Assembly (NCBI RefSeq): GCF_947493875.1
Contig: NZ_CANLSU010000007.1
Coordinates: 62,001-126,000, forward strand
DNA length: 64,000 bases
Source of the DNA: an uncultured Marinococcus sp.
GTDB lineage: Bacteria; Bacillota; Bacilli; Bacillales; Marinococcaceae
Reading direction: 5' to 3'
Below the pieces are notes generated by a model that was given only the letters and a program-made list of their open reading frames with translations, ran no database searches and had not been told where the DNA came from. Shown piece by piece: positions 1 through 64,000 of the stretch. The number at the start of each line of letters is the position of its first letter. The stretch's first letter is position 1. The position numbers and the translations under genes were made by a program.

Positions 1-43
1 TGAAGGTCCGCATTACGTTTCATATCAGTATAGCATATGCGTA

Positions 44-1591
44 TTAGTAGCTTCTATACGCAGACGGCCGAGTATACGTTTCGGCAAGCCGGGCTCTCCA
101 GGCAAAATCATCCTCCGCATGGTCATGACGTCTTGGCACCCATTTTTTCCCGATAATCATCGTCTCCGGCCGTTCCTTGGTATACTGTTTCCATTCCGGA
201 ATGTCTCCGTGCCCGGGGTCCCCTTCCCTCGCGAACCGAACCCAGGCGTCCTGCATCCGTCTGGTGAGCCCCGGGCTTTCATTTATGCCTAAAAGCGTCC
301 GGTTCCGGAGGGAAAAAGCTGTTTTAACCGTATTAAACAAATATCCGAGCTCCAGCCCGTGGCAGGCTTTCAGCCAGCGGGCTTCCACATTGAAACGGTA
401 TTGATACACCCTCCCCCCAGCCCGGGAATACAGCTCGCTAAGCTCTGTGTGATACAAACGAAATGCCCGGTCTGTAAACATCTGCATAAAAATCTGCGAG
501 CGGCTCCATCTGGGATACCTCTTCTTATAGTCCTGGTAAACTGCCATCGTTGTCTCTTCTGACATATGCTCATATTTTCGAAGATAAAATAATACATACG
601 TGTCCACCGATTTTTTCTTGCGCAGCTCTGGAATGAGCAGCTTGAAAAAATGCATCTCGTCTGCGTTGGAGCCGTGAAGGAGCTGTACCTTTCCCGCGTT
701 TTCCTGAATCGCCCGCTCTACGTCAAACGGAATAATTTCTCCATCCGGGGTAGGGGCAAACATTCTGGAGCCGTTATATGGACCGTTGGAGGTAAAATTT
801 TTGTCCACGAACGACACCGTCGTTTTTACCAGATTTTCTGCCGGAGTGGTACAGATGTCATTCATGGAATGCAGGCCGAGCTTGTAAATAAGCTGATCAG
901 AAATGTTCACCGCATCCTCCACCGAACGCGCAAGTCCGGTGATCACTCCGCTTTGAGCGATGGCCTTCTGGAAAAGCCCGCGGGCGGATGGCGCAGCGAG
1001 CAGGGCTGTTGCGCTGATGCTTCCGGCTGACTCTCCAAAGATGGTGACATTTCCTGGATCGCCGCCAAAGCTTTCAATATTTTCCTGTACCCAGCGGAGT
1101 GCTTCCATTTGGTCCAGCAGGCCGAGGTTTTTCATGTAGGCCCGTTCCGATCCGCAAATATTTTCTGCATCCAAAAAACCAAACATCCCCAGCCGGTAAT
1201 TAATACTCGCCATTACTACTTCTCCCCGGGAAGCCAACGATTTTCCGTCATACAGCGCCTCCCGGTTCGAGCCGCTGTTAAAGCCGCCGCCATGAATAAA
1301 TACCATCACCGGCCGGCGGTGCACCGGCTCTTCGTCCGGTCTCCAGATATTCACATGCAGGCAGTCCTCCGATTCCGTACCTTTTCTGAGGCCTTCCACG
1401 GACTGCGGACAGGCGGGACCGTAATCCAAAGCGCTGTATAATTCCTTGGATTCACCTAAACGCTGTGGTTTTTTAAACCGCTCCGCTTCTGCGTATTTTA
1501 TACCAAGATACTCTTGAACATGTTTATATAAACGCCCTTCAAATATTCCTGCAGGCGCATGCAGCCGGACAGTTCCTTTTGATTTTTTCAT
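44..1591 (-). CDS. pnbA: Type B carboxylesterase (para-nitrobenzyl esterase family)
   Basis: This is a 515-residue alpha/beta hydrolase of the carboxylesterase type B family, which cleaves short-chain carboxylic esters in the cytoplasm. The oxyanion-hole motif HGGGF is at about residues 100-104 and the nucleophile elbow GESAGS puts the catalytic serine at about residue 188. The pair CPQS near residue 61 and EDCLH near residue 75 is typical of the family. The length matches PnbA-type enzymes. The ATG start has GGAGG six bases upstream. The gene stands alone; the next gene upstream (aquaporin) has its own terminator. The natural substrate is unknown. Confidence 0.88.
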   Translation of the reverse strand: MKKSKGTVRLHAPAGIFEGRLYKHVQEYLGIKYAEAERFKKPQRLGESKELYSALDYGPACPQSVEGLRKGTESEDCLHVNIWRPDEEPVHRRPVMVFIHGGGFNSGSNREALYDGKSLASRGEVVMASINYRLGMFGFLDAENICGSERAYMKNLGLLDQMEALRWVQENIESFGGDPGNVTIFGESAGSISATALLAAPSARGLFQKAIAQSGVITGLARSVEDAVNISDQLIYKLGLHSMNDICTTPAENLVKTTVSFVDKNFTSNGPYNGSRMFAPTPDGEIIPFDVERAIQENAGKVQLLHGSNADEMHFFKLLIPELRKKKSVDTYVLFYLRKYEHMSEETTMAVYQDYKKRYPRWSRSQIFMQMFTDRAFRLYHTELSELYSRAGGRVYQYRFNVEARWLKACHGLELGYLFNTVKTAFSLRNRTLLGINESPGLTRRMQDAWVRFAREGDPGHGDIPEWKQYTKERPETMIIGKKWVPRRHDHAEDDFAWRARLAETYTRPSAYRSY

Positions 1592-1784
1592 TTTTATCCT
1601 CCATAAATACTAAGTTATGTTTATTTTATCAGTAAGAAAATATGTATATTTTAATTCTTCCTCATATTAGTCGACGGAACAAATGGCGGGTTACGTATAA
1701 ACAGCTACATATTCTTACAAATTTTTACTTATAATTATGACATTTATATTATCAGCAGGCAGCTGTTCTGTTTACTGTAAATAA

Positions 1785-1823
1785 AAAAGCTGCAGCCCCC
1801 GGTTACCAGGGATTGCAGCTTTT
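1785..1823 (-). terminator. Terminator of the glycerol facilitator gene
   Basis: An inverted repeat with arms AAAAGCTGCA and TGCAGCTTTT ends in a T run on the minus strand, six bases after the glpF-like stop codon. Confidence 0.8.
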
Positions 1824-1828
1824 AGTTA

Positions 1829-2650
1829 TCAGTTCTTAACGTCAGGATTGCTGACTTCTGTATCCCGTTTATTCATTACGTAAAGAACCCCAAGGACGAT
1901 GAGTACAAAAACACTGAATACCGCAAGCACACCATAGCCTTCTCCTAAAAATCCGGACCGGTAAACGAGAGAGCCAAAAATGCCTCCCAGCGCCGGTGCC
2001 GCCACCGGAATCCAGGCATACGACCAGTTAGAATCCCTTTTACCCGCAATAGGCAGGAGAGCATGGGCAATACGCGGACCCAAATCCCTGGCCGGGTTGA
2101 TCGCATAGCCGGTTGTGCCACCGAGCGAAAGTCCGATAGCACCAACAAGAAAACCGACAATAAGCGGGTTCAGGCCTTCCGTGAACTCGTTTGCACCTAT
2201 ACTGTTTAATACGAGTAAAAATACAGCCGTTGCGATAAACTCACTTAAAAAGTTTGCAAACCGGTTCGGAATCGCCGGATCTGTTGAAAACGCCGCCAGC
2301 TTTACATCCGCATTCTCTGTTTCCTTCCAGTGGCCGAGAAAATGAAAATATACAACGGCTCCGCCGATTCCCGCACCTATAATTTGAGACACGATATAGC
2401 CAGGCACGTCCGCCCACGGGAACTCCCCAATAGACGCAAAGCCAAGAGTAACAGCTGGATTTAAATGCGCCCCGGAAAACTGGCCAACAGCATATACCCC
2501 CATTGCTACGGCAAACGCCCAACCGAGCGCAACAACAATCCATCCTCCTCCTTCTGCTTTCGATTTGTTTAAGTTAACGTTTGCAACAACGCCACCACCA
2601 AAAATAATAAGTATCATCGTACCAATGACTTCCGCTAAGTATATCGACAT
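1829..2650 (-). CDS. glpF: MIP family channel, glycerol facilitator type
   Basis: A 273-residue membrane channel of the major intrinsic protein family, expected to pass glycerol and small polyols across the cytoplasmic membrane. The two half-helix motifs are visible as HLNPAVTL (Asn about 64) and INPARD (Asn about 185). The Asp after the second NPAR is characteristic of glycerol facilitators rather than water channels. Six hydrophobic segments can be picked out, and the length is normal. No glycerol kinase or GlpP gene lies beside it, unlike in B. subtilis glpFK. A leader with a terminator hairpin and a promoter with an overlapping CcpA-type site suggests control by glycerol-linked antitermination and catabolite repression. 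Confidence 0.9.
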   Translation of the reverse strand: MSIYLAEVIGTMILIIFGGGVVANVNLNKSKAEGGGWIVVALGWAFAVAMGVYAVGQFSGAHLNPAVTLGFASIGEFPWADVPGYIVSQIIGAGIGGAVVYFHFLGHWKETENADVKLAAFSTDPAIPNRFANFLSEFIATAVFLLVLNSIGANEFTEGLNPLIVGFLVGAIGLSLGGTTGYAINPARDLGPRIAHALLPIAGKRDSNWSYAWIPVAAPALGGIFGSLVYRSGFLGEGYGVLAVFSVFVLIVLGVLYVMNKRDTEVSNPDVKN

Positions 2651-2724
2651 CTTCCCAGCTCCCTTGTAAGCGTTTTTAATTTACAGACATAAGTATTGAC
2701 AGCCGTTTCGCTTTCTCAAACGAC

Positions 2725-2772
2725 TAAAAAACCACACACCTCACTCCCTGTAGAGCATTTTAGTGTGTGGCT
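2725..2772 (-). promoter_or_regulatory. Leader terminator/antiterminator hairpin before glpF
   Basis: On the minus strand the arms CCACACAC and GTGTGTGG enclose a 23-base loop and are followed by six T, which makes an intrinsic terminator inside the 5' leader of glpF. In B. subtilis the glpFK leader carries a terminator that GlpP overrides with glycerol 3-phosphate. The same arrangement is inferred here; no GlpP gene is in the window. Confidence 0.6.
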
Positions 2773-2808
2773 TTCATTCGACTCAGCCCGATATATTAAC
2801 TTAAAAAA

Positions 2809-2838
2809 ACTTTAGCACGAAAAGAAAACGCTGTCAAT
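2809..2838 (-). promoter_or_regulatory. Probable glpF promoter with overlapping cre site
   Basis: Minus strand: TTGACA (2833-2838) and TAAAGT (2809-2814) are separated by 18 bases. The 14-mer TGACAGCGTTTTCT (2824-2837) fits the relaxed CcpA consensus TGWNANCGNTNWCA at 13 of 14 positions and covers the -35 box. Its placement in front of a glycerol channel agrees with known carbon catabolite repression of glpFK. Confidence 0.55.
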
Positions 2839-2884
2839 TCGATTTAGAGCTTAGAGATTTATTCTGTCTTTCTAACCGGTATTA

Positions 2885-2924
2885 TAAAAACGGCCGCCCG
2901 CATAATTAACGGACGACCACCGTT
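2885..2924 (-). terminator. Terminator of the YteA-like gene
   Basis: A GC-rich inverted repeat with G-U pairs (arms at about 2889-2900 and 2911-2924) is followed by a T run on the minus strand just after the stop codon. Confidence 0.6.
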
Positions 2925-2928
2925 ATAT

Positions 2929-3639
2929 TTATTTTTTATCTTTCGAATTCTTTTCCCTTTCATTTCCCTGCTCGGCAGAATTTCTGCTTCCCTGCCACTG
3001 CTCCTTCTGATCAGCTGTATTTCCGGTGTCTTCCCCTTCCAGATCAGCGACGGAGGCATCTTCTACTTTCTCCACCCGTCCTTCCTGCTCTTCCTCTTCT
3101 TCCTGTTCACTTGTGTAGCCGGTCATGTCCGGATCATCGGAAGGGGTCTCGGAAGTACTGTGTTCGCTCACTGCTTCCCACGTGTCTTCTTTATCGAAAG
3201 CTACATTTTCTTCCGTTTTTTCACGCTCCGGCCCGGGATTAACTACATCTTCTTCCACTGGGTGATCCTGGGCTGGAGCATCGCTGCCTGCATGGTCTAC
3301 ACAGCGCGTTGTTTCCGGCACAATTTCCAGACGTTCATACGGAATTTCTCTGCCGCAGACCTCACACTTGCCGTAATTTCCGTTTTCCATCGCCTCAAGG
3401 GCATGGTCAATGTTTTCAAGCTGCTCCCGGGCCTGATTATTGAGCGCTGCGTCCTTTTCCATTTCATGCAGCTCTGTACCCTGATCGCCGGGGTGGTTGC
3501 TGTACTCGGAAAGCTCGCCAATGGTTTCTGTATTGTTATTAGCATTTCCTGTTTCTTCCACTTCGATTTTTTCTTCATTTTCTTTTTTCATTTCCAGAAG
3601 CCTACTTTTTAATGCTTTTTCCTGTTCTGCCGTAATCAT
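2929..3639 (-). CDS. YteA/YocK-like TraR/DksA-type zinc-finger protein
   Basis: A 236-residue protein of the TraR/DksA type. The N-terminal half is a charged coiled coil. A zinc finger follows, with CEVC (C92, C95) and CVDH (C113, H116) in the order expected for YteA-type proteins. The segment DTWEAVSEHSTSETPSD matches the family's C-terminal signature. The last 60 or so residues are an unusually long, low-complexity acidic tail. The internal ATG was chosen because GGAGGG lies six bases before it, whereas the ATG at 3678 has no such site. DksA relatives act on RNA polymerase; Bacillus YteA-type proteins are associated with stress or sporulation, and the exact role here is unknown. Confidence 0.75.
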   Translation of the reverse strand: MITAEQEKALKSRLLEMKKENEEKIEVEETGNANNNTETIGELSEYSNHPGDQGTELHEMEKDAALNNQAREQLENIDHALEAMENGNYGKCEVCGREIPYERLEIVPETTRCVDHAGSDAPAQDHPVEEDVVNPGPEREKTEENVAFDKEDTWEAVSEHSTSETPSDDPDMTGYTSEQEEEEEQEGRVEKVEDASVADLEGEDTGNTADQKEQWQGSRNSAEQGNEREKNSKDKK

Positions 3640-3799
3640 TTGTATCCCTCCAGTTTTGTCTACTATCTCTTTACCCAATTATCATGTATATTGAAAATGC
3701 TTTTTTCTTCAAAAGCGTTCATACAAAATAAACCGAAAAGAGTAAAGGCTTCCCCTCCGGCTTTAAAACAGATTGTTATCGCCTAACATCTTTTCCCCC

Positions 3800-3819
3800 G
3801 GTTTACTGATGCGTAAACC
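3800..3819. repeat. Short perfect inverted repeat
   Basis: GGTTTAC and GTAAACC are separated by six bases, between two minus-strand genes. There is no T run on either side, so it is not a clear terminator. It could be an operator or a weak 3' end structure. Confidence 0.3.
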
Positions 3820-3841
3820 CCAGTGTTACTCTTAAAATTTA

Positions 3842-4387
3842 TCATCTGTCCGACTCGTCTGTTTTCACTTTTCCATAGACTACCTGATTGACATAACCAC
3901 CTGCGAGGCGCTCTGATTCCTTCAGCGTCCCTTCCAGTTGAAATCCCAGCTTTTCCGGGACCACCCTGCTTTTTTTATTTTTTTCGGCGCAGCGAATTTC
4001 CACCCGGTGCAGATCCATTTTATCAAAGGCATATTGGGTAAAGGCTTCTACTGCCTGCGTCATGATGCCTTGGCCCTCGTATTTCTTCCCAAGCCAGTAG
4101 CCGAGGCTTGTTTTTTTATTCCCCCAGTCCACTTCATGGTAGTTAATGACACCGGCAAGCTCTCCTTTAAACCTTATGCCCGCCCGGAACCCGCCTCCAG
4201 CTGCCGCCTGCTGAAGTGTCCTTTCAATGCTTGCAGCAGTATCCTGGACCGACTGGACATTGTCCACCCAGCTCATCCATTCTTTTAGATGCTCACGATT
4301 TTTATCAATCAGGGCAAACAGCTCCCCCGCATGCTCTTTTTGAAGCAGCAGCAGCTCCAGACGCTCGTTAATTTTATATACAAACAT
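3842..4387 (-). CDS. RimJ/RimL-type GNAT acetyltransferase (YdaF-like)
   Basis: A 181-residue GNAT enzyme that resembles B. subtilis YdaF, a predicted ribosomal-protein N-acetyltransferase. The acetyl-CoA loop is seen in YEGQGIMTQAV, and the family's late strand in KSRVVPEKLGFQLEGTL. Length is normal. AAAGGAG lies eight bases before the ATG, inside the end of the upstream VOC gene, with which it overlaps by 14 bases, so the two are probably co-transcribed and translationally coupled. A second YdaF-like gene is at 29146. The acetyl acceptor cannot be told from sequence. Confidence 0.82.
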   Translation of the reverse strand: MFVYKINERLELLLLQKEHAGELFALIDKNREHLKEWMSWVDNVQSVQDTAASIERTLQQAAAGGGFRAGIRFKGELAGVINYHEVDWGNKKTSLGYWLGKKYEGQGIMTQAVEAFTQYAFDKMDLHRVEIRCAEKNKKSRVVPEKLGFQLEGTLKESERLAGGYVNQVVYGKVKTDESDR

Positions 4388-4832
4388 ATAATTTCTCCTT
4401 TGACTCCATAATCAGCATGTCCTGCTCGTCAAACCTCCAGAAATCTGCGTACGCCACTTCCCAAAGGTGGCCGTCCGGGTCTTTAAAATATCCGCTGTAC
4501 CCTCCCCAAAAAACCCATTCCGGCTGTTTTACAATCCTTCCCCCGGCCCCGGCTGCCTGCTTCATGACGATATCCACCTCTTCAGCAGACTTCGCATTAT
4601 ACGCAAGCGTCACCCCTGAAAAACCTCGTGGTGCTTCCTCCACCATTTCACCAGTTTCTTCCGTCATCTCCTTTAATGAATAAAGAGCCAGCCTGGTGCC
4701 TTTGTTGTTAAAAAATACAATACCCGGACCGTCTTCCGTTGCAGCAGTCTCAAAACCGAGTCCCTCCCGGTAAAATTTTCTGGAAGCAGCAATATCTCTG
4801 ACACCAAGTGTAATAAGATTAATTCTATTCAT
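4374..4832 (-). CDS. VOC superfamily (glyoxalase/bleomycin resistance-like) protein
   Basis: A 152-residue protein of the vicinal oxygen chelate fold. It opens with NLITLGVRDIAASRKFYREGLGF, the first beta-alpha-beta unit (rough positions 4-26), and ends its second module with FKDPDGHLWEVAY, which carries the usual metal-binding Glu. This subgroup is often annotated as glyoxalase or fosfomycin/bleomycin resistance-like, but sequence alone does not give the substrate. GGGAGG precedes the ATG. It is the first gene of a two-gene unit with the GNAT at 3842. Confidence 0.82.
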   Translation of the reverse strand: MNRINLITLGVRDIAASRKFYREGLGFETAATEDGPGIVFFNNKGTRLALYSLKEMTEETGEMVEEAPRGFSGVTLAYNAKSAEEVDIVMKQAAGAGGRIVKQPEWVFWGGYSGYFKDPDGHLWEVAYADFWRFDEQDMLIMESKEKLYVCI

Positions 4833-5021
4833 CGTTTTAGCCTCCCTTATTGAGGTCCCACGTACAAAAGATACTTTAATTGTTATTTCGCCGGGATGCC
4901 CCTTTTTCCTTCTTCTTTTCTTTTGAACGGTTGATCTTATCAGTGTTACTGAGCGTTTCGCTTTTCATTCAAACGGGAACCGTCTTTAACAATCATAATT
5001 TCATAAGGAGGACGACGATTC

Positions 5022-5807
5022 ATGAGTAAAACAATATTTATCACCGGTGCCGGCACCGGTCTTGGGAAAGGCACAGCAATCGTCCTGGCGAAAAAAGGCC
5101 ACCGCGTGATTGCTGCAGTCGAGATAATGGCGCAGATTACAAGTCTCCGGGAAGAAGCAGAAGCTGCAGGGGTGGACCTTGAGGTGATCAAGCTCGACAT
5201 TACGAATAAACGGGACCAACAGTTAATTGCCGATTATGACTATGACATTTTCGTCGCAAACGCAGCCATTGGCGAAGGCGGCCCTATCGCTGAAATACCG
5301 GTTGAACGCGTCCGTGAAATTTATGAAACCAACGTGTTCAGCACGCTTGAGAATGCGCAGATTGCTGCTAAAAAGTTCGTAGAAAAAGGCGGGGGCAAAA
5401 TAATCTTTCTCAGTTCGATCGTCGGTGTGGTAGCGATGCCTTATTTGGCCCCGTACGGCTCCACGAAACACGCCATCGAGTCCATTGCGAAATCGATGAA
5501 AGCAGAGCTTGAAGAATTCAATGTCCAGGTGGCCACCATTAACCCCGGTCCATACGAAACGGGCTTTAATGACCGGATGTTTGAAGAAAAATGGAAATGG
5601 TACGACCCGGAAAAAAACTTCACCCCGGAAAAATCAATCAGCCGCATGGAGCAAATGCTCGACAGCCAGTTTGACCCTGACGACATGATTAACAAGATGG
5701 TTGAAGTGATCGAAGCAGACCATCACGCCTTCCGTACGGCGCATCCTAAGGATACAGAGGATCAGATGAAGCAGGAGGAACAGCAGAACTGGGACGCCCG
5801 CATATAA
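5022..5807 (+). CDS. Short-chain dehydrogenase/reductase
   Basis: A 261-residue classical SDR that should bind NAD(P)(H). The cofactor motif TGAGTGLGKG begins at about residue 7, a Asn-Ala-Ala motif (VANAAIGEGG) is near residue 78, and the catalytic Ser and YGSTK are in the region of residues 130-150. The ATG follows AAGGAGG by about nine bases. It is the only plus-strand gene in the first 7 kb and faces a minus-strand hydrolase across a shared terminator. The substrate is not predictable. Confidence 0.88.
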   Translation: MSKTIFITGAGTGLGKGTAIVLAKKGHRVIAAVEIMAQITSLREEAEAAGVDLEVIKLDITNKRDQQLIADYDYDIFVANAAIGEGGPIAEIPVERVREIYETNVFSTLENAQIAAKKFVEKGGGKIIFLSSIVGVVAMPYLAPYGSTKHAIESIAKSMKAELEEFNVQVATINPGPYETGFNDRMFEEKWKWYDPEKNFTPEKSISRMEQMLDSQFDPDDMINKMVEVIEADHHAFRTAHPKDTEDQMKQEEQQNWDARI

Positions 5808-5808
5808 A

Positions 5809-5837
5809 AAATAAACCGGCCGCGTGCCGGTTTATTT
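5809..5837. terminator. Bidirectional terminator
   Basis: AATAAACCGGC and GCCGGTTTATT form a near-perfect hairpin with A/T flanks on both sides. It serves the SDR gene and the convergent hydrolase gene, whose stop codon lies inside it. Confidence 0.8.
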
Positions 5838-6884
5838 TACGTTCTGGTCCATGTGAAGGAACTTCCTGTCGGTGTCTACCTGACCGTACAAAAACTGTTC
5901 AAAAATATCCTCCCCATCCAGCCAGCGGGTGAAGTCAATTTCATACGGCTTTTGGTCTCCTCCAAGGGCGAACCATGCCTTTTGTTCCTGCAGCAGGTAG
6001 CCGGAGGTATGAATCGTACCCGCCCAGCTGTGATAATTATCCGAAAACACCCCGCCTTTAGTATTATTCAGCAGCCGGTACGCCTCTTCTGCGGAAGGAA
6101 GTACCTGCTTTTTCTTTTCCATAACCGCCTGCCGGGCTTTCGAATCCACTAAATAATGACGGTTTTCCTCCGGCATTTTTTCAAAATGATTTGTACATGT
6201 CTGATCGTCCCTGGCAATAACCCCGCGCGGCGATGCCTCTATTACTTTAGAAAAGCCCTTTATGTCCTGGACCACATAGCTGAACGAATGGCGGTGCGGA
6301 ATTTCTTTCAGCATATCGACCGCCTCCTCCACCGATGCACATACCTCCAGGATTAAGCGGCCAATCATGGAGCAGATGAACCCGTCCCCCGGCTTTTTCC
6401 GGTGCATAAAATTGTAGCCCATCGCAAGCTGTTTTTCGTTCATGCCGTCCATCCGGCCGGTTACCCGCTGCGAGGGACCGATCATTGCATAGCCCTGATC
6501 CGCCGGCTGAAACAATGTGTACCTGCCCTCGTAGGTTTTTGGATGGTAGTCGTAATTGCGCACAAGATAATTGTCTCCGGTCATAATAGAGCAGCCCGAT
6601 TTAGGTATTTCAAGACGATAGCCGGAAAAATGCATGATGATTTTTTCCATACTCCATTTCAAACCGTCCTGCAGCCCCTCAAGCTCCTCCCAGATACCCG
6701 GAGCCACCTTCATAAGCGCTTCCTTCGTGTCCCCTATGTCCACCTGAAACCGTGGTTTCCGTATTTTCCATTGCTTGTCCCGGTTCTCGACGGACAACGA
6801 CCCCGCGAGACGTTCCCCCTGGTGTTTGCCAAATTCGTAATGGGTGCCGCGAAACTGCACCACGCTGCTGTATATCTCTTTCAC
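5832..6884 (-). CDS. C45-type Ntn hydrolase (acyl-CoA:6-APA acyltransferase/choloylglycine hydrolase-like)
   Basis: A 350-residue protein with the features of the N-terminal-nucleophile hydrolases related to isopenicillin N acyltransferase. KSGCSIMTGDNYLVRNYDY puts the likely nucleophile at Cys98; in this family the enzyme is activated by self-cleavage just before that Cys. The downstream GYNFMHR and HSFSYVVQDIKG segments fit the beta-lactam/amide-cleaving fold. The start is GTG with AAGGTG five bases upstream; the overlapping ATG runs into a stop. No signal peptide. The gene is single and its substrate is unknown. Confidence 0.72.
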   Translation of the reverse strand: MKEIYSSVVQFRGTHYEFGKHQGERLAGSLSVENRDKQWKIRKPRFQVDIGDTKEALMKVAPGIWEELEGLQDGLKWSMEKIIMHFSGYRLEIPKSGCSIMTGDNYLVRNYDYHPKTYEGRYTLFQPADQGYAMIGPSQRVTGRMDGMNEKQLAMGYNFMHRKKPGDGFICSMIGRLILEVCASVEEAVDMLKEIPHRHSFSYVVQDIKGFSKVIEASPRGVIARDDQTCTNHFEKMPEENRHYLVDSKARQAVMEKKKQVLPSAEEAYRLLNNTKGGVFSDNYHSWAGTIHTSGYLLQEQKAWFALGGDQKPYEIDFTRWLDGEDIFEQFLYGQVDTDRKFLHMDQNVK

Positions 6885-6947
6885 ATTGTCACCTTCATTA
6901 AATGGTTATTTTTCCCGTCGATACGTGAAAATCAGTTTCGCAAAGTG

Positions 6948-6972
6948 AAAAACCGCCTGCTGCCAGGCGGTT
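6948..6972 (-). terminator. Terminator after the GNAT gene
   Basis: AACCGCCTG and CAGGCGGTT form a perfect hairpin with a T run on the minus strand, overlapping the stop codon of the GNAT gene at 6972. Confidence 0.85.
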
Positions 6973-7523
6973 CAGCGATGCTTTTCCAGGTATTCCTGTT
7001 CGAGTATGCTCATCATTACGGCGTGATAGTACTGGTGATCGTAGTAACGGCACTCGCGCTTCATTCCCTCGTGTACAAATCCAAGCTTTTCATATACGTG
7101 AATCGCCCGGGTGTTAAACGAAAACACCTCGAGTTCAATCCGGTGGAAATTCAATTTCCCAAACCCGTATTCAAGCATCAGCTTTGTCGCTTCAGTGCCA
7201 AAGCGCTGACCGATATAGTCGTCAAACACGACCATTTGAAACCTTGCCTGCCGGCTCGCCGGCGTGTCGATGTCACTAAACGAAGTATCACCGATTAATT
7301 GATCATTTCCCTGCATGAAAATACCTAGGCGAACATCTGCATGGGCGTCGGTGCCTTCCATATAGCGCTCCACATCCTCCAGGCTGTAGATACGGCTTGT
7401 GCCGGTAAACTGACGGGCAATCTGATTATTGTTAAACGCTTCATACAGCGCCGGTATTTCTTCCTTCGTGTATGGACGCAGATACAGCTGCTCTCCTTCA
7501 ATAGCTTTTACTAATGGCTGCAT
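6972..7523 (-). CDS. RimJ/RimL-type GNAT acetyltransferase
   Basis: A 183-residue GNAT enzyme. The acetyl-CoA-binding region is YIGQRFGTEATKLMLEYGF, and NTRAIHVYEKLGFVHEGMKRE is the C-terminal signature of the RimJ/RimL group. Its ATG shares one base with the stop codon of the upstream Cse60-like gene (TAATG), so the two are translationally coupled. A terminator directly follows. Target unknown. Confidence 0.82.
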   Translation of the reverse strand: MQPLVKAIEGEQLYLRPYTKEEIPALYEAFNNNQIARQFTGTSRIYSLEDVERYMEGTDAHADVRLGIFMQGNDQLIGDTSFSDIDTPASRQARFQMVVFDDYIGQRFGTEATKLMLEYGFGKLNFHRIELEVFSFNTRAIHVYEKLGFVHEGMKRECRYYDHQYYHAVMMSILEQEYLEKHR

Positions 7524-7696
7524 TATTTATCCCCCATTTGTTCCCTATTATTCTGATATACAATCATCGCACTGAAATAAAAGAAGTTCATCCCAAACTG
7601 AATATCCGTTACTTCGATGCCTGCATCGTCCAGGAAGGCATTCACCTTCTTGTCGAGTCCTTTATCGCTTATGGCATAAAACGTTTTTATTCTCAC
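7523..7696 (-). CDS. Cse60-like small sporulation protein
   Basis: A 57-residue protein resembling Cse60, a small sigma-E-dependent sporulation protein of Bacillus. Shared features are the start RIKTFYA, the central KVNAFL segment and the end FYFSAMIVYQNN. The frame is open further upstream, but the GTG at 7696 has AGGAGG seven bases before it and gives the family's usual length. It is the first gene of a coupled pair with the GNAT at 6972. Function in the family is not established. Confidence 0.68.
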   Translation of the reverse strand: MRIKTFYAISDKGLDKKVNAFLDDAGIEVTDIQFGMNFFYFSAMIVYQNNREQMGDK

Positions 7697-7774
7697 GTCT
7701 CTCCTCCTCAGCATTTTCCTATTATCTATTGTACCAAAAGCAGGTATGATAAAAGGAGAACAGGAGGGAAAATT

Positions 7775-8578
7775 ATGGAACGAATTTATTACGGGGACCA
7801 TCCGGAGCAGTTTGGAGACCTTCGCCTGCCCGAAGGAGAAGGCCCTTTTCCTTTAGCAATTGTTATTCACGGAGGTTTTTGGAGAATGCCCTTCGGTCTC
7901 GATATTATTCAGGACGCAGCGGAGGATTTAACCCGGGAGGGCATTGCCACATGGAATATCGAATACCGGCGCGTCGGCCATGAAGGCGGTGGATGGCCGG
8001 GAACATTTAACGACGTTGGCAGGGCCGCTGACTATGTCAGGGAGCTCGCAGCCATTCATCCCATCGACGTTCGGCGGGTATTTACCATTGGCCATTCCGC
8101 TGGGGGACAGCTAGCCTTATGGCTCGCTGCCAGGCCATTCCTGCCGGCTACCAGCGAGCTGTCCCATTTCGCTGAGCCATTATCCATCCACGGGGCAGTG
8201 AGCCTCGCCGGAGTGCTCGATATGCATCTGATGCACGAGATACACGATTACCGCAACAAAGCCACGGATGCAAAAGAACCTATGGACCCCGTCGCAGATC
8301 TACTCGGCGGTTCCCCGGATGAGTTTCCTGAGCGCTATACTGAAACGTCACCGTTTGATCTGATTCCTATTGATGTGCCCCAGATACTCGTGCACGGAGC
8401 GCTCGATGTGAACGTACCGGTTGGCATCAGCGCGCAGTACCACCAGGCAGCAAAAATCGGCTACCGGTCCATACGGTATCTCGAACTCCCGGACGCAGAG
8501 CATTTTATGCTTACCGATATACAAACCGATGCCTGGAGCCTGATTAAAGAAGAAATCCATGAGATGCTATCTTTATAG
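7775..8578 (+). CDS. Alpha/beta hydrolase, kynurenine formamidase/BD-FAE-like
   Basis: A 267-residue alpha/beta hydrolase. The oxyanion motif HGGFW is at residues 32-36, and GHSAGG gives the nucleophile Ser108. A late Asp in HGALDVNVP and a His in DAEHFM complete a plausible triad. HGGFW together with the short size is seen in arylformamidases and feruloyl/acetyl esterases. The frame is open upstream, but the ATG at 7775 has GGAGGG at the proper distance. It is divergent from the Cse60-like gene. The natural ester or amide is unknown. Confidence 0.85.
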   Translation: MERIYYGDHPEQFGDLRLPEGEGPFPLAIVIHGGFWRMPFGLDIIQDAAEDLTREGIATWNIEYRRVGHEGGGWPGTFNDVGRAADYVRELAAIHPIDVRRVFTIGHSAGGQLALWLAARPFLPATSELSHFAEPLSIHGAVSLAGVLDMHLMHEIHDYRNKATDAKEPMDPVADLLGGSPDEFPERYTETSPFDLIPIDVPQILVHGALDVNVPVGISAQYHQAAKIGYRSIRYLELPDAEHFMLTDIQTDAWSLIKEEIHEMLSL

Positions 8579-8616
8579 ATTCGCTTATATAAAAACAAGA
8601 ATATAAATTTAATAAT

Positions 8617-8644
8617 AAAAAACCGGCGCCTCTGCCGGTTTTTT
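8617..8644. terminator. Bidirectional terminator
   Basis: AAAAAACCGGC and GCCGGTTTTTT form a perfect hairpin between two convergent genes. Confidence 0.9.
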
Positions 8645-9497
8645 ATTGAGACTGCAGGTGAAAACCAATGTGTTCGAGTGCAGCTTCAAGATTTCTTGAA
8701 ATATGAATATTCATTTTTAAAATTTCATTGTTGCTCAACTCGTGCCGGGCGATCGCCGGAGATATTCCTGTCAGCAAAATGTTGACTCCCATGAGCTTGA
8801 GGGCATGAATGACGTTTATAAACACGTGCGGAAATTCACCATCCACGATCACAAGTCCGGACAAATCAATCACAAGGTGCTCAATTTTTTGAGCCGCGGC
8901 GTACTCGAGAACGGTCCGGGTAATAATTTCAGCCCGTTTTTCATCAATAATTCCCTGAACCGGAAGAATCGAAATACCTTTTCTGACCGGGATGATCGGC
9001 ACATTTAAAAACCCGAGGTTGTACTGGGTATGGTCAAGCTCGATAATATGGGCAAGCACCTCTCCCATGGCTTTTAAGTAATCTATATCCTCCTGGCTGA
9101 ATATTTTTTCCTCCGGATCCATGACGCAGAGCGTTCCGAATACGTTGCCGTTCAGATCGGTCAGCGTGACGCCAAGGAATCCCTTCATTTGCAGCTGGGA
9201 GGTCACCTCTAGTTCTTTTGTCATCACGTCTTTGGTCAGGTCCTCGGTACAGAGTGCATCTTCCTCGTTCATGATAATTTTTCTGCAGTATGTATCACTG
9301 TATTCTACTGAAAAGCCTTCAGGAATAATTTCTTCTTTTTTATTGAACGTGCTGATGACAGTCATTTCATTACTGCCGCGCTTTGTAATATACGCTGTAT
9401 TCACATCAAGCTGGTCGGCTATTAAATTAAACATTTTTTGCGAAACGGATTTCAACGATGGAAATTCGGTCGAATCCAGACTATATTCTTTTTGCAA
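8643..9497 (-). CDS. GAF-STAS protein, RsbR-like stressosome component
   Basis: A 284-residue two-domain protein. The N-terminal part is a GAF-type sensor domain (TYCRKIIMNEEDAL, GFLGVTLTDLNGNVFGTLCVMD), and the last 120 residues are a STAS domain of the RsbR class (LVIDLSGLVIVDG, LKLMGVNILLTGISPAIA). RsbR proteins form stressosomes with RsbS and RsbT and control sigma-B; other paralogues have non-haem globin or LOV sensors. The positions where RsbR has phosphorylated Thr appear as Gly and His here (aligned from memory). The start was set at TTG, since GGAGG lies eight bases before it; the in-frame ATG 18 bases upstream has no site. Single gene. Confidence 0.75.
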   Translation of the reverse strand: MQKEYSLDSTEFPSLKSVSQKMFNLIADQLDVNTAYITKRGSNEMTVISTFNKKEEIIPEGFSVEYSDTYCRKIIMNEEDALCTEDLTKDVMTKELEVTSQLQMKGFLGVTLTDLNGNVFGTLCVMDPEEKIFSQEDIDYLKAMGEVLAHIIELDHTQYNLGFLNVPIIPVRKGISILPVQGIIDEKRAEIITRTVLEYAAAQKIEHLVIDLSGLVIVDGEFPHVFINVIHALKLMGVNILLTGISPAIARHELSNNEILKMNIHISRNLEAALEHIGFHLQSQ

Positions 9498-9634
9498 TTT
9501 TTGTTCCTCCAACATTTAGTTTAATTGCGGGGGCGATTTGCACATTAGAATTATTATAATACTTTTCCTTTTCCCAAACAATACATGTGTCTTTAGTATG
9601 GTATAAATGTTTATTTAGTATGTATTTTCATACA

Positions 9635-9660
9635 CAAAAAAGCCAGGGTGATCCCCTGAC
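9635..9660 (-). terminator. Terminator of the siderophore operon
   Basis: GTCAGGG and CCCTGGC pair with one G-U and run into six T on the minus strand, directly after the last synthetase gene. Confidence 0.8.
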
Positions 9661-11460
9661 TCAAGTGTAAAGCGTATGGACTGTAAAGAGCGCGTTTTCA
9701 ACGAATCCATGCTCTGAAGCGTGCGGACGGTCCTCTCCGTCTCCGTATCCGTAATCAAGCATGCGGTTTCGATTCAGGCAAAGCTTCACCATGGCTGGCT
9801 GAAAAAGATTAAAAAGCTCAAAGCGTCCAGCGAGCTCCGGGAAACGTTTTTGATACGCTTCAATTGTTTCCACTGTCATTTTCCAGAATGTATGCTCTGC
9901 AAGTAAATTTTCCCGGTCAAGCAGATCCGACAGGTAGCGGAAGTGGCAGATGAACAGTCCCGTGAAGATAAACTGTACGAGTCCTTCCGGCGGTTCGCAC
10001 CGCAGAACCTGCTTTAAGTCCTCCGGAAGGTCTTCAAGCTCCGGCAGCTGCTGGTCACTCACATTTACGTCATCTACGAAGTCTTTCATAATAAGCCGGT
10101 GCGGTTCGTAGTTCTTTAATACCACGATCGTATTCTGGCCGTGCGGTGAAAAAACGGTGCCGTATTTATACATGTAATGCAGCAGCGGAGGAAGCACGGA
10201 ATCAAACAGCTGTTTGATCCACGCTTCTGTACTTAATCCCGACCGCTCCACGTATTCCAGCACCAAAGGCTTTCCATTCGCATCTTCGTGCAGAAGGGCC
10301 GCCAGCGTTACTGGTTTTTCCTCCTCTTCCACAGCCGTATAAATACTTTCTCTCCAGACAGCCCCCAGCATTTCTGTATACTGGTACGGCACTCCCTCCA
10401 GATGATGAAACGTGGGGTGTGGCACATCGATCGTCTCTGTTTCCCCGAGCAGCCCCACCCTACACGTACCCCTCAGGAACGGGTCTTTGTCCTTGACCGC
10501 CTGAATCCACTTCGTCACTTCCGGGGCCGCCATTGTCCGCTCACTGGGCAGGCCCCGGTACACCAGCGTATTCAAAATACTTACCGGAAGCTTCACATGT
10601 TTTTTTGTTTTATGCTCTGTATTTACGAACGTACGAATCGATTGCTGCGGAAGGTATGTGTCTTCTGAATACTGCAATGGAATAATCCATCCTTTGGCAA
10701 TGTACTCAGCGTAAAGCGTCACAATGTGATTGTCCCACTGCCAGGCATGCACCGGCATGTAATAATAGTCCTCCGCTTCTCTCCCGGCCCGGTTTATAAG
10801 ATCGCGAAAATGTTTTCGTTCACTCTCATTCAGTTCCTCTTCTATTAAACGATGGTAACCGTCAGCGTGTACCGTTTGAAACGAAGCTGCTTTCTTGTGG
10901 ACCGCTATCCAGAACAAACGAACCTTCTGCTTGTGTTCAGGAGCATAAGAAAGATAATCCTGAAAGCTGAAGCCAATGCGGCCTTTATTGTAAGTGATCC
11001 ATGGATGCCCGCCCATTTCTCCTTCAAGACGCAAATAATCCATTTCCGCAAGCTCGGCAGCTGTCGTTTGTTTGTCCAGCAAATGGCAGTCTGCGATCAG
11101 GGTATGATAATATTCTTTCAGTAAATGGCCGGCGGTCTCACTCGAGATCGGTGCCATTTGCTGAAGTTCAAGCAGAAAAGCATCTGCCCGCACAGGTACT
11201 TCTACATCATGTTCTTTTTTTACGATGCTTTCCGGGTACACATGGACACTGTCAAAAAGCCGCTTGCGTGCAGAAAATGTATAAACTGCTCCAGAGGCTT
11301 CTACTTGAAGCGTTTGGGGGTCGCCTTCTTTTACAATATCTGCTTCTATAATAGCTTCATACAAAAATTCCTGGAGCATCTTCGCCGTTAACCGCTGATT
11401 CGCTTCCTCCCAGTGCCGCTGTTGGACGGCCCCAAAGGATTCATCCGTATATGGATTCAT
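9661..11460 (-). CDS. NIS siderophore synthetase, IucA/IucC family (RhbF position)
   Basis: A 599-residue NRPS-independent siderophore synthetase. These enzymes adenylate a citrate carboxylate and condense it with an amine or hydroxylamine. The ATP- and citrate-binding features of the family are visible: the region around LPQQSIRTF, KLPVSILNTLVYRG near the middle, and SPHGQNTIV followed by LIMKDFVDD in the last third. Length is normal. It is the last gene of the operon, in the place of rhbF in the rhizobactin 1021 cluster, and would be expected to make the second amide bond of a citrate dihydroxamate. Confidence 0.88.
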   Translation of the reverse strand: MNPYTDESFGAVQQRHWEEANQRLTAKMLQEFLYEAIIEADIVKEGDPQTLQVEASGAVYTFSARKRLFDSVHVYPESIVKKEHDVEVPVRADAFLLELQQMAPISSETAGHLLKEYYHTLIADCHLLDKQTTAAELAEMDYLRLEGEMGGHPWITYNKGRIGFSFQDYLSYAPEHKQKVRLFWIAVHKKAASFQTVHADGYHRLIEEELNESERKHFRDLINRAGREAEDYYYMPVHAWQWDNHIVTLYAEYIAKGWIIPLQYSEDTYLPQQSIRTFVNTEHKTKKHVKLPVSILNTLVYRGLPSERTMAAPEVTKWIQAVKDKDPFLRGTCRVGLLGETETIDVPHPTFHHLEGVPYQYTEMLGAVWRESIYTAVEEEEKPVTLAALLHEDANGKPLVLEYVERSGLSTEAWIKQLFDSVLPPLLHYMYKYGTVFSPHGQNTIVVLKNYEPHRLIMKDFVDDVNVSDQQLPELEDLPEDLKQVLRCEPPEGLVQFIFTGLFICHFRYLSDLLDRENLLAEHTFWKMTVETIEAYQKRFPELAGRFELFNLFQPAMVKLCLNRNRMLDYGYGDGEDRPHASEHGFVENALFTVHTLYT

Positions 11461-11499
11461 TTGTTTTCTTCCCTTCTTTTTAGGATTAGGATCACAGGT

Positions 11500-12816
11500 T
11501 TACGCGAAAACCCCGGTCTTTTTTCTCTCAAATTGCTGGAAAACATTTTTGGTCCGGACAGGGTAAACCTCCCGGCCGGCGATTTGGTTAATAATGACCG
11601 CGTTCCGATGCGCTCCAAGCCCGAGATCCGGCGCCCCAACGCCGTGTGTGTGCATTTCACCGTTTTGAATAAACACATGACGGTTCCTTTCAGCCTGTAC
11701 AGCGCGGTACTTTTCATCAATCTGCAGACGCCCGTGTTTATCACGCTGCAGCCTTGCTTCGATACCTTTTAAAAACGGCTGTGGAGACGGCTGATAGCCT
11801 GTCGCAGCGATTAACGCTTCCGTTTCTTCTGTGTATTCCGTGCCGTAGTTAATCTCCCTCAAAAACAGCTTCATTTTGCCGGCGGGCATTCTCTCCATGT
11901 TCATCACTTCCGTATTTGCCTGCAGAGTGATGTCCTCGTTCTCCCCTCCGATCGTCTGCTCATAAAGCTCATCGTACACCGCAGCTATGGTGTCAGCGCT
12001 GATCCCTTTATACAGAAGATCCTGCTTCTGGAGCAGCTGCTCCTTTGTGTAAGAATCAAGGTGGTAGAAATAACTAATATATTCCGGCGAAAAATGCTCC
12101 AGCCCGAGCTTGGAATACTCCATCGGGAAAAATCCTGAAGACCTTGTATACCAACGCAGACTGTAGCCATATTCAGGCCGGTTCTTTAACAGATCGAGAA
12201 AAACTTCAGCGGCGCTCTGTCCGGATCCTGCCACCGTAATGCTCTCCTTTTGAAGAAGCTCCTTCCGGCGGTACCGGTAACCAGCAGAATGGCAGACATC
12301 TCCTCCCTTTTCTGCCCAGAAGGGAAGCGACGGTTTCGTGCCCGTACCTGTCACGATGTGCCGGGTATAGTAGTATTCGGTTGTTTTCCCATTCGAACGT
12401 ACCGCTTCCACTTTATACAGGCTGCTTTCTTCCAGAAAGGACACATTGGCCACATACCGGCCAAACCGGCAAGAGGAAAGCTTGTCCGCTGCCCACTGGC
12501 AGTAGTCATTGTATTCACGACGAGGAATATGAAATTTTTCATAGAAATAAAAAGCATACAGCCGATCCTTTTCCTGTAAATACTGCAAAAAGGAGTAGGG
12601 ACTCTTTGGGTCTGCCATTGTGACCAGATCAGCAAGAAAAGGAACCTGCAGACTGGCGCCATCGAGCAGCATACCGCCGTGCCATTCAAATGATTCATTT
12701 TCATCCAGGAATACGCCTTGTATTCCCGATACGTTTTCCACAAGCGCTGCCATCCCAAGGTTGAATGGCCCAATGCCTATGCCAAGTACGTCATATACTT
12801 CTGTTTCAGCTGCCAC
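11500..12816 (-). CDS. Diamine N-hydroxylase (IucD/RhbE family flavin monooxygenase)
   Basis: A 438-residue FAD- and NADPH-dependent N-hydroxylating monooxygenase, which oxidises the terminal amine of lysine, ornithine or a diamine. The FAD motif GIGPFNL is at the N terminus, the NADPH motif VAGSGQSAAEV is near residue 190, and ATGYQ and DLGLGAHRNAVI close the C-terminal half. The GTG at 12816 was chosen because GGAGG lies eight bases upstream; the first in-frame TTG overlaps that site. It overlaps the preceding acetyltransferase by 11 bases. In the rhizobactin-type pathway the substrate would be 1,3-diaminopropane. Confidence 0.87.
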   Translation of the reverse strand: MAAETEVYDVLGIGIGPFNLGMAALVENVSGIQGVFLDENESFEWHGGMLLDGASLQVPFLADLVTMADPKSPYSFLQYLQEKDRLYAFYFYEKFHIPRREYNDYCQWAADKLSSCRFGRYVANVSFLEESSLYKVEAVRSNGKTTEYYYTRHIVTGTGTKPSLPFWAEKGGDVCHSAGYRYRRKELLQKESITVAGSGQSAAEVFLDLLKNRPEYGYSLRWYTRSSGFFPMEYSKLGLEHFSPEYISYFYHLDSYTKEQLLQKQDLLYKGISADTIAAVYDELYEQTIGGENEDITLQANTEVMNMERMPAGKMKLFLREINYGTEYTEETEALIAATGYQPSPQPFLKGIEARLQRDKHGRLQIDEKYRAVQAERNRHVFIQNGEMHTHGVGAPDLGLGAHRNAVIINQIAGREVYPVRTKNVFQQFERKKTGVFA

Positions 12817-13396
12817 CGGCTGTCCCTCCTTCAAATGTCTCCCGTCTGCAAACCATTAGAAGCCCCCGTTTATCCGGCAGATCCACCGGCTTCACAGGCT
12901 CAAACCCCGCTTTTTTAAACACATGAATCATTTTGCCGTTGGTGATATCGGGCTCTGCAATGATCCGGGCTGTCCGGGCGTGTTGAAACTGCATCGAAAG
13001 CATAGCCTTTAAAAGCGGCAGGGCGTAGCCTCTGCCTGTTTCTTCCGGAGGCCCAATCAAAAGGTGTACACCCTGATCTCCCGGTTCCGCCCTGTAATAG
13101 GAACCAATGACGTCATCTGCTGCCCAATACACTTCCCAGTAGCTGACCGGACGTCCGTCGATCTCTCCGATGTAAAGTGTCTGATGGGCATCATTAAGCG
13201 CCTTATGCAGATGGGTTTGATATTTACTTTCACTTATATTCAGCTGCCAAAATGGCACCACGTGAGCCTGATGCATCCAGCCGTGCAGCAGGTGAAAGTC
13301 GGCTGTTTCATCAACTGCGCGGAATTGAATGCGTTCACCTGCCTGCCCGTCCGGCTCCCGGGTAAACGTATGAGAATTAGATTGCTGGGCTTTCAT
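12806..13396 (-). CDS. Siderophore hydroxamate acetyltransferase (AlcB/RhbD-type GNAT)
   Basis: A 196-residue acetyltransferase of the AlcB/IucB group, which acetylates the N-hydroxylated amine to give the hydroxamate. The start of the domain is FHLLHGWMHQAHVVPFWQL and the acetyl-CoA region is LIGPPEETGRGYALPLLKAM. The C-terminal DITNGKMIHVFKKAGFEP is typical of the group. It overlaps the synthetase gene before it by 20 bases and the monooxygenase after it by 11, so the three are translated as a unit. Confidence 0.87.
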   Translation of the reverse strand: MKAQQSNSHTFTREPDGQAGERIQFRAVDETADFHLLHGWMHQAHVVPFWQLNISESKYQTHLHKALNDAHQTLYIGEIDGRPVSYWEVYWAADDVIGSYYRAEPGDQGVHLLIGPPEETGRGYALPLLKAMLSMQFQHARTARIIAEPDITNGKMIHVFKKAGFEPVKPVDLPDKRGLLMVCRRETFEGGTAGGS

Positions 13397-15134
13397 GCTG
13401 CAAGCACTCCTTTGCGGTCAACGGGTTTGAAATATGAATATAAACGGACTGTTCAGCAAGGGAGCCGACCAATTCATCCATATCAAAAAAACGGGTCAGC
13501 AGATTACCCTTGGAAGGGATTGTTTCGTGTTCAAGGAGACTTTCAGTTAAGGCAGAACGGCCGAATGATTTTTCTGCATCTTCAAGCTCTTCACGCAGTA
13601 TTCGCAGCAGCTCCGCCTCTTCAATCAATTCTGAAGCGCCGAAGCCGTTAATCAGTCCAAACAAATGGTTGATAAAAAAGTAGTAACGAAAGCGTTCGTC
13701 TGCAATGTCATCTGCGCATACCGTATCGCTTGAAGCATTCAGCTCCGGTACGTACTCCTTTAAGTGGGCTTCCTTCGAGCGCGCAAAATAGTAGCCCTGG
13801 TTGTCCCGGTAATAAAACACCTGCGGATAGCCGCCGGTAAAACGCACGACGGAATTCTGCTGATGGGCTTCAAGCGCAATGCCGTGGGTCATATACAGCC
13901 AAAGCATCGGATGCAGGGAGATTGATAAATACTTCCTGAACCAGTCCCGGCTTACCTCGGCAGTGCTCCGGTTTTCTGCCTGAGCAAGGCTTCGGATCAG
14001 ATTGCCTAGCATACTGCCTTCTCCGTAAGCATCGTGCACCAGCCCTGCGGCCAATGATACCTGGTCGTCCATAGTTTCCTGAAAAGGGTTTTGCCGGATA
14101 ATCGTTTCAAAGCCTGTTTCTTCTTCACCTTTAAGGGCGATGTATGCTGGGTCACGAACAATTTCAAATTCCGGAAAAAACCGTGCTGCCTCTTTCCCAA
14201 TCCGGCTCTGCATCAGCTGTTCCACTTCTACACCGCGCACGAGTTCCTTTTTTTGATTCACACGCAGGGAATTGGTAACCTTCACCGGAATAGAGACTTT
14301 GAACATATAAGGTGACTGCTCATGGTAAAGTGTCCGGATCGAGGAGGTCGCTGTAAAGCTCCGGCCAGCCGGGCCAAGGTACGCTAATTCTCCCTGGTCT
14401 AACTTCTGCTGAATGGGTTCCTGCCGGAGCATGGCCTCTGCCTGAAGCGGATGCACCGGCAGCAGAGCATACCCATCATCCAAGAGACAATAGTTTTTTT
14501 TAAATAGTTCCTCTGTCTCTGGCGCATTTTGGAGCTCGTTTTTCACGATAGCTGACGCACTTTCTTTTTCCATCGATGCTTCCTCCACCTGCTCTGATGG
14601 CGCCCGGAAGAAATGCATTTGAAAACGTCCGCCGGTTTCCGGGGAATACAGGTCTCTTTCCTCTTCGCGTTCCATTCCCTGACGGCTTTTAGGGGTCGGG
14701 TGCAGCAGATGCCCGAGCAGAAGGGCCTGTTCTGAATCAATGTAGCGGGAGACCATTTCCCCCTTCTGCTCTTTGCGTGCTTCCAAAAACAGTTCTGTGA
14801 GCTCAAGGCTCTGCAGCACCCGCTGCATCATCTCTTCTCTCCCTCCGTGATCACCGTACTCAAGCGAAAGCTCCTTCAAAAGCAAAGCCCCGGTGGTCAG
14901 CACATCAAGCTCAAGCAGGGGACCGCTTTCCTGGGTTTTATAATAAACCGGAAAATGAAAGATATGGCGGTGGGTCAGCGACCGGTACTTCACTGGAAGA
15001 ATCAGCTCGATTTTCTGACGGGAGAGCTCCACGCGGTATTGCGCCTCTTCCCAGACACCGCTTCCGGTTTCACGCAAATAACAATTGATAAAGCTCTGCA
15101 TCGAAGCTTCTGCTGCTTGTTGTTTAAAATTCAA
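13377..15134 (-). CDS. NIS siderophore synthetase, IucA/IucC family (RhbC position)
   Basis: A 585-residue synthetase paralogous to the one at 9661. The family's motifs are present: ALLPVHPLQAE, FTATSSIRTLYHE, KVSIPVKVTNSLRVN and ALEAHQQNSVV. It would make the first citrate amide. The longest frame begins at 15179, but there is no ribosome site there. The TTG at 15134 has AGGAGG seven bases upstream and overlaps the end of the decarboxylase gene by 11 bases, typical of coupled genes; a GTG one codon earlier is the alternative. Confidence 0.87.
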   Translation of the reverse strand: MNFKQQAAEASMQSFINCYLRETGSGVWEEAQYRVELSRQKIELILPVKYRSLTHRHIFHFPVYYKTQESGPLLELDVLTTGALLLKELSLEYGDHGGREEMMQRVLQSLELTELFLEARKEQKGEMVSRYIDSEQALLLGHLLHPTPKSRQGMEREEERDLYSPETGGRFQMHFFRAPSEQVEEASMEKESASAIVKNELQNAPETEELFKKNYCLLDDGYALLPVHPLQAEAMLRQEPIQQKLDQGELAYLGPAGRSFTATSSIRTLYHEQSPYMFKVSIPVKVTNSLRVNQKKELVRGVEVEQLMQSRIGKEAARFFPEFEIVRDPAYIALKGEEETGFETIIRQNPFQETMDDQVSLAAGLVHDAYGEGSMLGNLIRSLAQAENRSTAEVSRDWFRKYLSISLHPMLWLYMTHGIALEAHQQNSVVRFTGGYPQVFYYRDNQGYYFARSKEAHLKEYVPELNASSDTVCADDIADERFRYYFFINHLFGLINGFGASELIEEAELLRILREELEDAEKSFGRSALTESLLEHETIPSKGNLLTRFFDMDELVGSLAEQSVYIHISNPLTAKECLQHESPAI

Positions 15135-16638
15135 CACTTTTCCTCCTTCGTAAAATTTCAATTTCCTGTCCTGCTTCAATGACCGACTGGATTACATGAT
15201 CTATATCCTTTTCCGTCGTTAAAGGGTTCAGCAGAGTGCATTTTAAAAACTGTCTGCCGTCTATTTTCGTTTTGGCAATGACTGCTTCGCCTGAGGCATA
15301 TAACTGCTGCTGAATTTCTCTGTTGATCTCACCCTCTTCTGCTTTTTCAAAGGGATGCTCTGTGCAGTATTTAAACACCACTGCATTCATTTCCGGCTTC
15401 ATTACCAGGTGCAGCGCCGGCTCGTCGTTAATTTTTTCCGCGAGACGTTCGGCCTGTTTTAACCCACGGCCTATCATTTCCGCCCATTTTTCCGTTCCGA
15501 GGGTACGGAGCGTCATCAATATTTTAAGTGCATCGAATCGGCGGGTCGTCTGCATCGAATAGTCCACAAGGTTCGTAAAGCCCTCCTCCCTGTCCTCCTC
15601 CGGATTCAAATACTCCGCCCCATGTCTGATAAAACGAAAACTATCCTGGCTCCTGACCAAAAAAGCGCCGCAGCTGACCGGCTGATAAAATAATTTGTGA
15701 AAATCCACCGCCAAAGAATCTGCGTTCTGCATTCCTTCAAGTTTGGCAGTTTGATCACTGCAGAGCGCCAACGCCCCGCCAAATGCTGCGTCCACATGCA
15801 TCCACAGATGCTCTTTATTAGCCGTATGCTGAATATCTAAGAGCGGATCGATGCTTCCAAAATCAGTAGTCCCGGCAGTAGCTACTACGGCAATCGGGTG
15901 CTCCCCGGCTTCCCTTGCCTCCTGAATGAATGCTTCGAGCTTTTCGGTGCTCATCTTTTTATGCTCATCTGTCGGCACGCCTACTACTGACCGCTCTCCC
16001 AGACCAAGCTGAACTGCTGATTTTTTGACTGTGAAGTGTGCTTCCTCTGAACAGAAAATTTTAAATCGGGCTGCTTCCGGGGGAAGCCCGTCGGCTTTTA
16101 CATCATGTGATAATTTCTGTGCGCAGTACTCGTCTCTTGCAAGCAGCAGTCCCATAAAATTCGACTGCGTGCCTCCGGTCGTAAACGTTCCCGCAGCAGT
16201 TTGAGGCAGCTGGTACAATTCACACAGCCAATTCACTACTTCTGTCTCCACTGCCGTCGCTGCCGGACTTTGATCCCAGGAATCCATTGATTGATTTAAA
16301 GCACTCACAATTACATCCGCGCACACCCCGGATAAAAGCGGCGGGCAATGCAGATGCGCCATCGCATGAGGGTGGCTGATGTTTAAAGAGGGTGTCATAA
16401 TATGCTCCATTACTTCCTCAAGCACACTATCAAAAGCATGTTCATTCTCTGTGCCGTGAAAGAATTGCTTTACCTGCGGCTCTGCTGCTGCCGGCACAGG
16501 TCCTTCACTTTCATTGAAAAATTCTGCTATACGGGCAGAAGTCTGGGTTAACATTTCAAGAATTCTGCCCTTATCACCAACGTTGGTTAGGAATTCGTTA
16601 TCAAATGCGGTGTGCGATTCTTCCTTTACAACCGGCAT
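15124..16638 (-). CDS. PLP-dependent decarboxylase, L-2,4-diaminobutyrate decarboxylase type
   Basis: A 504-residue group II PLP decarboxylase. The stretch HVDAAFGGALAL holds the His-Asp pair that contacts the cofactor, and VDFHKLFYQP has the Schiff-base Lys. TTGGTQSNFMGLLLARD is also typical. It corresponds to RhbB, which decarboxylates L-2,4-diaminobutyrate to 1,3-diaminopropane. First gene of the siderophore operon, with GGAGGAG before its ATG and two Fur boxes upstream. The partner aminotransferase (RhbA) that supplies diaminobutyrate is not next to it. Lysine or ornithine as substrate cannot be excluded. Confidence 0.84.
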   Translation of the reverse strand: MPVVKEESHTAFDNEFLTNVGDKGRILEMLTQTSARIAEFFNESEGPVPAAAEPQVKQFFHGTENEHAFDSVLEEVMEHIMTPSLNISHPHAMAHLHCPPLLSGVCADVIVSALNQSMDSWDQSPAATAVETEVVNWLCELYQLPQTAAGTFTTGGTQSNFMGLLLARDEYCAQKLSHDVKADGLPPEAARFKIFCSEEAHFTVKKSAVQLGLGERSVVGVPTDEHKKMSTEKLEAFIQEAREAGEHPIAVVATAGTTDFGSIDPLLDIQHTANKEHLWMHVDAAFGGALALCSDQTAKLEGMQNADSLAVDFHKLFYQPVSCGAFLVRSQDSFRFIRHGAEYLNPEEDREEGFTNLVDYSMQTTRRFDALKILMTLRTLGTEKWAEMIGRGLKQAERLAEKINDEPALHLVMKPEMNAVVFKYCTEHPFEKAEEGEINREIQQQLYASGEAVIAKTKIDGRQFLKCTLLNPLTTEKDIDHVIQSVIEAGQEIEILRRRKSVEF

Positions 16639-16667
16639 ATCGTCTCCTCCATTATCTGTTATTTATA

Positions 16668-16686
16668 GATAATGAAAATCATTATC
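16668..16686 (-). promoter_or_regulatory. Fur box 1 of the siderophore operon
   Basis: The 19-mer GATAATGAAAATCATTATC matches the classical Fur consensus at 18 of 19 positions and lies 30 bases upstream of the first siderophore gene. Iron-dependent repression is the expected result. Confidence 0.88.
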
Positions 16687-16744
16687 AATTAAACTGAAAA
16701 AATAAAAGCTTTTCCAAGCTCTTAATTACAATATACACACTAAT

Positions 16745-16759
16745 TGAAAATGATTATCA
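16745..16759 (-). promoter_or_regulatory. Fur box 2 of the siderophore operon
   Basis: TGAAAATGATTATCA matches the 7-1-7 Fur core TGATAATNATTATCA at 14 of 15 positions. It lies about 60 bases further upstream than box 1. The rest of the 315-base gap up to the PRC-barrel gene holds promoters for both directions and no further gene. Confidence 0.8.
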
Positions 16760-16876
16760 AAGTCAACAACTGCTGTGGAATTGATTCAAAGGTTGGTGCC
16801 GGCCGCTTAAACAGTTTAGGTCTATTACCCTTTTCCCCGCCCAGATCGTGACTTAATAGCCACATGCTTTTGACCG

Positions 16877-16916
16877 TTCATGTCGTTGGTTTAAAAACAC
16901 CCCTCTCCGGTAATAA
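16877..16916 (+). promoter_or_regulatory. Possible sigma-B-type promoter of the PRC-barrel gene
   Basis: GTTTAA is followed after 14 bases by GGTAAT, close to the sigma-B pattern GTTTAA-N12-15-GGGTAT. The match of the second box is imperfect, so this is only suggestive. PRC-barrel proteins are often stress-induced in Bacillus. Confidence 0.3.
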
Positions 16917-16953
16917 ACCGGATATCAATAACTATTAGCAGGAGGTGCAGCAA

Positions 16954-17766
16954 TTGCTCGTACGTACAAAGGATTTTCAGGCATTTTGGATCTCAGCCAC
17001 CGATGAAGAAGCGATTGGCTCCATTTCCGACGTCTATTTCGACTCCAGAGGCGCATGGAAGGTACGGTTTCTCGTCGCTGATACCCGTACGTGGTTTGTC
17101 GGAGGAAAGGTTCTGCTCAGTCCCCAGCTGATTAACCGTCTTGATCTGGCTGGCCAGGCCATTCAGATGAATGCTTCGAAAGATCAGATTAAAGACAGCC
17201 CGAAGCCGGACGAGCACGAACCTATTTCCCGTTCCTACGAAGCCTCGGTGCTAAATTATTACAACCTGGAGCCTTATTGGATTCCAACAGCCGACAGTAC
17301 TGACACAGAACCGGTCATGCCTGTAGGCGGGCCGTTTGCCCCAATGGATGACGACGATAATAATGCACGGCCTGCCCATGACACTGCTGTCACCGGTCCG
17401 GAAGAAGATGAAGTGGAAGCTTCCCGGAACAAAGAAGACTACTACCTGCAGAGTACGAAGGATCTCCGCGGCTATGATATCGATGTGAGCGGTGAAAACA
17501 TCGGCACCATTTCTGACGTTGTGTTTGATACAAACGACTGGAGCGTTCAGTTTATCGAAGTCGATACCGCTGGTGCGCTGTCAAGTGACCACTCTCTTGT
17601 CCCGGTGGAATGGTTTAATCAGTTCAATGCCCTGGATGAAAGTGCCACCGCCAGTGTGAGCCGTGAAGCCGTAGAAAATTCGCCTGATTACGAAGCCTCC
17701 ATGACACTGACCGATGATTACGGCGAAGAAATCCGCCGTCACTTTGGCAGCCCATCAAACAGATAA
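16954..17766 (+). CDS. Tandem PRC-barrel domain protein
   Basis: A 270-residue soluble protein with two PRC-barrel-like domains, at about residues 5-75 (ISATDEEAIGSISDVYFD) and 150-225 (DIDVSGENIGTISDVVFD), joined by an acidic linker. PRC-barrels are small beta-barrels found in photosynthetic reaction-centre H subunits and RimM. Their role in free-standing bacterial proteins is not known. The start is TTG: AGGAGG ends eight bases before it, whereas the upstream in-frame GTG overlaps the ribosome site itself. The gene is monocistronic with its own terminator. Confidence 0.82.
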   Translation: MLVRTKDFQAFWISATDEEAIGSISDVYFDSRGAWKVRFLVADTRTWFVGGKVLLSPQLINRLDLAGQAIQMNASKDQIKDSPKPDEHEPISRSYEASVLNYYNLEPYWIPTADSTDTEPVMPVGGPFAPMDDDDNNARPAHDTAVTGPEEDEVEASRNKEDYYLQSTKDLRGYDIDVSGENIGTISDVVFDTNDWSVQFIEVDTAGALSSDHSLVPVEWFNQFNALDESATASVSREAVENSPDYEASMTLTDDYGEEIRRHFGSPSNR

Positions 17767-17776
17767 ACGCTGGACT

Positions 17777-17806
17777 CCCGCTGCTTAAATGCAGCGGGCT
17801 TTTTTA
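17777..17806 (+). terminator. Terminator of the PRC-barrel gene
   Basis: CCCGCTGC and GCAGCGGG around a six-base loop are followed by six T. Confidence 0.9.
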
Positions 17807-17888
17807 TGCGTGCCGGAACCAGAACCTCTGTGATATGTTAAAATAAATAAGCTAATAATCCTTCAAACAGCTCAGGAGTGGACTACCA

Positions 17889-19064
17889 ATGGATAAAAAA
17901 GATATTTCCGACCTTCGCAGGCAGTTAAAAACAGACAACGATCTGCTTACAATCTCCGACATTTTTAACGTTTACATAATGAAAGAAACCACCGATATTT
18001 ATCACCACCAGAGCCAGCCGTTTGAAATGCTCGACAGTGATCAGCAGGAGCTGTTTATGGCCAATTTTAAAAAGGTTCTCACCGGGCAGCTGGATGAAAA
18101 GCTATTCGAACTGAAATTTCAGCAGGACGCTGAAGACTCCAGCCAGCTCATTCTTCATAAAGGCCTCTTAAGCCGCAATGTTGAAGACTGGAAGGAACAA
18201 ATGCTTCGCATGACCGAAAAAATGATTGAAGACCATCCGTATGAAAAGGACACTGTTATTACCTTTATCCGTGCCGACTATTTAAAGCCGGCCAAACAGC
18301 GGAACGAGGTGGAAGAAACTAGCAGCCGCGACGCAGTTTATACCAATTCTTTCATTCTCTGCAGCATTAATAAGACAGAAGAGCCGAAAAAAGAAATGCA
18401 GTTCGACTACATTGAGAAGGAATTTAAATACAAGGTCGAGGCCGATCCAGTCATTGATCTCAAGCATCCGCTGGCCGGCTTCCTGTTTCCGGCTATGACC
18501 GAAGGGGCCGCTGACGTCAATCATGTTCTTTATGCGGCGTCGAAGCCCAATGAGCCGGACTACCGGTTTATCGAAGACGTGCTGAACGGCGAAGAGATCG
18601 TTACAGCCAAAGAAAACAAGACCGTGTTCGAGGATATTGTAAGAGACGTGGTCGGCGATCAGATGAATCCCTCCACGCTTGCGAACGTCTACGGGGAAAT
18701 TCACCGGGTCGTCGAAGAAAACGAGGAGGATACGCCGCCGATGCTTGACTATAAAGATGTCGAACGGGTACTCCAGCAGAGCGGCGAGCAGGTGGATACC
18801 GACAAAGTAAAAACGGCCTTTCAGCGGGTGACCGATAACGAAACATATGAACTGAAAGCAAACAGCATCGTACCGAAATACAACTCCAAATCCATTAAAA
18901 TTAACACGAAGGTCGCCAATATTTCGATCAGCCCGCAGGATCTCGAATATGTGAAACAGGTCAACTATCAGGGAAAACGCTGCATTATGATTGAAATTGA
19001 AGAGGACGCAGAGATCGAAGGCTTTAAAATGCTGCCGGAGGCCTTTGGCGAAGATACTCTCTAA
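17889..19064 (+). CDS. DUF4317 family protein
   Basis: A 391-residue protein recognised by its opening MDKKDISDLRRQLKTDNDLL followed by ISDIFNVYI, which is the start of the DUF4317 family of Firmicutes. It is rich in acidic residues, has no signal peptide or membrane segment and has no known catalytic motif. The C-terminal quarter (PKYNSKSIKINTKVANISI) looks like a beta-rich nucleoid- or nucleic-acid-associated fold, but that is a guess. Function unknown. It has its own terminator. Confidence 0.78.
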   Translation: MDKKDISDLRRQLKTDNDLLTISDIFNVYIMKETTDIYHHQSQPFEMLDSDQQELFMANFKKVLTGQLDEKLFELKFQQDAEDSSQLILHKGLLSRNVEDWKEQMLRMTEKMIEDHPYEKDTVITFIRADYLKPAKQRNEVEETSSRDAVYTNSFILCSINKTEEPKKEMQFDYIEKEFKYKVEADPVIDLKHPLAGFLFPAMTEGAADVNHVLYAASKPNEPDYRFIEDVLNGEEIVTAKENKTVFEDIVRDVVGDQMNPSTLANVYGEIHRVVEENEEDTPPMLDYKDVERVLQQSGEQVDTDKVKTAFQRVTDNETYELKANSIVPKYNSKSIKINTKVANISISPQDLEYVKQVNYQGKRCIMIEIEEDAEIEGFKMLPEAFGEDTL

Positions 19065-19067
19065 TAA

Positions 19068-19107
19068 AACAAGGAAGGTCCCGCGCCCGGGGCCTTCCTT
19101 GTTTTTT
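19068..19107. terminator. Terminator between DUF4317 gene and rlmCD
   Basis: AACAAGGAAGG and CCTTCCTTGTT with a GC-rich centre are followed by six T on the plus strand. A shorter T run on the minus strand means it may also serve the convergent gene. Confidence 0.88.
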
Positions 19108-19150
19108 AATATACAGTTGTGCTCCTGTCATTCCTTTTGCAGGTGCCCTC

Positions 19151-20539
19151 TTATTTCCGCACCAACTTTGTGGCTACTTCCACATGCGTTGTCTGCGGGA
19201 ACATATCGACCGGCTGGGCTTCTACAACCTCGTATCCGCCCTCCACGAGGTGCTTTAAATCCCGGGCGAGTGTCGCCGGGTTACAGGAGACGTATACGAT
19301 ACGTTCGGGTGCTACCTCGAGCATTGTATCAAGCAGTTGTTCGTCGCAGCCCTTCCGCGGCGGATCCACCACAACGACATCCGGTCTCAAGCCGTTTGCT
19401 TTTACCCACCACGGCATCACTTCCTCTGCTTTGCCTGTCGCAAAGGTTACGTTATCAAAATGATTCAGCTGGGCATTTCGCTTAGCATCACTCACAGCCT
19501 GCGGCACTACCTCCACGCCGTACACCTGCCGGGCTTTTTCCGCGAGAAACAGCGAGATGGTACCAATGCCGCAGTAGGCATCAATGACCGTTTCATGACC
19601 GCGCAGGTCCGCGTACTCCAACGCTTTATCGTACAGCGTTTTTGTCTGGACCGGATTCACCTGGTAAAAGGACCGCGCAGAGATCGCAAACTTCACGCCG
19701 CCAATGTGATCGTAAATGTAGTCTTCGCCCCATAGCGTTTTTGTCTTATCGCCAAAGATGACATTCGTGCGTTTCGTATTCACGTTTTGAACGATGCTTG
19801 CGGTATCCTTTACTTCGTCTCGAACAGCTTCGATAAACCTTTGCTCATCCGGGATTTTTTTGCCGTTTGTAATAAGAACAATCATCAGCTGGCCGGTGGT
19901 CGGTGCGTAACGCGTTACGACGTGTCGCAGAAAGCCGCTTCCGCTTTCTTCATCATAGGCGCTCATGCCAAACCGGCCGGCAATATCCTTTACCTGCTGG
20001 ACGGCAGCGTCGTTTTCCTTCTGCTGAATAATGCACTCATCCATGTCAATAATGTTATGCGTACGCTTCTGGTAAAAGCCTGCCTTCAGCTGTCCGTCCT
20101 CTTTTACCCCGATCGGCACCTGGGCTTTGTTGCGGTAGCGCCACGGGTCCTCCATGCCGATCGTATCACGGACCACTGCTTCATCGAGGCCGCCGATCCG
20201 TTCGAACGCATCCTTCACCTGTTTATGCTTGTAGCGGAGCTGGGCATCGTAGGTCATATGCTGCAGCTGGCAGCCGCCGCATTTTACATAAATCGGGCAC
20301 GGCGCTTCGGTTCGTTCGCTGCTTTCTTCAAGAACAGTAATAAGCTTTCCAAAGCCGTAGCCTTTTTTTGTTTTAATAACCTTGGCCTCTACACGCTCGC
20401 CGGGCAGGGCGTACGGAATAAACATCGCATATCCGTCGATTCTTCCAACTCCGTGTCCTTCATGGGTTAAATCCTCAATTGTCGTCTCTATTAATTCATT
20501 TTTTTCTACCGGGGCTTCCGGCTTATTTTGCTTACTCAT
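19151..20539 (-). CDS. rlmCD: 23S rRNA (uracil-5-)-methyltransferase, RlmCD (YefA) type
   Basis: A 462-residue RumA/TrmA-family enzyme. The N terminus carries a TRAM domain (IEDLTHEGHGVGRIDGYAMFIPYALPG region), and CPIYVKCGGC together with a later Cys supplies the iron-sulfur ligands. The SAM-binding region is IDAYCGIGTISLFLA, and the catalytic Cys lies in YVSCNPATLARDL. In B. subtilis YefA methylates two 23S rRNA uridines (747 and 1939), hence RlmCD. The ATG at 20539 was preferred, with GGAAGG nine bases upstream. In B. subtilis this gene directly follows dagK; here about 6 kb of accessory genes intervene. Confidence 0.88.
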   Translation of the reverse strand: MSKQNKPEAPVEKNELIETTIEDLTHEGHGVGRIDGYAMFIPYALPGERVEAKVIKTKKGYGFGKLITVLEESSERTEAPCPIYVKCGGCQLQHMTYDAQLRYKHKQVKDAFERIGGLDEAVVRDTIGMEDPWRYRNKAQVPIGVKEDGQLKAGFYQKRTHNIIDMDECIIQQKENDAAVQQVKDIAGRFGMSAYDEESGSGFLRHVVTRYAPTTGQLMIVLITNGKKIPDEQRFIEAVRDEVKDTASIVQNVNTKRTNVIFGDKTKTLWGEDYIYDHIGGVKFAISARSFYQVNPVQTKTLYDKALEYADLRGHETVIDAYCGIGTISLFLAEKARQVYGVEVVPQAVSDAKRNAQLNHFDNVTFATGKAEEVMPWWVKANGLRPDVVVVDPPRKGCDEQLLDTMLEVAPERIVYVSCNPATLARDLKHLVEGGYEVVEAQPVDMFPQTTHVEVATKLVRK

Positions 20540-20668
20540 TATTTCGTTCCTTCCGTTCATTCTAGTCTGTCAGCAAAATTGTAACACAGGAGCGGTTTGG
20601 CGTCCGTCTGTTCGCACGCTATAATGTAGGAATACATAAAGCAAATACTGCAGAATGGAGAGATACAT

Positions 20669-21166
20669 ATGAACATCCGGCTGATTGAGCCCGCCGATGC
20701 CAACGATCACCTGGCGTTCAGCCAGCAGCTCGATAACGAAACATCGTATATGCTGCTCGAGCCGGGAGAGCGCAGGCCCACGGCCGAACAGCATCAGCAT
20801 ATGGTGAACGAGTTTATTATGAAGGATCATCTTGTGCTGTTTATTGTGGAGGACGCGGGTGCGGTCGTGGGGCACGCGATGGGGGTCGGAGGCAGTACCA
20901 TTCGTAATTGCCGGACCGCCTCTGTCGTTATCGGCATCCTGCCGGCCTACCACCGTCTGGGCATTGGCAGCCGGCTGCTCGGACGTATCGAAGCATGGGC
21001 CATAGAACGAAGCCTTCACCGCCTGGAGCTGACCGTAATAGAAGAAAATACCGGGGCACGTGCTCTCTACGAACGCTTCGGCTTTCAGGAGGAGGGCGTC
21101 AAAAGAAACTCGCTTTTTGCCCACGGAGCGTATGTTAACGAAATAATGATGGCTAAGCTGCTGTAG
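20669..21166 (+). CDS. GNAT family N-acetyltransferase
   Basis: A 165-residue GNAT enzyme. VIGILPAYHRLGIGSRLLGRIEAWA is the acetyl-CoA-binding strand-loop-helix, and LTVIEENTGARALYERFGFQEEG is the C-terminal signature. GGAGAG precedes the ATG. It is followed after 14 bases by the K+ channel gene on the same strand, so the two are probably co-transcribed. Substrate unknown. Confidence 0.82.
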   Translation: MNIRLIEPADANDHLAFSQQLDNETSYMLLEPGERRPTAEQHQHMVNEFIMKDHLVLFIVEDAGAVVGHAMGVGGSTIRNCRTASVVIGILPAYHRLGIGSRLLGRIEAWAIERSLHRLELTVIEENTGARALYERFGFQEEGVKRNSLFAHGAYVNEIMMAKLL

Positions 21167-21180
21167 AAAGGAGCAATACT

Positions 21181-21906
21181 GTGCGTATTTCATTTGAAGC
21201 GATTTATGAGCTGATTCTTGCTGCTCTCTTAATATTTTCATTGACGGTAGATTTGCCGCCGGACCAGTCACGGGCACTTGATGTATTTATTTACGTGTTG
21301 TTTGTGATTGATTTTGCTGTCCGCTTTTTTGCGAGCGACAACAAATGGCAGTACGTTAAAAGCAACCCGCTGGAGCTGATTGCTATTCTTCCGCTCGGGG
21401 AAATTTTCCGGGCTGCCCGACTCGTTCGTCTCTTAAAAGTCCTGCGTTTGATTGTACTTTTCAGCCGGAAGCACTCTCCATTCGACGTATTTTTTTCTAA
21501 ATACCATATAGACAGAGCTGTCATTATTGTCGGCGTGCTCCTGTTTGCGGCCAGTCTTTCCATGCGATGGATTGAACCAGATTTTCACACTTATGAGGAG
21601 GCGCTGTGGTGGGCAATCGTCACGACGACCACAGTCGGATACGGAGATTTCATTCCAGTAACAACTGCCGGCCGGATTATTGCAAGCATTCTGATGATCG
21701 TCGGCATCGGCCTGATAGGCGTGATCACCGGGACTGTAGCAGCCTTTTTCTCTCAGAACCAACGCACGCTGCCTCCCGAAGCCCGGCACGTGCAGGAAAC
21801 GCTGAACCGCTACCCGAAAATTACCACCAGAGAAATGGATGACATGATTGCTTCACTCGAAAGGTGGAAGGAGCGCTACAAGAAAGAGGAAGATCAATCA
21901 TCGTAG
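21181..21906 (+). CDS. Voltage-gated-type potassium channel
   Basis: A 241-residue integral membrane protein with the six-segment plan of Kv channels. An S4-like stretch with regularly spaced arginines (RAARLVRLLKVLR, about 77-89) is followed by the pore with the K+ selectivity filter TVGYGD at residues 151-156. A short cytoplasmic C-terminal tail has no RCK or cyclic-nucleotide domain. The start is GTG with AAAGGAG upstream. The last 13 bases overlap tail-to-tail with the next, minus-strand gene. It should conduct K+ across the cytoplasmic membrane; gating is inferred. Confidence 0.87.
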   Translation: MRISFEAIYELILAALLIFSLTVDLPPDQSRALDVFIYVLFVIDFAVRFFASDNKWQYVKSNPLELIAILPLGEIFRAARLVRLLKVLRLIVLFSRKHSPFDVFFSKYHIDRAVIIVGVLLFAASLSMRWIEPDFHTYEEALWWAIVTTTTVGYGDFIPVTTAGRIIASILMIVGIGLIGVITGTVAAFFSQNQRTLPPEARHVQETLNRYPKITTREMDDMIASLERWKERYKKEEDQSS

Positions 21907-22424
21907 CTGTCTTCCTCTTCCACACCGATCACCTGGCTGCGGCGTTCAAGCAGGACCACGTCCCGCCAGCGCCCCTGCATTTTGCCAATACGCTCCCGTA
22001 CACCTACTTCACGGAACCCTTTGCGCCGGTGAATGCGCAGACTGTAATCATTTTCCGGAAAAATGCCGGCCTGCAGCATCCAATAGCCTTCTGCTTCTGC
22101 TTTTTCAATTAATGCCTCCAGAAGCGTTCCGCCTACGCCCCGCCCGCGTTCATCCTGATGAATATAGACATTTGTTTCGCCTACACCTTCATATACTTCC
22201 CGGCCGGAAACCGGGGCGAGCGCTGCCCAGCCGATTACTTTTTCAGTTGTAGTGTCGATAGCAACGAGACGGCAGGCCAGGTCGTGCGTCGCTGACCACA
22301 GCTCCCATGACGGCGCCTCCGTTTCAAATGTCGCATGCTCGCTCATAATTCCCATTTCGTATATCTCCCGGACTTCAGGCCAATGCTCCTTTTGCATTCT
22401 AGTTATGTAGTAGTCCACGTGCAT
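21894..22424 (-). CDS. Phosphinothricin acetyltransferase-like GNAT
   Basis: A 176-residue GNAT of the Pat/YwnH group, whose members acetylate phosphinothricin, methionine sulfoximine or related amino acids. Typical features are the start ITRMQKEHWPEVREIYEMGI, GETNVYIHQDERGRGVGGTLLEALI for acetyl-CoA, and GFREVGVRERIGKMQGRWRDVVLLER near the end. The C terminus extends by about a dozen acidic residues and overlaps the channel gene. Substrate not settled by sequence. Confidence 0.82.
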   Translation of the reverse strand: MHVDYYITRMQKEHWPEVREIYEMGIMSEHATFETEAPSWELWSATHDLACRLVAIDTTTEKVIGWAALAPVSGREVYEGVGETNVYIHQDERGRGVGGTLLEALIEKAEAEGYWMLQAGIFPENDYSLRIHRRKGFREVGVRERIGKMQGRWRDVVLLERRSQVIGVEEEDSYDD

Positions 22425-22589
22425 CTACCCCTTATCCTGTTTTTTTCCTAGAATAACATACCTGTTTTTCTTTTGTTTATTTCAGCATCCATCCCCAGGT
22501 TGTTTATAATTTCATGAACAAAGGAATACTTCTGACGTAACCTGTCTCTTTGTCACAGTGAATTATACTTATGAAAAGGACGTGTTTGC

Positions 22590-23570
22590 ATGAAGTATCG
22601 TCGATTAGGGAACTCCGGCGTAAAAGTAAGTGAAATCGGCCTTGGCAGCTGGCTTACCTACGGCTCTTCCGTGGAGGACCAGACTGCAGGCAACATCATT
22701 CACCATGCATATGAAAACGGCATTAATTTCTTTGACACCGCGAACGCCTATAACCGGGGCGAAGCGGAAAAGGTCGTAGGCAAAGCGTTAAGCTCCTACA
22801 ACCGGGACAGCTACGTGCTTGCTTCGAAGGTATATTTCCCCATGGGAGACGGACCGAATGACCGCGGACTTTCCCGCAAGCACATCATGGAGCAGTGCGA
22901 TGCCAGCCTGCAGCGGCTCGGAACGGATTATATGGATTTGTATCAATGCCACCGCTATGATCCCGATACTCCGCTCGAAGAGACGCTGATGGCACTTGAT
23001 GACCTTGTTCGCCAGGGTAAAATATTGTACTACGGCTTCAGCGAATGGTCCGGAGCCCAGATCAGTGATGCGGCGCATATTGCCGATAAACGAAACCTTC
23101 ACCGGCCGGTGTCGAACCAGCCAATCTACAACATGCTCGTACGCTACATTGAGAAAGAAGTACTTCCGATCAGCGAACGCGAAGGACTCGGGCAGGTCGT
23201 CTTTTCCCCGCTTGCCCAGGGCATTTTAACCGGTAAATACCGTCCGGGCGAGCAGCCTCCTGCTGACAGCCGCGCTGCCAATTCAGATATTAATTTTGCG
23301 ATGGACCGTTTCATGGACGACCGCATTCTCGAAAATGTTGTCAAGCTGGAGAATTTAGCCCGTAACGAGCTCGGTGTTAAGCTTTCCCAGCTTGCCCTTG
23401 CCTGGATTCTCCGAAAGCCTGGCGTAAGCTCTACTATCGTCGGAGCGAGCCGTCCCGAACAGCTTGAAGAAAACTTAAAGGCTGCCGAGCTGGAGCTTCC
23501 GGACAATCTGCTCGATGAAATCGACAGCACCCTACAGGAAATCGAAGATGTTACCTCCAGGCTTCATTAA
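22590..23570 (+). CDS. Aldo/keto reductase (Kv-beta/YghZ-like)
   Basis: A 326-residue NADPH-type aldo/keto reductase with a TIM-barrel fold. The start MKYRRLGNSGVKVSEIGLG, the catalytic FFDTANAYNRGEAE (Asp and Tyr), Lys in LASKVYF and the C-terminal cofactor-binding STIVGASRPEQLEENL are all present. The subgroup includes bacterial homologues of the beta subunits of voltage-gated K+ channels. A Kv-type channel gene is 0.7 kb upstream, but an opposite-strand gene separates them. The ribosome site is AAAGGA. Physiological substrate unknown. Confidence 0.87.
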   Translation: MKYRRLGNSGVKVSEIGLGSWLTYGSSVEDQTAGNIIHHAYENGINFFDTANAYNRGEAEKVVGKALSSYNRDSYVLASKVYFPMGDGPNDRGLSRKHIMEQCDASLQRLGTDYMDLYQCHRYDPDTPLEETLMALDDLVRQGKILYYGFSEWSGAQISDAAHIADKRNLHRPVSNQPIYNMLVRYIEKEVLPISEREGLGQVVFSPLAQGILTGKYRPGEQPPADSRAANSDINFAMDRFMDDRILENVVKLENLARNELGVKLSQLALAWILRKPGVSSTIVGASRPEQLEENLKAAELELPDNLLDEIDSTLQEIEDVTSRLH

Positions 23571-23577
23571 ATACTTT

Positions 23578-23604
23578 CCCGCCGACCACGGCGGGATTAT
23601 TTTT
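23578..23604 (+). terminator. Terminator of the aldo/keto reductase gene
   Basis: CCCGCCG and CGGCGGG around a four-base loop are followed by a T-rich stretch. Confidence 0.85.
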
Positions 23605-23622
23605 ATATACAGAACTTCTATA

Positions 23623-23672
23623 TTTTCATTATTTTTAAATGGTGCTATAATGAACTTGTGTAAGCGTTCCCA
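23623..23672 (+). promoter_or_regulatory. Promoter and cre site of the aldehyde dehydrogenase gene
   Basis: TTTTCA (23623-23628) and a perfect TATAAT (23646-23651) are 17 bases apart. TGTAAGCGTTCCCA (23659-23672) matches the CcpA consensus at 13 of 14 positions and sits at the expected transcription start, so catabolite repression by CcpA is likely. Confidence 0.6.
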
Positions 23673-23702
23673 ATTTTTCTCTAATACGAAGGAGGATTTT
23701 GC

Positions 23703-25226
23703 ATGAGATACGATGCACCAAACACCCCTGAAAGCCTGGTACATTTTAAAAACAAATACGACAACTTTATTGGAGGCGAATACAGGCCGCCGGCCCAGGG
23801 CGAATATTTCGATAACGTCAGCCCGGTTACCGGTACCGTTTTCTGCCAGATTGCCCGTTCAACGAAAGAGGACGTTGATGCGGCAGTAGCAGCAGCAAAT
23901 AAAGCGAAGGAAGCCTGGGGCAAAACATCCACCACCGAACGATCCAATATTTTAAATAAAATGGCGAACCGGATGGAAGAAAACCTTGAAATGCTGGCCG
24001 TTGCCGAAACATGGGAAAACGGCAAAGCTGTCCGGGAAACGCTGAACGCTGATATACCGCTTGCTATCGATCACCTGCGCTACTTTGCAGGCGTCATCCG
24101 TGCCCAGGAAGGAACAATTGGCCAAATTGACGATGATACCGTAGCTTATCATTTCCACGAGCCGCTCGGCGTTGTCGGCCAGATTATTCCGTGGAACTTC
24201 CCGATCCTTATGGGCATCTGGAAGATCGCTCCTGCGCTTGCTGCCGGCAACTGCATCGTGCTCAAACCGGCCGAACAGACCCCGGCGTCGATTTACAAGG
24301 TGCTTGAACTCGTCGAAGACCTTCTTCCGCCAGGCGTTCTGAACGTAGTGAGCGGGTTTGGTGTCGAAGCCGGCAAGCCGCTGGCCCAGCACGAAGGCAT
24401 TGATAAAGTGGCGTTCACCGGGGAAACCACGACCGGCCGCCTGATTATGCAGTACGCTTCGGAAAATATTATTCCGGTAACGCTCGAGCTCGGCGGCAAA
24501 TCACCAAATATTTTCTTTGAGGACGTAATGGCCGAGGATGACTCGTATCTCGATAAAGCGATCGAGGGCTTCGTTATGTTTGCCTTGAACCAGGGGGAAG
24601 TGTGCACGTGCCCATCCCGTGCTCTCATTCAGGAATCCATTTATGACAAATTTATCGAACGGGCCATTGAACGCGTCAAAGCCATCAACGTCGGCCACCC
24701 GCTCGACACCGACACTATGATGGGCGCCCAGGCCTCCAAGGAACAGCTCGATAAAATTCTTTCGTATCTCGATATTGGAAAACAGGAAGGCGCAGAGGTT
24801 CTCGTCGGGGGCGAAGCAGCCCAGGTCGACGATGAAGACCGTTCGCAGGGATATTATGTACAGCCGACCGTATTTAAAGGCCACAACAAAATGCGTGTGT
24901 TCCAGGAAGAAATCTTCGGACCAGTGCTGAGTGTGACTACCTTTAAAACGAAAGAAGAAGCGATGGAAATCGCCAACGATACGCTGTACGGCCTCGGCGC
25001 CGGCGTATGGTCCCGCGATATGAACACCGCCTACCGATTCGGGCGCGCGATCCAGGCCGGCCGTGTATGGACCAACTGCTTCCATGACTACCCGGCGCAT
25101 GCAGCATTCGGCGGGTATAAAAAATCGGGTATTGGCCGGGAGAACCATAAAATGATGCTTGACCATTACCAGCAGACGAAAAACCTTCTGGTCAGCTACA
25201 GCGAACAGCCGAAGGGATTCTTTTAA
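23703..25226 (+). CDS. NAD-dependent aldehyde dehydrogenase, acetaldehyde/ExaC type
   Basis: A 507-residue aldehyde dehydrogenase. [13 protein letters not shown] and the [11 protein letters not shown] motif with the general-base Glu are present, and [11 protein letters not shown] contains the catalytic Cys. The long N terminus and the CTCPSR sequence are those of the AldB/ExaC/AcoD-type acetaldehyde dehydrogenases. The gene is followed 40 bases later by a DUF779 gene, a common pairing for this subgroup. The ATG is preceded by AAGGAGG. The likely role is oxidation of acetaldehyde or other short aldehydes to acids. Confidence 0.9.
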
Positions 25227-25266
25227 GAATCTGCCGGCCGGAAGCATATAAAAAGGAGGATTTATC

Positions 25267-25638
25267 ATGGCAGTAGAGCGTGTAACCGCTACTGACGCTG
25301 CCCTTGAACTGATTAACCGACTGACAAAGCGACATGGCCCGTTAATGTTTCACCAGTCCGGCGGCTGCTGCGACGGCAGCGCCCCGATGTGTTATCCGGA
25401 GGGCGACTTTAAAACCGGCAACAGTGACATGTATATGGGTGACATCGGCGGAGCCCCGTTTTATATGTCCAAGGATCAATTTGAATACTGGAAGCATACG
25501 CAGCTGATTATTGATGTGGTCGATGGCCGGGGCGGAATGTTTTCTCTCGAAGGGCCAGAGGGTAAACGGTTTTTAACCCGCTCACGGGTGTTTTCCGAAG
25601 AAGAACGCACCGAGCTCGAACAAAATTCTGCTGTTTAA
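25267..25638 (+). CDS. DUF779 family protein
   Basis: A 123-residue soluble protein of the DUF779 family, recognised from GPLMFHQSGGCCDGSAPMCY near the N terminus. The neighbouring Cys-Cys-Asp and the third Cys are conserved in the family and may bind a metal or take part in redox chemistry, but no function is known. DUF779 genes very often directly follow aldehyde dehydrogenases, as here. AAGGAGG precedes the ATG, and a terminator follows, so it is the second and last gene of the unit. Confidence 0.85.
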   Translation: MAVERVTATDAALELINRLTKRHGPLMFHQSGGCCDGSAPMCYPEGDFKTGNSDMYMGDIGGAPFYMSKDQFEYWKHTQLIIDVVDGRGGMFSLEGPEGKRFLTRSRVFSEEERTELEQNSAV

Positions 25639-25645
25639 ACGTCCA

Positions 25646-25679
25646 GGCATTCTGCATTTACGCAGAATGCCTTTTTTTC
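25646..25679 (+). terminator. Terminator after the DUF779 gene
   Basis: GGCATTCTGC and GCAGAATGCC around a six-base loop are followed by seven T. Confidence 0.9.
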
Positions 25680-25782
25680 TGCCTGGTGTGCCTATTGTCA
25701 TTTCGGGTATTTCTTATTATTCTATAATTAACAAAGAAATAAGCACCGTTTGAGGGCGCGCTACAGTAAAGGATGAAGGCCT

Positions 25783-26355
25783 ATGCATCATTCATCAGCA
25801 TCACCATTCAGACCCTTCCCCACCCTGGAGACGTCAAGGCTCCGGCTCCGGGCTCTGCGGTATTCAGATCTTGAAGATATTTACGAATACGCCTCCAACC
25901 CGCTTGTCTCCCGCAACGTTTTGTGGGACACCCACAGAAGCCGCGGAGAAACAAAAGATTTTCTGGATATCACGATGAACTCCTATAAATACGGCGACCG
26001 GGCACCGTTTGGCATCGAACGCAAGGATTCCGGCAAAGTAATCGGCACTATCGATTTTGTGCATTGGGACCGTGGCCACGCCAATGGGGAAATTGGATAC
26101 ACGCTCGCCCCTGATCATTGGAACCAGGGGTTCGGCTCGGAAGCAGCACGGGAAATCATCCGCTTCGGCTTTGAAGATATGGGCCTGCACCGGATTGAAG
26201 CCCGGTGTTTTATCGAAAATACAGCCTCAGCCAAGGTGATGGAAAAGGTCGGCATGGTGCATGAAGGCACACTGCGCCGTTCCCTGTTGATCCAGGGGGC
26301 GCGGCGGGATGTAATGATTTACGCAATTTTAAAAACAGAATGGAAAAATAATTAA
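25783..26355 (+). CDS. RimJ/RimL-type GNAT acetyltransferase
   Basis: A 190-residue GNAT enzyme. It starts with the RimJ/RimL signature LETSRLRLRALRYSDLEDIYEY, has GEIGYTLAPDHWNQGFGSEAAREII for acetyl-CoA and ends with NTASAKVMEKVGMVHEGTLRRS. The ribosome site (AAGGATGAAGG) is only moderate. A shared terminator separates it from the convergent dagK. Target unknown. Confidence 0.83.
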   Translation: MHHSSASPFRPFPTLETSRLRLRALRYSDLEDIYEYASNPLVSRNVLWDTHRSRGETKDFLDITMNSYKYGDRAPFGIERKDSGKVIGTIDFVHWDRGHANGEIGYTLAPDHWNQGFGSEAAREIIRFGFEDMGLHRIEARCFIENTASAKVMEKVGMVHEGTLRRSLLIQGARRDVMIYAILKTEWKNN

Positions 26356-26382
26356 AACAGCCGACGATGCGGCTGTTTTTTT
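26354..26382. terminator. Bidirectional terminator
   Basis: AAAACAGCCG and CGGCTGTTTT form a perfect hairpin between convergent genes, with T runs in both directions. Confidence 0.9.
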
Positions 26383-27268
26383 ACGGACAGAACAATTCAA
26401 TATGCTGGTATAAATTTTCAAACGTCGTCGGCAGATGACCTCCGTATTCCCCGTCGAGATTCAGCTGCATGTCTTCTTCTGCTTCTATACGAAGCTGTTT
26501 CGCTTTAAAATACTTTATTTTAGGATTCTCCAGATGCCGGCCGCGTAATGCCTGGCGCAGCAGCTGGCTGAATTCAAACATTGTCATCTTCTGTACGATC
26601 ATCACATCAAAATAGCCGTCATTATACTCTGCCTGCGGAAGAAGCTTTTCAAAACCGCCGACAGAATTGGTGTTGGATACGAGAAACATTGTAATTTCTT
26701 CCTCGAGAAACTTTCCATCATATTCAACAGTCGTCATCTGCGGCTGCAGGGACCAGAATTTCTCAAACCCCTTAATGAAATAGGCAGCCTGTCCCAGGGC
26801 CGTTTTCAGTCCCTTTGGGGTGTCATAGGTGAGTTCTGTCAGCTTCCCGCCCGCGGCAATATTAATAAAGTATGAGCCATTCGCCTTTCCTATATCAATC
26901 TCCTGGGTGCGCCCGCGTACAAATACGTCACAGACTTCTCCAATTTCTTTTCCCTGCAGGCCAAGAGCACGAGCAAAATCATTCGTCGTTCCAGCAGGAA
27001 TAAGCCCTACTTTGGGACGCCACTCCTGTTCAGCAATTCCGTTGATAACCTCAAAAATAGTTCCGTCCCCGCCTACGGCAATCACGGCTTCGAACCTGTC
27101 CTCCGAGGCGCGGCGTGCCTCATCCCGGGCATCCCCTTCCCCGCGGGTCATAAATGCCGATGTTTCGTACCCTGCCTGCTCCATCCGGTCCAATATATAG
27201 GGCACCTGCCGCTCCATCTGTTCTCTTCCAGACGTTGGATTGTAAATTATTCTTGCTCGTTTTCGCAT
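26381..27268 (-). CDS. dagK: Diacylglycerol kinase, DgkB/YerQ type
   Basis: A 295-residue soluble lipid kinase that phosphorylates diacylglycerol to phosphatidic acid and recycles the diacylglycerol released by lipoteichoic acid synthesis. YNPTSGR near the start and VIAVGGDGTIFEVING (about residues 62-77) form the nucleotide-binding core, and AGTTNDFARALG completes it. Length is close to B. subtilis DgkB. In B. subtilis it lies between gatB and yefA; here accessory genes lie on both sides of it. Confidence 0.9.
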   Translation of the reverse strand: MRKRARIIYNPTSGREQMERQVPYILDRMEQAGYETSAFMTRGEGDARDEARRASEDRFEAVIAVGGDGTIFEVINGIAEQEWRPKVGLIPAGTTNDFARALGLQGKEIGEVCDVFVRGRTQEIDIGKANGSYFINIAAGGKLTELTYDTPKGLKTALGQAAYFIKGFEKFWSLQPQMTTVEYDGKFLEEEITMFLVSNTNSVGGFEKLLPQAEYNDGYFDVMIVQKMTMFEFSQLLRQALRGRHLENPKIKYFKAKQLRIEAEEDMQLNLDGEYGGHLPTTFENLYQHIELFCP

Positions 27269-27384
27269 ATTTTAACCCCTATTACATCGAAGATTTCAAC
27301 TCATTTGAATAATATATAAAAGAACTATCTTTCTCCGCCTTTGTTACATGCGTTACTAATTAATTGTATACTATTGTTAATTCA

Positions 27385-28320
27385 TTAAACAGTAGCAGTT
27401 GTAGGGTCGATACTACCCGGTTGAAAATATGGGCGCTGCGCCAACGCGGCACGCTGAAAACGCAGATAGTTTTGAAGAATAAAGTCATAAAAAATCGTCT
27501 GACCTTTTTCTTCTAAATAAAATAAAGACTTCTCCATACAACGCAGCGCTTCTTTTATATTACCTAAATAATATAAACATATTCCTTTTTGATAATATAA
27601 TTCTCCCAATAAATATAATGACTCTTGCTCATATACGTTTTTAATTCCTTCATCAACAACTTTCAACCCTTCTTTAAATTTATTAGAATTTGCATAAACT
27701 ACACATGTATTAAAATATATTTTTGTTTGCATCGGGCCCCATTGATCTATAGGTAGTTTTTTATACAAAGTTCTTGCTTCATCAAAATATTTAACTGCTT
27801 TACTAAATTCCTTTGTGTCCATAAAAATAGTGCCAAAATTTATTATAATACCTATGTCTTCTTCTGTAATACTCAACGTTTCCGTCTTAAGGTCTCTAGC
27901 TAATTGCAATAATTCTAAGGCTTCTTCTTTTTCATTTGTTAATTTAAAATGTAAAATAGCTCTTTTCCATAATAAAAACTTTTTATGCACTGGCTTTCTA
28001 AAAAGAGGATTTTTTAATTCTTCTCTTATGATATTCATTGCCTCAATGAAATCATAGTCGCGGATTAATTTATCAATTTTATCTTTAGTGTCCCTAATAT
28101 AATTAAATCGTGGAGCTTCATGATCGTCAAAAAAATAACTTATCTTAACCCCTAATTTTATAGCTATCAAATTTAAAATTTCTGCAGTCGGTTGCATTTC
28201 ATTTCTTTCAATTTTGGAAATAGCTTTTTGTGAACATATACTTTTAGCTAGTTCACTTTGGCTAACTTCATAGTATTGTCTTAGATCTTTAAGTTTTGTG
28301 CCCAAAGTCAATATTTCCAT
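27385..28320 (-). CDS. RRNPP-type regulator (XRE helix-turn-helix plus TPR), Rgg/PlcR/NprR-like
   Basis: A 311-residue regulator. Residues 8-62 form an XRE-type helix-turn-helix (LRQYYEVSQSELAKSICSQKAISKIER). The rest is a chain of helix pairs that read as TPR repeats, e.g. AVKYFDEARTLYKKL and ALRCMEKSLFYLEEKG. This layout belongs to regulators that bind an imported peptide pheromone. AGGAGG lies five bases before the ATG. The gene is AT-rich compared with its surroundings apart from its last 70 bases, which suggests transfer. The adjacent divergent gene encodes a short secreted peptide. It is not clearly PlcR, NprR, Rap or AimR. Confidence 0.82.
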   Translation of the reverse strand: MEILTLGTKLKDLRQYYEVSQSELAKSICSQKAISKIERNEMQPTAEILNLIAIKLGVKISYFFDDHEAPRFNYIRDTKDKIDKLIRDYDFIEAMNIIREELKNPLFRKPVHKKFLLWKRAILHFKLTNEKEEALELLQLARDLKTETLSITEEDIGIIINFGTIFMDTKEFSKAVKYFDEARTLYKKLPIDQWGPMQTKIYFNTCVVYANSNKFKEGLKVVDEGIKNVYEQESLYLLGELYYQKGICLYYLGNIKEALRCMEKSLFYLEEKGQTIFYDFILQNYLRFQRAALAQRPYFQPGSIDPTTATV

Positions 28321-28347
28321 AACAACCTCCTGTTTAGTACTATAGTT

Positions 28348-28386
28348 CTTAAGATTTCTATTGTATCATGAATACTGGATCTTAAG
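28348..28386. promoter_or_regulatory. Candidate operator of the peptide-regulator pair
   Basis: CTTAAGAT (28348-28355) and ATCTTAAG (28379-28386) are perfect inverted arms 23 bases apart, and GTAT-N5-ATAC lies between them. The site covers the likely promoter of the regulator gene, whose probable -10 is TATAGT at 28339-28344 on the minus strand. It lies upstream of a weak TAATAT box (28446-28451) of the peptide gene. Confidence 0.4.
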
Positions 28387-28492
28387 GCATTTAATCACCT
28401 CTAAAGCCTGAATTCCCGGAATACACTTTTTTATTAATTGTGTAATAATATGGATAGAGCTTGATTAACTAGTCTTTAGGAGGAATGCAGTA

Positions 28493-28600
28493 ATGTCCAA
28501 AGCGTATTTGTGTAAAATAGCAACCTTTGCCATAATGGCATCATTTGCAGTTGCTGCTGGGGATTTTCAAACTCTAGTCAACCTGCCTGGAGTAGCTTAA
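28493..28600 (+). CDS. Candidate secreted pheromone precursor, 35 residues
   Basis: An open frame of 35 codons starts with ATG nine bases after AGGAGG. The product has a positively charged start (two Lys in the first eight residues), a hydrophobic core (IATFAIMASFAVAA) and a likely signal-peptidase site after VAA, leaving GDFQTLVNLPGVA. This is the layout of Phr, PapR and PhrA-type propeptides. It lies divergently next to the RRNPP-type regulator and ends in its own terminator, as expected for a cognate peptide gene. The sequence of the C-terminal end is not one I recognise. No direct evidence of expression or signalling. Confidence 0.6.
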   Translation: MSKAYLCKIATFAIMASFAVAAGDFQTLVNLPGVA

Positions 28601-28681
28601 TATCTAAGTTCTAAGCGTAAACCGTCACCCTCGACACACGTTTCACACCATTAACCAAGCTTACCCCTGTTATATTTTTGT

Positions 28682-28720
28682 ATCCCTTGCAGTTTAGCTG
28701 GCAGGGGATTCTTTTTTATT
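28682..28720 (+). terminator. Terminator of the peptide gene
   Basis: ATCCCTTGCAG and CTGGCAGGGGAT pair with one bulge and one G-U and are followed by CTTTTTT. It isolates the peptide gene from the gene at 28761. Confidence 0.72.
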
Positions 28721-28760
28721 ACTTATTGCCTGACCATTTATTGGCATAGGAGGAGCGGCC

Positions 28761-29072
28761 ATGCATCCGGACCAACATATTGCTTATTTTGTAGATCAAT
28801 TTTTGTACCAGCTGGATCGTGCGGATGACCCGGCGGAGCTCTGCCAGCTCCGCGACCGCGTATTTGAACACGGGGCCCTGATTGACACGCGCATCCCTTA
28901 TATTGAAATGATGGGAACGATCTGGCATAAACACCCCGCCACTATTCAGAAGGCACTTGAGGAAGAGCCTGTCTGCTACGGGCTTTTGGTTGACATGTTT
29001 GAGCATATTTCTTCGAACCAGTTTGTCTATATGCGCTGGCGCCTCCAGGAATGGGCCAGGCTTTCTGCTTGA
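28761..29072 (+). CDS. Uncharacterised 103-residue protein
   Basis: A short soluble protein that I do not recognise. It is predicted mostly helical, rich in aromatic residues (IAYFVDQFLYQLDRADDP at the start, YMRWRLQEWARL at the end), with two isolated Cys and several His. There is no signal peptide. The reading frame is credible because AGGAGG lies eight bases before the ATG and base composition returns to the genome's norm here. It lies 0.16 kb after the peptide gene's terminator and 73 bases before a GNAT gene, with which it may form a unit. Confidence 0.68.
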   Translation: MHPDQHIAYFVDQFLYQLDRADDPAELCQLRDRVFEHGALIDTRIPYIEMMGTIWHKHPATIQKALEEEPVCYGLLVDMFEHISSNQFVYMRWRLQEWARLSA

Positions 29073-29145
29073 TTCGAAAAAGGGTTATATTCGGGAAAAT
29101 ATCGGGAAAATACTCTCCACCTATAGTTTTCGGAGGGGATAAAAA

Positions 29146-29733
29146 ATGGCTGAGTTTACCGTGGATTCCCAAATGTACCTTCGCCCGTTTAAGGAACACG
29201 ATGCTCCCGACTACCTGCAGCTCGTCGAAGCCAACCGTTCTTATTTACGGCACTGGCTTCCCTGGGTCGATAAGACACGCGAACTGCGTGACGTACTCCG
29301 CTTTTTTGAATACCGGTCCAGGCTAGCCCGCCGCGGCACCTCCTATACATTTGGTATCTGGTATGAAGGCAGGCTCGCCGGTGCGATCAGCTTCAACCAC
29401 GTGTACCGGCTGACCCGGCGCACCGTTATTGGCTACTGGCTCGCCGCCCCCTTTCAGGGCAGAGGCATTATGACCCGGGCGGTACAGACATTGACTGATT
29501 ATGCCTTTCAGGATATTCATCTCCGGCGTGTGGATATTTGTGTCGCTCCAAATAACCGTCCCAGCCGTTCGATTCCGGAGCGGCTCGGCTTTGAAAAATA
29601 TAAATACGTGCGTAACGCTGAATGGCTGTATGATCATTACGTCGATCACGTTGTCTATACCATGCGTTCACGCTTTTGGTTTCCGGCCATTCTAGGTACC
29701 GGAATGGAGCATACAAAAACCCCGCAGTTTTAA
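29146..29733 (+). CDS. RimJ/RimL-type GNAT acetyltransferase (YdaF-like)
   Basis: A 195-residue GNAT, the second YdaF-like enzyme in the window. It shares with the copy at 3842 the start signature for N-terminal amino-acid acetyltransferases (LVEANRSYLRHWLPWVD), the acetyl-CoA loop FQGRGIMTRAV and the late NNRPSRSIPERLGFEKY. AGGGG precedes the ATG. The C terminus is about 15 residues longer than in that copy. Acceptor unknown; a ribosomal protein is possible by homology. Confidence 0.82.
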   Translation: MAEFTVDSQMYLRPFKEHDAPDYLQLVEANRSYLRHWLPWVDKTRELRDVLRFFEYRSRLARRGTSYTFGIWYEGRLAGAISFNHVYRLTRRTVIGYWLAAPFQGRGIMTRAVQTLTDYAFQDIHLRRVDICVAPNNRPSRSIPERLGFEKYKYVRNAEWLYDHYVDHVVYTMRSRFWFPAILGTGMEHTKTPQF

Positions 29734-29750
29734 AACTGCGGGGTTTTTGT
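29713..29750. terminator. Bidirectional terminator
   Basis: A perfect palindrome with arms ACAAAAACCCCGCAGTTTT separates the GNAT gene from the convergent gatB. Confidence 0.93.
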
Positions 29751-29751
29751 A

Positions 29752-31188
29752 TTAGCGCTGTTCCATACCCTCAAGAATTAAAGAGTTCACCATTTGCGGG
29801 TTGGCTTTCCCCTTCGTTTCCTTCATCACCTGGCCGACTAAGAAGCCGAGCGCTTTGTCTTTTCCGTTTTTGTAGTCTTCGATCGACTGCGGATTGTTAT
29901 CCAGTATACCATCGACGACCTGCTTAAGCTCTCCTTCATCAGAGATCTGCATAAGTCCTTTGTCTTTTACGATCTGTTCCGGATCGCCGCCCTGCTCCAT
30001 TACATCTGCAAAAACCTGCTTGGCAATTTTGCTTGAAATGGTGCCCTTTTCAATGAGTTCAATCAGCTTGGCGAGCGACTGCGGCGTGAGCGCGGTCTCT
30101 TCGATATCCATATCGTTGTTGTTTAAATACCCGCTTACCTCACCCATCAGCCAGTTGGCCGTGAGCTTGCTGTCCGCTCCGGCCTCAACAGTTTCCTGGA
30201 AAAAGTCTGCGATTGCCTTGGACTGCACCAGCACCGAGGCGTCGTATTCGGAAAGACCGAAGTCCTCGATATAACGCTTCTTCCGGGCGTCCGGCAGCTC
30301 GGGAATTAGTGAACGGATTCGTGATTTCCAGTCTTCATCAATATAGTAAGTGACCAGGTCCGGCTCCGGGAAGTAACGGTAATCGTCCGAACCTTCTTTG
30401 ATACGCATCAGAATCGTTTCTTTTTTCGCATCATCCCACCGACGCGTTTCCTGCAGTACTTCCCCGCCGGCAAGCAGTTCTTTTTCCTGGCGCTCTTCTT
30501 CAAACGACAGCCCTTTTTGTACATTCGTAAATGAGTTCAGGTTTTTCAGCTCGGTTTTTGTGCCGAATTCCTCCTGGCCGGCCGGACGGATGGAAATATT
30601 CGCATCACAACGGAGCGATCCTTCTTCCATTTTGCAGTCGGACACGTCGGTATACTGCAGAATCGCTTTTAGTTTTTCCAGATAGGCGTAGCCTTCCTCG
30701 GGCGTTGTAATATCCGGTTCTGATACGATTTCAATCAGAGGTGTGCCGACACGGTTAAAGTCCACCAGAGAGTGGTCGCCGTCTTCGTCGTGCGTGAGCT
30801 TTCCGGCATCTTCTTCCATGTGAATACGGGTGATACCGATACGCTTCGGCCCGTTTTCTTCTGTTTCAATGTCGATCCAGCCGTTTTCCCCGATCGGCTG
30901 GTCAAACTGGGAAATTTGATATGCCTTTGGGTTATCGGGATAAAAATAGTTTTTCCGGTCGAATTTCGTTTCTGCGGCAATGTCGCAGTTCAATGCGAGC
31001 GCTGCTTTCATGGCGAAGTTAACCGCCTGCTCGTTCAAAACCGGCAGCACTCCCGGATGGCCCAGGCAGACCGGGCACGTATGCGTATTCGGAGGAGCAC
31101 CAAATTCGGTTGAGCAGTTGCAGAAAATCTTTGTGTTTGTTTTTAACTCTGCATGGACTTCGAGTCCAATGATTGTTTCAAAGTTCAT
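29752..31188 (-). CDS. gatB: Asp/Glu-tRNA amidotransferase subunit B
   Basis: A 478-residue subunit of the GatCAB complex, which converts misacylated Glu-tRNA(Gln) or Asp-tRNA(Asn) to the amides. GatB binds the tRNA and does the ATP-dependent activation. The start [15 protein letters not shown], the zinc-site region CNCSTEFG and [15 protein letters not shown], and the C-terminal YqeY-like tail are recognisable. The ATG at 31188 was preferred to the longer frame: GGAGG lies ten bases upstream and the protein then has the length of B. subtilis GatB. Last gene of gatCAB. Confidence 0.95.
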
Positions 31189-31204
31189 GGTCCTGGTTCC
31201 TCCC

Positions 31205-32662
31205 CTATAATTCCGGTCTGGCTTTATGGTGTTCAGTTGTCTGCTCAAAAGCGTGAGCAACTGTATAAATCGTTTCTTCAGCAAACGGCTTGGCGATAAT
31301 CTGCAGGCCTACCGGCATATTGTCCGAGAAGCCGCACGGCACAGAAATCGCCGGAATGCCCGCCAGGTTTACCGGAATGGTTAGAATATCGTTGGCGTAC
31401 ATGGTGAGCGGGTCATCGAGCTGTTCCCCGAGTTTAAACGCAGTCGTCGGTGCCGTTGGCCCAACGATGACGTCGTAATCGGCAAATACTTTTTCGAAAT
31501 CCCGGCGGATGAGCGTCCGTACCTGCTGAGCCTTTTTATAGTAGGCATCATAATAACCGGCGCTCAAAGCAAATGTTCCGAGCATGATCCGGCGCTTTAC
31601 TTCTTCGCCGAAGCCTTTGCTGCGGGTTTCTTTGTACATTTCCACCAGGTCTTTCGCGTTTTCATCGCGAACACCGTAACGGACACCGTCAAAGCGGGCC
31701 AGGTTGGCTGAAGCCTCTGAAGAAGCGATTAAATAGTAGGCAGCAACTGCATATTTTGAATGCGGCAGGGAGACCTCCTCCCACACTGCACCCTGATCCT
31801 CTAAAACCTTCAGCGCTTCAAGCACCCGTTGTTTGACGCCTTCATCCACGCCTTCACCGATGTATTCAGATGGCACACCAATTTTCAGGCCCTTGACGTC
31901 CTTGCCCAGTGCCTCCAGATAATTTGGCACCTGTACATCGGCAGAGGTGGAGTCGTTCTCCGAATGGCCGGCAATCTGCTGCAATACGTAAGCATTATCC
32001 TCCACGGAGCGGGTAAGCGGCCCAATCTGATCCAGGGAAGAAGCGAAAGCAACAAGACCATACCGCGATACGCGTCCGTAGGTAGGCTTCAAGCCGACAA
32101 CTCCGCAGTAGGACGCCGGCTGGCGGATGGATCCGCCCGTGTCCGACCCTAATGAAAACAGGACTTCGCCGGCTGCCACTGAGGCTGCCGAACCGCCGCT
32201 CGAACCGCCTGGAACGTACTCAGTGTTCCACGGATTTCTCGTTTCCTGCACACCGGAGTTCTCCGTCGAGGATCCCATGGCGAATTCGTCCATGTTCAGC
32301 TTCCCGACGGTTACCGTTTCTGCCTCTCCAAGCTTATCCATCACGGTCGCATTATGAACCGGGTCAAAGTTTGCAAGCAGCTGGCTCGCGCAGGTGGTCC
32401 GCAGGTCCTGGGTGATGATATTATCTTTAATACCTGCTGGCATGCCGAACAAAAATGGAACCTCACCGCCGTTTTGAATCTGCTTGTCGAGCTTTTCAGC
32501 CTGTGCGAGTGCCCGGTCTTCGTTTAACGTTAAAAACGCTTTTACATCTGTGTCTACTTCACGAATACGCGCAAATGAGGCTTCCACCAGTTCGGCGACA
32601 GTTACTTCCTGATTTTTTATCTTTGTATGTAACGACGCTACATTTTCTTCCAAAATGGACAT
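31205..32662 (-). CDS. gatA: Asp/Glu-tRNA amidotransferase subunit A
   Basis: A 485-residue amidase-signature protein, the glutaminase subunit of GatCAB. The Ser-Ser-Lys triad is visible: Lys in GIKDNI, Ser in [14 protein letters not shown] and the nucleophile in [13 protein letters not shown]. It releases ammonia from glutamine and channels it to GatB. Seventeen bases separate it from gatC and 16 from gatB, so the three form an operon. Length equals that of B. subtilis GatA. Confidence 0.96.
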
Positions 32663-32679
32663 ACGTTATCTCCCTTCTT

Positions 32680-32970
32680 TTACTCCAGCACGGATGGTAC
32701 TTTGACCTGGCCGTCTTTTTGGTCCGGAGCATTTTTCAATGCTTCCTCCCGGTCAAGCGATGGTTGAATAGTATCTTCACGCAGTACGTTGTGGATATCC
32801 AGTACGTGGGATGTCGGCTCTACGTCAGTCGTATCAAGCTCCTCGAGCTGTTCAGCAAATCCAATAATCGCATCAAGCTCTTCGGTCAGCTTTTCCAGAT
32901 CCTCATCCGAAACGGAAAGTCTTGCCAGATGGGCCACGTGCTTCACGTCTTCTTTTGAAATATGAGCCAT
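32680..32970 (-). CDS. gatC: Asp/Glu-tRNA amidotransferase subunit C
   Basis: A 96-residue subunit that wraps around GatA and GatB and stabilises the complex. The opening [22 protein letters not shown] is characteristic of GatC, and the C terminus ends in the usual [19 protein letters not shown] motif. GGAGG precedes the ATG. First gene of gatCAB, separated by a terminator from camS upstream. Confidence 0.95.
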
Positions 32971-33041
32971 CGGTTTTTCCTCCTTTAAATGCTTCTATCG
33001 TTCTTCTGTTGTGACAATACTCTGATCATATCAAAGAAAAA

Positions 33042-33076
33042 GGAAAGCGGGCAACTGTGCCCACTTCCCGCGTTCA
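33042..33076 (-). terminator. Terminator of camS
   Basis: GCGGG and CCCGC arms with an inner GGGC/GCCC pair run into a T-rich stretch on the minus strand, just after the camS stop codon. Confidence 0.65.
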
Positions 33077-33080
33077 CAAA

Positions 33081-34283
33081 TTACTCATTGTAGACGTGAA
33101 CGTACATATCTTCTCCCGGTTCTTTTGTAATTAACGCTTCCTGGCCGGAGGAAGAATTAATATTCACTTCAACTTCAAGCCCGTCTGGAAAAATGTCTTC
33201 TGTTTTGTCCGCCACGTGCTGAGTAAAGGCAATAATTTCTGTTTTACTGTAAAATTGAATTGGGATATCAATCGTCAGGCTGTCGAGTTCGCCGTTGACG
33301 TAATGACCTTCTCCAACCACACCGACTGTAGTTTCAAAAAAGCTGTTCACTTCGTTACTAAACTCATCAAACATTTCGGAATCCGCACGATTATTTTCCT
33401 CTGCTTCCGAGGATGGGAACAGGTAGTTTGATTCATTTAACTCATTCCAGTTTCCAGGTTCCTGTCCCGGATCAGCCATACCAGTGGCAATAAACGTTCC
33501 CGGCACGCTCGAATCCCGCGGCGCCTCCTGGAAGACGGTAAACATGATCGGCACTTCTTCAATCTGTTCCGCATTATCCCGTTTTTCGTTTCGCAGGCGC
33601 TCAGTAATTTCTCCTGCAATACGCTTGGCATCCTCAAGAGCATTTTCTTCACTGATGGATTCCTCGAGCCACGGGCCATATGTACCGTCTTCATTCTCTT
33701 CGCGGAAGTAATATGTTTCATTCATTGACAGCCCTATGACAATGCCGCCAAGTTCAAGACCATCGCTTCCCTCTTCCATATAGTTATGTTCAAGCAGATT
33801 GGACATTGTTCTTGGTTCGCCACGCTCACGTTCCTCAAACCCGTCACCTTTACTGCCGGCAAGCGGAGGATTCAGCCCCTTCGGCCTCGTTGTCGGTTCG
33901 CCGTCCTCTTCCTCGCCTTCCCGGAGCAGCCAGTTGTTTAATTCACTGCGTTCAATGATCTGGCCTTCCCGGAAGTAATAATTGTCCTGGCTGAACTCTT
34001 CCGAAGCAAGCTCCTGCATACCTATTTCCATCCGCTCAAGATCAAAGCGGTTATAAACAATGGCGTTGCTGAGCCCCCGGGATTCACCCGTTACGTATTG
34101 GCCATCGTCAGTGAGCACCGCCCGGTAGTACTCATCCAGACTTGGAATGCCGGCACTAAGCGACAAATCTTCTTCTGATTCCGGCTGGGAGTTCTCTGAT
34201 TCAGATTCCCCCCCGCCAAACAACCCACACCCTGATAATGCAAACACGGAAGCAGCTATAACTAAGCCGGCTCTTTTCCGCAT
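33081..34283 (-). CDS. camS: CamS-family lipoprotein (YerH)
   Basis: A 400-residue secreted lipoprotein. The start is KRAGLVIAASVFALSGCG, a signal peptide with the lipobox LSGC, so the Cys near residue 18 is lipidated. It is related to enterococcal/staphylococcal CamS, whose signal peptide is the source of a sex pheromone, and to B. subtilis YerH. Function of the mature part is unknown. The internal ATG at 34283 has GGAGG ten bases upstream, and starting there puts the signal peptide at the N terminus. It follows ligA, as in B. subtilis. Confidence 0.88.
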   Translation of the reverse strand: MRKRAGLVIAASVFALSGCGLFGGGESESENSQPESEEDLSLSAGIPSLDEYYRAVLTDDGQYVTGESRGLSNAIVYNRFDLERMEIGMQELASEEFSQDNYYFREGQIIERSELNNWLLREGEEEDGEPTTRPKGLNPPLAGSKGDGFEERERGEPRTMSNLLEHNYMEEGSDGLELGGIVIGLSMNETYYFREENEDGTYGPWLEESISEENALEDAKRIAGEITERLRNEKRDNAEQIEEVPIMFTVFQEAPRDSSVPGTFIATGMADPGQEPGNWNELNESNYLFPSSEAEENNRADSEMFDEFSNEVNSFFETTVGVVGEGHYVNGELDSLTIDIPIQFYSKTEIIAFTQHVADKTEDIFPDGLEVEVNINSSSGQEALITKEPGEDMYVHVYNE

Positions 34284-34416
34284 GATATCATTTCCTCCAT
34301 TCCCGGCGTTTCCTTCCAGATGTTTTTTCTTTTGCGTCCAGAGGTTCACATTTTTTCTTTCTATTTTCTATCTTAGAAGGTATATCCGAGTGAAACAAGA
34401 TACTTTTATCTTCTTT

Positions 34417-38657
<4,241 letters not shown>

Positions 38658-38729
38658 GATGCCACCGCCTTTCATAAGTGTTAAGGAACATATGTTCCTG
38701 TACAGTATACCGAATATTTGTGATTCACG

Positions 38730-39416
38730 CTACGCTCTGGCTGCCTTAACGGTCTGCACTGCTTTTTTGATATCCTCATACACAATGTCTCCGACTACAA
38801 TCGTGTCGGCATAAGCAGCCATCTCCGCCGCCTGCTCCTTCGAACGAATGCCGCCGCCGTAAAAAAGCCTTGCTTCGTTTAATGTTTTACGTGCTTCCTG
38901 GACCATTCGTACGTCTCCGTACATCCCGCTGTATTCTATATAAAATATCGGAAGATGAAATAAACGGTCCGCCATCGCGGCGTATGCTTCAATATCTTCC
39001 TCCATCTGTTCTGTCTTTGCATCTGTCAATACTGCAGCCTTAGCTTCTGGATTTAAAATACAGTAGCCCTCTGCAAGCACTTCCTCCTGCTCGAGGGCCG
39101 GCCCCATCTTCTTCAGTGCCTCCTGATGCATACCGGTAATCCAGCGTACGTCCCCGGCGTTTAACACCGTTGGCACGAGATAGCAGTCAAACCCGGGCGT
39201 TACCGCCTCTATATTTGAAATTTCAAGCGCACATGCGACCGGGAATCTCCGCACCCGGGCCAGAAGGTTCAATGTATTATCAAGCGTGACTCCGTCGCTT
39301 CCTCCTACAATCACCGCGTCTGTTCCCGATTCACATATTAGTTCTAAATCTTCGTCGCTGATCGTCTTCGCTGGATCCAGCTTGAAGGCATGTTCCCATT
39401 CTGAATATGATAGCAT
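38730..39416 (-). CDS. pcrB: Heptaprenylglyceryl phosphate synthase
   Basis: A 228-residue TIM-barrel enzyme that transfers heptaprenyl pyrophosphate to sn-glycerol 1-phosphate, making archaeal-type ether lipid in Bacillus. ICESGTDAVIVGGSDGVT near the start, YIEYSGMYG and FYGGGIRSKEQA for phosphate binding are present. The ATG two codons into the longest frame is used, because it lines up with the B. subtilis protein (228 residues) and has GGGAG nine bases upstream. First gene of the pcrBA-ligA operon. Confidence 0.94.
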   Translation of the reverse strand: MLSYSEWEHAFKLDPAKTISDEDLELICESGTDAVIVGGSDGVTLDNTLNLLARVRRFPVACALEISNIEAVTPGFDCYLVPTVLNAGDVRWITGMHQEALKKMGPALEQEEVLAEGYCILNPEAKAAVLTDAKTEQMEEDIEAYAAMADRLFHLPIFYIEYSGMYGDVRMVQEARKTLNEARLFYGGGIRSKEQAAEMAAYADTIVVGDIVYEDIKKAVQTVKAARA

Positions 39417-39575
39417 CCTCATGTACTCCCTTTATGAAAATAGATAAGTCCGGACAGAAGGCGTCTGGTGCTTGAAGCGGCCAAACATTCCGGGCCTTTC
39501 CGCTTTTCGTTCTTCAGTCTTTCATTATACCAAATCCACCGCTGTTACTAAATAAACTTATTTGGCTGCCGCCGC

Positions 39576-39611
39576 AAAAAAACTCCCATCCGGCAGTCCG
39601 GCGGGAGTTTT
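39576..39611 (-). terminator. Terminator of yerC
   Basis: AAAACTCCC and GGGAGTTTT with an inner CCGG/CCGG pair are followed by a T run on the minus strand after the yerC-like stop. Confidence 0.8.
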
Positions 39612-39633
39612 ATACGCGTCTGTCTGTTACGCT

Positions 39634-39951
39634 CTATTGTGAGTCCTGTTCCTGTTTTTCATTGTGCACGCGGTCGAGAGTCATCTGGTAGCTGTCGTTT
39701 CCATAATTCAGGCACCGTTTCACACGTGATATGGTGGCGGTGCTCGCACCGGTTTCCAATTCAATTTTGTGATACGTATATCCGTGCTGAAGCATTCTTG
39801 CTACTTCAAGCCGCTGGGCAAGTGATTGAATTTCATTAATTGTGCATAGATCGTCAAAAAACTCATAGCACTCATCAATATTTTTTAACGAAAGGATCGC
39901 CTGAAAGAGCTGATCGAGCTCTTTGCCCCTTAATTTGTCAATCTGCAACAC
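39634..39951 (-). CDS. yerC: YerC/YecD-type TrpR-related regulator
   Basis: A 105-residue DNA-binding protein of the TrpR superfamily. The helix-turn-helix is in ELETGASTATISRVKRCLNYG, and SLKNIDECYEFFDDLCTINEI precedes it. It resembles B. subtilis YerC in length and sequence. YerC's regulatory target is not well defined, and no tryptophan gene is nearby. The gene lies between yerA and pcrB, as in B. subtilis. Confidence 0.88.
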   Translation of the reverse strand: MLQIDKLRGKELDQLFQAILSLKNIDECYEFFDDLCTINEIQSLAQRLEVARMLQHGYTYHKIELETGASTATISRVKRCLNYGNDSYQMTLDRVHNEKQEQDSQ

Positions 39952-40008
39952 ACTACACTCCTTTTTGGCTACGTGACAGACGAAGGTATTTATTCATAAA
40001 GCGACGCG

Positions 40009-40035
40009 CAAAACAGTTTCATTCAAGCTGAAACT
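40009..40035 (-). terminator. Weak terminator after yerA
   Basis: AGTTTCA and TGAAACT form a seven-base hairpin followed by GTTTTG on the minus strand, after the yerA-like stop codon. The short T run makes it weak. Confidence 0.45.
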
Positions 40036-40063
40036 AGCTGATATCAGTACCTACTTTTACAGT

Positions 40064-41806
40064 TTAACGCATAATGGCAGGAAAGAGTACCATTTTTTTA
40101 TGAACATCGTATATACCTTTTTGCGTAACCCTGATGTACGGGAGATGAGTCGCTGCAAAAAATAAGAGAGAATAAATCGGATCCTCATGCGGATAGCCCC
40201 TGGTTTTCAGCGCAGTTACCATTTCTTCATGCTCAGAAATAACCTCTTCCATCGGCTTCGAAGACATCAGGCCGAAAATATCCAGGGTAATATGCTCCAC
40301 TACTTCCCCGTCCTCGACCAGAAAAATCCCGCCGTTATTCTTTATCAGTTCATGGGCGGCTTTTTCCATGTCTTCCTTGTGCTTGCCGATCATAATAATA
40401 TCGCCGTTGTTATTAAAGGACGATGCAAACCCGTCCACCTTAGTCGCAAATCCCTTTAAAATCGTATTAACGCGCCAGTTCCCGTAGCGGTCAACAACCA
40501 TGAAAAAGGATTCGTCATGCGTTTTCCAAAGCTCATCATTATTTGCTTCAATGCCAATGTGATAAGGCTTTAAAATCACGGAATTCATTAGTTCAATCCC
40601 CATCGGCATTGAAAAGTGAAAGTCACTGTCCTTTAATTCCCAATCAATTTCAAGCGGCGTGACCCCGTACTTCTCCCATTCAAACGGCTTCTTCGGATAC
40701 AGGTTCGTTTCATCCCTGTACACCCACTGCCCTTTAGCGAGAACGGCTTCAGGCTTAGGCTCGCGCTTGTCCGACAGAATATTCAGGTGAGCCAGCCGTC
40801 CCGGGGCAATCATGCCGATTAAATTGTCGAGACCCAGGTGAACCGCCGCGTTATACGATCCCATTTCATACGCATCGATTTCAGGGACACCCTTGTCCAG
40901 GCAGATTTGAATGGTCCGGTCAATAACACCTTCCTTGTAGAAGGCAGGCGTAGATCCGTCAGTGTTTAGTGTGAAACGGCGAAAATCCGTGATTCCGGCT
41001 TCAAGCAGTCCTTCGATCATATCCGGAAGATCCGGGCGGATCGAAGAGTAGCGAAGCGAGGTAACAAGTCCTGCATCCAGTCGGCGCAGCGCTTCTTCTG
41101 CAGTCATCGCTTCATGCTCGCCGTCCACGCCGAGCAGCGCCATCTGTGTAATCGTGGATACTGATGAGCCCGGCAGGTGCCCTTCAATCGGCTTATTCAG
41201 CTCCTTAGTATACTGCATCCAGTGCAGGATTGTATCGTTACCGGTCATTACTTTAGGCCAGGAGGTCAGTTCTCCGCCCTGAACGACGAGCGGATGCTCC
41301 AGCCAGTCCTTCATGTTCGACGGCGAAAACCACCGGTCTTCCTCTTCCAACTCTGTCTGCGAATCGTACCGGGCCCACCAGAACATGGACGTAGGCAGCT
41401 CTCCAAGGTCTTCAATAGCAGAAAGTGCCTGGTACTTTTCCATATTTAAAAACAAAAACAAATTGTCGTTCACAAGGGTGGTCGTCCCGCGCACGGAGGC
41501 ATATTCTGCCAGGGTCTGCGGGCTGTACAGCTGGAACGGGTGGGCGTGCGGTTCAATATAACCCGGCACCACCCATTTTTCGCTGCAATCGACGATTTCT
41601 GACCCTTCTGTTTTTTCCGGCCATTCAGGTCCGGCGTACATAATGCGGTCGTCATATATCCATATGTGCCCGCTGCTCCAGCTTTTGCGGGCACTATTTA
41701 AGTACGTTGCATCTTTTAAAATAATAGAGGGTGCTGTTTCGCCCCTCATTACGGAAAGATGCTCTCTCAATGTTGATTTGCTCCAATGATACAGCTTATT
41801 TGCCAT
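40064..41806 (-). CDS. yerA: Adenine deaminase-like amidohydrolase YerA
   Basis: A 580-residue metal-dependent amidohydrolase of the Ade family. VVPGYIEPHAHPFQLYSP carries the His-x-His metal ligands, and AHLNILSD is in the second half of the barrel. It is the length and sequence type of B. subtilis YerA, a putative adenine deaminase; the true substrate is not certain in this subgroup. The ATG at 41806 has GGAGAG eight bases upstream. It lies after the purine operon but has its own promoter region, so it may be regulated separately. Confidence 0.85.
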   Translation of the reverse strand: MANKLYHWSKSTLREHLSVMRGETAPSIILKDATYLNSARKSWSSGHIWIYDDRIMYAGPEWPEKTEGSEIVDCSEKWVVPGYIEPHAHPFQLYSPQTLAEYASVRGTTTLVNDNLFLFLNMEKYQALSAIEDLGELPTSMFWWARYDSQTELEEEDRWFSPSNMKDWLEHPLVVQGGELTSWPKVMTGNDTILHWMQYTKELNKPIEGHLPGSSVSTITQMALLGVDGEHEAMTAEEALRRLDAGLVTSLRYSSIRPDLPDMIEGLLEAGITDFRRFTLNTDGSTPAFYKEGVIDRTIQICLDKGVPEIDAYEMGSYNAAVHLGLDNLIGMIAPGRLAHLNILSDKREPKPEAVLAKGQWVYRDETNLYPKKPFEWEKYGVTPLEIDWELKDSDFHFSMPMGIELMNSVILKPYHIGIEANNDELWKTHDESFFMVVDRYGNWRVNTILKGFATKVDGFASSFNNNGDIIMIGKHKEDMEKAAHELIKNNGGIFLVEDGEVVEHITLDIFGLMSSKPMEEVISEHEEMVTALKTRGYPHEDPIYSLLFFAATHLPYIRVTQKGIYDVHKKMVLFPAIMR

Positions 41807-42173
41807 CCAAACATCTCTCCTCCTGCACACAGTTCGTTGCCCGATTTCATTTTCCCTATCATATCACAAATGTAAACGCTTTTTTATATTTTCAGGTGAC
41901 AATTTTGAAACGTTTTTCTTTTTATAACTGTTTTCATAGTTTCACAAAAATAATGAAACAGTTTTAGATAATTGTCAGAATTCACTTAAAATATTAGGGG
42001 ATCTTATTGAAGAACCGATAAAACTGTACTAATATTTTTATCCTGCTTATTGTAACAGAATACTGCACCAGGGAGAAAGAAAATGACAGGAAATATAACA
42101 TAAAATTCACAATCGCTTTGCAAAATTCATAAAAAAACTGCTTCTGCCGTCAGCAGAAACAGTCTCCTTGTCA
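41807..42173. other. Intergenic region between purD and yerA
   Basis: No gene is seen. On the minus strand an extended -10 (TGATATGAT, about 41858-41866) is a likely yerA promoter. TGTAAACGCTTTTT (41871-41884) is a two-mismatch cre candidate just upstream. AACTGTTTTCAT (41926-41937) and ATGAAACAGTT (41953-41963) form an imperfect inverted repeat that could be an operator. The purD terminator occupies the right end. Confidence 0.5.
42131..42163 (-). terminator. Terminator of the purine operon
   Basis: ACTGTTTCTGC and GCAGAAGCAGT pair with one mismatch and run into seven T on the minus strand after purD. Confidence 0.85.
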
Positions 42174-43421
42174 TTATTTCAGCGCCCGAAAACCAATGTC
42201 GGTGCGGTAAAACAAATTACCCGTATCGAGTTCCTTCATTTTTTCGTACACCTGTTTTTTCGCTTCCCCGAGGGTCGCAGCCTTTTCCGACAGCAGCAGC
42301 ACCCGGCCGCCGCTGTTTACATATACACCGTTCTTTTTTTCCACTCCCGCGAAAAAAAGAAGGGGGCTTTTTGGAACCTGCTGAATAGGATGGTTCTTTT
42401 CATAGCTGCCGGGATAGCCTTTAGAGGCGGCTACTACTCCAAGTACAGCTTCTTCTGACCATACGGGCTCCGGTTTTTCCCCATCGAGGAGGGCTATCAG
42501 AAGCTCCGCCAGGTCCGATTCAAGTCGTGGAAGGACGACCTGCGCTTCTGGATCGCCGAACCTTGCATTAAATTCAATCACCTTCGGCCCGGCAGATGTC
42601 ATCATCAATCCGGCATACAGGACACCGGTGAACGGTGAGCCTTCCTGCACCAGGCCGGTGGCTGCCGGCTGAAGCACTTTTTCCACCGCTTCATCGATAT
42701 TTTTTTGAGTAAACTGAGGCACGGGACTATAGGCGCCCATCCCTCCAGTATTAGGCCCTTCGTCGTTATCATAGGCACGTTTATGATCCTGGGCAGCAAC
42801 CATCGGCACGACCGTTTCGCCGTGGACAAAAGCCATTAAAGACAGCTCCTCGCCCTCTAAAAACTCCTCAATGACTACTTCGGCTCCCGCTTCGCCGAAC
42901 TTGTTGTCCTTCAGTACTTCTTGAAGCGCCTGCACCGCTTCTGCTTCGGTCATCGCTACGGTGACCCCCTTGCCGGCAGCCAGACCGTCTGCTTTAATGA
43001 CAATCGGTGCTCCCTGCCTGCGCACATAAGCTTCTGCTTCTTCGTATGCTGAAAACGAAGCATAGGCACCAGTTGGAATATGGTAGCGTTCCATGATTTC
43101 TTTTGCGTACGACTTACTTCCTTCAATCATAGCTGCTTTCTCACCCGGACCAAACACGCGCAATCCTTCATGCTCAAAGCGGTCAGCAAGTCCTGCCAAC
43201 AGCGGGGCTTCCGGTCCGATAACGGTCAGCTTCACTGCCTTTTCTTTTGCGAAGGCCACCAGGCTTTCCTGATCGGTTTCCTCTATGTTTACGCATTCTG
43301 CATAATTCTCCATACCGTCATTGCCCGGAGCTGCGTATACCTGCGTTACGCTCGCACTTTTTGCAAAGGCATAAGCAAGGGCATGCTCGCGACCCCCTGC
43401 TCCTACTACTAAGACATTCAT
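42174..43421 (-). CDS. purD: Phosphoribosylamine-glycine ligase
   Basis: A 415-residue ATP-grasp enzyme that joins glycine to phosphoribosylamine, step 2 of purine synthesis. The start NVLVVGAGGREHALAYA, the ATP-grasp APIVIKADGLAAGKGVTVA and FNARFGDPEAQVVLPRL are typical. The ATG at 43421 has AGGAGG six bases upstream, whereas the longer frame's ATG touches that site. It is the last gene of the operon. An 89-base gap with a terminator-like hairpin separates it from purH. Confidence 0.95.
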   Translation of the reverse strand: MNVLVVGAGGREHALAYAFAKSASVTQVYAAPGNDGMENYAECVNIEETDQESLVAFAKEKAVKLTVIGPEAPLLAGLADRFEHEGLRVFGPGEKAAMIEGSKSYAKEIMERYHIPTGAYASFSAYEEAEAYVRRQGAPIVIKADGLAAGKGVTVAMTEAEAVQALQEVLKDNKFGEAGAEVVIEEFLEGEELSLMAFVHGETVVPMVAAQDHKRAYDNDEGPNTGGMGAYSPVPQFTQKNIDEAVEKVLQPAATGLVQEGSPFTGVLYAGLMMTSAGPKVIEFNARFGDPEAQVVLPRLESDLAELLIALLDGEKPEPVWSEEAVLGVVAASKGYPGSYEKNHPIQQVPKSPLLFFAGVEKKNGVYVNSGGRVLLLSEKAATLGEAKKQVYEKMKELDTGNLFYRTDIGFRALK

Positions 43422-43473
43422 CGCCATCCTCCTGTTCAAAAGCCGTTATAGCTGTGCCTTACCGGTCTCAAAT

Positions 43474-43502
43474 AAAAGCCCGGGGAGTGGAACCCCGGAC
43501 TT
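43474..43502 (-). terminator. Terminator-like hairpin between purH and purD
   Basis: CCGGGG and CCCCGG with flanking AAG/CTT pairs form a strong GC-rich hairpin followed by TTTTATTT on the minus strand. It lies inside the operon, so it may lower purD expression or mark the end of most transcripts. Confidence 0.7.
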
Positions 43503-43510
43503 TTCGGGTC

Positions 43511-45043
43511 TTAATGCCTGAAATGGCGCATGCCGGTAAACACCATAGTGATTCCCAATTCATTGGCGCGGTCGATGGACTCCTGGTCCCGGATTGAGCC
43601 GCCCGGCTGAACAATCGCTGAAATACCGGCTTCTCCGGCTGTTTCCACCGTATCCTGCATCGGGAAGAAGGCATCGGAGCCGAGAGCGCTGTTTGCCGCT
43701 TCCTCTCCGGCCTGGTTAATAGCAATTTCAGCCGAACCGACACGGTTCATCTGGCCGGCACCAATTCCAATCGTCTGAACATTTTTCGTCAATACGATCG
43801 CGTTGGATTTCACGTGCTTAACTACCTTCCAGGCAAGCTTCAAGTCCTCCCATTCCGCTTCTGTCGGCTCCCGTTCGGTTACCACTCGCACGTCCGCATC
43901 CAGAAAGCCTTTGGTATCCTCGTCCTGTACAAGCAGGCCGCCGTGGATGGACGTCAATTGTGAACGCGTCTCAGCAAGTCCTTCGAGCGTGACAGTCAGC
44001 AGACGGATATTTTTCTTCTGCGTCAGCAGATCAAGGGCTTCCTGCGAAAAGCTCGGAGCAATGACAATTTCAAGAAAGATCTCCTTCAGCTTTTCTGCGA
44101 TGGCCTCTGTCACTTCACCGTTAAACGCAACGATTCCCCCAAATATCGAAACCGGGTCTGCGGCATACGTTTTGTCGTAGGCTTCCTCGAGCGTTTCCCC
44201 GATCGCGACTCCGCACGGATTCATGTGCTTAACGGCCACTGAGGCTGGATGCGTAAATTCACGAATCATGCTGAGGGCTGCTTCAGCATCGTTAATATTA
44301 TTATAGGAAAGCTCTTTGCCGTGCAGCTGGAAGGCATTTGCAATCGAGCTGAGCGGCCCGATTGGCTCCCGGTAAAAGGCTGCCTCCTGATGAGGATTTT
44401 CGCCGTAGCGCAGATCCTGCTTTTTCTCATACGTCACGGTGTACATTTCAGGATGCTTTTCGCCGGCTTCCCGGGTTAAATAATCCGCAATTAATGCGTC
44501 ATAGGAAGCAGTGTGCCGGAACACCTTGGCTGCGAGCCTTTTGTTCGTCTCCGCTGATACCGTGCCGCCATCTTTTAATTCTGTAAGCACAAGCTCATAA
44601 TCATCCGGATCCACGACGACCGTAACGTCTTCGAAGTTTTTCGCTGCTGCCCTAAGCATTGTCGGACCGCCGATATCAATATTTTCAATGGCATCCTCAA
44701 ACGACTTGTCCGGGTTTTCGATCGTTTTTTTGAACGGGTACAGATTTACGACTACCAGGTCAATTGGTTCGATCCCGTGCTCGTTCAGCTGGGCTGTATG
44801 GGCATCGTCGCTGCGGCGGGCAAGCAGACCGCTATGTATGTTTGGATGCAGCGTCTTCACCCGGCCGTCAAGTATTTCCGGAAATCCGGTAACGTCTGAA
44901 ATACCCTTGATCTGCACACCGCTTTCCTCGAGTACGCGGCTCGTTCCTCCCGTAGAGATAATTTCAATTCCCTGTTTTTCAAGACTTTTGGCCAGGGGTA
45001 CAATCCCCTCTTTATCTGACACACTAATTAATGCTCGTTTCAT
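43511..45043 (-). CDS. purH: AICAR transformylase/IMP cyclohydrolase
   Basis: A 510-residue bifunctional enzyme for the last two steps of IMP synthesis. The N-terminal MGS-like cyclohydrolase domain has ALISVSDKEGIVPLAKSL and STGGTSRVLEESG. The C-terminal transformylase domain has KHMNPCGVA and ends in the usual DAFFPMQDTVETAGEAGI. The ATG at 45043 overlaps the purN stop by four bases (ATGA), the mark of coupled translation, and gives the usual length. Confidence 0.96.
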   Translation of the reverse strand: MKRALISVSDKEGIVPLAKSLEKQGIEIISTGGTSRVLEESGVQIKGISDVTGFPEILDGRVKTLHPNIHSGLLARRSDDAHTAQLNEHGIEPIDLVVVNLYPFKKTIENPDKSFEDAIENIDIGGPTMLRAAAKNFEDVTVVVDPDDYELVLTELKDGGTVSAETNKRLAAKVFRHTASYDALIADYLTREAGEKHPEMYTVTYEKKQDLRYGENPHQEAAFYREPIGPLSSIANAFQLHGKELSYNNINDAEAALSMIREFTHPASVAVKHMNPCGVAIGETLEEAYDKTYAADPVSIFGGIVAFNGEVTEAIAEKLKEIFLEIVIAPSFSQEALDLLTQKKNIRLLTVTLEGLAETRSQLTSIHGGLLVQDEDTKGFLDADVRVVTEREPTEAEWEDLKLAWKVVKHVKSNAIVLTKNVQTIGIGAGQMNRVGSAEIAINQAGEEAANSALGSDAFFPMQDTVETAGEAGISAIVQPGGSIRDQESIDRANELGITMVFTGMRHFRH

Positions 45044-45648
45044 GAATGGTTGGCTCCCTCCGTATTGGTTTGTGCTGTTTTCAGGGGGCGGGTTATCCAC
45101 TGCTGGACGATGTCCGGATAAAGCCGGTGTTCAACGGCCTGGATACCGGCGGTGAGTGTTCCGAGCGAATCCGTATCCTTTACATACAGCGGCTCCTGCG
45201 CAATAATGCTGCCGGTGTCCATGCCTTCATCGACGTAATGAACCGTGACCCCGGTCACCTTTACTCCTGCATCCCACGCCTGCCTGATGGCATCCTTTCC
45301 AGGAAAAGCCGGAAGCAGTGAAGGATGGACATTAATCATACGTCCGCCGTATTCGCTAAGCAGCGTATCGCCGATTAACCGCATATAGCCGGCAAGCACG
45401 ATCCGTTCCGCCCCTTTAGCATATAATTCCTTCACGATTTCAGTTTCAAACGCCGCCTTGTTTTCGTACTCCTTCGGCGAAAAAGCGAACACCGGAATAC
45501 CCTCTTCTTCGGCAAAGGCAACGACCGGAGCCTGCGGCTTATCACAGACAATCAGCACGAATTCCGCTTCGAGTCTCTCTTCCCGGGCTGCGCGGATCAA
45601 TGAACGGGCGTTCGACCCAGTACCAGAGGCAAATAGGGCGAGCTTCAT
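45040..45648 (-). CDS. purN: Phosphoribosylglycinamide formyltransferase
   Basis: A 202-residue GAR transformylase using 10-formyltetrahydrofolate. FASGTGSNARSLI, the catalytic region LAGYMRLIG and NVHPSLLPAFPG are diagnostic. The ATG at 45648 shares its A with the stop of purM (TGATG); a GTG two codons earlier is the start of the longest frame. It overlaps purH by four bases. Confidence 0.95.
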   Translation of the reverse strand: MKLALFASGTGSNARSLIRAAREERLEAEFVLIVCDKPQAPVVAFAEEEGIPVFAFSPKEYENKAAFETEIVKELYAKGAERIVLAGYMRLIGDTLLSEYGGRMINVHPSLLPAFPGKDAIRQAWDAGVKVTGVTVHYVDEGMDTGSIIAQEPLYVKDTDSLGTLTAGIQAVEHRLYPDIVQQWITRPLKTAQTNTEGANHS

Positions 45649-46685
45649 CAGCACGTCGCCCCCTTCACCTGCACTCCGCCGCCATCAGTTACTTCCCCGA
45701 TGGCCCACGCCTCTTCCCCGGCCTGCTTCAGGGCCTGGAGTACGTTTTCTTTTTCCGCAGCCGGGACCACTGTCATTAAACCAATACCCATGTTAAAGGT
45801 GCCAAACATGTCTTCCGGAGACAAATGACCTTCGTTTTGAATGAAAGGAAAAATTTCCGGCTGCTTCCAGCTGTGGACGTCAAACATCGCACCACAGCCG
45901 TCTGGAAGCATTCTCGGCACATTTTCAAAAAAACCGCCGCCAGTAATATGAGCCATTCCTCTGGATGTGCCCAGCTGCTTAATGGCTTTCGCCGCATTTA
46001 CGTAAATCCTTGTCGGCTCAAGCAGCTCTTCACCGAGCGGACGCTGAAACGGAGGAACCGTGTCATTCACCGTAAACAGGCCATCCTCAAACAATACCTT
46101 ACGCACGAGGGAAAACCCGTTGCTGTGCACGCCTGAGGAAGCTACCCCGATAATCACGTCCCCGGGTTCGGCTTTGGATTCAGCCAAAATATCCGCCTTT
46201 TCTGCCGCACCAACCGCAAACCCGGCCAGGTCGTATTCTTCCTCACTGTACATTCCCGGCATCTCAGCGGTTTCTCCGCCAATGACAGCGCAGCCTGCCT
46301 GCACGCAGCCGTCTGCTACGCCTTTGACGATCTGCTCGATTTTTTCCGGATCTGCTTTTCCCAGGGCGAGATAATCCAGAAAATAGAGGGGATCGGCCCC
46401 CTGGACGGCGATATCATTTACACACATCGCCACCACGTCCTGGCCGATCGTATCGTGCTTATTCATTTGAAAAGCAAGCATTAATTTCGTGCCGACACCG
46501 TCTGTGCCTGATATGAGCACGGGCTCTTTGTAAGGAAGTCCGGAAATATCAAACATACCGCCAAAACCACCGAGAGCCCCCATCACTTCCGGGCGCCCGG
46601 TCCGGGCAATGTGCTTTTTCATCCGCTCTACCGCCTGGTATCCTGCTTCAACGTCTACACCGGCCCGCTTGTAAGCTTCAGACAT
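45648..46685 (-). CDS. purM: Phosphoribosylformylglycinamidine cyclo-ligase
   Basis: A 345-residue AIR synthetase, step 5 of the pathway. [16 protein letters not shown], the ATP-binding region [17 protein letters not shown] and [15 protein letters not shown] are family landmarks. GGAGGG precedes the ATG by nine bases. It lies 18 bases after purF and shares one base with purN, matching the B. subtilis order. Confidence 0.96.
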
Positions 46686-46703
46686 CCGTAAGGCCCTCCT
46701 TTG

Positions 46704-48125
46704 TTAACCATTCATAATTTTATCGTGCGGATGGAGCGTATCATCGTAAATTTCTGTAGGGTATTTGCCGGTAAAGCACGCGAGACACTGGCCGCAGTTC
46801 GGCTCGCTTTTATCCCGGCCGATGCCGTTCTGCAGGCCTTCAATGCTGATAAACGACAGTGAATCCGCCCCCATCAGATCGCGCATTTCATCGACGGTAT
46901 AATTTGAGGCAATCAATTCTGCCTTCGTTGACGTATCTATTCCGTAGAAGCATGGGTGCGTAATCGGCGGTGACGTAATGCGCACGTGCACTTCTGTTGC
47001 TCCCGCTTCCTTGAGCATGCGGACGATCCGCTTGCTTGTCGTGCCGCGGACAATTGAATCATCCACCATCACGACTCTTTTGCCTTCCACGACCCCGCGA
47101 ACCGCGGACAGCTTCATTTTCACACCCTGCTCCCGGAGCGCCTGTGACGGCTGGATAAAGGTCCGGCCGACATACCGGTTTTTAATCAGTCCGAGTTCAT
47201 ACGGTGTACCCGTAGCTTCGGCATAGCCGATAGCAGCAGAAATGGAAGAGTCCGGCACCCCGGTCACGACATCTGCTTCCACCGGAGCTTCCTTGGCCAT
47301 TTCCTTGCCGAGATTTTTTCTCGCCGTATGCACGTTAATATTGTCCACATTGGAATCCGGGCGGGCAAAATAGACGTATTCCAGACTGCATATTGCCCGG
47401 GATGTGGCAGTTGAAAACAATTCCGAGTGCATGCCCGAGTCATCAATGCTGATAATTTCTCCGGGCTGCATGTCCCGGACGTACTCAGCGCCGATCACAT
47501 CAAACGCACACGTCTCGGAAGCAACCACATACGTGTCCCCGATTTTCCCGATCGCAAGCGGACGCAGACCGTTTGGATCCATAGCGCAAAGCAGCTTGTC
47601 CTCGGTCATTACTGCAAAGGCGTATGCTCCTTCAATATAGGACAGGGCATCCTTCAGCTGGTCTTCAAACCGGGTTTCATCGCTTCTTTTGATTAAATGG
47701 GCGAGCACTTCAGTGTCCGAGGTGGACTGGAAAATGCTTCCCTTTCTTTCGAGCTCCTCTTTTACGTGGTTGGCATTGACAAGATTTCCATTATGCGCAA
47801 CAGCAAGACCAGTTGTCTGCGACTGAAAAAGCAGTGGCTGACAGTTCACCAGACCGCCGCCGCCTGCCGTAGCGTAGCGTACGTGACCGACGGCTGAGTT
47901 TCCCTGCAGCTGTTCGAGGTCTCCTTCTTTAAAGGCTTCCGTAATAAGACCGAGTCCTTTGTGGCTCGACAGTTTATCGCCGTCGCTGACGACGATGCCT
48001 GCCCCCTCCTGCCCGCGGTGCTGCAGGCTGTGCAGCCCGTAATAGGTCAGCTGTGCTGCCTCCTCATGGTTCCAGACAGCAAACACGCCACATTCTTCGT
48101 TTAAGCCTTTGATTTCACCAAGCAT
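46704..48125 (-). CDS. purF: Glutamine PRPP amidotransferase
   Basis: A 473-residue enzyme catalysing the first committed step of purine synthesis, from PRPP to phosphoribosylamine. An 11-residue propeptide precedes Cys12 ([14 protein letters not shown]), which becomes the N-terminal nucleophile. The PRPP-binding loop is [18 protein letters not shown]. Two late Cys-rich stretches ([14 protein letters not shown]) fit the iron-sulfur cluster of Bacillus PurF, whose oxidation inactivates the enzyme. It overlaps purL by 25 bases. Confidence 0.96.
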
Positions 48126-50329
48126 GGAATAGCTCCTTTCCAGGCGTTCTCCAACTCCTTGGCAGAAGCTTGAAGAATCGTCTCTTCCGATTCTTTGAGT
48201 AAGTGCAATGCTGCCTCTTCTGTCACTCTGCCGGCGTATCTGGCATCTGGTACTGTCTGTTCGAAGGCTTTCCGGTTTTCCGGTGTTACCGAAATCACGT
48301 AGCGCGACTGCGTTTCAGCAAACAATTCATCGACAGTATCTCCGGCGATCACCACTTCCACTCCGAGTCCGGTGCCAAACGTGCTTTCTGCAATTGCCAC
48401 AGCAAGACCGCCTTCGGATACGTCATGCGCCGACTGCACCAGCCCTGCCTGAATCGCCTTCAGCACATCCCGCTGCCTCCGGTACTCAGTGTCAAGATCA
48501 AGCTCCGGCGCCCGTCCGTCAATCGAGCCGGTCTGCATCTCCTGAATCTCGCTGCCGCCAAAGTCTTCGCCCGCTTCACCGATAATATATACAGCGTCCC
48601 CTGCCTGCTTAAACTCCTGAGTTGTAATATGGGCAAGCTCTTTAATCAGCCCGACCATGCCGACGACCGGCGTCGGGTAGATCGCGCCGTTCTGCGTTTC
48701 ATTGTAAAGCGATACATTGCCGCCGATAACCGGTGTTTCAAGGGTTTTGCATGCTTCTGTCATGCCGTCAATCGACTTTTCAAACTGCCAGTAAATTTCC
48801 GGTTTTTCCGGATTGCCATAGTTCAGGCAGTCGGTCAGCCCAAGTGGCAGCCCGCCCGAGCATATAATATTCCGGGACGCTTCTGCGATAACAATTTTTC
48901 CGCCCTGCTCCGGATCAAGCCCGAGATAGCGCGCGTTGCAGTCGGTTGTCATCGCAAGTGCTTTGTCCTTGCCGCGTACCCGGAGCACCGCTGCATCGGA
49001 GCCTGGCATGACGGCTGTATTGGTGCGCACCATGTAATCGTACTGGTCGTACACCCATTCCTTGCTGGCAACCGTCGGCTGCTTTAACAGATCCGTGAGC
49101 GTTTCTTTCGCATCACTCACCTCCGGCCGCCACGCCTTCTGCTCCTGGCGTTTGCGGAACGCTTCCGGCTCCCGGGACTCGGGATAGTAGACCGGTGCGT
49201 CTTCGGCCAGCGCGTCTACAGGCACGTCCGCAACTTTTTCCCCGCTGTGCCAGAGTACAAGACGCTGATCATCGATAACGCGGCCGATTTCCGCCGAGTG
49301 AAGCTCCCAATGGCTGCAGATATCGTGAATCTCTTTTTCTTCGCCCTGTTTGACCACCAGAAGCATCCGCTCCTGGGACTCGGAAAGCATCATTTCATAC
49401 GGGCTCATGTTGAGCTCGCGCTGCGGTACCGTATCAAGGTTCATCTCGATGCCCGATCCCGCCTTGCTGGCCATTTCTGCTGAAGAAGAAGTCAGCCCTG
49501 CAGCTCCCATGTCCTGAATCCCGACGAGCGATTCACATTTCACGAGCTCCAGACATGCTTCGAGCAGCAGCTTTTCCATAAATGGATCACCCACCTGCAC
49601 GGAAGGACGCTTGCTTTCTGATTCGTCGCTGATTTCTTCCGAAGCAAAAGTAGCTCCGTGGATACCGTCTTTACCGGTGCTTGCCCCGACGTAAATAACC
49701 GTATTTCCGGCGCCGCTGGCAATCCCCTTCTGAATATCCTTATGGTCAATCAGCCCAACACACATGGCGTTCACAAGCGGATTGCCCTCATAGCTCGGGT
49801 CAAACTGCACCTCGCCTCCAACCGTCGGCACACCGATGCAGTTACCGTATCCGGCAATGCCTGCCACAACCTCTTCAAATAAATATTTCACCCGTGGCTT
49901 GACCAGCTCCCCGAAACGAAGCGAATTCATAATGGCGACCGGCCGGGCACCCATTGAGAACACGTCCCGGAGAATGCCTCCGACGCCGGTAGCCGCCCCC
50001 TGATAGGGCTCGATCGCTGACGGATGGTTATGGCTTTCCATTTTAAATACAACCGCCTGCTCATCACCAATGTCGATGATGCCGGCGCCTTCGCCAGGTC
50101 CCTGCAGCACACGCTCGCCCTCTGTCGGAAACTTTTTCAGCTGGGCTTTGGAATGCTTATAGCTGCAGTGCTCCGACCACATGACTGAAAACAGGCCGAT
50201 TTCTGTATAATTTGGCAGGCGCCCGAGAATTTTTTTAATCATTTCGAATTCTTCGTCTTTTACGCCCATTTCCTGATAAATTTTTTCCTGTTCAATCTGT
50301 TCTGCAGAAGGCTCAAGTAGTAAGGACAT
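48101..50329 (-). CDS. purL: FGAM synthase large subunit (small-type PurL)
   Basis: A 742-residue synthetase of the short, Gram-positive type. It makes formylglycinamidine ribonucleotide together with PurS and Pur[15 protein letters not shown] near residue 48, [28 protein letters not shown] and the second half repeat of the PurM-like fold are visible. Length equals B. subtilis PurL. It overlaps purQ by 17 bases. Confidence 0.96.
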
Positions 50330-50996
50330 GGGATTTCCTCCATTGCTTCAATATTGACTGAAAGATTTTCAATCCGTCATCACTGCCAAGAATCTGGTCA
50401 GTTGCTCGTTCCGGATGCGGCATCATGCCCATCACGTTACCCTGCTTGTTTATAATGCCGGCAATCGCTTCTTTGGAGCCGTTAAAATTGTCTTCGTATG
50501 TGAACACAATCTGATTGTTTGTCTGCAGGTCTCTCAGGGTCTCGTCGTCGCAGTAATAGTTTCCTTCGCCGTGGGCCACCGGGATCGTTATTCGTTCACC
50601 TTCGGCGTATTCGGAGGTAAAGCCGGTTTCATGATTTGCCACCATGAGACGTGCCGGCCGGCAGATAAACTTCAGCGACCGGTTCCGCTGCATGGCTCCG
50701 GGCAGCAGTCCGGCTTCGAGAAGCACCTGGAAGCCATTACAGACGCCGAGCACCGGCTTGCCTTTTTCCGCCTGCTCCACGACGCTTGCCATAACCGGGG
50801 CAAAACGGGCAATCGCACCGGAACGAAGATAGTCTCCGTAGGAAAAACCGCCGGGCAGAAGAATACCGTCATAATCCGCGACACTTTCTTCCGTGTACCA
50901 GACTTTATCCACCGGCTCTCCGAGACCCTCCTGGATTGCATAGTACATGTCGTCATCACAGTTGGATCCTGGAAACACGATAACCGCGAATTTCAT
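50313..50996 (-). CDS. purQ: FGAM synthase glutaminase subunit
   Basis: A 227-residue class I glutamine amidotransferase. Cys in [18 protein letters not shown] is the nucleophile, and the His-Glu pair is in MPHPERATD. It delivers ammonia to PurL. Its ATG overlaps the stop of purS in the form TGATG, so the PurS and PurQ subunits are translated in step. Confidence 0.96.
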
Positions 50997-51244
50997 CAGG
51001 ACACGCCCTTTCCGATCGTGTACGTATAATCTTCAATCACCGGGTTGGATAGGAGCTTTTCACACATTTCCTCAATCCGCGCTTCAAGGTTGTTTCCTTC
51101 CTCTACTTCAAGCTCAATATACTTGCCGGTCTGGACAGATGCCACCTCATGGTACCCCATTGTCTGCAGGGCGTTTTCAATCGTACTTCCCTGCGGATCA
51201 AGCACTCCTTCTTTCAATGTCACATACACTTGAACGTTAACCAT
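50996..51244 (-). CDS. purS: FGAM synthase PurS subunit
   Basis: An 82-residue subunit needed for the PurL-PurQ complex. The opening [24 protein letters not shown] is characteristic. It starts in the last codons of purC (ATGGTTAA overlap of eight bases) and ends on the purQ start. Confidence 0.95.
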
Positions 51245-51956
51245 GTGCAGCCCCTCCTAATCGCTGTAATATTTCGGTATAGCCTTCCTGAAGAGAACCA
51301 ATCCCGTAACGGAACAGATCTTTGTCAAATTTCTGCCGGGTTTCTTTATCCCACAGCCGGCACGTATCCGGAGAAATTTCGTCAGACAGCAGCAGCTTTC
51401 CGTCCTCTGTCGTTCCAAATTCAATTTTAAAGTCCACCAAAAGCAGTCCGTGGTCGGAAAAATGCTTTTTAAGCGTTTCATTCACGTGTTCGGCCATCTG
51501 CTTCATATCCTTCACCTGCGACGGGGAGGCCGCCTGCAGCAGGCGGATATGGTCATCGTTAATTAAAGGGTCCCCAAGCTCGTCGTCCTTGTAGTAGAAT
51601 TCCACCACCGGCTGATCCGTTTCAATGCCTTCCTCAATGCCGGTGCGGCGGTGGAGGCTGCCGGCAACAATATTGCGCACAACGACCTCAAGTGGAATGA
51701 TGGTTGTTTTTTTGACCGCCTGCTCGGTTTCGGAGAGCCGGTCCACGAAATGGTTGTTTATACCTTCCTCGTGCAGCTTTTGAAACAGCAGGGAGGAAAT
51801 TTCGTTATTCAGCTTGCCTTTGCCGACCAGCACTTCCTTTTTCTCTCCGTTAAAAGCGGTGGCATCGTCTTTGTACTCTACCCAGAGCGTGTTTTCCACG
51901 TCTGTTTCATACAGCTTTTTGGCCTTTCCTTCATACAATAGAGCGCGTTTTTCCAT
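51237..51956 (-). CDS. purC: SAICAR synthetase
   Basis: A 239-residue enzyme adding aspartate to carboxyaminoimidazole ribotide. LLYEGKAKKLYETD and ISSLLFQKLHEEGI near the start, LEVVVRNIVAGS, and VDFKIEFG and DEISPDTCRLWD further on define the family. GGAGG precedes the ATG. It is coupled to purS. Confidence 0.96.
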   Translation of the reverse strand: MEKRALLYEGKAKKLYETDVENTLWVEYKDDATAFNGEKKEVLVGKGKLNNEISSLLFQKLHEEGINNHFVDRLSETEQAVKKTTIIPLEVVVRNIVAGSLHRRTGIEEGIETDQPVVEFYYKDDELGDPLINDDHIRLLQAASPSQVKDMKQMAEHVNETLKKHFSDHGLLLVDFKIEFGTTEDGKLLLSDEISPDTCRLWDKETRQKFDKDLFRYGIGSLQEGYTEILQRLGGAAHG

Positions 51957-51985
51957 CGCAGGCTCCTCCTTTGGACTATCCCTTA

Positions 51986-53281
51986 TTATTCGATGCCGGC
52001 ACGGGCGAAGATCGTATCGACTTCCTTCATGTGATGACGGTGATCAAAGCAATCCTCGATTTCTTCACTGCTTAAAACATTTGTAATGGCCGGTTCACTT
52101 TCTACAAGCTCCCGGAACGGGATGCCTTTTTCCCATGCCTCCATTGCCTTAGGCTGGACTGTGTCGTACGCTTCCTCACGTACCATGCCTTTGTTGATCA
52201 GCGTAAGCAGCACACGCTGGGAGAAGACAAGACCGAGCGTTTTGTCCATGTTTGCTTTCATATTGTCTTCAAATACGGTCAGGTTTTTCACGATATTGCC
52301 AAAGCGGTTCAGCATGTAATTGAGCGCCGTCGTCGCGTCTGGAATAATAATTCGTTCAGCTGAGGAATGCGAAATATCGCGTTCATGCCAGAGCGGAACA
52401 TTTTCATAAGCAGTCAGCATATGGCCGCGGATCACCCGGGCCAGGCCGGTCATATTCTCCGATCCGATCGGATTGCGTTTGTGTGGCATCGCTGAGGAAC
52501 CCTTCTGTCCCTTGGCGAAAAACTCTTCCACTTCCCGGGTTTCGCTTTTTTGCAGGCTGCGGATTTCAACAGCCATCTTTTCAATCGACGTAGCAATTAA
52601 CGCGAGGGTGCTCATGTAATCAGCATGACGGTCCCGCTGCAGCGTCTGCGTCGATACCGGCGCTGCCTGAAGGCCAAGCTTCCGGCAGACCGATTCTTCA
52701 ATAGCCGGCGGAATGTTGGCAAACGTCCCAACCGCTCCCGACAGCTTCCCGACGCGGATGCCCTCGGCTGCGGCGTCAAAGCGTTCGATATTGCGCTTCA
52801 TTTCCTGATACCAGAGAGCGAGTTTAATCCCGAAGGTAGTGGGCTCCGCGTGCACGCCGTGGGTGCGCCCCATCATAATCGTATGCTTATGCTCCTTTGC
52901 CTTGTTTTTTAAAATTTCGAGAAAACGCTCCAGGTCCGCCCGTAAAATCTCATTGGCCTGCTTAATCAGATAAGAGAGCGCCGTATCTACAACATCAGTG
53001 GAGGTCAGGCCGTAATGCACCCATTTGCGCTCATCGCCGAGCGTCTCCGACACCGCCCGTGTAAACGCCACAACGTCATGGCGTGTTTCCTCTTCAATCT
53101 CCTGGATCCGTTCGATATTAAAGGAAGCATTATCCCTTATTTTTTTCACATCTTCCTTTGGAATGTCCCCAAGCTCCGACCAGGCTTCACAGGCACAGAT
53201 TTCGACCTCCAGCCAGGCGTTGAAGCGGTTCTCTTCGGTCCAGATGGCACCCATTTCCGGGCGCGTGTAACGATCGATCAT
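51986..53281 (-). CDS. purB: Adenylosuccinate lyase
   Basis: A 431-residue fumarase/aspartase-superfamily enzyme used twice in purine synthesis, for SAICAR and for adenylosuccinate cleavage. [27 protein letters not shown] and the signature loop [15 protein letters not shown] with the catalytic Ser are visible. Length equals B. subtilis PurB. Gaps of about 30 bases separate it from purK and purC. Confidence 0.96.
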
Positions 53282-53313
53282 AATCAGGTTCCTCCACTCT
53301 TCTCTTTAATTAG

Positions 53314-54453
53314 TTATTTCTCTATGTACTGCTTCCATACATCTGAGGACCGCTCAAGCGCATCCTGAAGATCCTCCCGCAGCACCGTCCAGTGCCCCAT
53401 TTTCCGGCCGGGCTTGGCTTCATCCTTGCCGTACAGATGCACATGATCCTTGCTCCACTCTTCCATATGCGCCGTTACCGCTTCGACGTGTTCCCCGAGA
53501 ATGTTGGTCATGACCACCGGCTGCTTCAGTCCGGCAGGCCCGAGCGGAAGACCGCAGACAGCGCGGATGTGCTGTTCAAACTGGGAGGTTTCACATGCTT
53601 CAATCGTATAGTGGCCTGAATTGTGCGGCCTTGGCGCCACTTCGTTTACATACACCGTGTCATCGTCTGTAACAAACATTTCCACCGCAAGGGTGCCGAC
53701 TAGATCAACATGTTCGGCAAGCCGGTGGGCGATACGGATCGCTTCTTCATTTACAAAACGCGAAATTCTTGCCGGGACAATAGTCTGGTGCAGAACGTTA
53801 TTAACATGGATATTTTCTCCGACCGGAAACACGCCGGTTTCCCCGTGCACGCTCCGGGTAACAATGCAGGAAATTTCTTTTTGGAACGGGATCCACGCTT
53901 CGAGTACGAGCTCTTTGCCGTCGCTTCCCCCGAGGGCTTCAAACGCTGCTTCTGCATCCTCCTCTGCCTTTAACACTACCTGGCCCTTCCCGTCGTAGCC
54001 GCCGCGGCATGTTTTTAATACGCTGGGCACACCAATCTGCTCTACCGCTGCCGAAAGCTCTTCGCGGGAGGTCACCTGGTGATACGGAGCTACTTTAATA
54101 TCTGCTGCTTCAATTGCCTGCTTTTCACGAAGACGGTGCTGCGCCGTATACAGCAGCTGGCTTCCCTGCGGAAGATAAAGGGTATTTTCCAGATGCCTCG
54201 CTGTCTCTGCGTCAATATTTTCAAATTCATACGTTAATACATCACACACTTCTGCCATGCTGTCTGCCCCGTCACGGTCATCATAGGAAGCTTCAATTTC
54301 AATATCAGCCACCTGCCCGGCAGGCGAGTCTGTTTTTGGTTCAAGCACGGCCACCCGGTAGCCCATTGGCTTGGCCGCAAACGCCATCATTCGTCCGAGC
54401 TGTCCGCCTCCAAGTATTCCGATCGTCTGTCCCGGTTTCATTACTCGCCCCAT
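53314..54453 (-). CDS. purK: N5-carboxyaminoimidazole ribonucleotide synthetase
   Basis: A 379-residue ATP-grasp enzyme that carboxylates AIR with bicarbonate. The opening [17 protein letters not shown] and the ATP-binding [13 protein letters not shown] are typical, as is [17 protein letters not shown]. The ATG at 54453 lies in the end of purE (13-base overlap) with GGAG seven bases before it; an ATG four codons later is an alternative. Confidence 0.95.
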
Positions 54454-54935
54454 AATTCATCTCCTGACTGCATGACCTGTTCACGCATTTTTTCTCTACG
54501 CTGCTGAAGCTTATCTGCCAGCTTTTCATCAAAGGCTGAAATCATCTGAGCGGCCAGCAGTCCGGCATTGGTCGCCCCGGATGTTCCAATTGCCACGGTC
54601 GCCACCGGCACGCCGCCGGGCATCTGGGCGATGGATAAAAGCGAGTCCCATCCGCTTAAAGCCTTGGACTGCACCGGCACTCCGATGACCGGCAGGGTTG
54701 TTTTTGCTGCTACCATCCCAGGCAGATGAGCTGCCCCGCCCGCACCGGCAATAATTACTTTTATTCCGCGCCCTCTTGCCTCTGCCGCGTATTCAAACAT
54801 GTAATCCGGTGTCCGGTGGGCGGATACGATGTTCTTTTCAAACGGCACCCCGAGTTCGTCGAGCACCACGCATGCCTTCTGCATCGTTTCCCAGTCGGAC
54901 GTACTGCCCATTATTACTCCTACCTGCGGTTCCAA
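54441..54935 (-). CDS. purE: N5-CAIR mutase
   Basis: A 164-residue class I PurE, which converts N5-CAIR to [18 protein letters not shown] and [13 protein letters not shown] carry the active-site Ser, Asp and His; [19 protein letters not shown] follows. The frame is open for 48 codons further upstream, but that part covers the leader. The TTG at 54935 has AAAGGAG eight bases before it and lines up with the N terminus of B. subtilis PurE, so it is the likely start. First gene of the operon. Confidence 0.94.
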
Positions 54936-55080
54936 TTGCGCCACTCCTTTGCTTTTCCACGCATACTTTTTGACATAAAGAAGCCCCGGTGCCAGATCCA
55001 TCCCTAAAAAAGGATAGTCTTCCGCACTCCGGGGAAGGTCTCGTGAACGTATACGCTCTACTATAGAAGAAAATTTCAAG

Positions 55081-55113
55081 CCGAAGCTTCCACTATTTCA
55101 GACAAAGGCTTCG
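55081..55113 (-). terminator. Riboswitch-controlled terminator before purE
   Basis: CGAAGC and GCTTCG, with outer AAGCC/GGCTT alternatives, form a hairpin downstream of the purine aptamer and run into a T-rich stretch (ATTTTCTTCT). It is the expected expression platform: guanine binding would favour termination. Confidence 0.6.
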
Positions 55114-55125
55114 TTTGATCATTCT

Positions 55126-55194
55126 CCTCATAGTCCAGCAATTTACGGTTGCCGGGTAGAGACGCTCGAGCCTTATTCCCGAAAGTATATGAGG
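55126..55194 (-). promoter_or_regulatory. Guanine-class purine riboswitch of the pur operon
   Basis: On the minus strand the aptamer runs from the P1 strand CCTCATA to TATGAGG. Conserved loops GGGAATAAGGCTC and CTACCCGGCAACCGTAAATT are present. The specificity base in GGACTATGAG is C, which pairs with guanine or hypoxanthine; adenine riboswitches have U there. It should turn the operon off when guanine is plentiful. Confidence 0.92.
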
Positions 55195-55230
55195 ATTGTC
55201 ATCGTTCTGCTTTTCTTGCTTACGTGTTTT

Positions 55231-55260
55231 AGCTTAACAAGCTGTGATATTATCTGTCAA
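55231..55260 (-). promoter_or_regulatory. Promoter of the pur operon
   Basis: Minus strand: TTGACA (55255-55260), and TAAGCT (55231-55236) 18 bases downstream. The -35 is perfect and the -10 is poor. It lies between the PurR boxes and the riboswitch, as in B. subtilis. Confidence 0.6.
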
Positions 55261-55263
55261 TCA

Positions 55264-55307
55264 AAATTCGAACAATTGGAATGACCATAGCTTAAATGTT
55301 CGTTTAT
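55264..55307 (-). promoter_or_regulatory. Pair of inverted PurBoxes
   Basis: AAATTCGAACAAT (55264-55276) and AATGTTCGTTTAT (55295-55307) each differ from the B. subtilis PurBox AWWWCCGAACWWT, or its complement, at one position. They face each other with 18 bases between, just upstream of the promoter. Repression by PurR, relieved by PRPP, is expected. Confidence 0.78.
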
Positions 55308-55504
55308 TTCTTTTTTGCTTCAAAACTGATTTCCTGTTTCACCGGCACATACTGTCTTTCTCCGTTAATGGTCTGCTCTTCAAATACGGGCTTTTCCATT
55401 CTGCGTACCGGCATAAAGCCCTCTGCAGCAATCCGGGAGAGACACTCCTCCACCGTTTCTTCTTCCTGCACGTAAAATGTCTGTTTATTTTTCTTTTTAG
55501 CCAT
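55304..55504 (-). CDS. NETI motif-containing small protein (YebG-like)
   Basis: A 66-residue basic protein with EETVEECLSRIAAEGFMPVRRMEKPVF, the signature of the NETI family of Bacillus (YebG). Lys-rich ends suggest a nucleic acid or ribosome contact, but no function is known. AAGGAG precedes the ATG. It lies directly upstream of the pur promoter region, as yebG does in B. subtilis, and its stop codon overlaps one PurBox. Confidence 0.85.
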   Translation of the reverse strand: MAKKKNKQTFYVQEEETVEECLSRIAAEGFMPVRRMEKPVFEEQTINGERQYVPVKQEISFEAKKK

Positions 55505-55561
55505 TCTTTTCGCTGCTCCTTATTTCTTCACTTCTGCATCTATTATAACAGGTTCTTTCTA

Positions 55562-55607
55562 AAAAAAACGAACGAAGCAGAATTTCATTTCCCGCTTCAT
55601 TCGTTTA
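55562..55607 (-). terminator. Terminator of the M20 amidohydrolase gene
   Basis: AAACGAATGAAGC and GCTTCGTTCGTTT pair with one G-U and run into eight T on the minus strand, immediately after the stop codon. Confidence 0.85.
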
Positions 55608-55608
55608 T

Positions 55609-56916
55609 TTATCGTCCTTTTTCTGTGCCTATCGTTCGTATAGTCTCTTTTAAGACAGCAACACCGTTTACACAGTCTTTTAATTCAGTAAATTCTTCCG
55701 GCGTGTGACTTTTCCCTTCGAAGCTCGGGACAAACAGCAGGCCAAATGGCACGTAGGCTCCGAACATCATGGCGTCATGGCTCGCGCCCGATACGAGAGA
55801 TTCTGCCGTTAAGCCAATGCTTCGGGAGGCATCCCAAATCGAACGCCGGATCCATTCAGGGGCCGGTACTGGTTTTACTCTGAAGGCCACTTCATGAGAA
55901 ACAGTAAGCTCCCGGCGATCGGCTATTTTCTCCGCTTCGCTTCGTGCCAGACTGATCATCTGGTCCCGGACCTCCTCATCAAGGTCCCGGATATCGGCTG
56001 TCAGCCGGGCCTCTCCAGCAATTACGTTTGAACCGTTCGGCTCGAGAGAAAGCCTTCCTACGGTAGCTACTGCAGTGTCACTGTGCATAGCCGGAAGCTG
56101 CTCCAAATACAGAATAAATTCTGCTGCTGCAGCGGCTGCGTCTTTTCTGATGTTCATCGGTGTGTTCCCGGCATGGTCTGTTTCTCCAAGAAAATGCACG
56201 TCAAGCCATGAAGGGCCGGCGATTCCTTCTACAACGCCGATACTTGCCTCCTGCTGTTCTAGCTGCTTTCCCTGCTCCACATGCAGCTCCAGATATGCCC
56301 GCAGCCGTTCACGCGGATAAATATTATTTTCGAGCTTATTCGGCGAATAGTCCATCAGCTTCATTGCCTCCGCCGCCGTCACTCCCTCGTCATCCCGCAT
56401 TTGAAAGAAAGCATCCTTCGAGATATCGCCGACGGCCGCACGACTCCCGAGGAGCCCACTCCCGAAACGGGCTCCTTCTTCATCTACAAAAACGGCAATC
56501 TCTACAGAACAATCCAGCATGGCACCTTCTGCCTTCAATGCTTCTACAGCCATCAGGCTCGATATGCAGCCGAGAGCCCCATCAAAAGCACCGCCGTTTT
56601 TCACAGTATCCAGATGTGAGCCGGTAAGGATAATCGGTGCGCCGGCCTGGCCAGACTCCCACAGGCCATAAATGTTTCCCACACCATCTTCCCTGACACT
56701 CAGTCCCGCTTCCTTCATCCAGGAACGAAAAAGATTTTTTGCCTGCTGTTCTTCTTCTGTATAGACGTAGCGCGTAACACCGCCTTCTTCTGTGCGGCCG
56801 ATGGCTGCCAATTCTTCCAGACGGCTGGCCAGCACCTCGGGATCGATTGACGGAAAGCCCCTGCTTTCCTCAATCGTCTGGAGCAGGCGCTCCCTGCTGA
56901 ATCCCTCGTTACCCAA
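55609..56916 (-). CDS. M20-family amidohydrolase (allantoate deiminase/N-carbamoyl-amino acid hydrolase type)
   Basis: A 435-residue zinc-dependent amidase of the hydantoinase/carbamoylase family. Metal ligands are in TGSHLDTVKNGGAFDGALG and DEEGARFGSGLLGSRA, then ELHVEQGKQLE, with a His in SGASHDAM near the end. Allantoate deiminase and N-carbamoyl-L-amino-acid hydrolase share this fold and cannot be told apart here. Its place beside the purine operon makes purine-derived ureides possible. The start is TTG with AAGGAG ten bases upstream; no in-frame ATG fits as well. Confidence 0.82.
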   Translation of the reverse strand: MGNEGFSRERLLQTIEESRGFPSIDPEVLASRLEELAAIGRTEEGGVTRYVYTEEEQQAKNLFRSWMKEAGLSVREDGVGNIYGLWESGQAGAPIILTGSHLDTVKNGGAFDGALGCISSLMAVEALKAEGAMLDCSVEIAVFVDEEGARFGSGLLGSRAAVGDISKDAFFQMRDDEGVTAAEAMKLMDYSPNKLENNIYPRERLRAYLELHVEQGKQLEQQEASIGVVEGIAGPSWLDVHFLGETDHAGNTPMNIRKDAAAAAAEFILYLEQLPAMHSDTAVATVGRLSLEPNGSNVIAGEARLTADIRDLDEEVRDQMISLARSEAEKIADRRELTVSHEVAFRVKPVPAPEWIRRSIWDASRSIGLTAESLVSGASHDAMMFGAYVPFGLLFVPSFEGKSHTPEEFTELKDCVNGVAVLKETIRTIGTEKGR

Positions 56917-57217
56917 AGCATCATCACTCCTTCTCTTCTTTCACACTAACACACCGGCAAAAACGTTACACTTCATTGCATCAGGTCCACGATAAAAACC
57001 TCCGGCCTTCATCATTAATACAGTGAAATTTGCCAAAAAATCATCTGTTTCCATTATATACTATTTAACCGTATCAAAAGTAGCTTAATACAAGAATAAA
57101 TACTCCTGTTTAAAAACAGAAATTTTGGCTTCTAAAAAAACAGGGAAAAGATATTTGCCAGCATTTTGACGCAAAAAACCGCCCTGATGATTTCCAGGGC
57201 GGCTTCTGCATAAAAGT
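56917..57217. other. Intergenic region with the amidohydrolase promoter
   Basis: No gene is seen. On the minus strand a perfect TATAAT at 57053-57058 has only a weak -35 (ACTTTT) 17 bases upstream. A short CTGTTT/AAACAG repeat is near 57110. The right end holds the terminator of the NERD gene. Confidence 0.5.
57173..57204 (-). terminator. Terminator of the NERD gene
   Basis: AAGCCGCCCTGG and CAGGGCGGTT with a six- to seven-base loop are followed by six T on the minus strand. Confidence 0.88.
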
Positions 57218-58105
57218 CTATGAAACATAATTGGTCGTAATGATAGAGCGCTCCATTTGATACAGCTGCTCCTGGGAGTACAGGGGCGCGTTTTGGGAAA
57301 ACTGCTCGTGAAAGAAGGCCCGTAGTGCTGCTTCTGTCGTAAAACGATGAGTATAGGCATCTACCGACACATCCTGCACAAACCGGTCCTCCTGCGTGTT
57401 CGAATGGCCGAAGAAAATAATTGGCGTAACTTCCCCCGGGTTGTGCTTTTCCCTGCGCAGGAAATCCTCTGTGATCGAAGCCGTTGCTTTGGCATGCTCA
57501 ATCGGGCTGTCGTGCACTTCAAATGTTCCTGACCGGACATGCCCCCGGCTTGTGTTTTGAAACACCATCGTCGTTTCCACATCTTCCTCGACGTCCGGGT
57601 ACAGCGTATCAAGCACAAAATCAAGCGTTCCGGCATTGTGCTTACTGACCCCGTGGATAATATGGCCTTTCCATTTCTGCGTCTCAAGCACATACAGCCC
57701 CCGGGTCGTCAAAACAACGTGGTCCACCTGGCGGGTCGACAGCTCCGTTCGTTCGTCCAACGGCACGTAAACGTGTCCGGAAATCAACATTTCGTCCACG
57801 GCAATCTGATTTGCTTCGACAAGATCATTTTTAATGCTTCTAAGCAGCTCATGTGTTTTCATTTCTTCCGGTTCCCGTGAAATTTTTTCCAAATGATAAA
57901 TGTAATCCGTCAGTTTCCCTTTTTCTTCCTCATACTTGCCGCGTATCGCCTGGATGTCCTCGCGGTACTGCGAGCTTTTTCCTTCAATTTCTTCTTCCAT
58001 TTTTCTATCATACTGCCGGACTTTTTTTAAATACTGGTCCCGCTGAATTAAAATGACCGCCCCAATGATGATTAAAGCTATAATAACTGTAACCGCTATA
58101 CCCAT
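57218..58105 (-). CDS. Membrane-anchored NERD domain protein
   Basis: A 295-residue protein. Residues 1-20 form a membrane anchor (IAVTVIIALIIIGAVIL), about 25-85 are a charged coiled coil, and about 110-230 hold a nuclease-related domain with VDHVVLTTRGLYVLETQKWKG, the conserved NERD core containing an Asp, Glu and Lys like those of restriction-type nucleases. A C-terminal helical segment follows. NERD proteins have an inferred, untested nuclease role. The ATG at 58105 was preferred to the longest frame because AGAGGTG precedes it and the membrane helix then starts the protein. Confidence 0.78.
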   Translation of the reverse strand: MGIAVTVIIALIIIGAVILIQRDQYLKKVRQYDRKMEEEIEGKSSQYREDIQAIRGKYEEEKGKLTDYIYHLEKISREPEEMKTHELLRSIKNDLVEANQIAVDEMLISGHVYVPLDERTELSTRQVDHVVLTTRGLYVLETQKWKGHIIHGVSKHNAGTLDFVLDTLYPDVEEDVETTMVFQNTSRGHVRSGTFEVHDSPIEHAKATASITEDFLRREKHNPGEVTPIIFFGHSNTQEDRFVQDVSVDAYTHRFTTEAALRAFFHEQFSQNAPLYSQEQLYQMERSIITTNYVS

Positions 58106-58267
58106 ATAAGCACCTCTTCCATCTCCTGCCTTAATATTTTTACTATGACCCGGGATTTGGTACACTAAAAATCGCTTCTTATTCGCTATGTAAAATTATA
58201 TACATCATATTTCTATCATAATCAATATATTCCTTTTCGTATACACCAAAAGAAAGGATTCTTCCCT

Positions 58268-58864
58268 ATGACACTTTATCCTGTGGTTCCAAAGGACTTT
58301 TATGAAAAACCGACGCTCGAGCTGTCCCGGGCACTGATCGGCTGTGTACTCGTGCATGAAACACCGGAGGGCCCTGCAGCTGGCAGGATCGTTGAAACGG
58401 AAGCCTATATAGGACCCGTGGACCGCGCTGCCCACAGCTACAATTACCGCAGAACAAAGCGGACGGATGTAATGTTTTTCCCTCCGGGGCACGTGTATAT
58501 GTATACGATGCACACCCATGCGCTTCTAAATATTGTAAGCGGGGTGGAGGAGTCTCCCGAAGCTGTCCTCATCCGCGCTGTCGAGCCGGCTGCAGGCCTT
58601 GAGCTTATTCAAAAACGCCGGCACCGTGTCCGCGGCATTCAGCAGACAAACGGTCCCGGCAAGTTAACGAAAGCGCTTGGCATTGATATGAGCTACTACG
58701 GCCATGAGCTTGACCGTCCGCCGCTGTATCTGTCACCTAAGGATTACGAACCTGCGGTTGAAAGCGGTCCGCGCGTCGGTATTTCCGGAAGCGGCGAGGC
58801 ACGCCATTACCCTTGGCGGTTCTTTGAAGCCGGCAATCCCTACGTTTCCAAATGGAGGGCCTGA
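58268..58864 (+). CDS. 3-methyladenine DNA glycosylase (Mpg/AAG type)
   Basis: A 198-residue DNA repair enzyme of the alkyladenine glycosylase family, which removes alkylated or deaminated purines. The features are GCVLVHETPEGPAAGRIVETEAYIGP with the catalytic Glu, RAAHSYNYRRTKRTDVMFFPPGHVYMY, and GPGKLTKALGI near the end. Length matches bacterial Mpg. AAAGGA is upstream of the ATG. It is the only plus-strand gene in the purine region, divergent from the NERD gene and convergent with the reductase gene six bases after it. Confidence 0.92.
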   Translation: MTLYPVVPKDFYEKPTLELSRALIGCVLVHETPEGPAAGRIVETEAYIGPVDRAAHSYNYRRTKRTDVMFFPPGHVYMYTMHTHALLNIVSGVEESPEAVLIRAVEPAAGLELIQKRRHRVRGIQQTNGPGKLTKALGIDMSYYGHELDRPPLYLSPKDYEPAVESGPRVGISGSGEARHYPWRFFEAGNPYVSKWRA

Positions 58865-58870
58865 GCCCCG

Positions 58871-59866
58871 TTATTTCAGAGCAACGATCCGGCGGCCCTG
58901 GATACGGTTTTCCAAAATAGCGTCAAGATCCTCCGCCAAATCATCCAGCGTGGTCTCGCTTGCAATCGTATCAAGCAGTGATTGAATTTTCAGGTCATCT
59001 GCGAGCCGGTTCCACACATATTGTCTTTTTTCCACCGGACAATAAACAGAATCAATTCCAGCCAGATTGACACCTCTTAAAATAAACGGGAGGACCGTGG
59101 TAGGAACGTCTGTCCCTCCGGTAAGTCCACTGACAGCTGCGGTACCGTGATATTTCATCGTACTCAGCAGGTAGGCAAGCGTTTCTCCCCCAACTGGGTC
59201 CACAGCCCCGGCCCACATCGCCTTACCAAGTGGTTTACGTTTATCCGGATTCACGTCCTCGCGGGACAGGATACGTCCTGCGCCAATATTTCGGAGGTAA
59301 TCATGGGCTTCACTGTTCCCGGTAACGGCTGCCACGTCATACCCGAGGGAGTGGAGCATCGCTACAGCCATGCTTCCAACACCGCCAGTAGCACCGGTTA
59401 CAACGACTTCGCCCTGTTCCGGCGTGACTCCTTCCTCCTCCAGGCGCACTACCGATAATCCTGCTGTAAACCCGGCAGTGCCAAAAATCATAGCTTCTCT
59501 TGGAGTCATCCCCTTCGGCAGCTTCACTACCCAGTCAGCAGGCACTCTTGCTTTTTCCGCATAGCCGCCGTGATGGGCCACTCCGAGCTCATAGCCTGTA
59601 ACGAGCACTTCGTCGCCCTCCCGATACCTCGAATCACTGGATGAGGCGACAACGCCGGCGAGATCAATGCCTGGAATCAGTGGGTAGCCCTGGGCAATCT
59701 GGCTTCCAGGTGCCGCTGCCATCCCGTCTTTAAAGTTGATGCTTGAATAGTGTACATCGATGGTGACGTCGCCTTCAGGCAGATCGTTTTCTTCCAGTGT
59801 ACGTACTTCTTTTGTAACTTCTCCCTGATCGTTTTTATCCACGACCAGCGCTTTAAATGTGCTCAT
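58871..59866 (-). CDS. YhdH/YhfP-type NADPH:quinone or acrylyl-CoA reductase
   Basis: A 331-residue zinc-free medium-chain reductase of the YhdH/AcuI group, whose members reduce acrylyl-CoA or quinones with NADPH. The opening TFKALVVDKND, the cofactor motif VTGATGGVGSMAVAML and PFILRGVNLAGIDSV near the C terminus are diagnostic. No zinc-binding Cys cluster is present. The ATG at 59866 lies just after GGAGGTG; the longer frame lacks a site. No acrylate genes are nearby, so the substrate is unknown. Confidence 0.88.
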   Translation of the reverse strand: MSTFKALVVDKNDQGEVTKEVRTLEENDLPEGDVTIDVHYSSINFKDGMAAAPGSQIAQGYPLIPGIDLAGVVASSSDSRYREGDEVLVTGYELGVAHHGGYAEKARVPADWVVKLPKGMTPREAMIFGTAGFTAGLSVVRLEEEGVTPEQGEVVVTGATGGVGSMAVAMLHSLGYDVAAVTGNSEAHDYLRNIGAGRILSREDVNPDKRKPLGKAMWAGAVDPVGGETLAYLLSTMKYHGTAAVSGLTGGTDVPTTVLPFILRGVNLAGIDSVYCPVEKRQYVWNRLADDLKIQSLLDTIASETTLDDLAEDLDAILENRIQGRRIVALK

Positions 59867-59930
59867 GCTTTCCACCTCCATAAAATAATCCTCTAAACTA
59901 TTCCCCAAAAAGCTTTATTCCATGCAGAGC

Positions 59931-59970
59931 AAAAACAAAAAACACGCGCCTCCTTTAGGAAGCACGTGTG
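59931..59970 (-). terminator. Terminator of pbuG
   Basis: ACACGTGCTTCC and GGAGGCGCGTGT pair with two mismatches around TAAA and are followed by a T run on the minus strand. Confidence 0.8.
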
Positions 59971-59975
59971 GGATG

Positions 59976-61289
59976 CTACGGTGTTAAAAATAAGAAAAAG
60001 ATGATAAACACAAAAAACAACGCGTACATAATCGGGTTCAGCTGCTTTCCTCTTCCAGTGAGCACCATCGTGATCGGATAGAAGATAAAACCCATCGCAA
60101 TACCGGTCGCGATACTGTAGGTGAGCGGCATTGATACAATCGTTAAAAAGGCCGGCACCGCAATTTCGAGACGCTGCCACTCAATTAAGCGCAGCGACGA
60201 TACCATCAATGCCCCTACAATAATTAGAGCCGGAGCTGTTACAGCGCTTGTTACCACGCCGAGAAGCGGCGAGAAAAACAAAGCGGCAAGAAACAACAGC
60301 GCCGTAATAATCGATGCAAACCCGGTACGCCCTCCGACAGCTACGCCGGCTGAAGATTCAATATATGCTGTCGTTGTCGAGGTTCCCAGAATTGAGCCGA
60401 TCACGGTGGCCGATGAATCCGCCACCAAAGCACGCCCGGCACGCGGAAGTTTGTTGTCTTTTACAAAGCCGGCCTGGTTGGCTACTGCAAACAAAGTTCC
60501 GGCTGTATCAAAAAAGTCTACAAACAAAAATGTAAGCACTACTACGATAAATCCAATAACAAAGCTTGAATCCCACGAAAAGTCCGCAAGAGAGGTGAAA
60601 GCAGCACCAAATGTCGGGGCGATACTAGGCACCCCGGAGACAATCTGGCCCGGTGGCTGAATCTGCCCCACCAATATGCCAGCCAGAGCTGTAATCACCA
60701 TTCCGTAAAAAATACCTCCCCGGATGCCAAGCGTCATCAGTATGACGGTAACAAGCAGCCCAAATGCCGCAAGAGCAGCCGGCCCGGAGGTGAGTGTACC
60801 AAGCGTGACGAGAGTAGACTCATCAGCCACTACAATCTGCGCTCCCTGCAGCCCGACAAAGGCAATAAACAGTCCAATACCGGCAGAAACAGCGTATTTC
60901 AGCTCCTCCGGAATCGCGTTAATAATTTTTTCTCTAATACCAAATGTCGTTAAACCGATAAAGATCATCCCGGAGCAGAATACCCCAAACAACGCAAGCT
61001 CCCAGGGGATCCCCATTGTCAGCACAACGGAATATGTAAAAAAGGCATTAAGCCCCATCCCCGGTGCCAGAGCTATCGGATACCTGGCAAGCAGCCCCAT
61101 AATCAGTGTCCCAATAGCTGCTGCCAGGGCTGTCGCTACAAACACGGCGGACTCATTCATTCCGGCTTCGGCTAAAATACTGGGGTTGACGAATAAAATA
61201 TACGCCATCGCAAGGAAAGTCGTTAAACCGGCTAACGATTCTTTCTTGTAGTTCGTTTCATTCTTTTTAAATTCAAAAAAACGATCCAT
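59976..61289 (-). CDS. pbuG: NCS2-family hypoxanthine/guanine permease
   Basis: A 437-residue membrane transporter of the AzgA-like branch of the NCS2 family, importing hypoxanthine and guanine. FFEFKKNETNYKKESLAGLTTFLAMAYI at the start, PGMGLNAFF, and DFFDTAGTL in the middle are typical, with about a dozen hydrophobic segments. Length is close to B. subtilis PbuG. It lies 88 bases after guaA on the same strand, without a separate riboswitch, so it is likely read from the guaA leader. Confidence 0.92.
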   Translation of the reverse strand: MDRFFEFKKNETNYKKESLAGLTTFLAMAYILFVNPSILAEAGMNESAVFVATALAAAIGTLIMGLLARYPIALAPGMGLNAFFTYSVVLTMGIPWELALFGVFCSGMIFIGLTTFGIREKIINAIPEELKYAVSAGIGLFIAFVGLQGAQIVVADESTLVTLGTLTSGPAALAAFGLLVTVILMTLGIRGGIFYGMVITALAGILVGQIQPPGQIVSGVPSIAPTFGAAFTSLADFSWDSSFVIGFIVVVLTFLFVDFFDTAGTLFAVANQAGFVKDNKLPRAGRALVADSSATVIGSILGTSTTTAYIESSAGVAVGGRTGFASIITALLFLAALFFSPLLGVVTSAVTAPALIIVGALMVSSLRLIEWQRLEIAVPAFLTIVSMPLTYSIATGIAMGFIFYPITMVLTGRGKQLNPIMYALFFVFIIFFLFLTP

Positions 61290-61377
61290 CCTCTTATCTC
61301 TTCCTCTCTTTCCTCTCCCCAGGCAAAACTCTCTCTGATTGTATTATATACTTACTAAGCACTTACCGCGCAAGCCC

Positions 61378-62922
61378 CTACTCCCATTCAATGGTCGAAG
61401 GCGGCTTGGATGTAACGTCATACACTACACGGTTAACGTGCTGCACTTCATTAACGATTCTGGTGGAAATTTTTTCGAGAACGTCATATGGAATACGGGC
61501 CCAGTCCGAAGTCATTCCGTCAATCGAAGTAACCGCGCGGATTCCGACTGTATAATCGTATGTCCGGCTGTCTCCCATTACGCCCACGCTTCTCATATCC
61601 GGAAGCGCCGTGAAGTACTGCCAGATTTCACGATCAAGACCGGCATTTTTGATTTCTTCGCGTAAAATGTAATCTGATTCCCGGACAATTTCGAGCTTCT
61701 GCTCCGTAATCTCCCCGAGCACACGAATACCCAGTCCCGGTCCCGGAAACGGCTGACGCCATACGATTTCATCCGGCACCCCGAGCTCCGTTCCGAGCTT
61801 GCGGACTTCGTCTTTAAACAGCGTATTCAAAGGCTCAATCAGATCAAATTTCATGTCCTCCGGCAGCCCGCCGACATTGTGGTGGGACTTTATCGTCTGT
61901 GCTGTATCCGTACCACTTTCAATGACGTCTGTATACAGCGTGCCCTGAACAAGAAAATCCACGTTTTCAAGCTTTCCTGCCTCTTCTTCAAACACGTATA
62001 TAAATTCATTTCCGATAATTTTCCGTTTTTGTTCCGGATCGCTCACTCCATCGAGCTGATCGAGGAAACGTTTGGCTGCGTCTATTTTCACAATATTCAT
62101 CTGAAACCCGCGTCCGAGCGACTCCATGACGCCTGTCGCCTCCTCTTTACGCAGCAGGCCGTGATCAATAAACATGCATGTAAGCTGATCCCCGATCGCT
62201 TTGTGAACGAGCGCTGCAGCCACCGAGCTGTCCACTCCGCCGCTCAATGCACACAGTACGTTACGGCTGCCCACCTGCTCCCGGATAATTGCCACCTGCT
62301 CATCGATAAAATTGGCCATCGTCCATTCATTCGAGCATCCGCAGACACGGTAAGCAAAGTTCTTCAGCATGTCATCGCCAAACTGGGTGTGGCGTACTTC
62401 GGGATGGAACTGAACGCCGTACATTTTCTTCTCCGGAGCGCTCATCGAAGCTACCGGGCATGATGGGCTGGTTGCGTCGACCGTAAAACCTTCCGGCGGC
62501 TCGACAATTAAGTCGCCATGACTCATCCAGACGCTCTGGGTTTTCGGCAGTCCTTCAAACAATACCGGATTCGCCTGTACATGAATATCGGCTTTTCCAT
62601 ACTCCCGATGCTGGGCTTTTTCCACTTTTCCGCCGTAATGCAGTGTCATCAGCTGCATTCCATAGCAGATTCCCAAAATCGGAATATCCAGGTCAAAAAT
62701 AGCTGGATCGCAGGTAAGTGCGCCTTCGACATACGCACTGTTCGGCCCACCGGAAAAAATAATCCCCGCTGGGTTCAATTCTTTAATTTTTTCAGCACTG
62801 ATCGTGTTCGGATGGAGCTCGCTAAAAACACCGAGATCTCTGATCCTGCGTGTAATCAATTGATTATACTGGCCGCCAAAGTCCAGAACAATAATCGTTT
62901 CACTGATATTTCCTACGCTCAT
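61378..62922 (-). CDS. guaA: GMP synthase (glutamine-hydrolysing)
   Basis: A 514-residue enzyme converting XMP to GMP. The N-terminal class I amidotransferase has the nucleophile Cys in [11 protein letters not shown] and a His-Glu pair in QFHPEVRHT. The synthetase half has the PP-loop [11 protein letters not shown], and the dimerisation domain ends in [11 protein letters not shown]. The ATG has a moderate site (GGGG). The gene is preceded by a guanine riboswitch with a terminator and lies next to pbuG, as in B. subtilis. Confidence 0.97.
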
Positions 62923-63040
62923 CGCTTCTACCCCTAACTGTTTTCAAATATGTACGTTCAAGGTTCACTTTAAAGGAATGCCTGCTTCCGGGCAACAGCC
63001 TGCTTTGATTGCCAGCTCATCCGCACGTAAAATACTCCTG

Positions 63041-63061
63041 CAGAAGCGGGCCTTCTGCAGA
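63041..63061 (-). repeat. Perfect hairpin in the guaA leader
   Basis: CTGCAGAAG and CTTCTGCAG pair perfectly around about five bases, a little downstream of the riboswitch terminator on the minus strand. No T run follows, so it is not a plain terminator. It could stabilise the mRNA after readthrough or be a processing site. Confidence 0.5.
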
Positions 63062-63065
63062 CCAA

Positions 63066-63103
63066 AAAAGCTGCCTTCGTAAAGTATACGAAAGCAGCTT
63101 TGA
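63066..63103 (-). terminator. Riboswitch-controlled terminator before guaA
   Basis: AAAGCTGC-TTTCGTA and TACGAA-GGCAGCTTTT pair with few mismatches and run into six T on the minus strand, downstream of the aptamer. Confidence 0.85.
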
Positions 63104-63148
63104 CTGGAGACACACGGCGGCGCTTCTGCTGGCGTGTGCCCTTCGCTG

Positions 63149-63218
63149 CCCTCGTAGTCCAGCCATTTTCCGGCGGCCGGGTAGAGACATTCGGGCCTGA
63201 TCCCGAACTATACGAGGT
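63149..63218 (-). promoter_or_regulatory. Guanine-class purine riboswitch of guaA-pbuG
   Basis: On the minus strand the P1 strands CCTCGTA and TACGAGG enclose the conserved loops GGGATCAGGCCCG and CTACCCGGCCGCCGGAAAATGG. The specificity base in GGACTACGAGG is C, so guanine or hypoxanthine is the ligand. Guanine would favour the terminator at 63066-63103 and lower guaA and probably pbuG. Confidence 0.9.
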
Positions 63219-63241
63219 ATTCACCTGTAAACATAGAGTAA

Positions 63242-63270
63242 ATTCTAACAGCCGGCTCAGTGCCGGTCAA
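63242..63270 (-). promoter_or_regulatory. Promoter of guaA
   Basis: Minus strand: TTGACC (63265-63270) and TAGAAT (63242-63247) are 17 bases apart and about 25 bases upstream of the aptamer. The -35 overlaps the stop codon of the upstream transglutaminase gene. Confidence 0.75.
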
Positions 63271-64000
63271 GAACGGACTTTCTTTACCAGCTGTTTCCAT
63301 GCCGCAACTGCCTCCGGCCCGGCTTCGTTCCCGGTCTTACGTCCGTAATACAGACGTTCATATTTCTCTGTCAGATGCTCCATCTCACCGCTTCCGTAGA
63401 TGTCATTCACCCGCACGGCAAATTCCCGCAGCGTTTCCCCGGCGTTCCGTTTTACACGTGCTGTCTGCAGCAGCCGCAGCAGCGCCTGGTAAGCATTTTG
63501 AAACTCTTCATCAGAATGCATGTGCCGGTATTTGAAAAGAAGATAGCTGGCCAGCAGCTTCCTCCGGAAAAGCCATCCGGCTGCTGGGAGGATAACTACC
63601 GCTGCAAAAAAAGGCCACAGCGGAAGCCTCCAGTCAATGCCGGCGCTGCCAGAGGAATCCTCCTGTTCTTGTTCGCCCTCTTCCCCAGTTTCAGGAGCCG
63701 CTTCCTCTTCTTCAGGGGCGGCCTCCTCTTCCTCCGTTTCCTCTTCTTCAATTTCGGGTGCTTCTTCTGAGGCTTCATTATTTTCATACGTGTAATTAAA
63801 CTCTGAAGAAAAACCCTTCGTCGGTTCAAACGGCACCCAGCCTACTTCGGGAAAATAAACCTCCACCCAGGAATGCGCATTTTCATTTGTGACTTCCACC
63901 TGATTTTCATTCCCCGGCGCCTGGTCGCCTTCCGTGAATCCTTTGACCCAGCGCGTCGGTATATCAAGCGTGCGGAGCAGCACCGCCATTGAAGTCGAAT
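63267..64000 (-). CDS. Transglutaminase-like membrane protein (YebA type), 5' part outside the window
   Basis: The C-terminal 244 residues of a transglutaminase-like protein, read without interruption to the window end. STSMAVLLRTLDIPTRWVKGF is the helix that follows the catalytic Cys, which lies just beyond the edge; HSWVEVYFPEVGWVPFEPT holds the His and an acidic residue (Glu where many relatives have Asp). A long Glu-rich spacer precedes a transmembrane segment (LPLWPFFAAVVILPAAGWLF) and a cytoplasmic DUF4129-like tail. B. subtilis yebA also precedes guaA. Substrate unknown. Confidence 0.85.
   Translation of the reverse strand, partial: STSMAVLLRTLDIPTRWVKGFTEGDQAPGNENQVEVTNENAHSWVEVYFPEVGWVPFEPTKGFSSEFNYTYENNEASEEAPEIEEEETEEEEAAPEEEEAAPETGEEGEQEQEDSSGSAGIDWRLPLWPFFAAVVILPAAGWLFRRKLLASYLLFKYRHMHSDEEFQNAYQALLRLLQTARVKRNAGETLREFAVRVNDIYGSGEMEHLTEKYERLYYGRKTGNEAGPEAVAAWKQLVKKVRS

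What the first reader, a model, noticed from the sequence alone, without database searches (positions are those of the whole stretch)
27385..28720. Divergent RRNPP-type regulator and a 35-codon secreted peptide: candidate new quorum-sensing pair
Seen: an XRE helix-turn-helix plus TPR regulator (27385-28320), and divergently at 28493-28600 an overlooked 35-codon frame with a perfect ribosome site, charged start, hydrophobic core and a likely cleavage site leaving GDFQTLVNLPGVA. It has its own terminator. Known: Rgg/SHP, TprA/PhrA, PlcR/PapR and NprR/NprX pairs have this layout. Inference: the C-terminal part of the peptide is exported, matured and re-imported to bind the regulator. I do not recognise the peptide.
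Basis: partly seen in the sequence, partly recalled or inferred. Interest (0 to 1): 0.82.

Follow-up and report, generated by a model that had tools for sequence, protein, structure and literature searches.

The report
Quorum-sensing peptide and receptor pair
A salt-loving bacterium carries a small, probably secreted peptide and a matching receptor, very likely a private chemical signalling channel, and close relatives appear to have swapped this pair as one unit while keeping the surrounding genes.

Summary
The window lies in a Marinococcus genome. The regulator (27385-28320, -) is an HTH plus TPR receptor of RNPP/PlcR type. The divergent 35-codon frame is conserved beside the orthologous regulator in 8 of 8 genomes of three genera, is the only frame open in all eight, and always ends V-x-L-P-x-x-x, the register of the PapR pheromone (ADLPFEF).

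Two strains of one species are 92-100% identical around the locus but 67-68% inside it, and allele types are shared across species: pherotype-like. (2) An orphan 103-aa gene (28761-29072) occurs in exactly the 8 of 29 family genomes that carry the orthologous regulator, beside it; in four others gatB and dagK nearly abut, a probable empty site. (3) About 90 nt after the peptide, ending in a terminator, are conserved in all eight loci: candidate attenuator or regulatory RNA.

Gene layout, contact residues and DNA box differ from PlcR-PapR proper, so I file it as a new variant of RRNPP signalling. Export, re-import, binding and output are inferred; the structure prediction never finished.

The parts
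27385..28320 (-). Receptor-regulator, 311 aa: N-terminal XRE-type HTH and C-terminal RNPP/TPR peptide-binding domain
   Evidence: best solved relative PlcR 2qfc (E 8.1e-15; profile E 9.1e-52)
28493..28600 (+). Propeptide, 35 codons, ends VNLPGVA; proposed pheromone precursor
   Evidence: conserved frame in 8 of 8 orthologous loci
28478..28483 (+). Ribosome site AGGAGG of the propeptide
   Evidence: comparable sites upstream in 8 of 8
28441..28449 (+). Extended -10-like TGTAATAAT, proposed propeptide promoter
   Evidence: read by eye; TGT[AC]A[TC]AAT in the 8 orthologous loci; not tested
28336..28349 (.). Near-perfect palindrome AGTACTATAGTTCT just upstream of the regulator ribosome site; proposed autoregulatory operator
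   Evidence: AACTATAGT core in 8 of 8 orthologous loci; no other site with at most 1 mismatch in the genome, and at 2 mismatches fewer sites than the reversed control (8 versus 13)
28360..28368 (-). Extended -10-like TGATACAAT, proposed regulator promoter
   Evidence: read by eye; not tested
28636..28722 (+). Conserved 3' element ending in an intrinsic terminator (stem 28682-28709)
   Evidence: present in 8 of 8 orthologous loci; no Rfam match up to E 1
28761..29072 (+). Orphan gene p103 (103 aa), proposed output or accessory gene of the locus
   Evidence: found only in genomes with the orthologous regulator; best Pfam hit is below its cut-off, no NCBIfam match
26381..27268 (-). Neighbour, diacylglycerol-kinase family gene; one border of the module, probably not part of it
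   Evidence: syntenic border

Best explanation
A cytoplasmic peptide-receptor quorum-sensing pair that works like PlcR-PapR. The 35-residue propeptide is exported by its N-terminal signal, cut before GDF, trimmed to about the last 5-8 residues (core LPGVA or VNLPGVA), re-imported by the oligopeptide permease, and bound in the TPR groove of the regulator. This switches the regulator at the divergent promoters: probably activation of the propeptide promoter (positive feedback) and of p103 downstream, and self-repression through the palindrome beside its own ribosome site. Receptor and peptide evolve and transfer as one specificity cassette, so neighbouring strains can fall into different pherotypes. 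Shown by sequence: the pair, its conservation, the cassette replacement, the linked third gene, the conserved 3' element. Inferred: export, processing, import, binding, regulatory sign, output.
For: RNPP_C domain and PlcR as best solved relative. Short frame conserved in 8 of 8 orthologous loci with a V-x-L-P-x-x-x end. Of 55 related regulators with fetched DNA, 49 have a candidate secreted short ORF nearby and 43 one with [LIMF]P near its end, against 0 of 2000 random window pieces and 1.1% of 1100 resampled flanks. Proline at position -4 in 41 of 49 peptides, 26 of 33 distinct tails, as in PapR7 ADLPFEF (PMC6568020, passage). Cassette replacement: G000 versus G004 67-68% in 27500-28499 against 92-100% in the 500-bp flank windows below 27000 and from 29000 on; cassette and flank trees conflict, each other's groupings rejected with AU p from 2.5e-7 down. 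The regulator part most different between types is residues 181-233, which holds the conserved Asn204. The RNPP paralogue is not split into such types: 89.0-96.3% aa among the five genomes. One OppA-type binding protein, followed by permease- and ATPase-like ORFs (by eye).
Against: No expression, binding or peptidomic data. The structure job did not finish, so no pocket model. The receptor-peptide charge association (K/R at position 207 with an acidic residue before LP: 14 of 14 against 4 of 17) is joint top of 582 tests with position 154, but the peptide trait changes only 3 times on the tree and there are only 2-3 independent pairs, so it is not significant by descent. The palindrome is not enriched in the genome. 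Within 55 regulators, 6 had no candidate and 6 had one without [LIMF]P near the end. Only five Marinococcus genomes were available, and only three or four independent allele types.
Confidence: 0.87

Rival explanations
1. The short frame is a cis-acting leader peptide: its translation controls the terminator in front of p103 (attenuation), and no secreted signal is involved.
For: A conserved terminator lies between the short frame and p103; only about 40 bases separate it from the p103 start in the window.
Against: The frame looks like a secretion signal plus conserved C-terminus in 8 of 8; related regulators elsewhere have LPxxx peptides, also downstream-convergent ones where no such leader arrangement exists. 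The peptide is replaced together with the regulator while p103 and the terminator stay (p103 99% identical between G000 and G004).
Confidence: 0.07
2. The short frame encodes a small membrane toxin or antimicrobial peptide and the regulator controls it.
For: Short hydrophobic peptide with its own terminator beside an XRE-type regulator.
Against: RNPP-type peptide-binding domain rather than a plain repressor; the conserved part is the polar-proline C-terminus, not the hydrophobic core; same V-x-L-P-x-x-x pattern beside PlcR-like regulators.
Confidence: 0.03
3. The short frame is a chance ORF.
For: It is only 35 codons long.
Against: Conserved frame, start region, stop and tail in 8 of 8 loci of three genera, other frames broken, excess of synonymous change in the tail.
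Confidence: 0.01

Closest known systems
PlcR-PapR (Bacillus cereus group)
   Same: HTH plus RNPP/TPR receptor, best solved relative; secreted-looking propeptide; C-terminal L-P-x-x-x as in LPFEF; PlcR Asn201 aligned with Asn204 here; allele groups of receptor-peptide pairs, as the four PlcR-PapR pherotypes (PMC6568020, passage).
   Different: Peptide gene divergent, not downstream; PapR Glu contacts Lys89, Gln237, Tyr275 (PMC6568020, passage) replaced by Tyr89, Glu240, Phe277 and no acidic residue in the tail; no PlcR-box match near the locus; linked orphan gene and 3' element.
Rgg-SHP and TprA-PhrA (streptococci)
   Same: Divergent regulator and short peptide gene (layout recalled).
   Different: Sequence nearest PlcR, not Rgg; peptide has a longer signal-like N-terminus and LPxxx tail. 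TprA itself was not compared here.
RRNPP_detector catalogue (PMC10075063; sections 7, 8 and passages seen)
   Same: Large computational census that includes a PlcR cluster, 21 novel subfamilies and records gene orientation; many relatives found here may be in it.
   Different: 'Marinococc' does not occur in its main text; its supplementary tables could not be read, so presence of this pair there is unknown.

Membership tests
RRNPP receptor-peptide systems | Receptor with TPR-type peptide-binding domain (and HTH for regulators), 250-500 aa | tested here: met
RRNPP receptor-peptide systems | Adjacent small propeptide with N-terminal basic and hydrophobic part | tested here: met
   by hydrophobicity rule, SignalP not available
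RRNPP receptor-peptide systems | Mature peptide binds the receptor and changes its activity | not testable with these tools
   no structure or bench result; structure job unfinished
PlcR-PapR proper | Receptor closest to PlcR among solved structures | tested here: met
PlcR-PapR proper | Peptide C-terminus with L-P followed by exactly three residues | tested here: met
   8 of 8 orthologues; 41 of 49 in the wider set have P at -4
PlcR-PapR proper | Peptide gene immediately downstream of the receptor gene (stated for Bacillales systems in PMC9765709) | tested here: not met
   divergent in 8 of 8; opposite strand in 48 of 49 loci with a candidate
PlcR-PapR proper | Lys89, Gln237 and Tyr275 that hold the PapR glutamate | tested here: not met
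   Tyr89, Glu240, Phe277 by profile alignment
PlcR-PapR proper | PlcR box TATGNAN4TNCATA (consensus recalled) at the locus | tested here: not met
   6 places in the genome against 3 for the reversed control, the one in the window at 12528, none at the locus
Rgg-SHP | Rgg-type receptor sequence | tested here: not met
   Rgg chains 5w4m and 4yv6 match far more weakly than PlcR

The most novel reading that the evidence does not exclude
A three-part signalling module: a swappable receptor-pheromone cassette plus a fixed output part. The pheromone transcript carries a conserved 3' element (C-rich single strand, then terminator) that acts as a regulatory RNA or as a terminator switch, and the only protein-coding output at the locus is an orphan 103-aa protein that travels with the system. 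Specificity (receptor plus peptide) is exchanged between strains and species by recombination that stops just before the element, so the output stays constant while the signal changes.
Probability: 0.35. Interest if true: 0.75.

Novelty: new variant of a known kind. Interest (0 to 1): 0.62.

Why it matters
It gives a compact, harmless, non-cereus PlcR-like signalling locus in which receptor and peptide specificity are exchanged naturally between near-identical genomes, so receptor-peptide specificity, cheating and kin recognition could be tested on matched natural alleles. It also suggests that PlcR-like signalling with peptides ending LPxxx on the opposite strand is common across the order: 42 of the 43 regulators with such a peptide have it on the opposite strand. 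And it points to an orphan protein and a 3' RNA element as the local output, which makes the question of what these systems control directly testable.

Tried and rejected
Palindrome-defined regulon: AGAACTATAGTTCT at up to 2 mismatches gives 8 places against 13 for the reversed control; rejected as a genome-wide box, kept only as a local operator candidate. PlcR-box regulon: no site at the locus. Known RNA family for the 3' element: none up to E 1. Further copies of the element: none convincing; model R1 gives E <= 5.2e-11 only in the 8 loci it was built from, next best 0.006 in G025; DNA search of the own genome gives only itself and short chance-level matches. Relatives of p103: none in NCBIfam; Pfam only YqgB at E 0.28, below cut-off; solved structures only at E 0.48 and 0.95; PHROGs one member at E 0.38. 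Receptor-peptide covariation at position 207 looked strong but fails by descent. A genome-contig scan found only two Marinococcus records. A paper listing for Marinococcus and quorum sensing gave 12 papers, judged by title and abstract start only, none on this system by those. Searches for PlcR-like/PapR-like, for divergent RRNPP systems and for dual-function RNA with pheromones were seen as listings; no paper describing this pair was noticed there.

Rows dropped: 7 of the 37 regulator places and the places beyond the 30-locus limit were not fetched and not examined; G001, G006 and G008 were not in the draw of 397. In one search, for L053, I used the downstream ORF seen instead of the upstream one that one search kept; for L017 the ATG start.

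Full report
What is there. The regulator frame 27385-28320 (-) has 311 residues with HTH_3 and RNPP_C (PF18768, E 9.5e-13) domains. PlcR is its best solved relative by single sequence (E 8.1e-15) and by a 39-row profile (E 9.1e-52, full length). The frame 28493-28600 (+) starts 9 nt after AGGAGG. A hairpin with a T run follows at 28682-28717; the pattern scan did not list it.

Where it comes from. The closest named records are Marinococcus halotolerans DSM 16375 (98% regulator identity) and M. halophilus KCTC 2843 (82%). The genome set holds five genomes of the genus, two of them labelled the same species (G000 and G004).

Conservation of the short frame. It is present beside the regulator in all five Marinococcus genomes and in the three more distant orthologous loci (regulator 53-56% identical): 8 of 8. 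Tails are VNLPGVA (G000, G002), VHLPGAA (G001), VNLPGIM (G003, G004), VSLPHAY (G006, G008), VTLPHAY (G027). Start codons are ATG or GTG (TTG also possible in G027), all with a purine-rich site upstream. Of six frames only the coding one is free of stops in all eight. In the last 14 codons G000 and G004 differ by about 8.3 synonymous changes on 9.8 sites and 5.7 nonsynonymous on 29.2 (Fisher p 0.0015 on rounded counts). Over the whole frame the contrast is weaker (p 0.02).

A wider set. Among 55 PlcR-like regulators whose DNA was fetched (family hits at E <= 1e-20, order hits at E <= 1e-40, within the limits on loci), 49 have a candidate secreted short ORF within about 450 bp and 43 have one with [LIMF]P near the end; 6 have none and 6 have one without that motif. 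Random window pieces gave 4.0% and 0 of 2000; resampled flanks 8.1% and 1.1% of 1100. Of the 43, 28 are upstream-divergent, 14 downstream on the opposite strand and one downstream on the same strand (L067). Proline is at position -4 in 41 of 49 peptides and 26 of 33 distinct tails. The choice of candidates favoured [LIMF]P near the end where there was a choice, but not that exact position. PapR7 is ADLPFEF (PMC6568020, abstract and passages), which has the same register. Many of these loci are closely related, so the numbers are not independent.

Receptor-peptide cassette replacement. G000 and G004 are 92-100% identical in 500-bp windows below 27000 and from 29000 to 37499, but 67-68% in 27500-28499. 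In 50-bp windows the low stretch runs from about 27400 to 28650 and ends just before the 3' element; a short dip at 27300-27349 also exists. G000 shares its type with G002 (95-96%) and G004 with G003 (90%). Trees agree: cassette (G000,G002) and (G003,G004), flanks (G000,G004), all at 100/100 support. The AU test rejects G000+G004 for the cassette (p 1.4e-48), and G000+G002 and G003+G004 for both flanks (p 1.8e-148, 2.5e-7, 5.0e-81, 2.1e-59). Between types the HTH is 71-83% identical and residues 181-233 only 41-60%. G001 has a regulator C-terminus nearly the same as that of G000 (95-98% from 234 on) with a different middle, a mosaic. The genome's second RNPP regulator does not show types (89.0-96.3% aa).

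Contact residues. PlcR Lys89, Gln237 and Tyr275 bind the PapR glutamate (PMC6568020, passage). Here the aligned residues are Tyr89, Glu240 and Phe277, while PlcR Asn201 corresponds to Asn204, kept in the eight orthologues; PlcR Asn159 corresponds to Ile160. Loss of the glutamate site fits tails without an acidic residue. An association between K/R at 207 and an acidic residue before LP (14 of 14 against 4 of 17) shares first place with position 154 among 582 tests, but the peptide trait changes only three times on the tree, so descent alone may explain it.

Promoters. Beside the regulator ribosome site lies a palindrome with core AACTATAGT in 8 of 8 loci, just downstream of an extended -10-like site, which suggests self-repression (inference). 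The propeptide has an extended -10-like TGT[AC]A[TC]AAT without a clear -35 (by eye), which would fit an activated promoter (inference). Neither motif was tested for function, and the palindrome is not enriched genome-wide.

A third gene. The 103-aa frame 28761-29072 (p103) matches in 8 of 29 family genomes, exactly those with the orthologous regulator and each time beside it. In 397 order genomes it was found in 5, all carriers of the orthologue. Ignoring descent, 8 of 8 against 0 of 21 has a chance of about 2e-7 (my arithmetic); there are only three genera, but G007, of the same genus as G006 and G008, lacks both. Between G000 and G004 p103 is 99% identical, so it is not part of the swapped stretch. 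The module sits between gatB and dagK in carriers. In G005, G007, G009 and G010 gatB and dagK lie 67-246 bp apart, a probable empty site; in G017-G020 and G028 other sequence of 560-1452 bp lies there; in G011-G015, G025 and G026 gatB was not within reach; G016 and G021-G024 gave no dagK match at the threshold. p103 has no informative relative.

A conserved 3' element. After the peptide stop, about 90 nt up to the terminator are conserved in 8 of 8 loci, although p103 is only 29-35% identical in the other genera. In Marinococcus the stretch 28641-28720 is 96% invariant among five genomes, fifth of the non-overlapping 80-bp windows in 20 kb, at about the 98th percentile, with both sides at about the 10th percentile. 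Its features are ACCA-AACCAAGCT, a C run, a T run and the terminator. In the window only some 30 bases lie between terminator and p103 ribosome site, so p103 may depend on read-through; in G006 and G008 the distance is longer. I read it as an attenuator or a 3' regulatory RNA. This is conjecture; a strongly kept terminator plus a protein-binding site would also do.

Mechanism. Most likely: secretion, trimming to the C-terminal 5-8 residues, import by the oligopeptide permease (one OppA-type protein; permease- and ATPase-like ORFs follow, by eye), binding in the TPR groove, and switching of the divergent promoters. Direct evidence stops at sequence.

Known or new. It works like PlcR-PapR and belongs to RRNPP by receptor domain and adjacent propeptide. 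It fails three tests of PlcR-PapR proper (peptide gene downstream, glutamate-binding residues, PlcR box at the locus), so I do not file it there. PMC9765709 states that Bacillales systems encode the pheromone immediately downstream (passage); the divergent and convergent layouts here depart from that. PMC10075063 lists 21 new subfamilies and records orientation (section 7), so relatives may be catalogued there; its main text does not contain 'Marinococc', and its supplements were not readable here.

Noticed in passing
L002 (G000:C2:498208-499050) and L009-L012: A second RNPP regulator in each of the five Marinococcus genomes, with its own divergent propeptide ending RDIPHQY or RDLPHQY; conserved without allele types.
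   Followed up: partly
window 28761-29072: Orphan 103-aa gene found only with this signalling locus.
   Followed up: partly
window 28636-28722: Conserved 3' element with C-rich stretch and terminator, no Rfam match.
   Followed up: partly
L023-L027 and L054: Propeptides with repeated tails in one precursor, such as SLPYQH-DLPYQH-SLPYQH in L024.
   Followed up: no
L006 (G001) regulator residues 234-311: Mosaic regulator: C-terminus nearly that of the window type, middle part different.
   Followed up: no
regulator residues about 294-311 in Marinococcus: C-terminal tail ending ATV kept in all five Marinococcus regulators but largely missing from the three other orthologues.
   Followed up: no
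window 27300-27349: Short stretch between regulator and dagK that differs between same-species strains (72%) although both sides match better.
   Followed up: no
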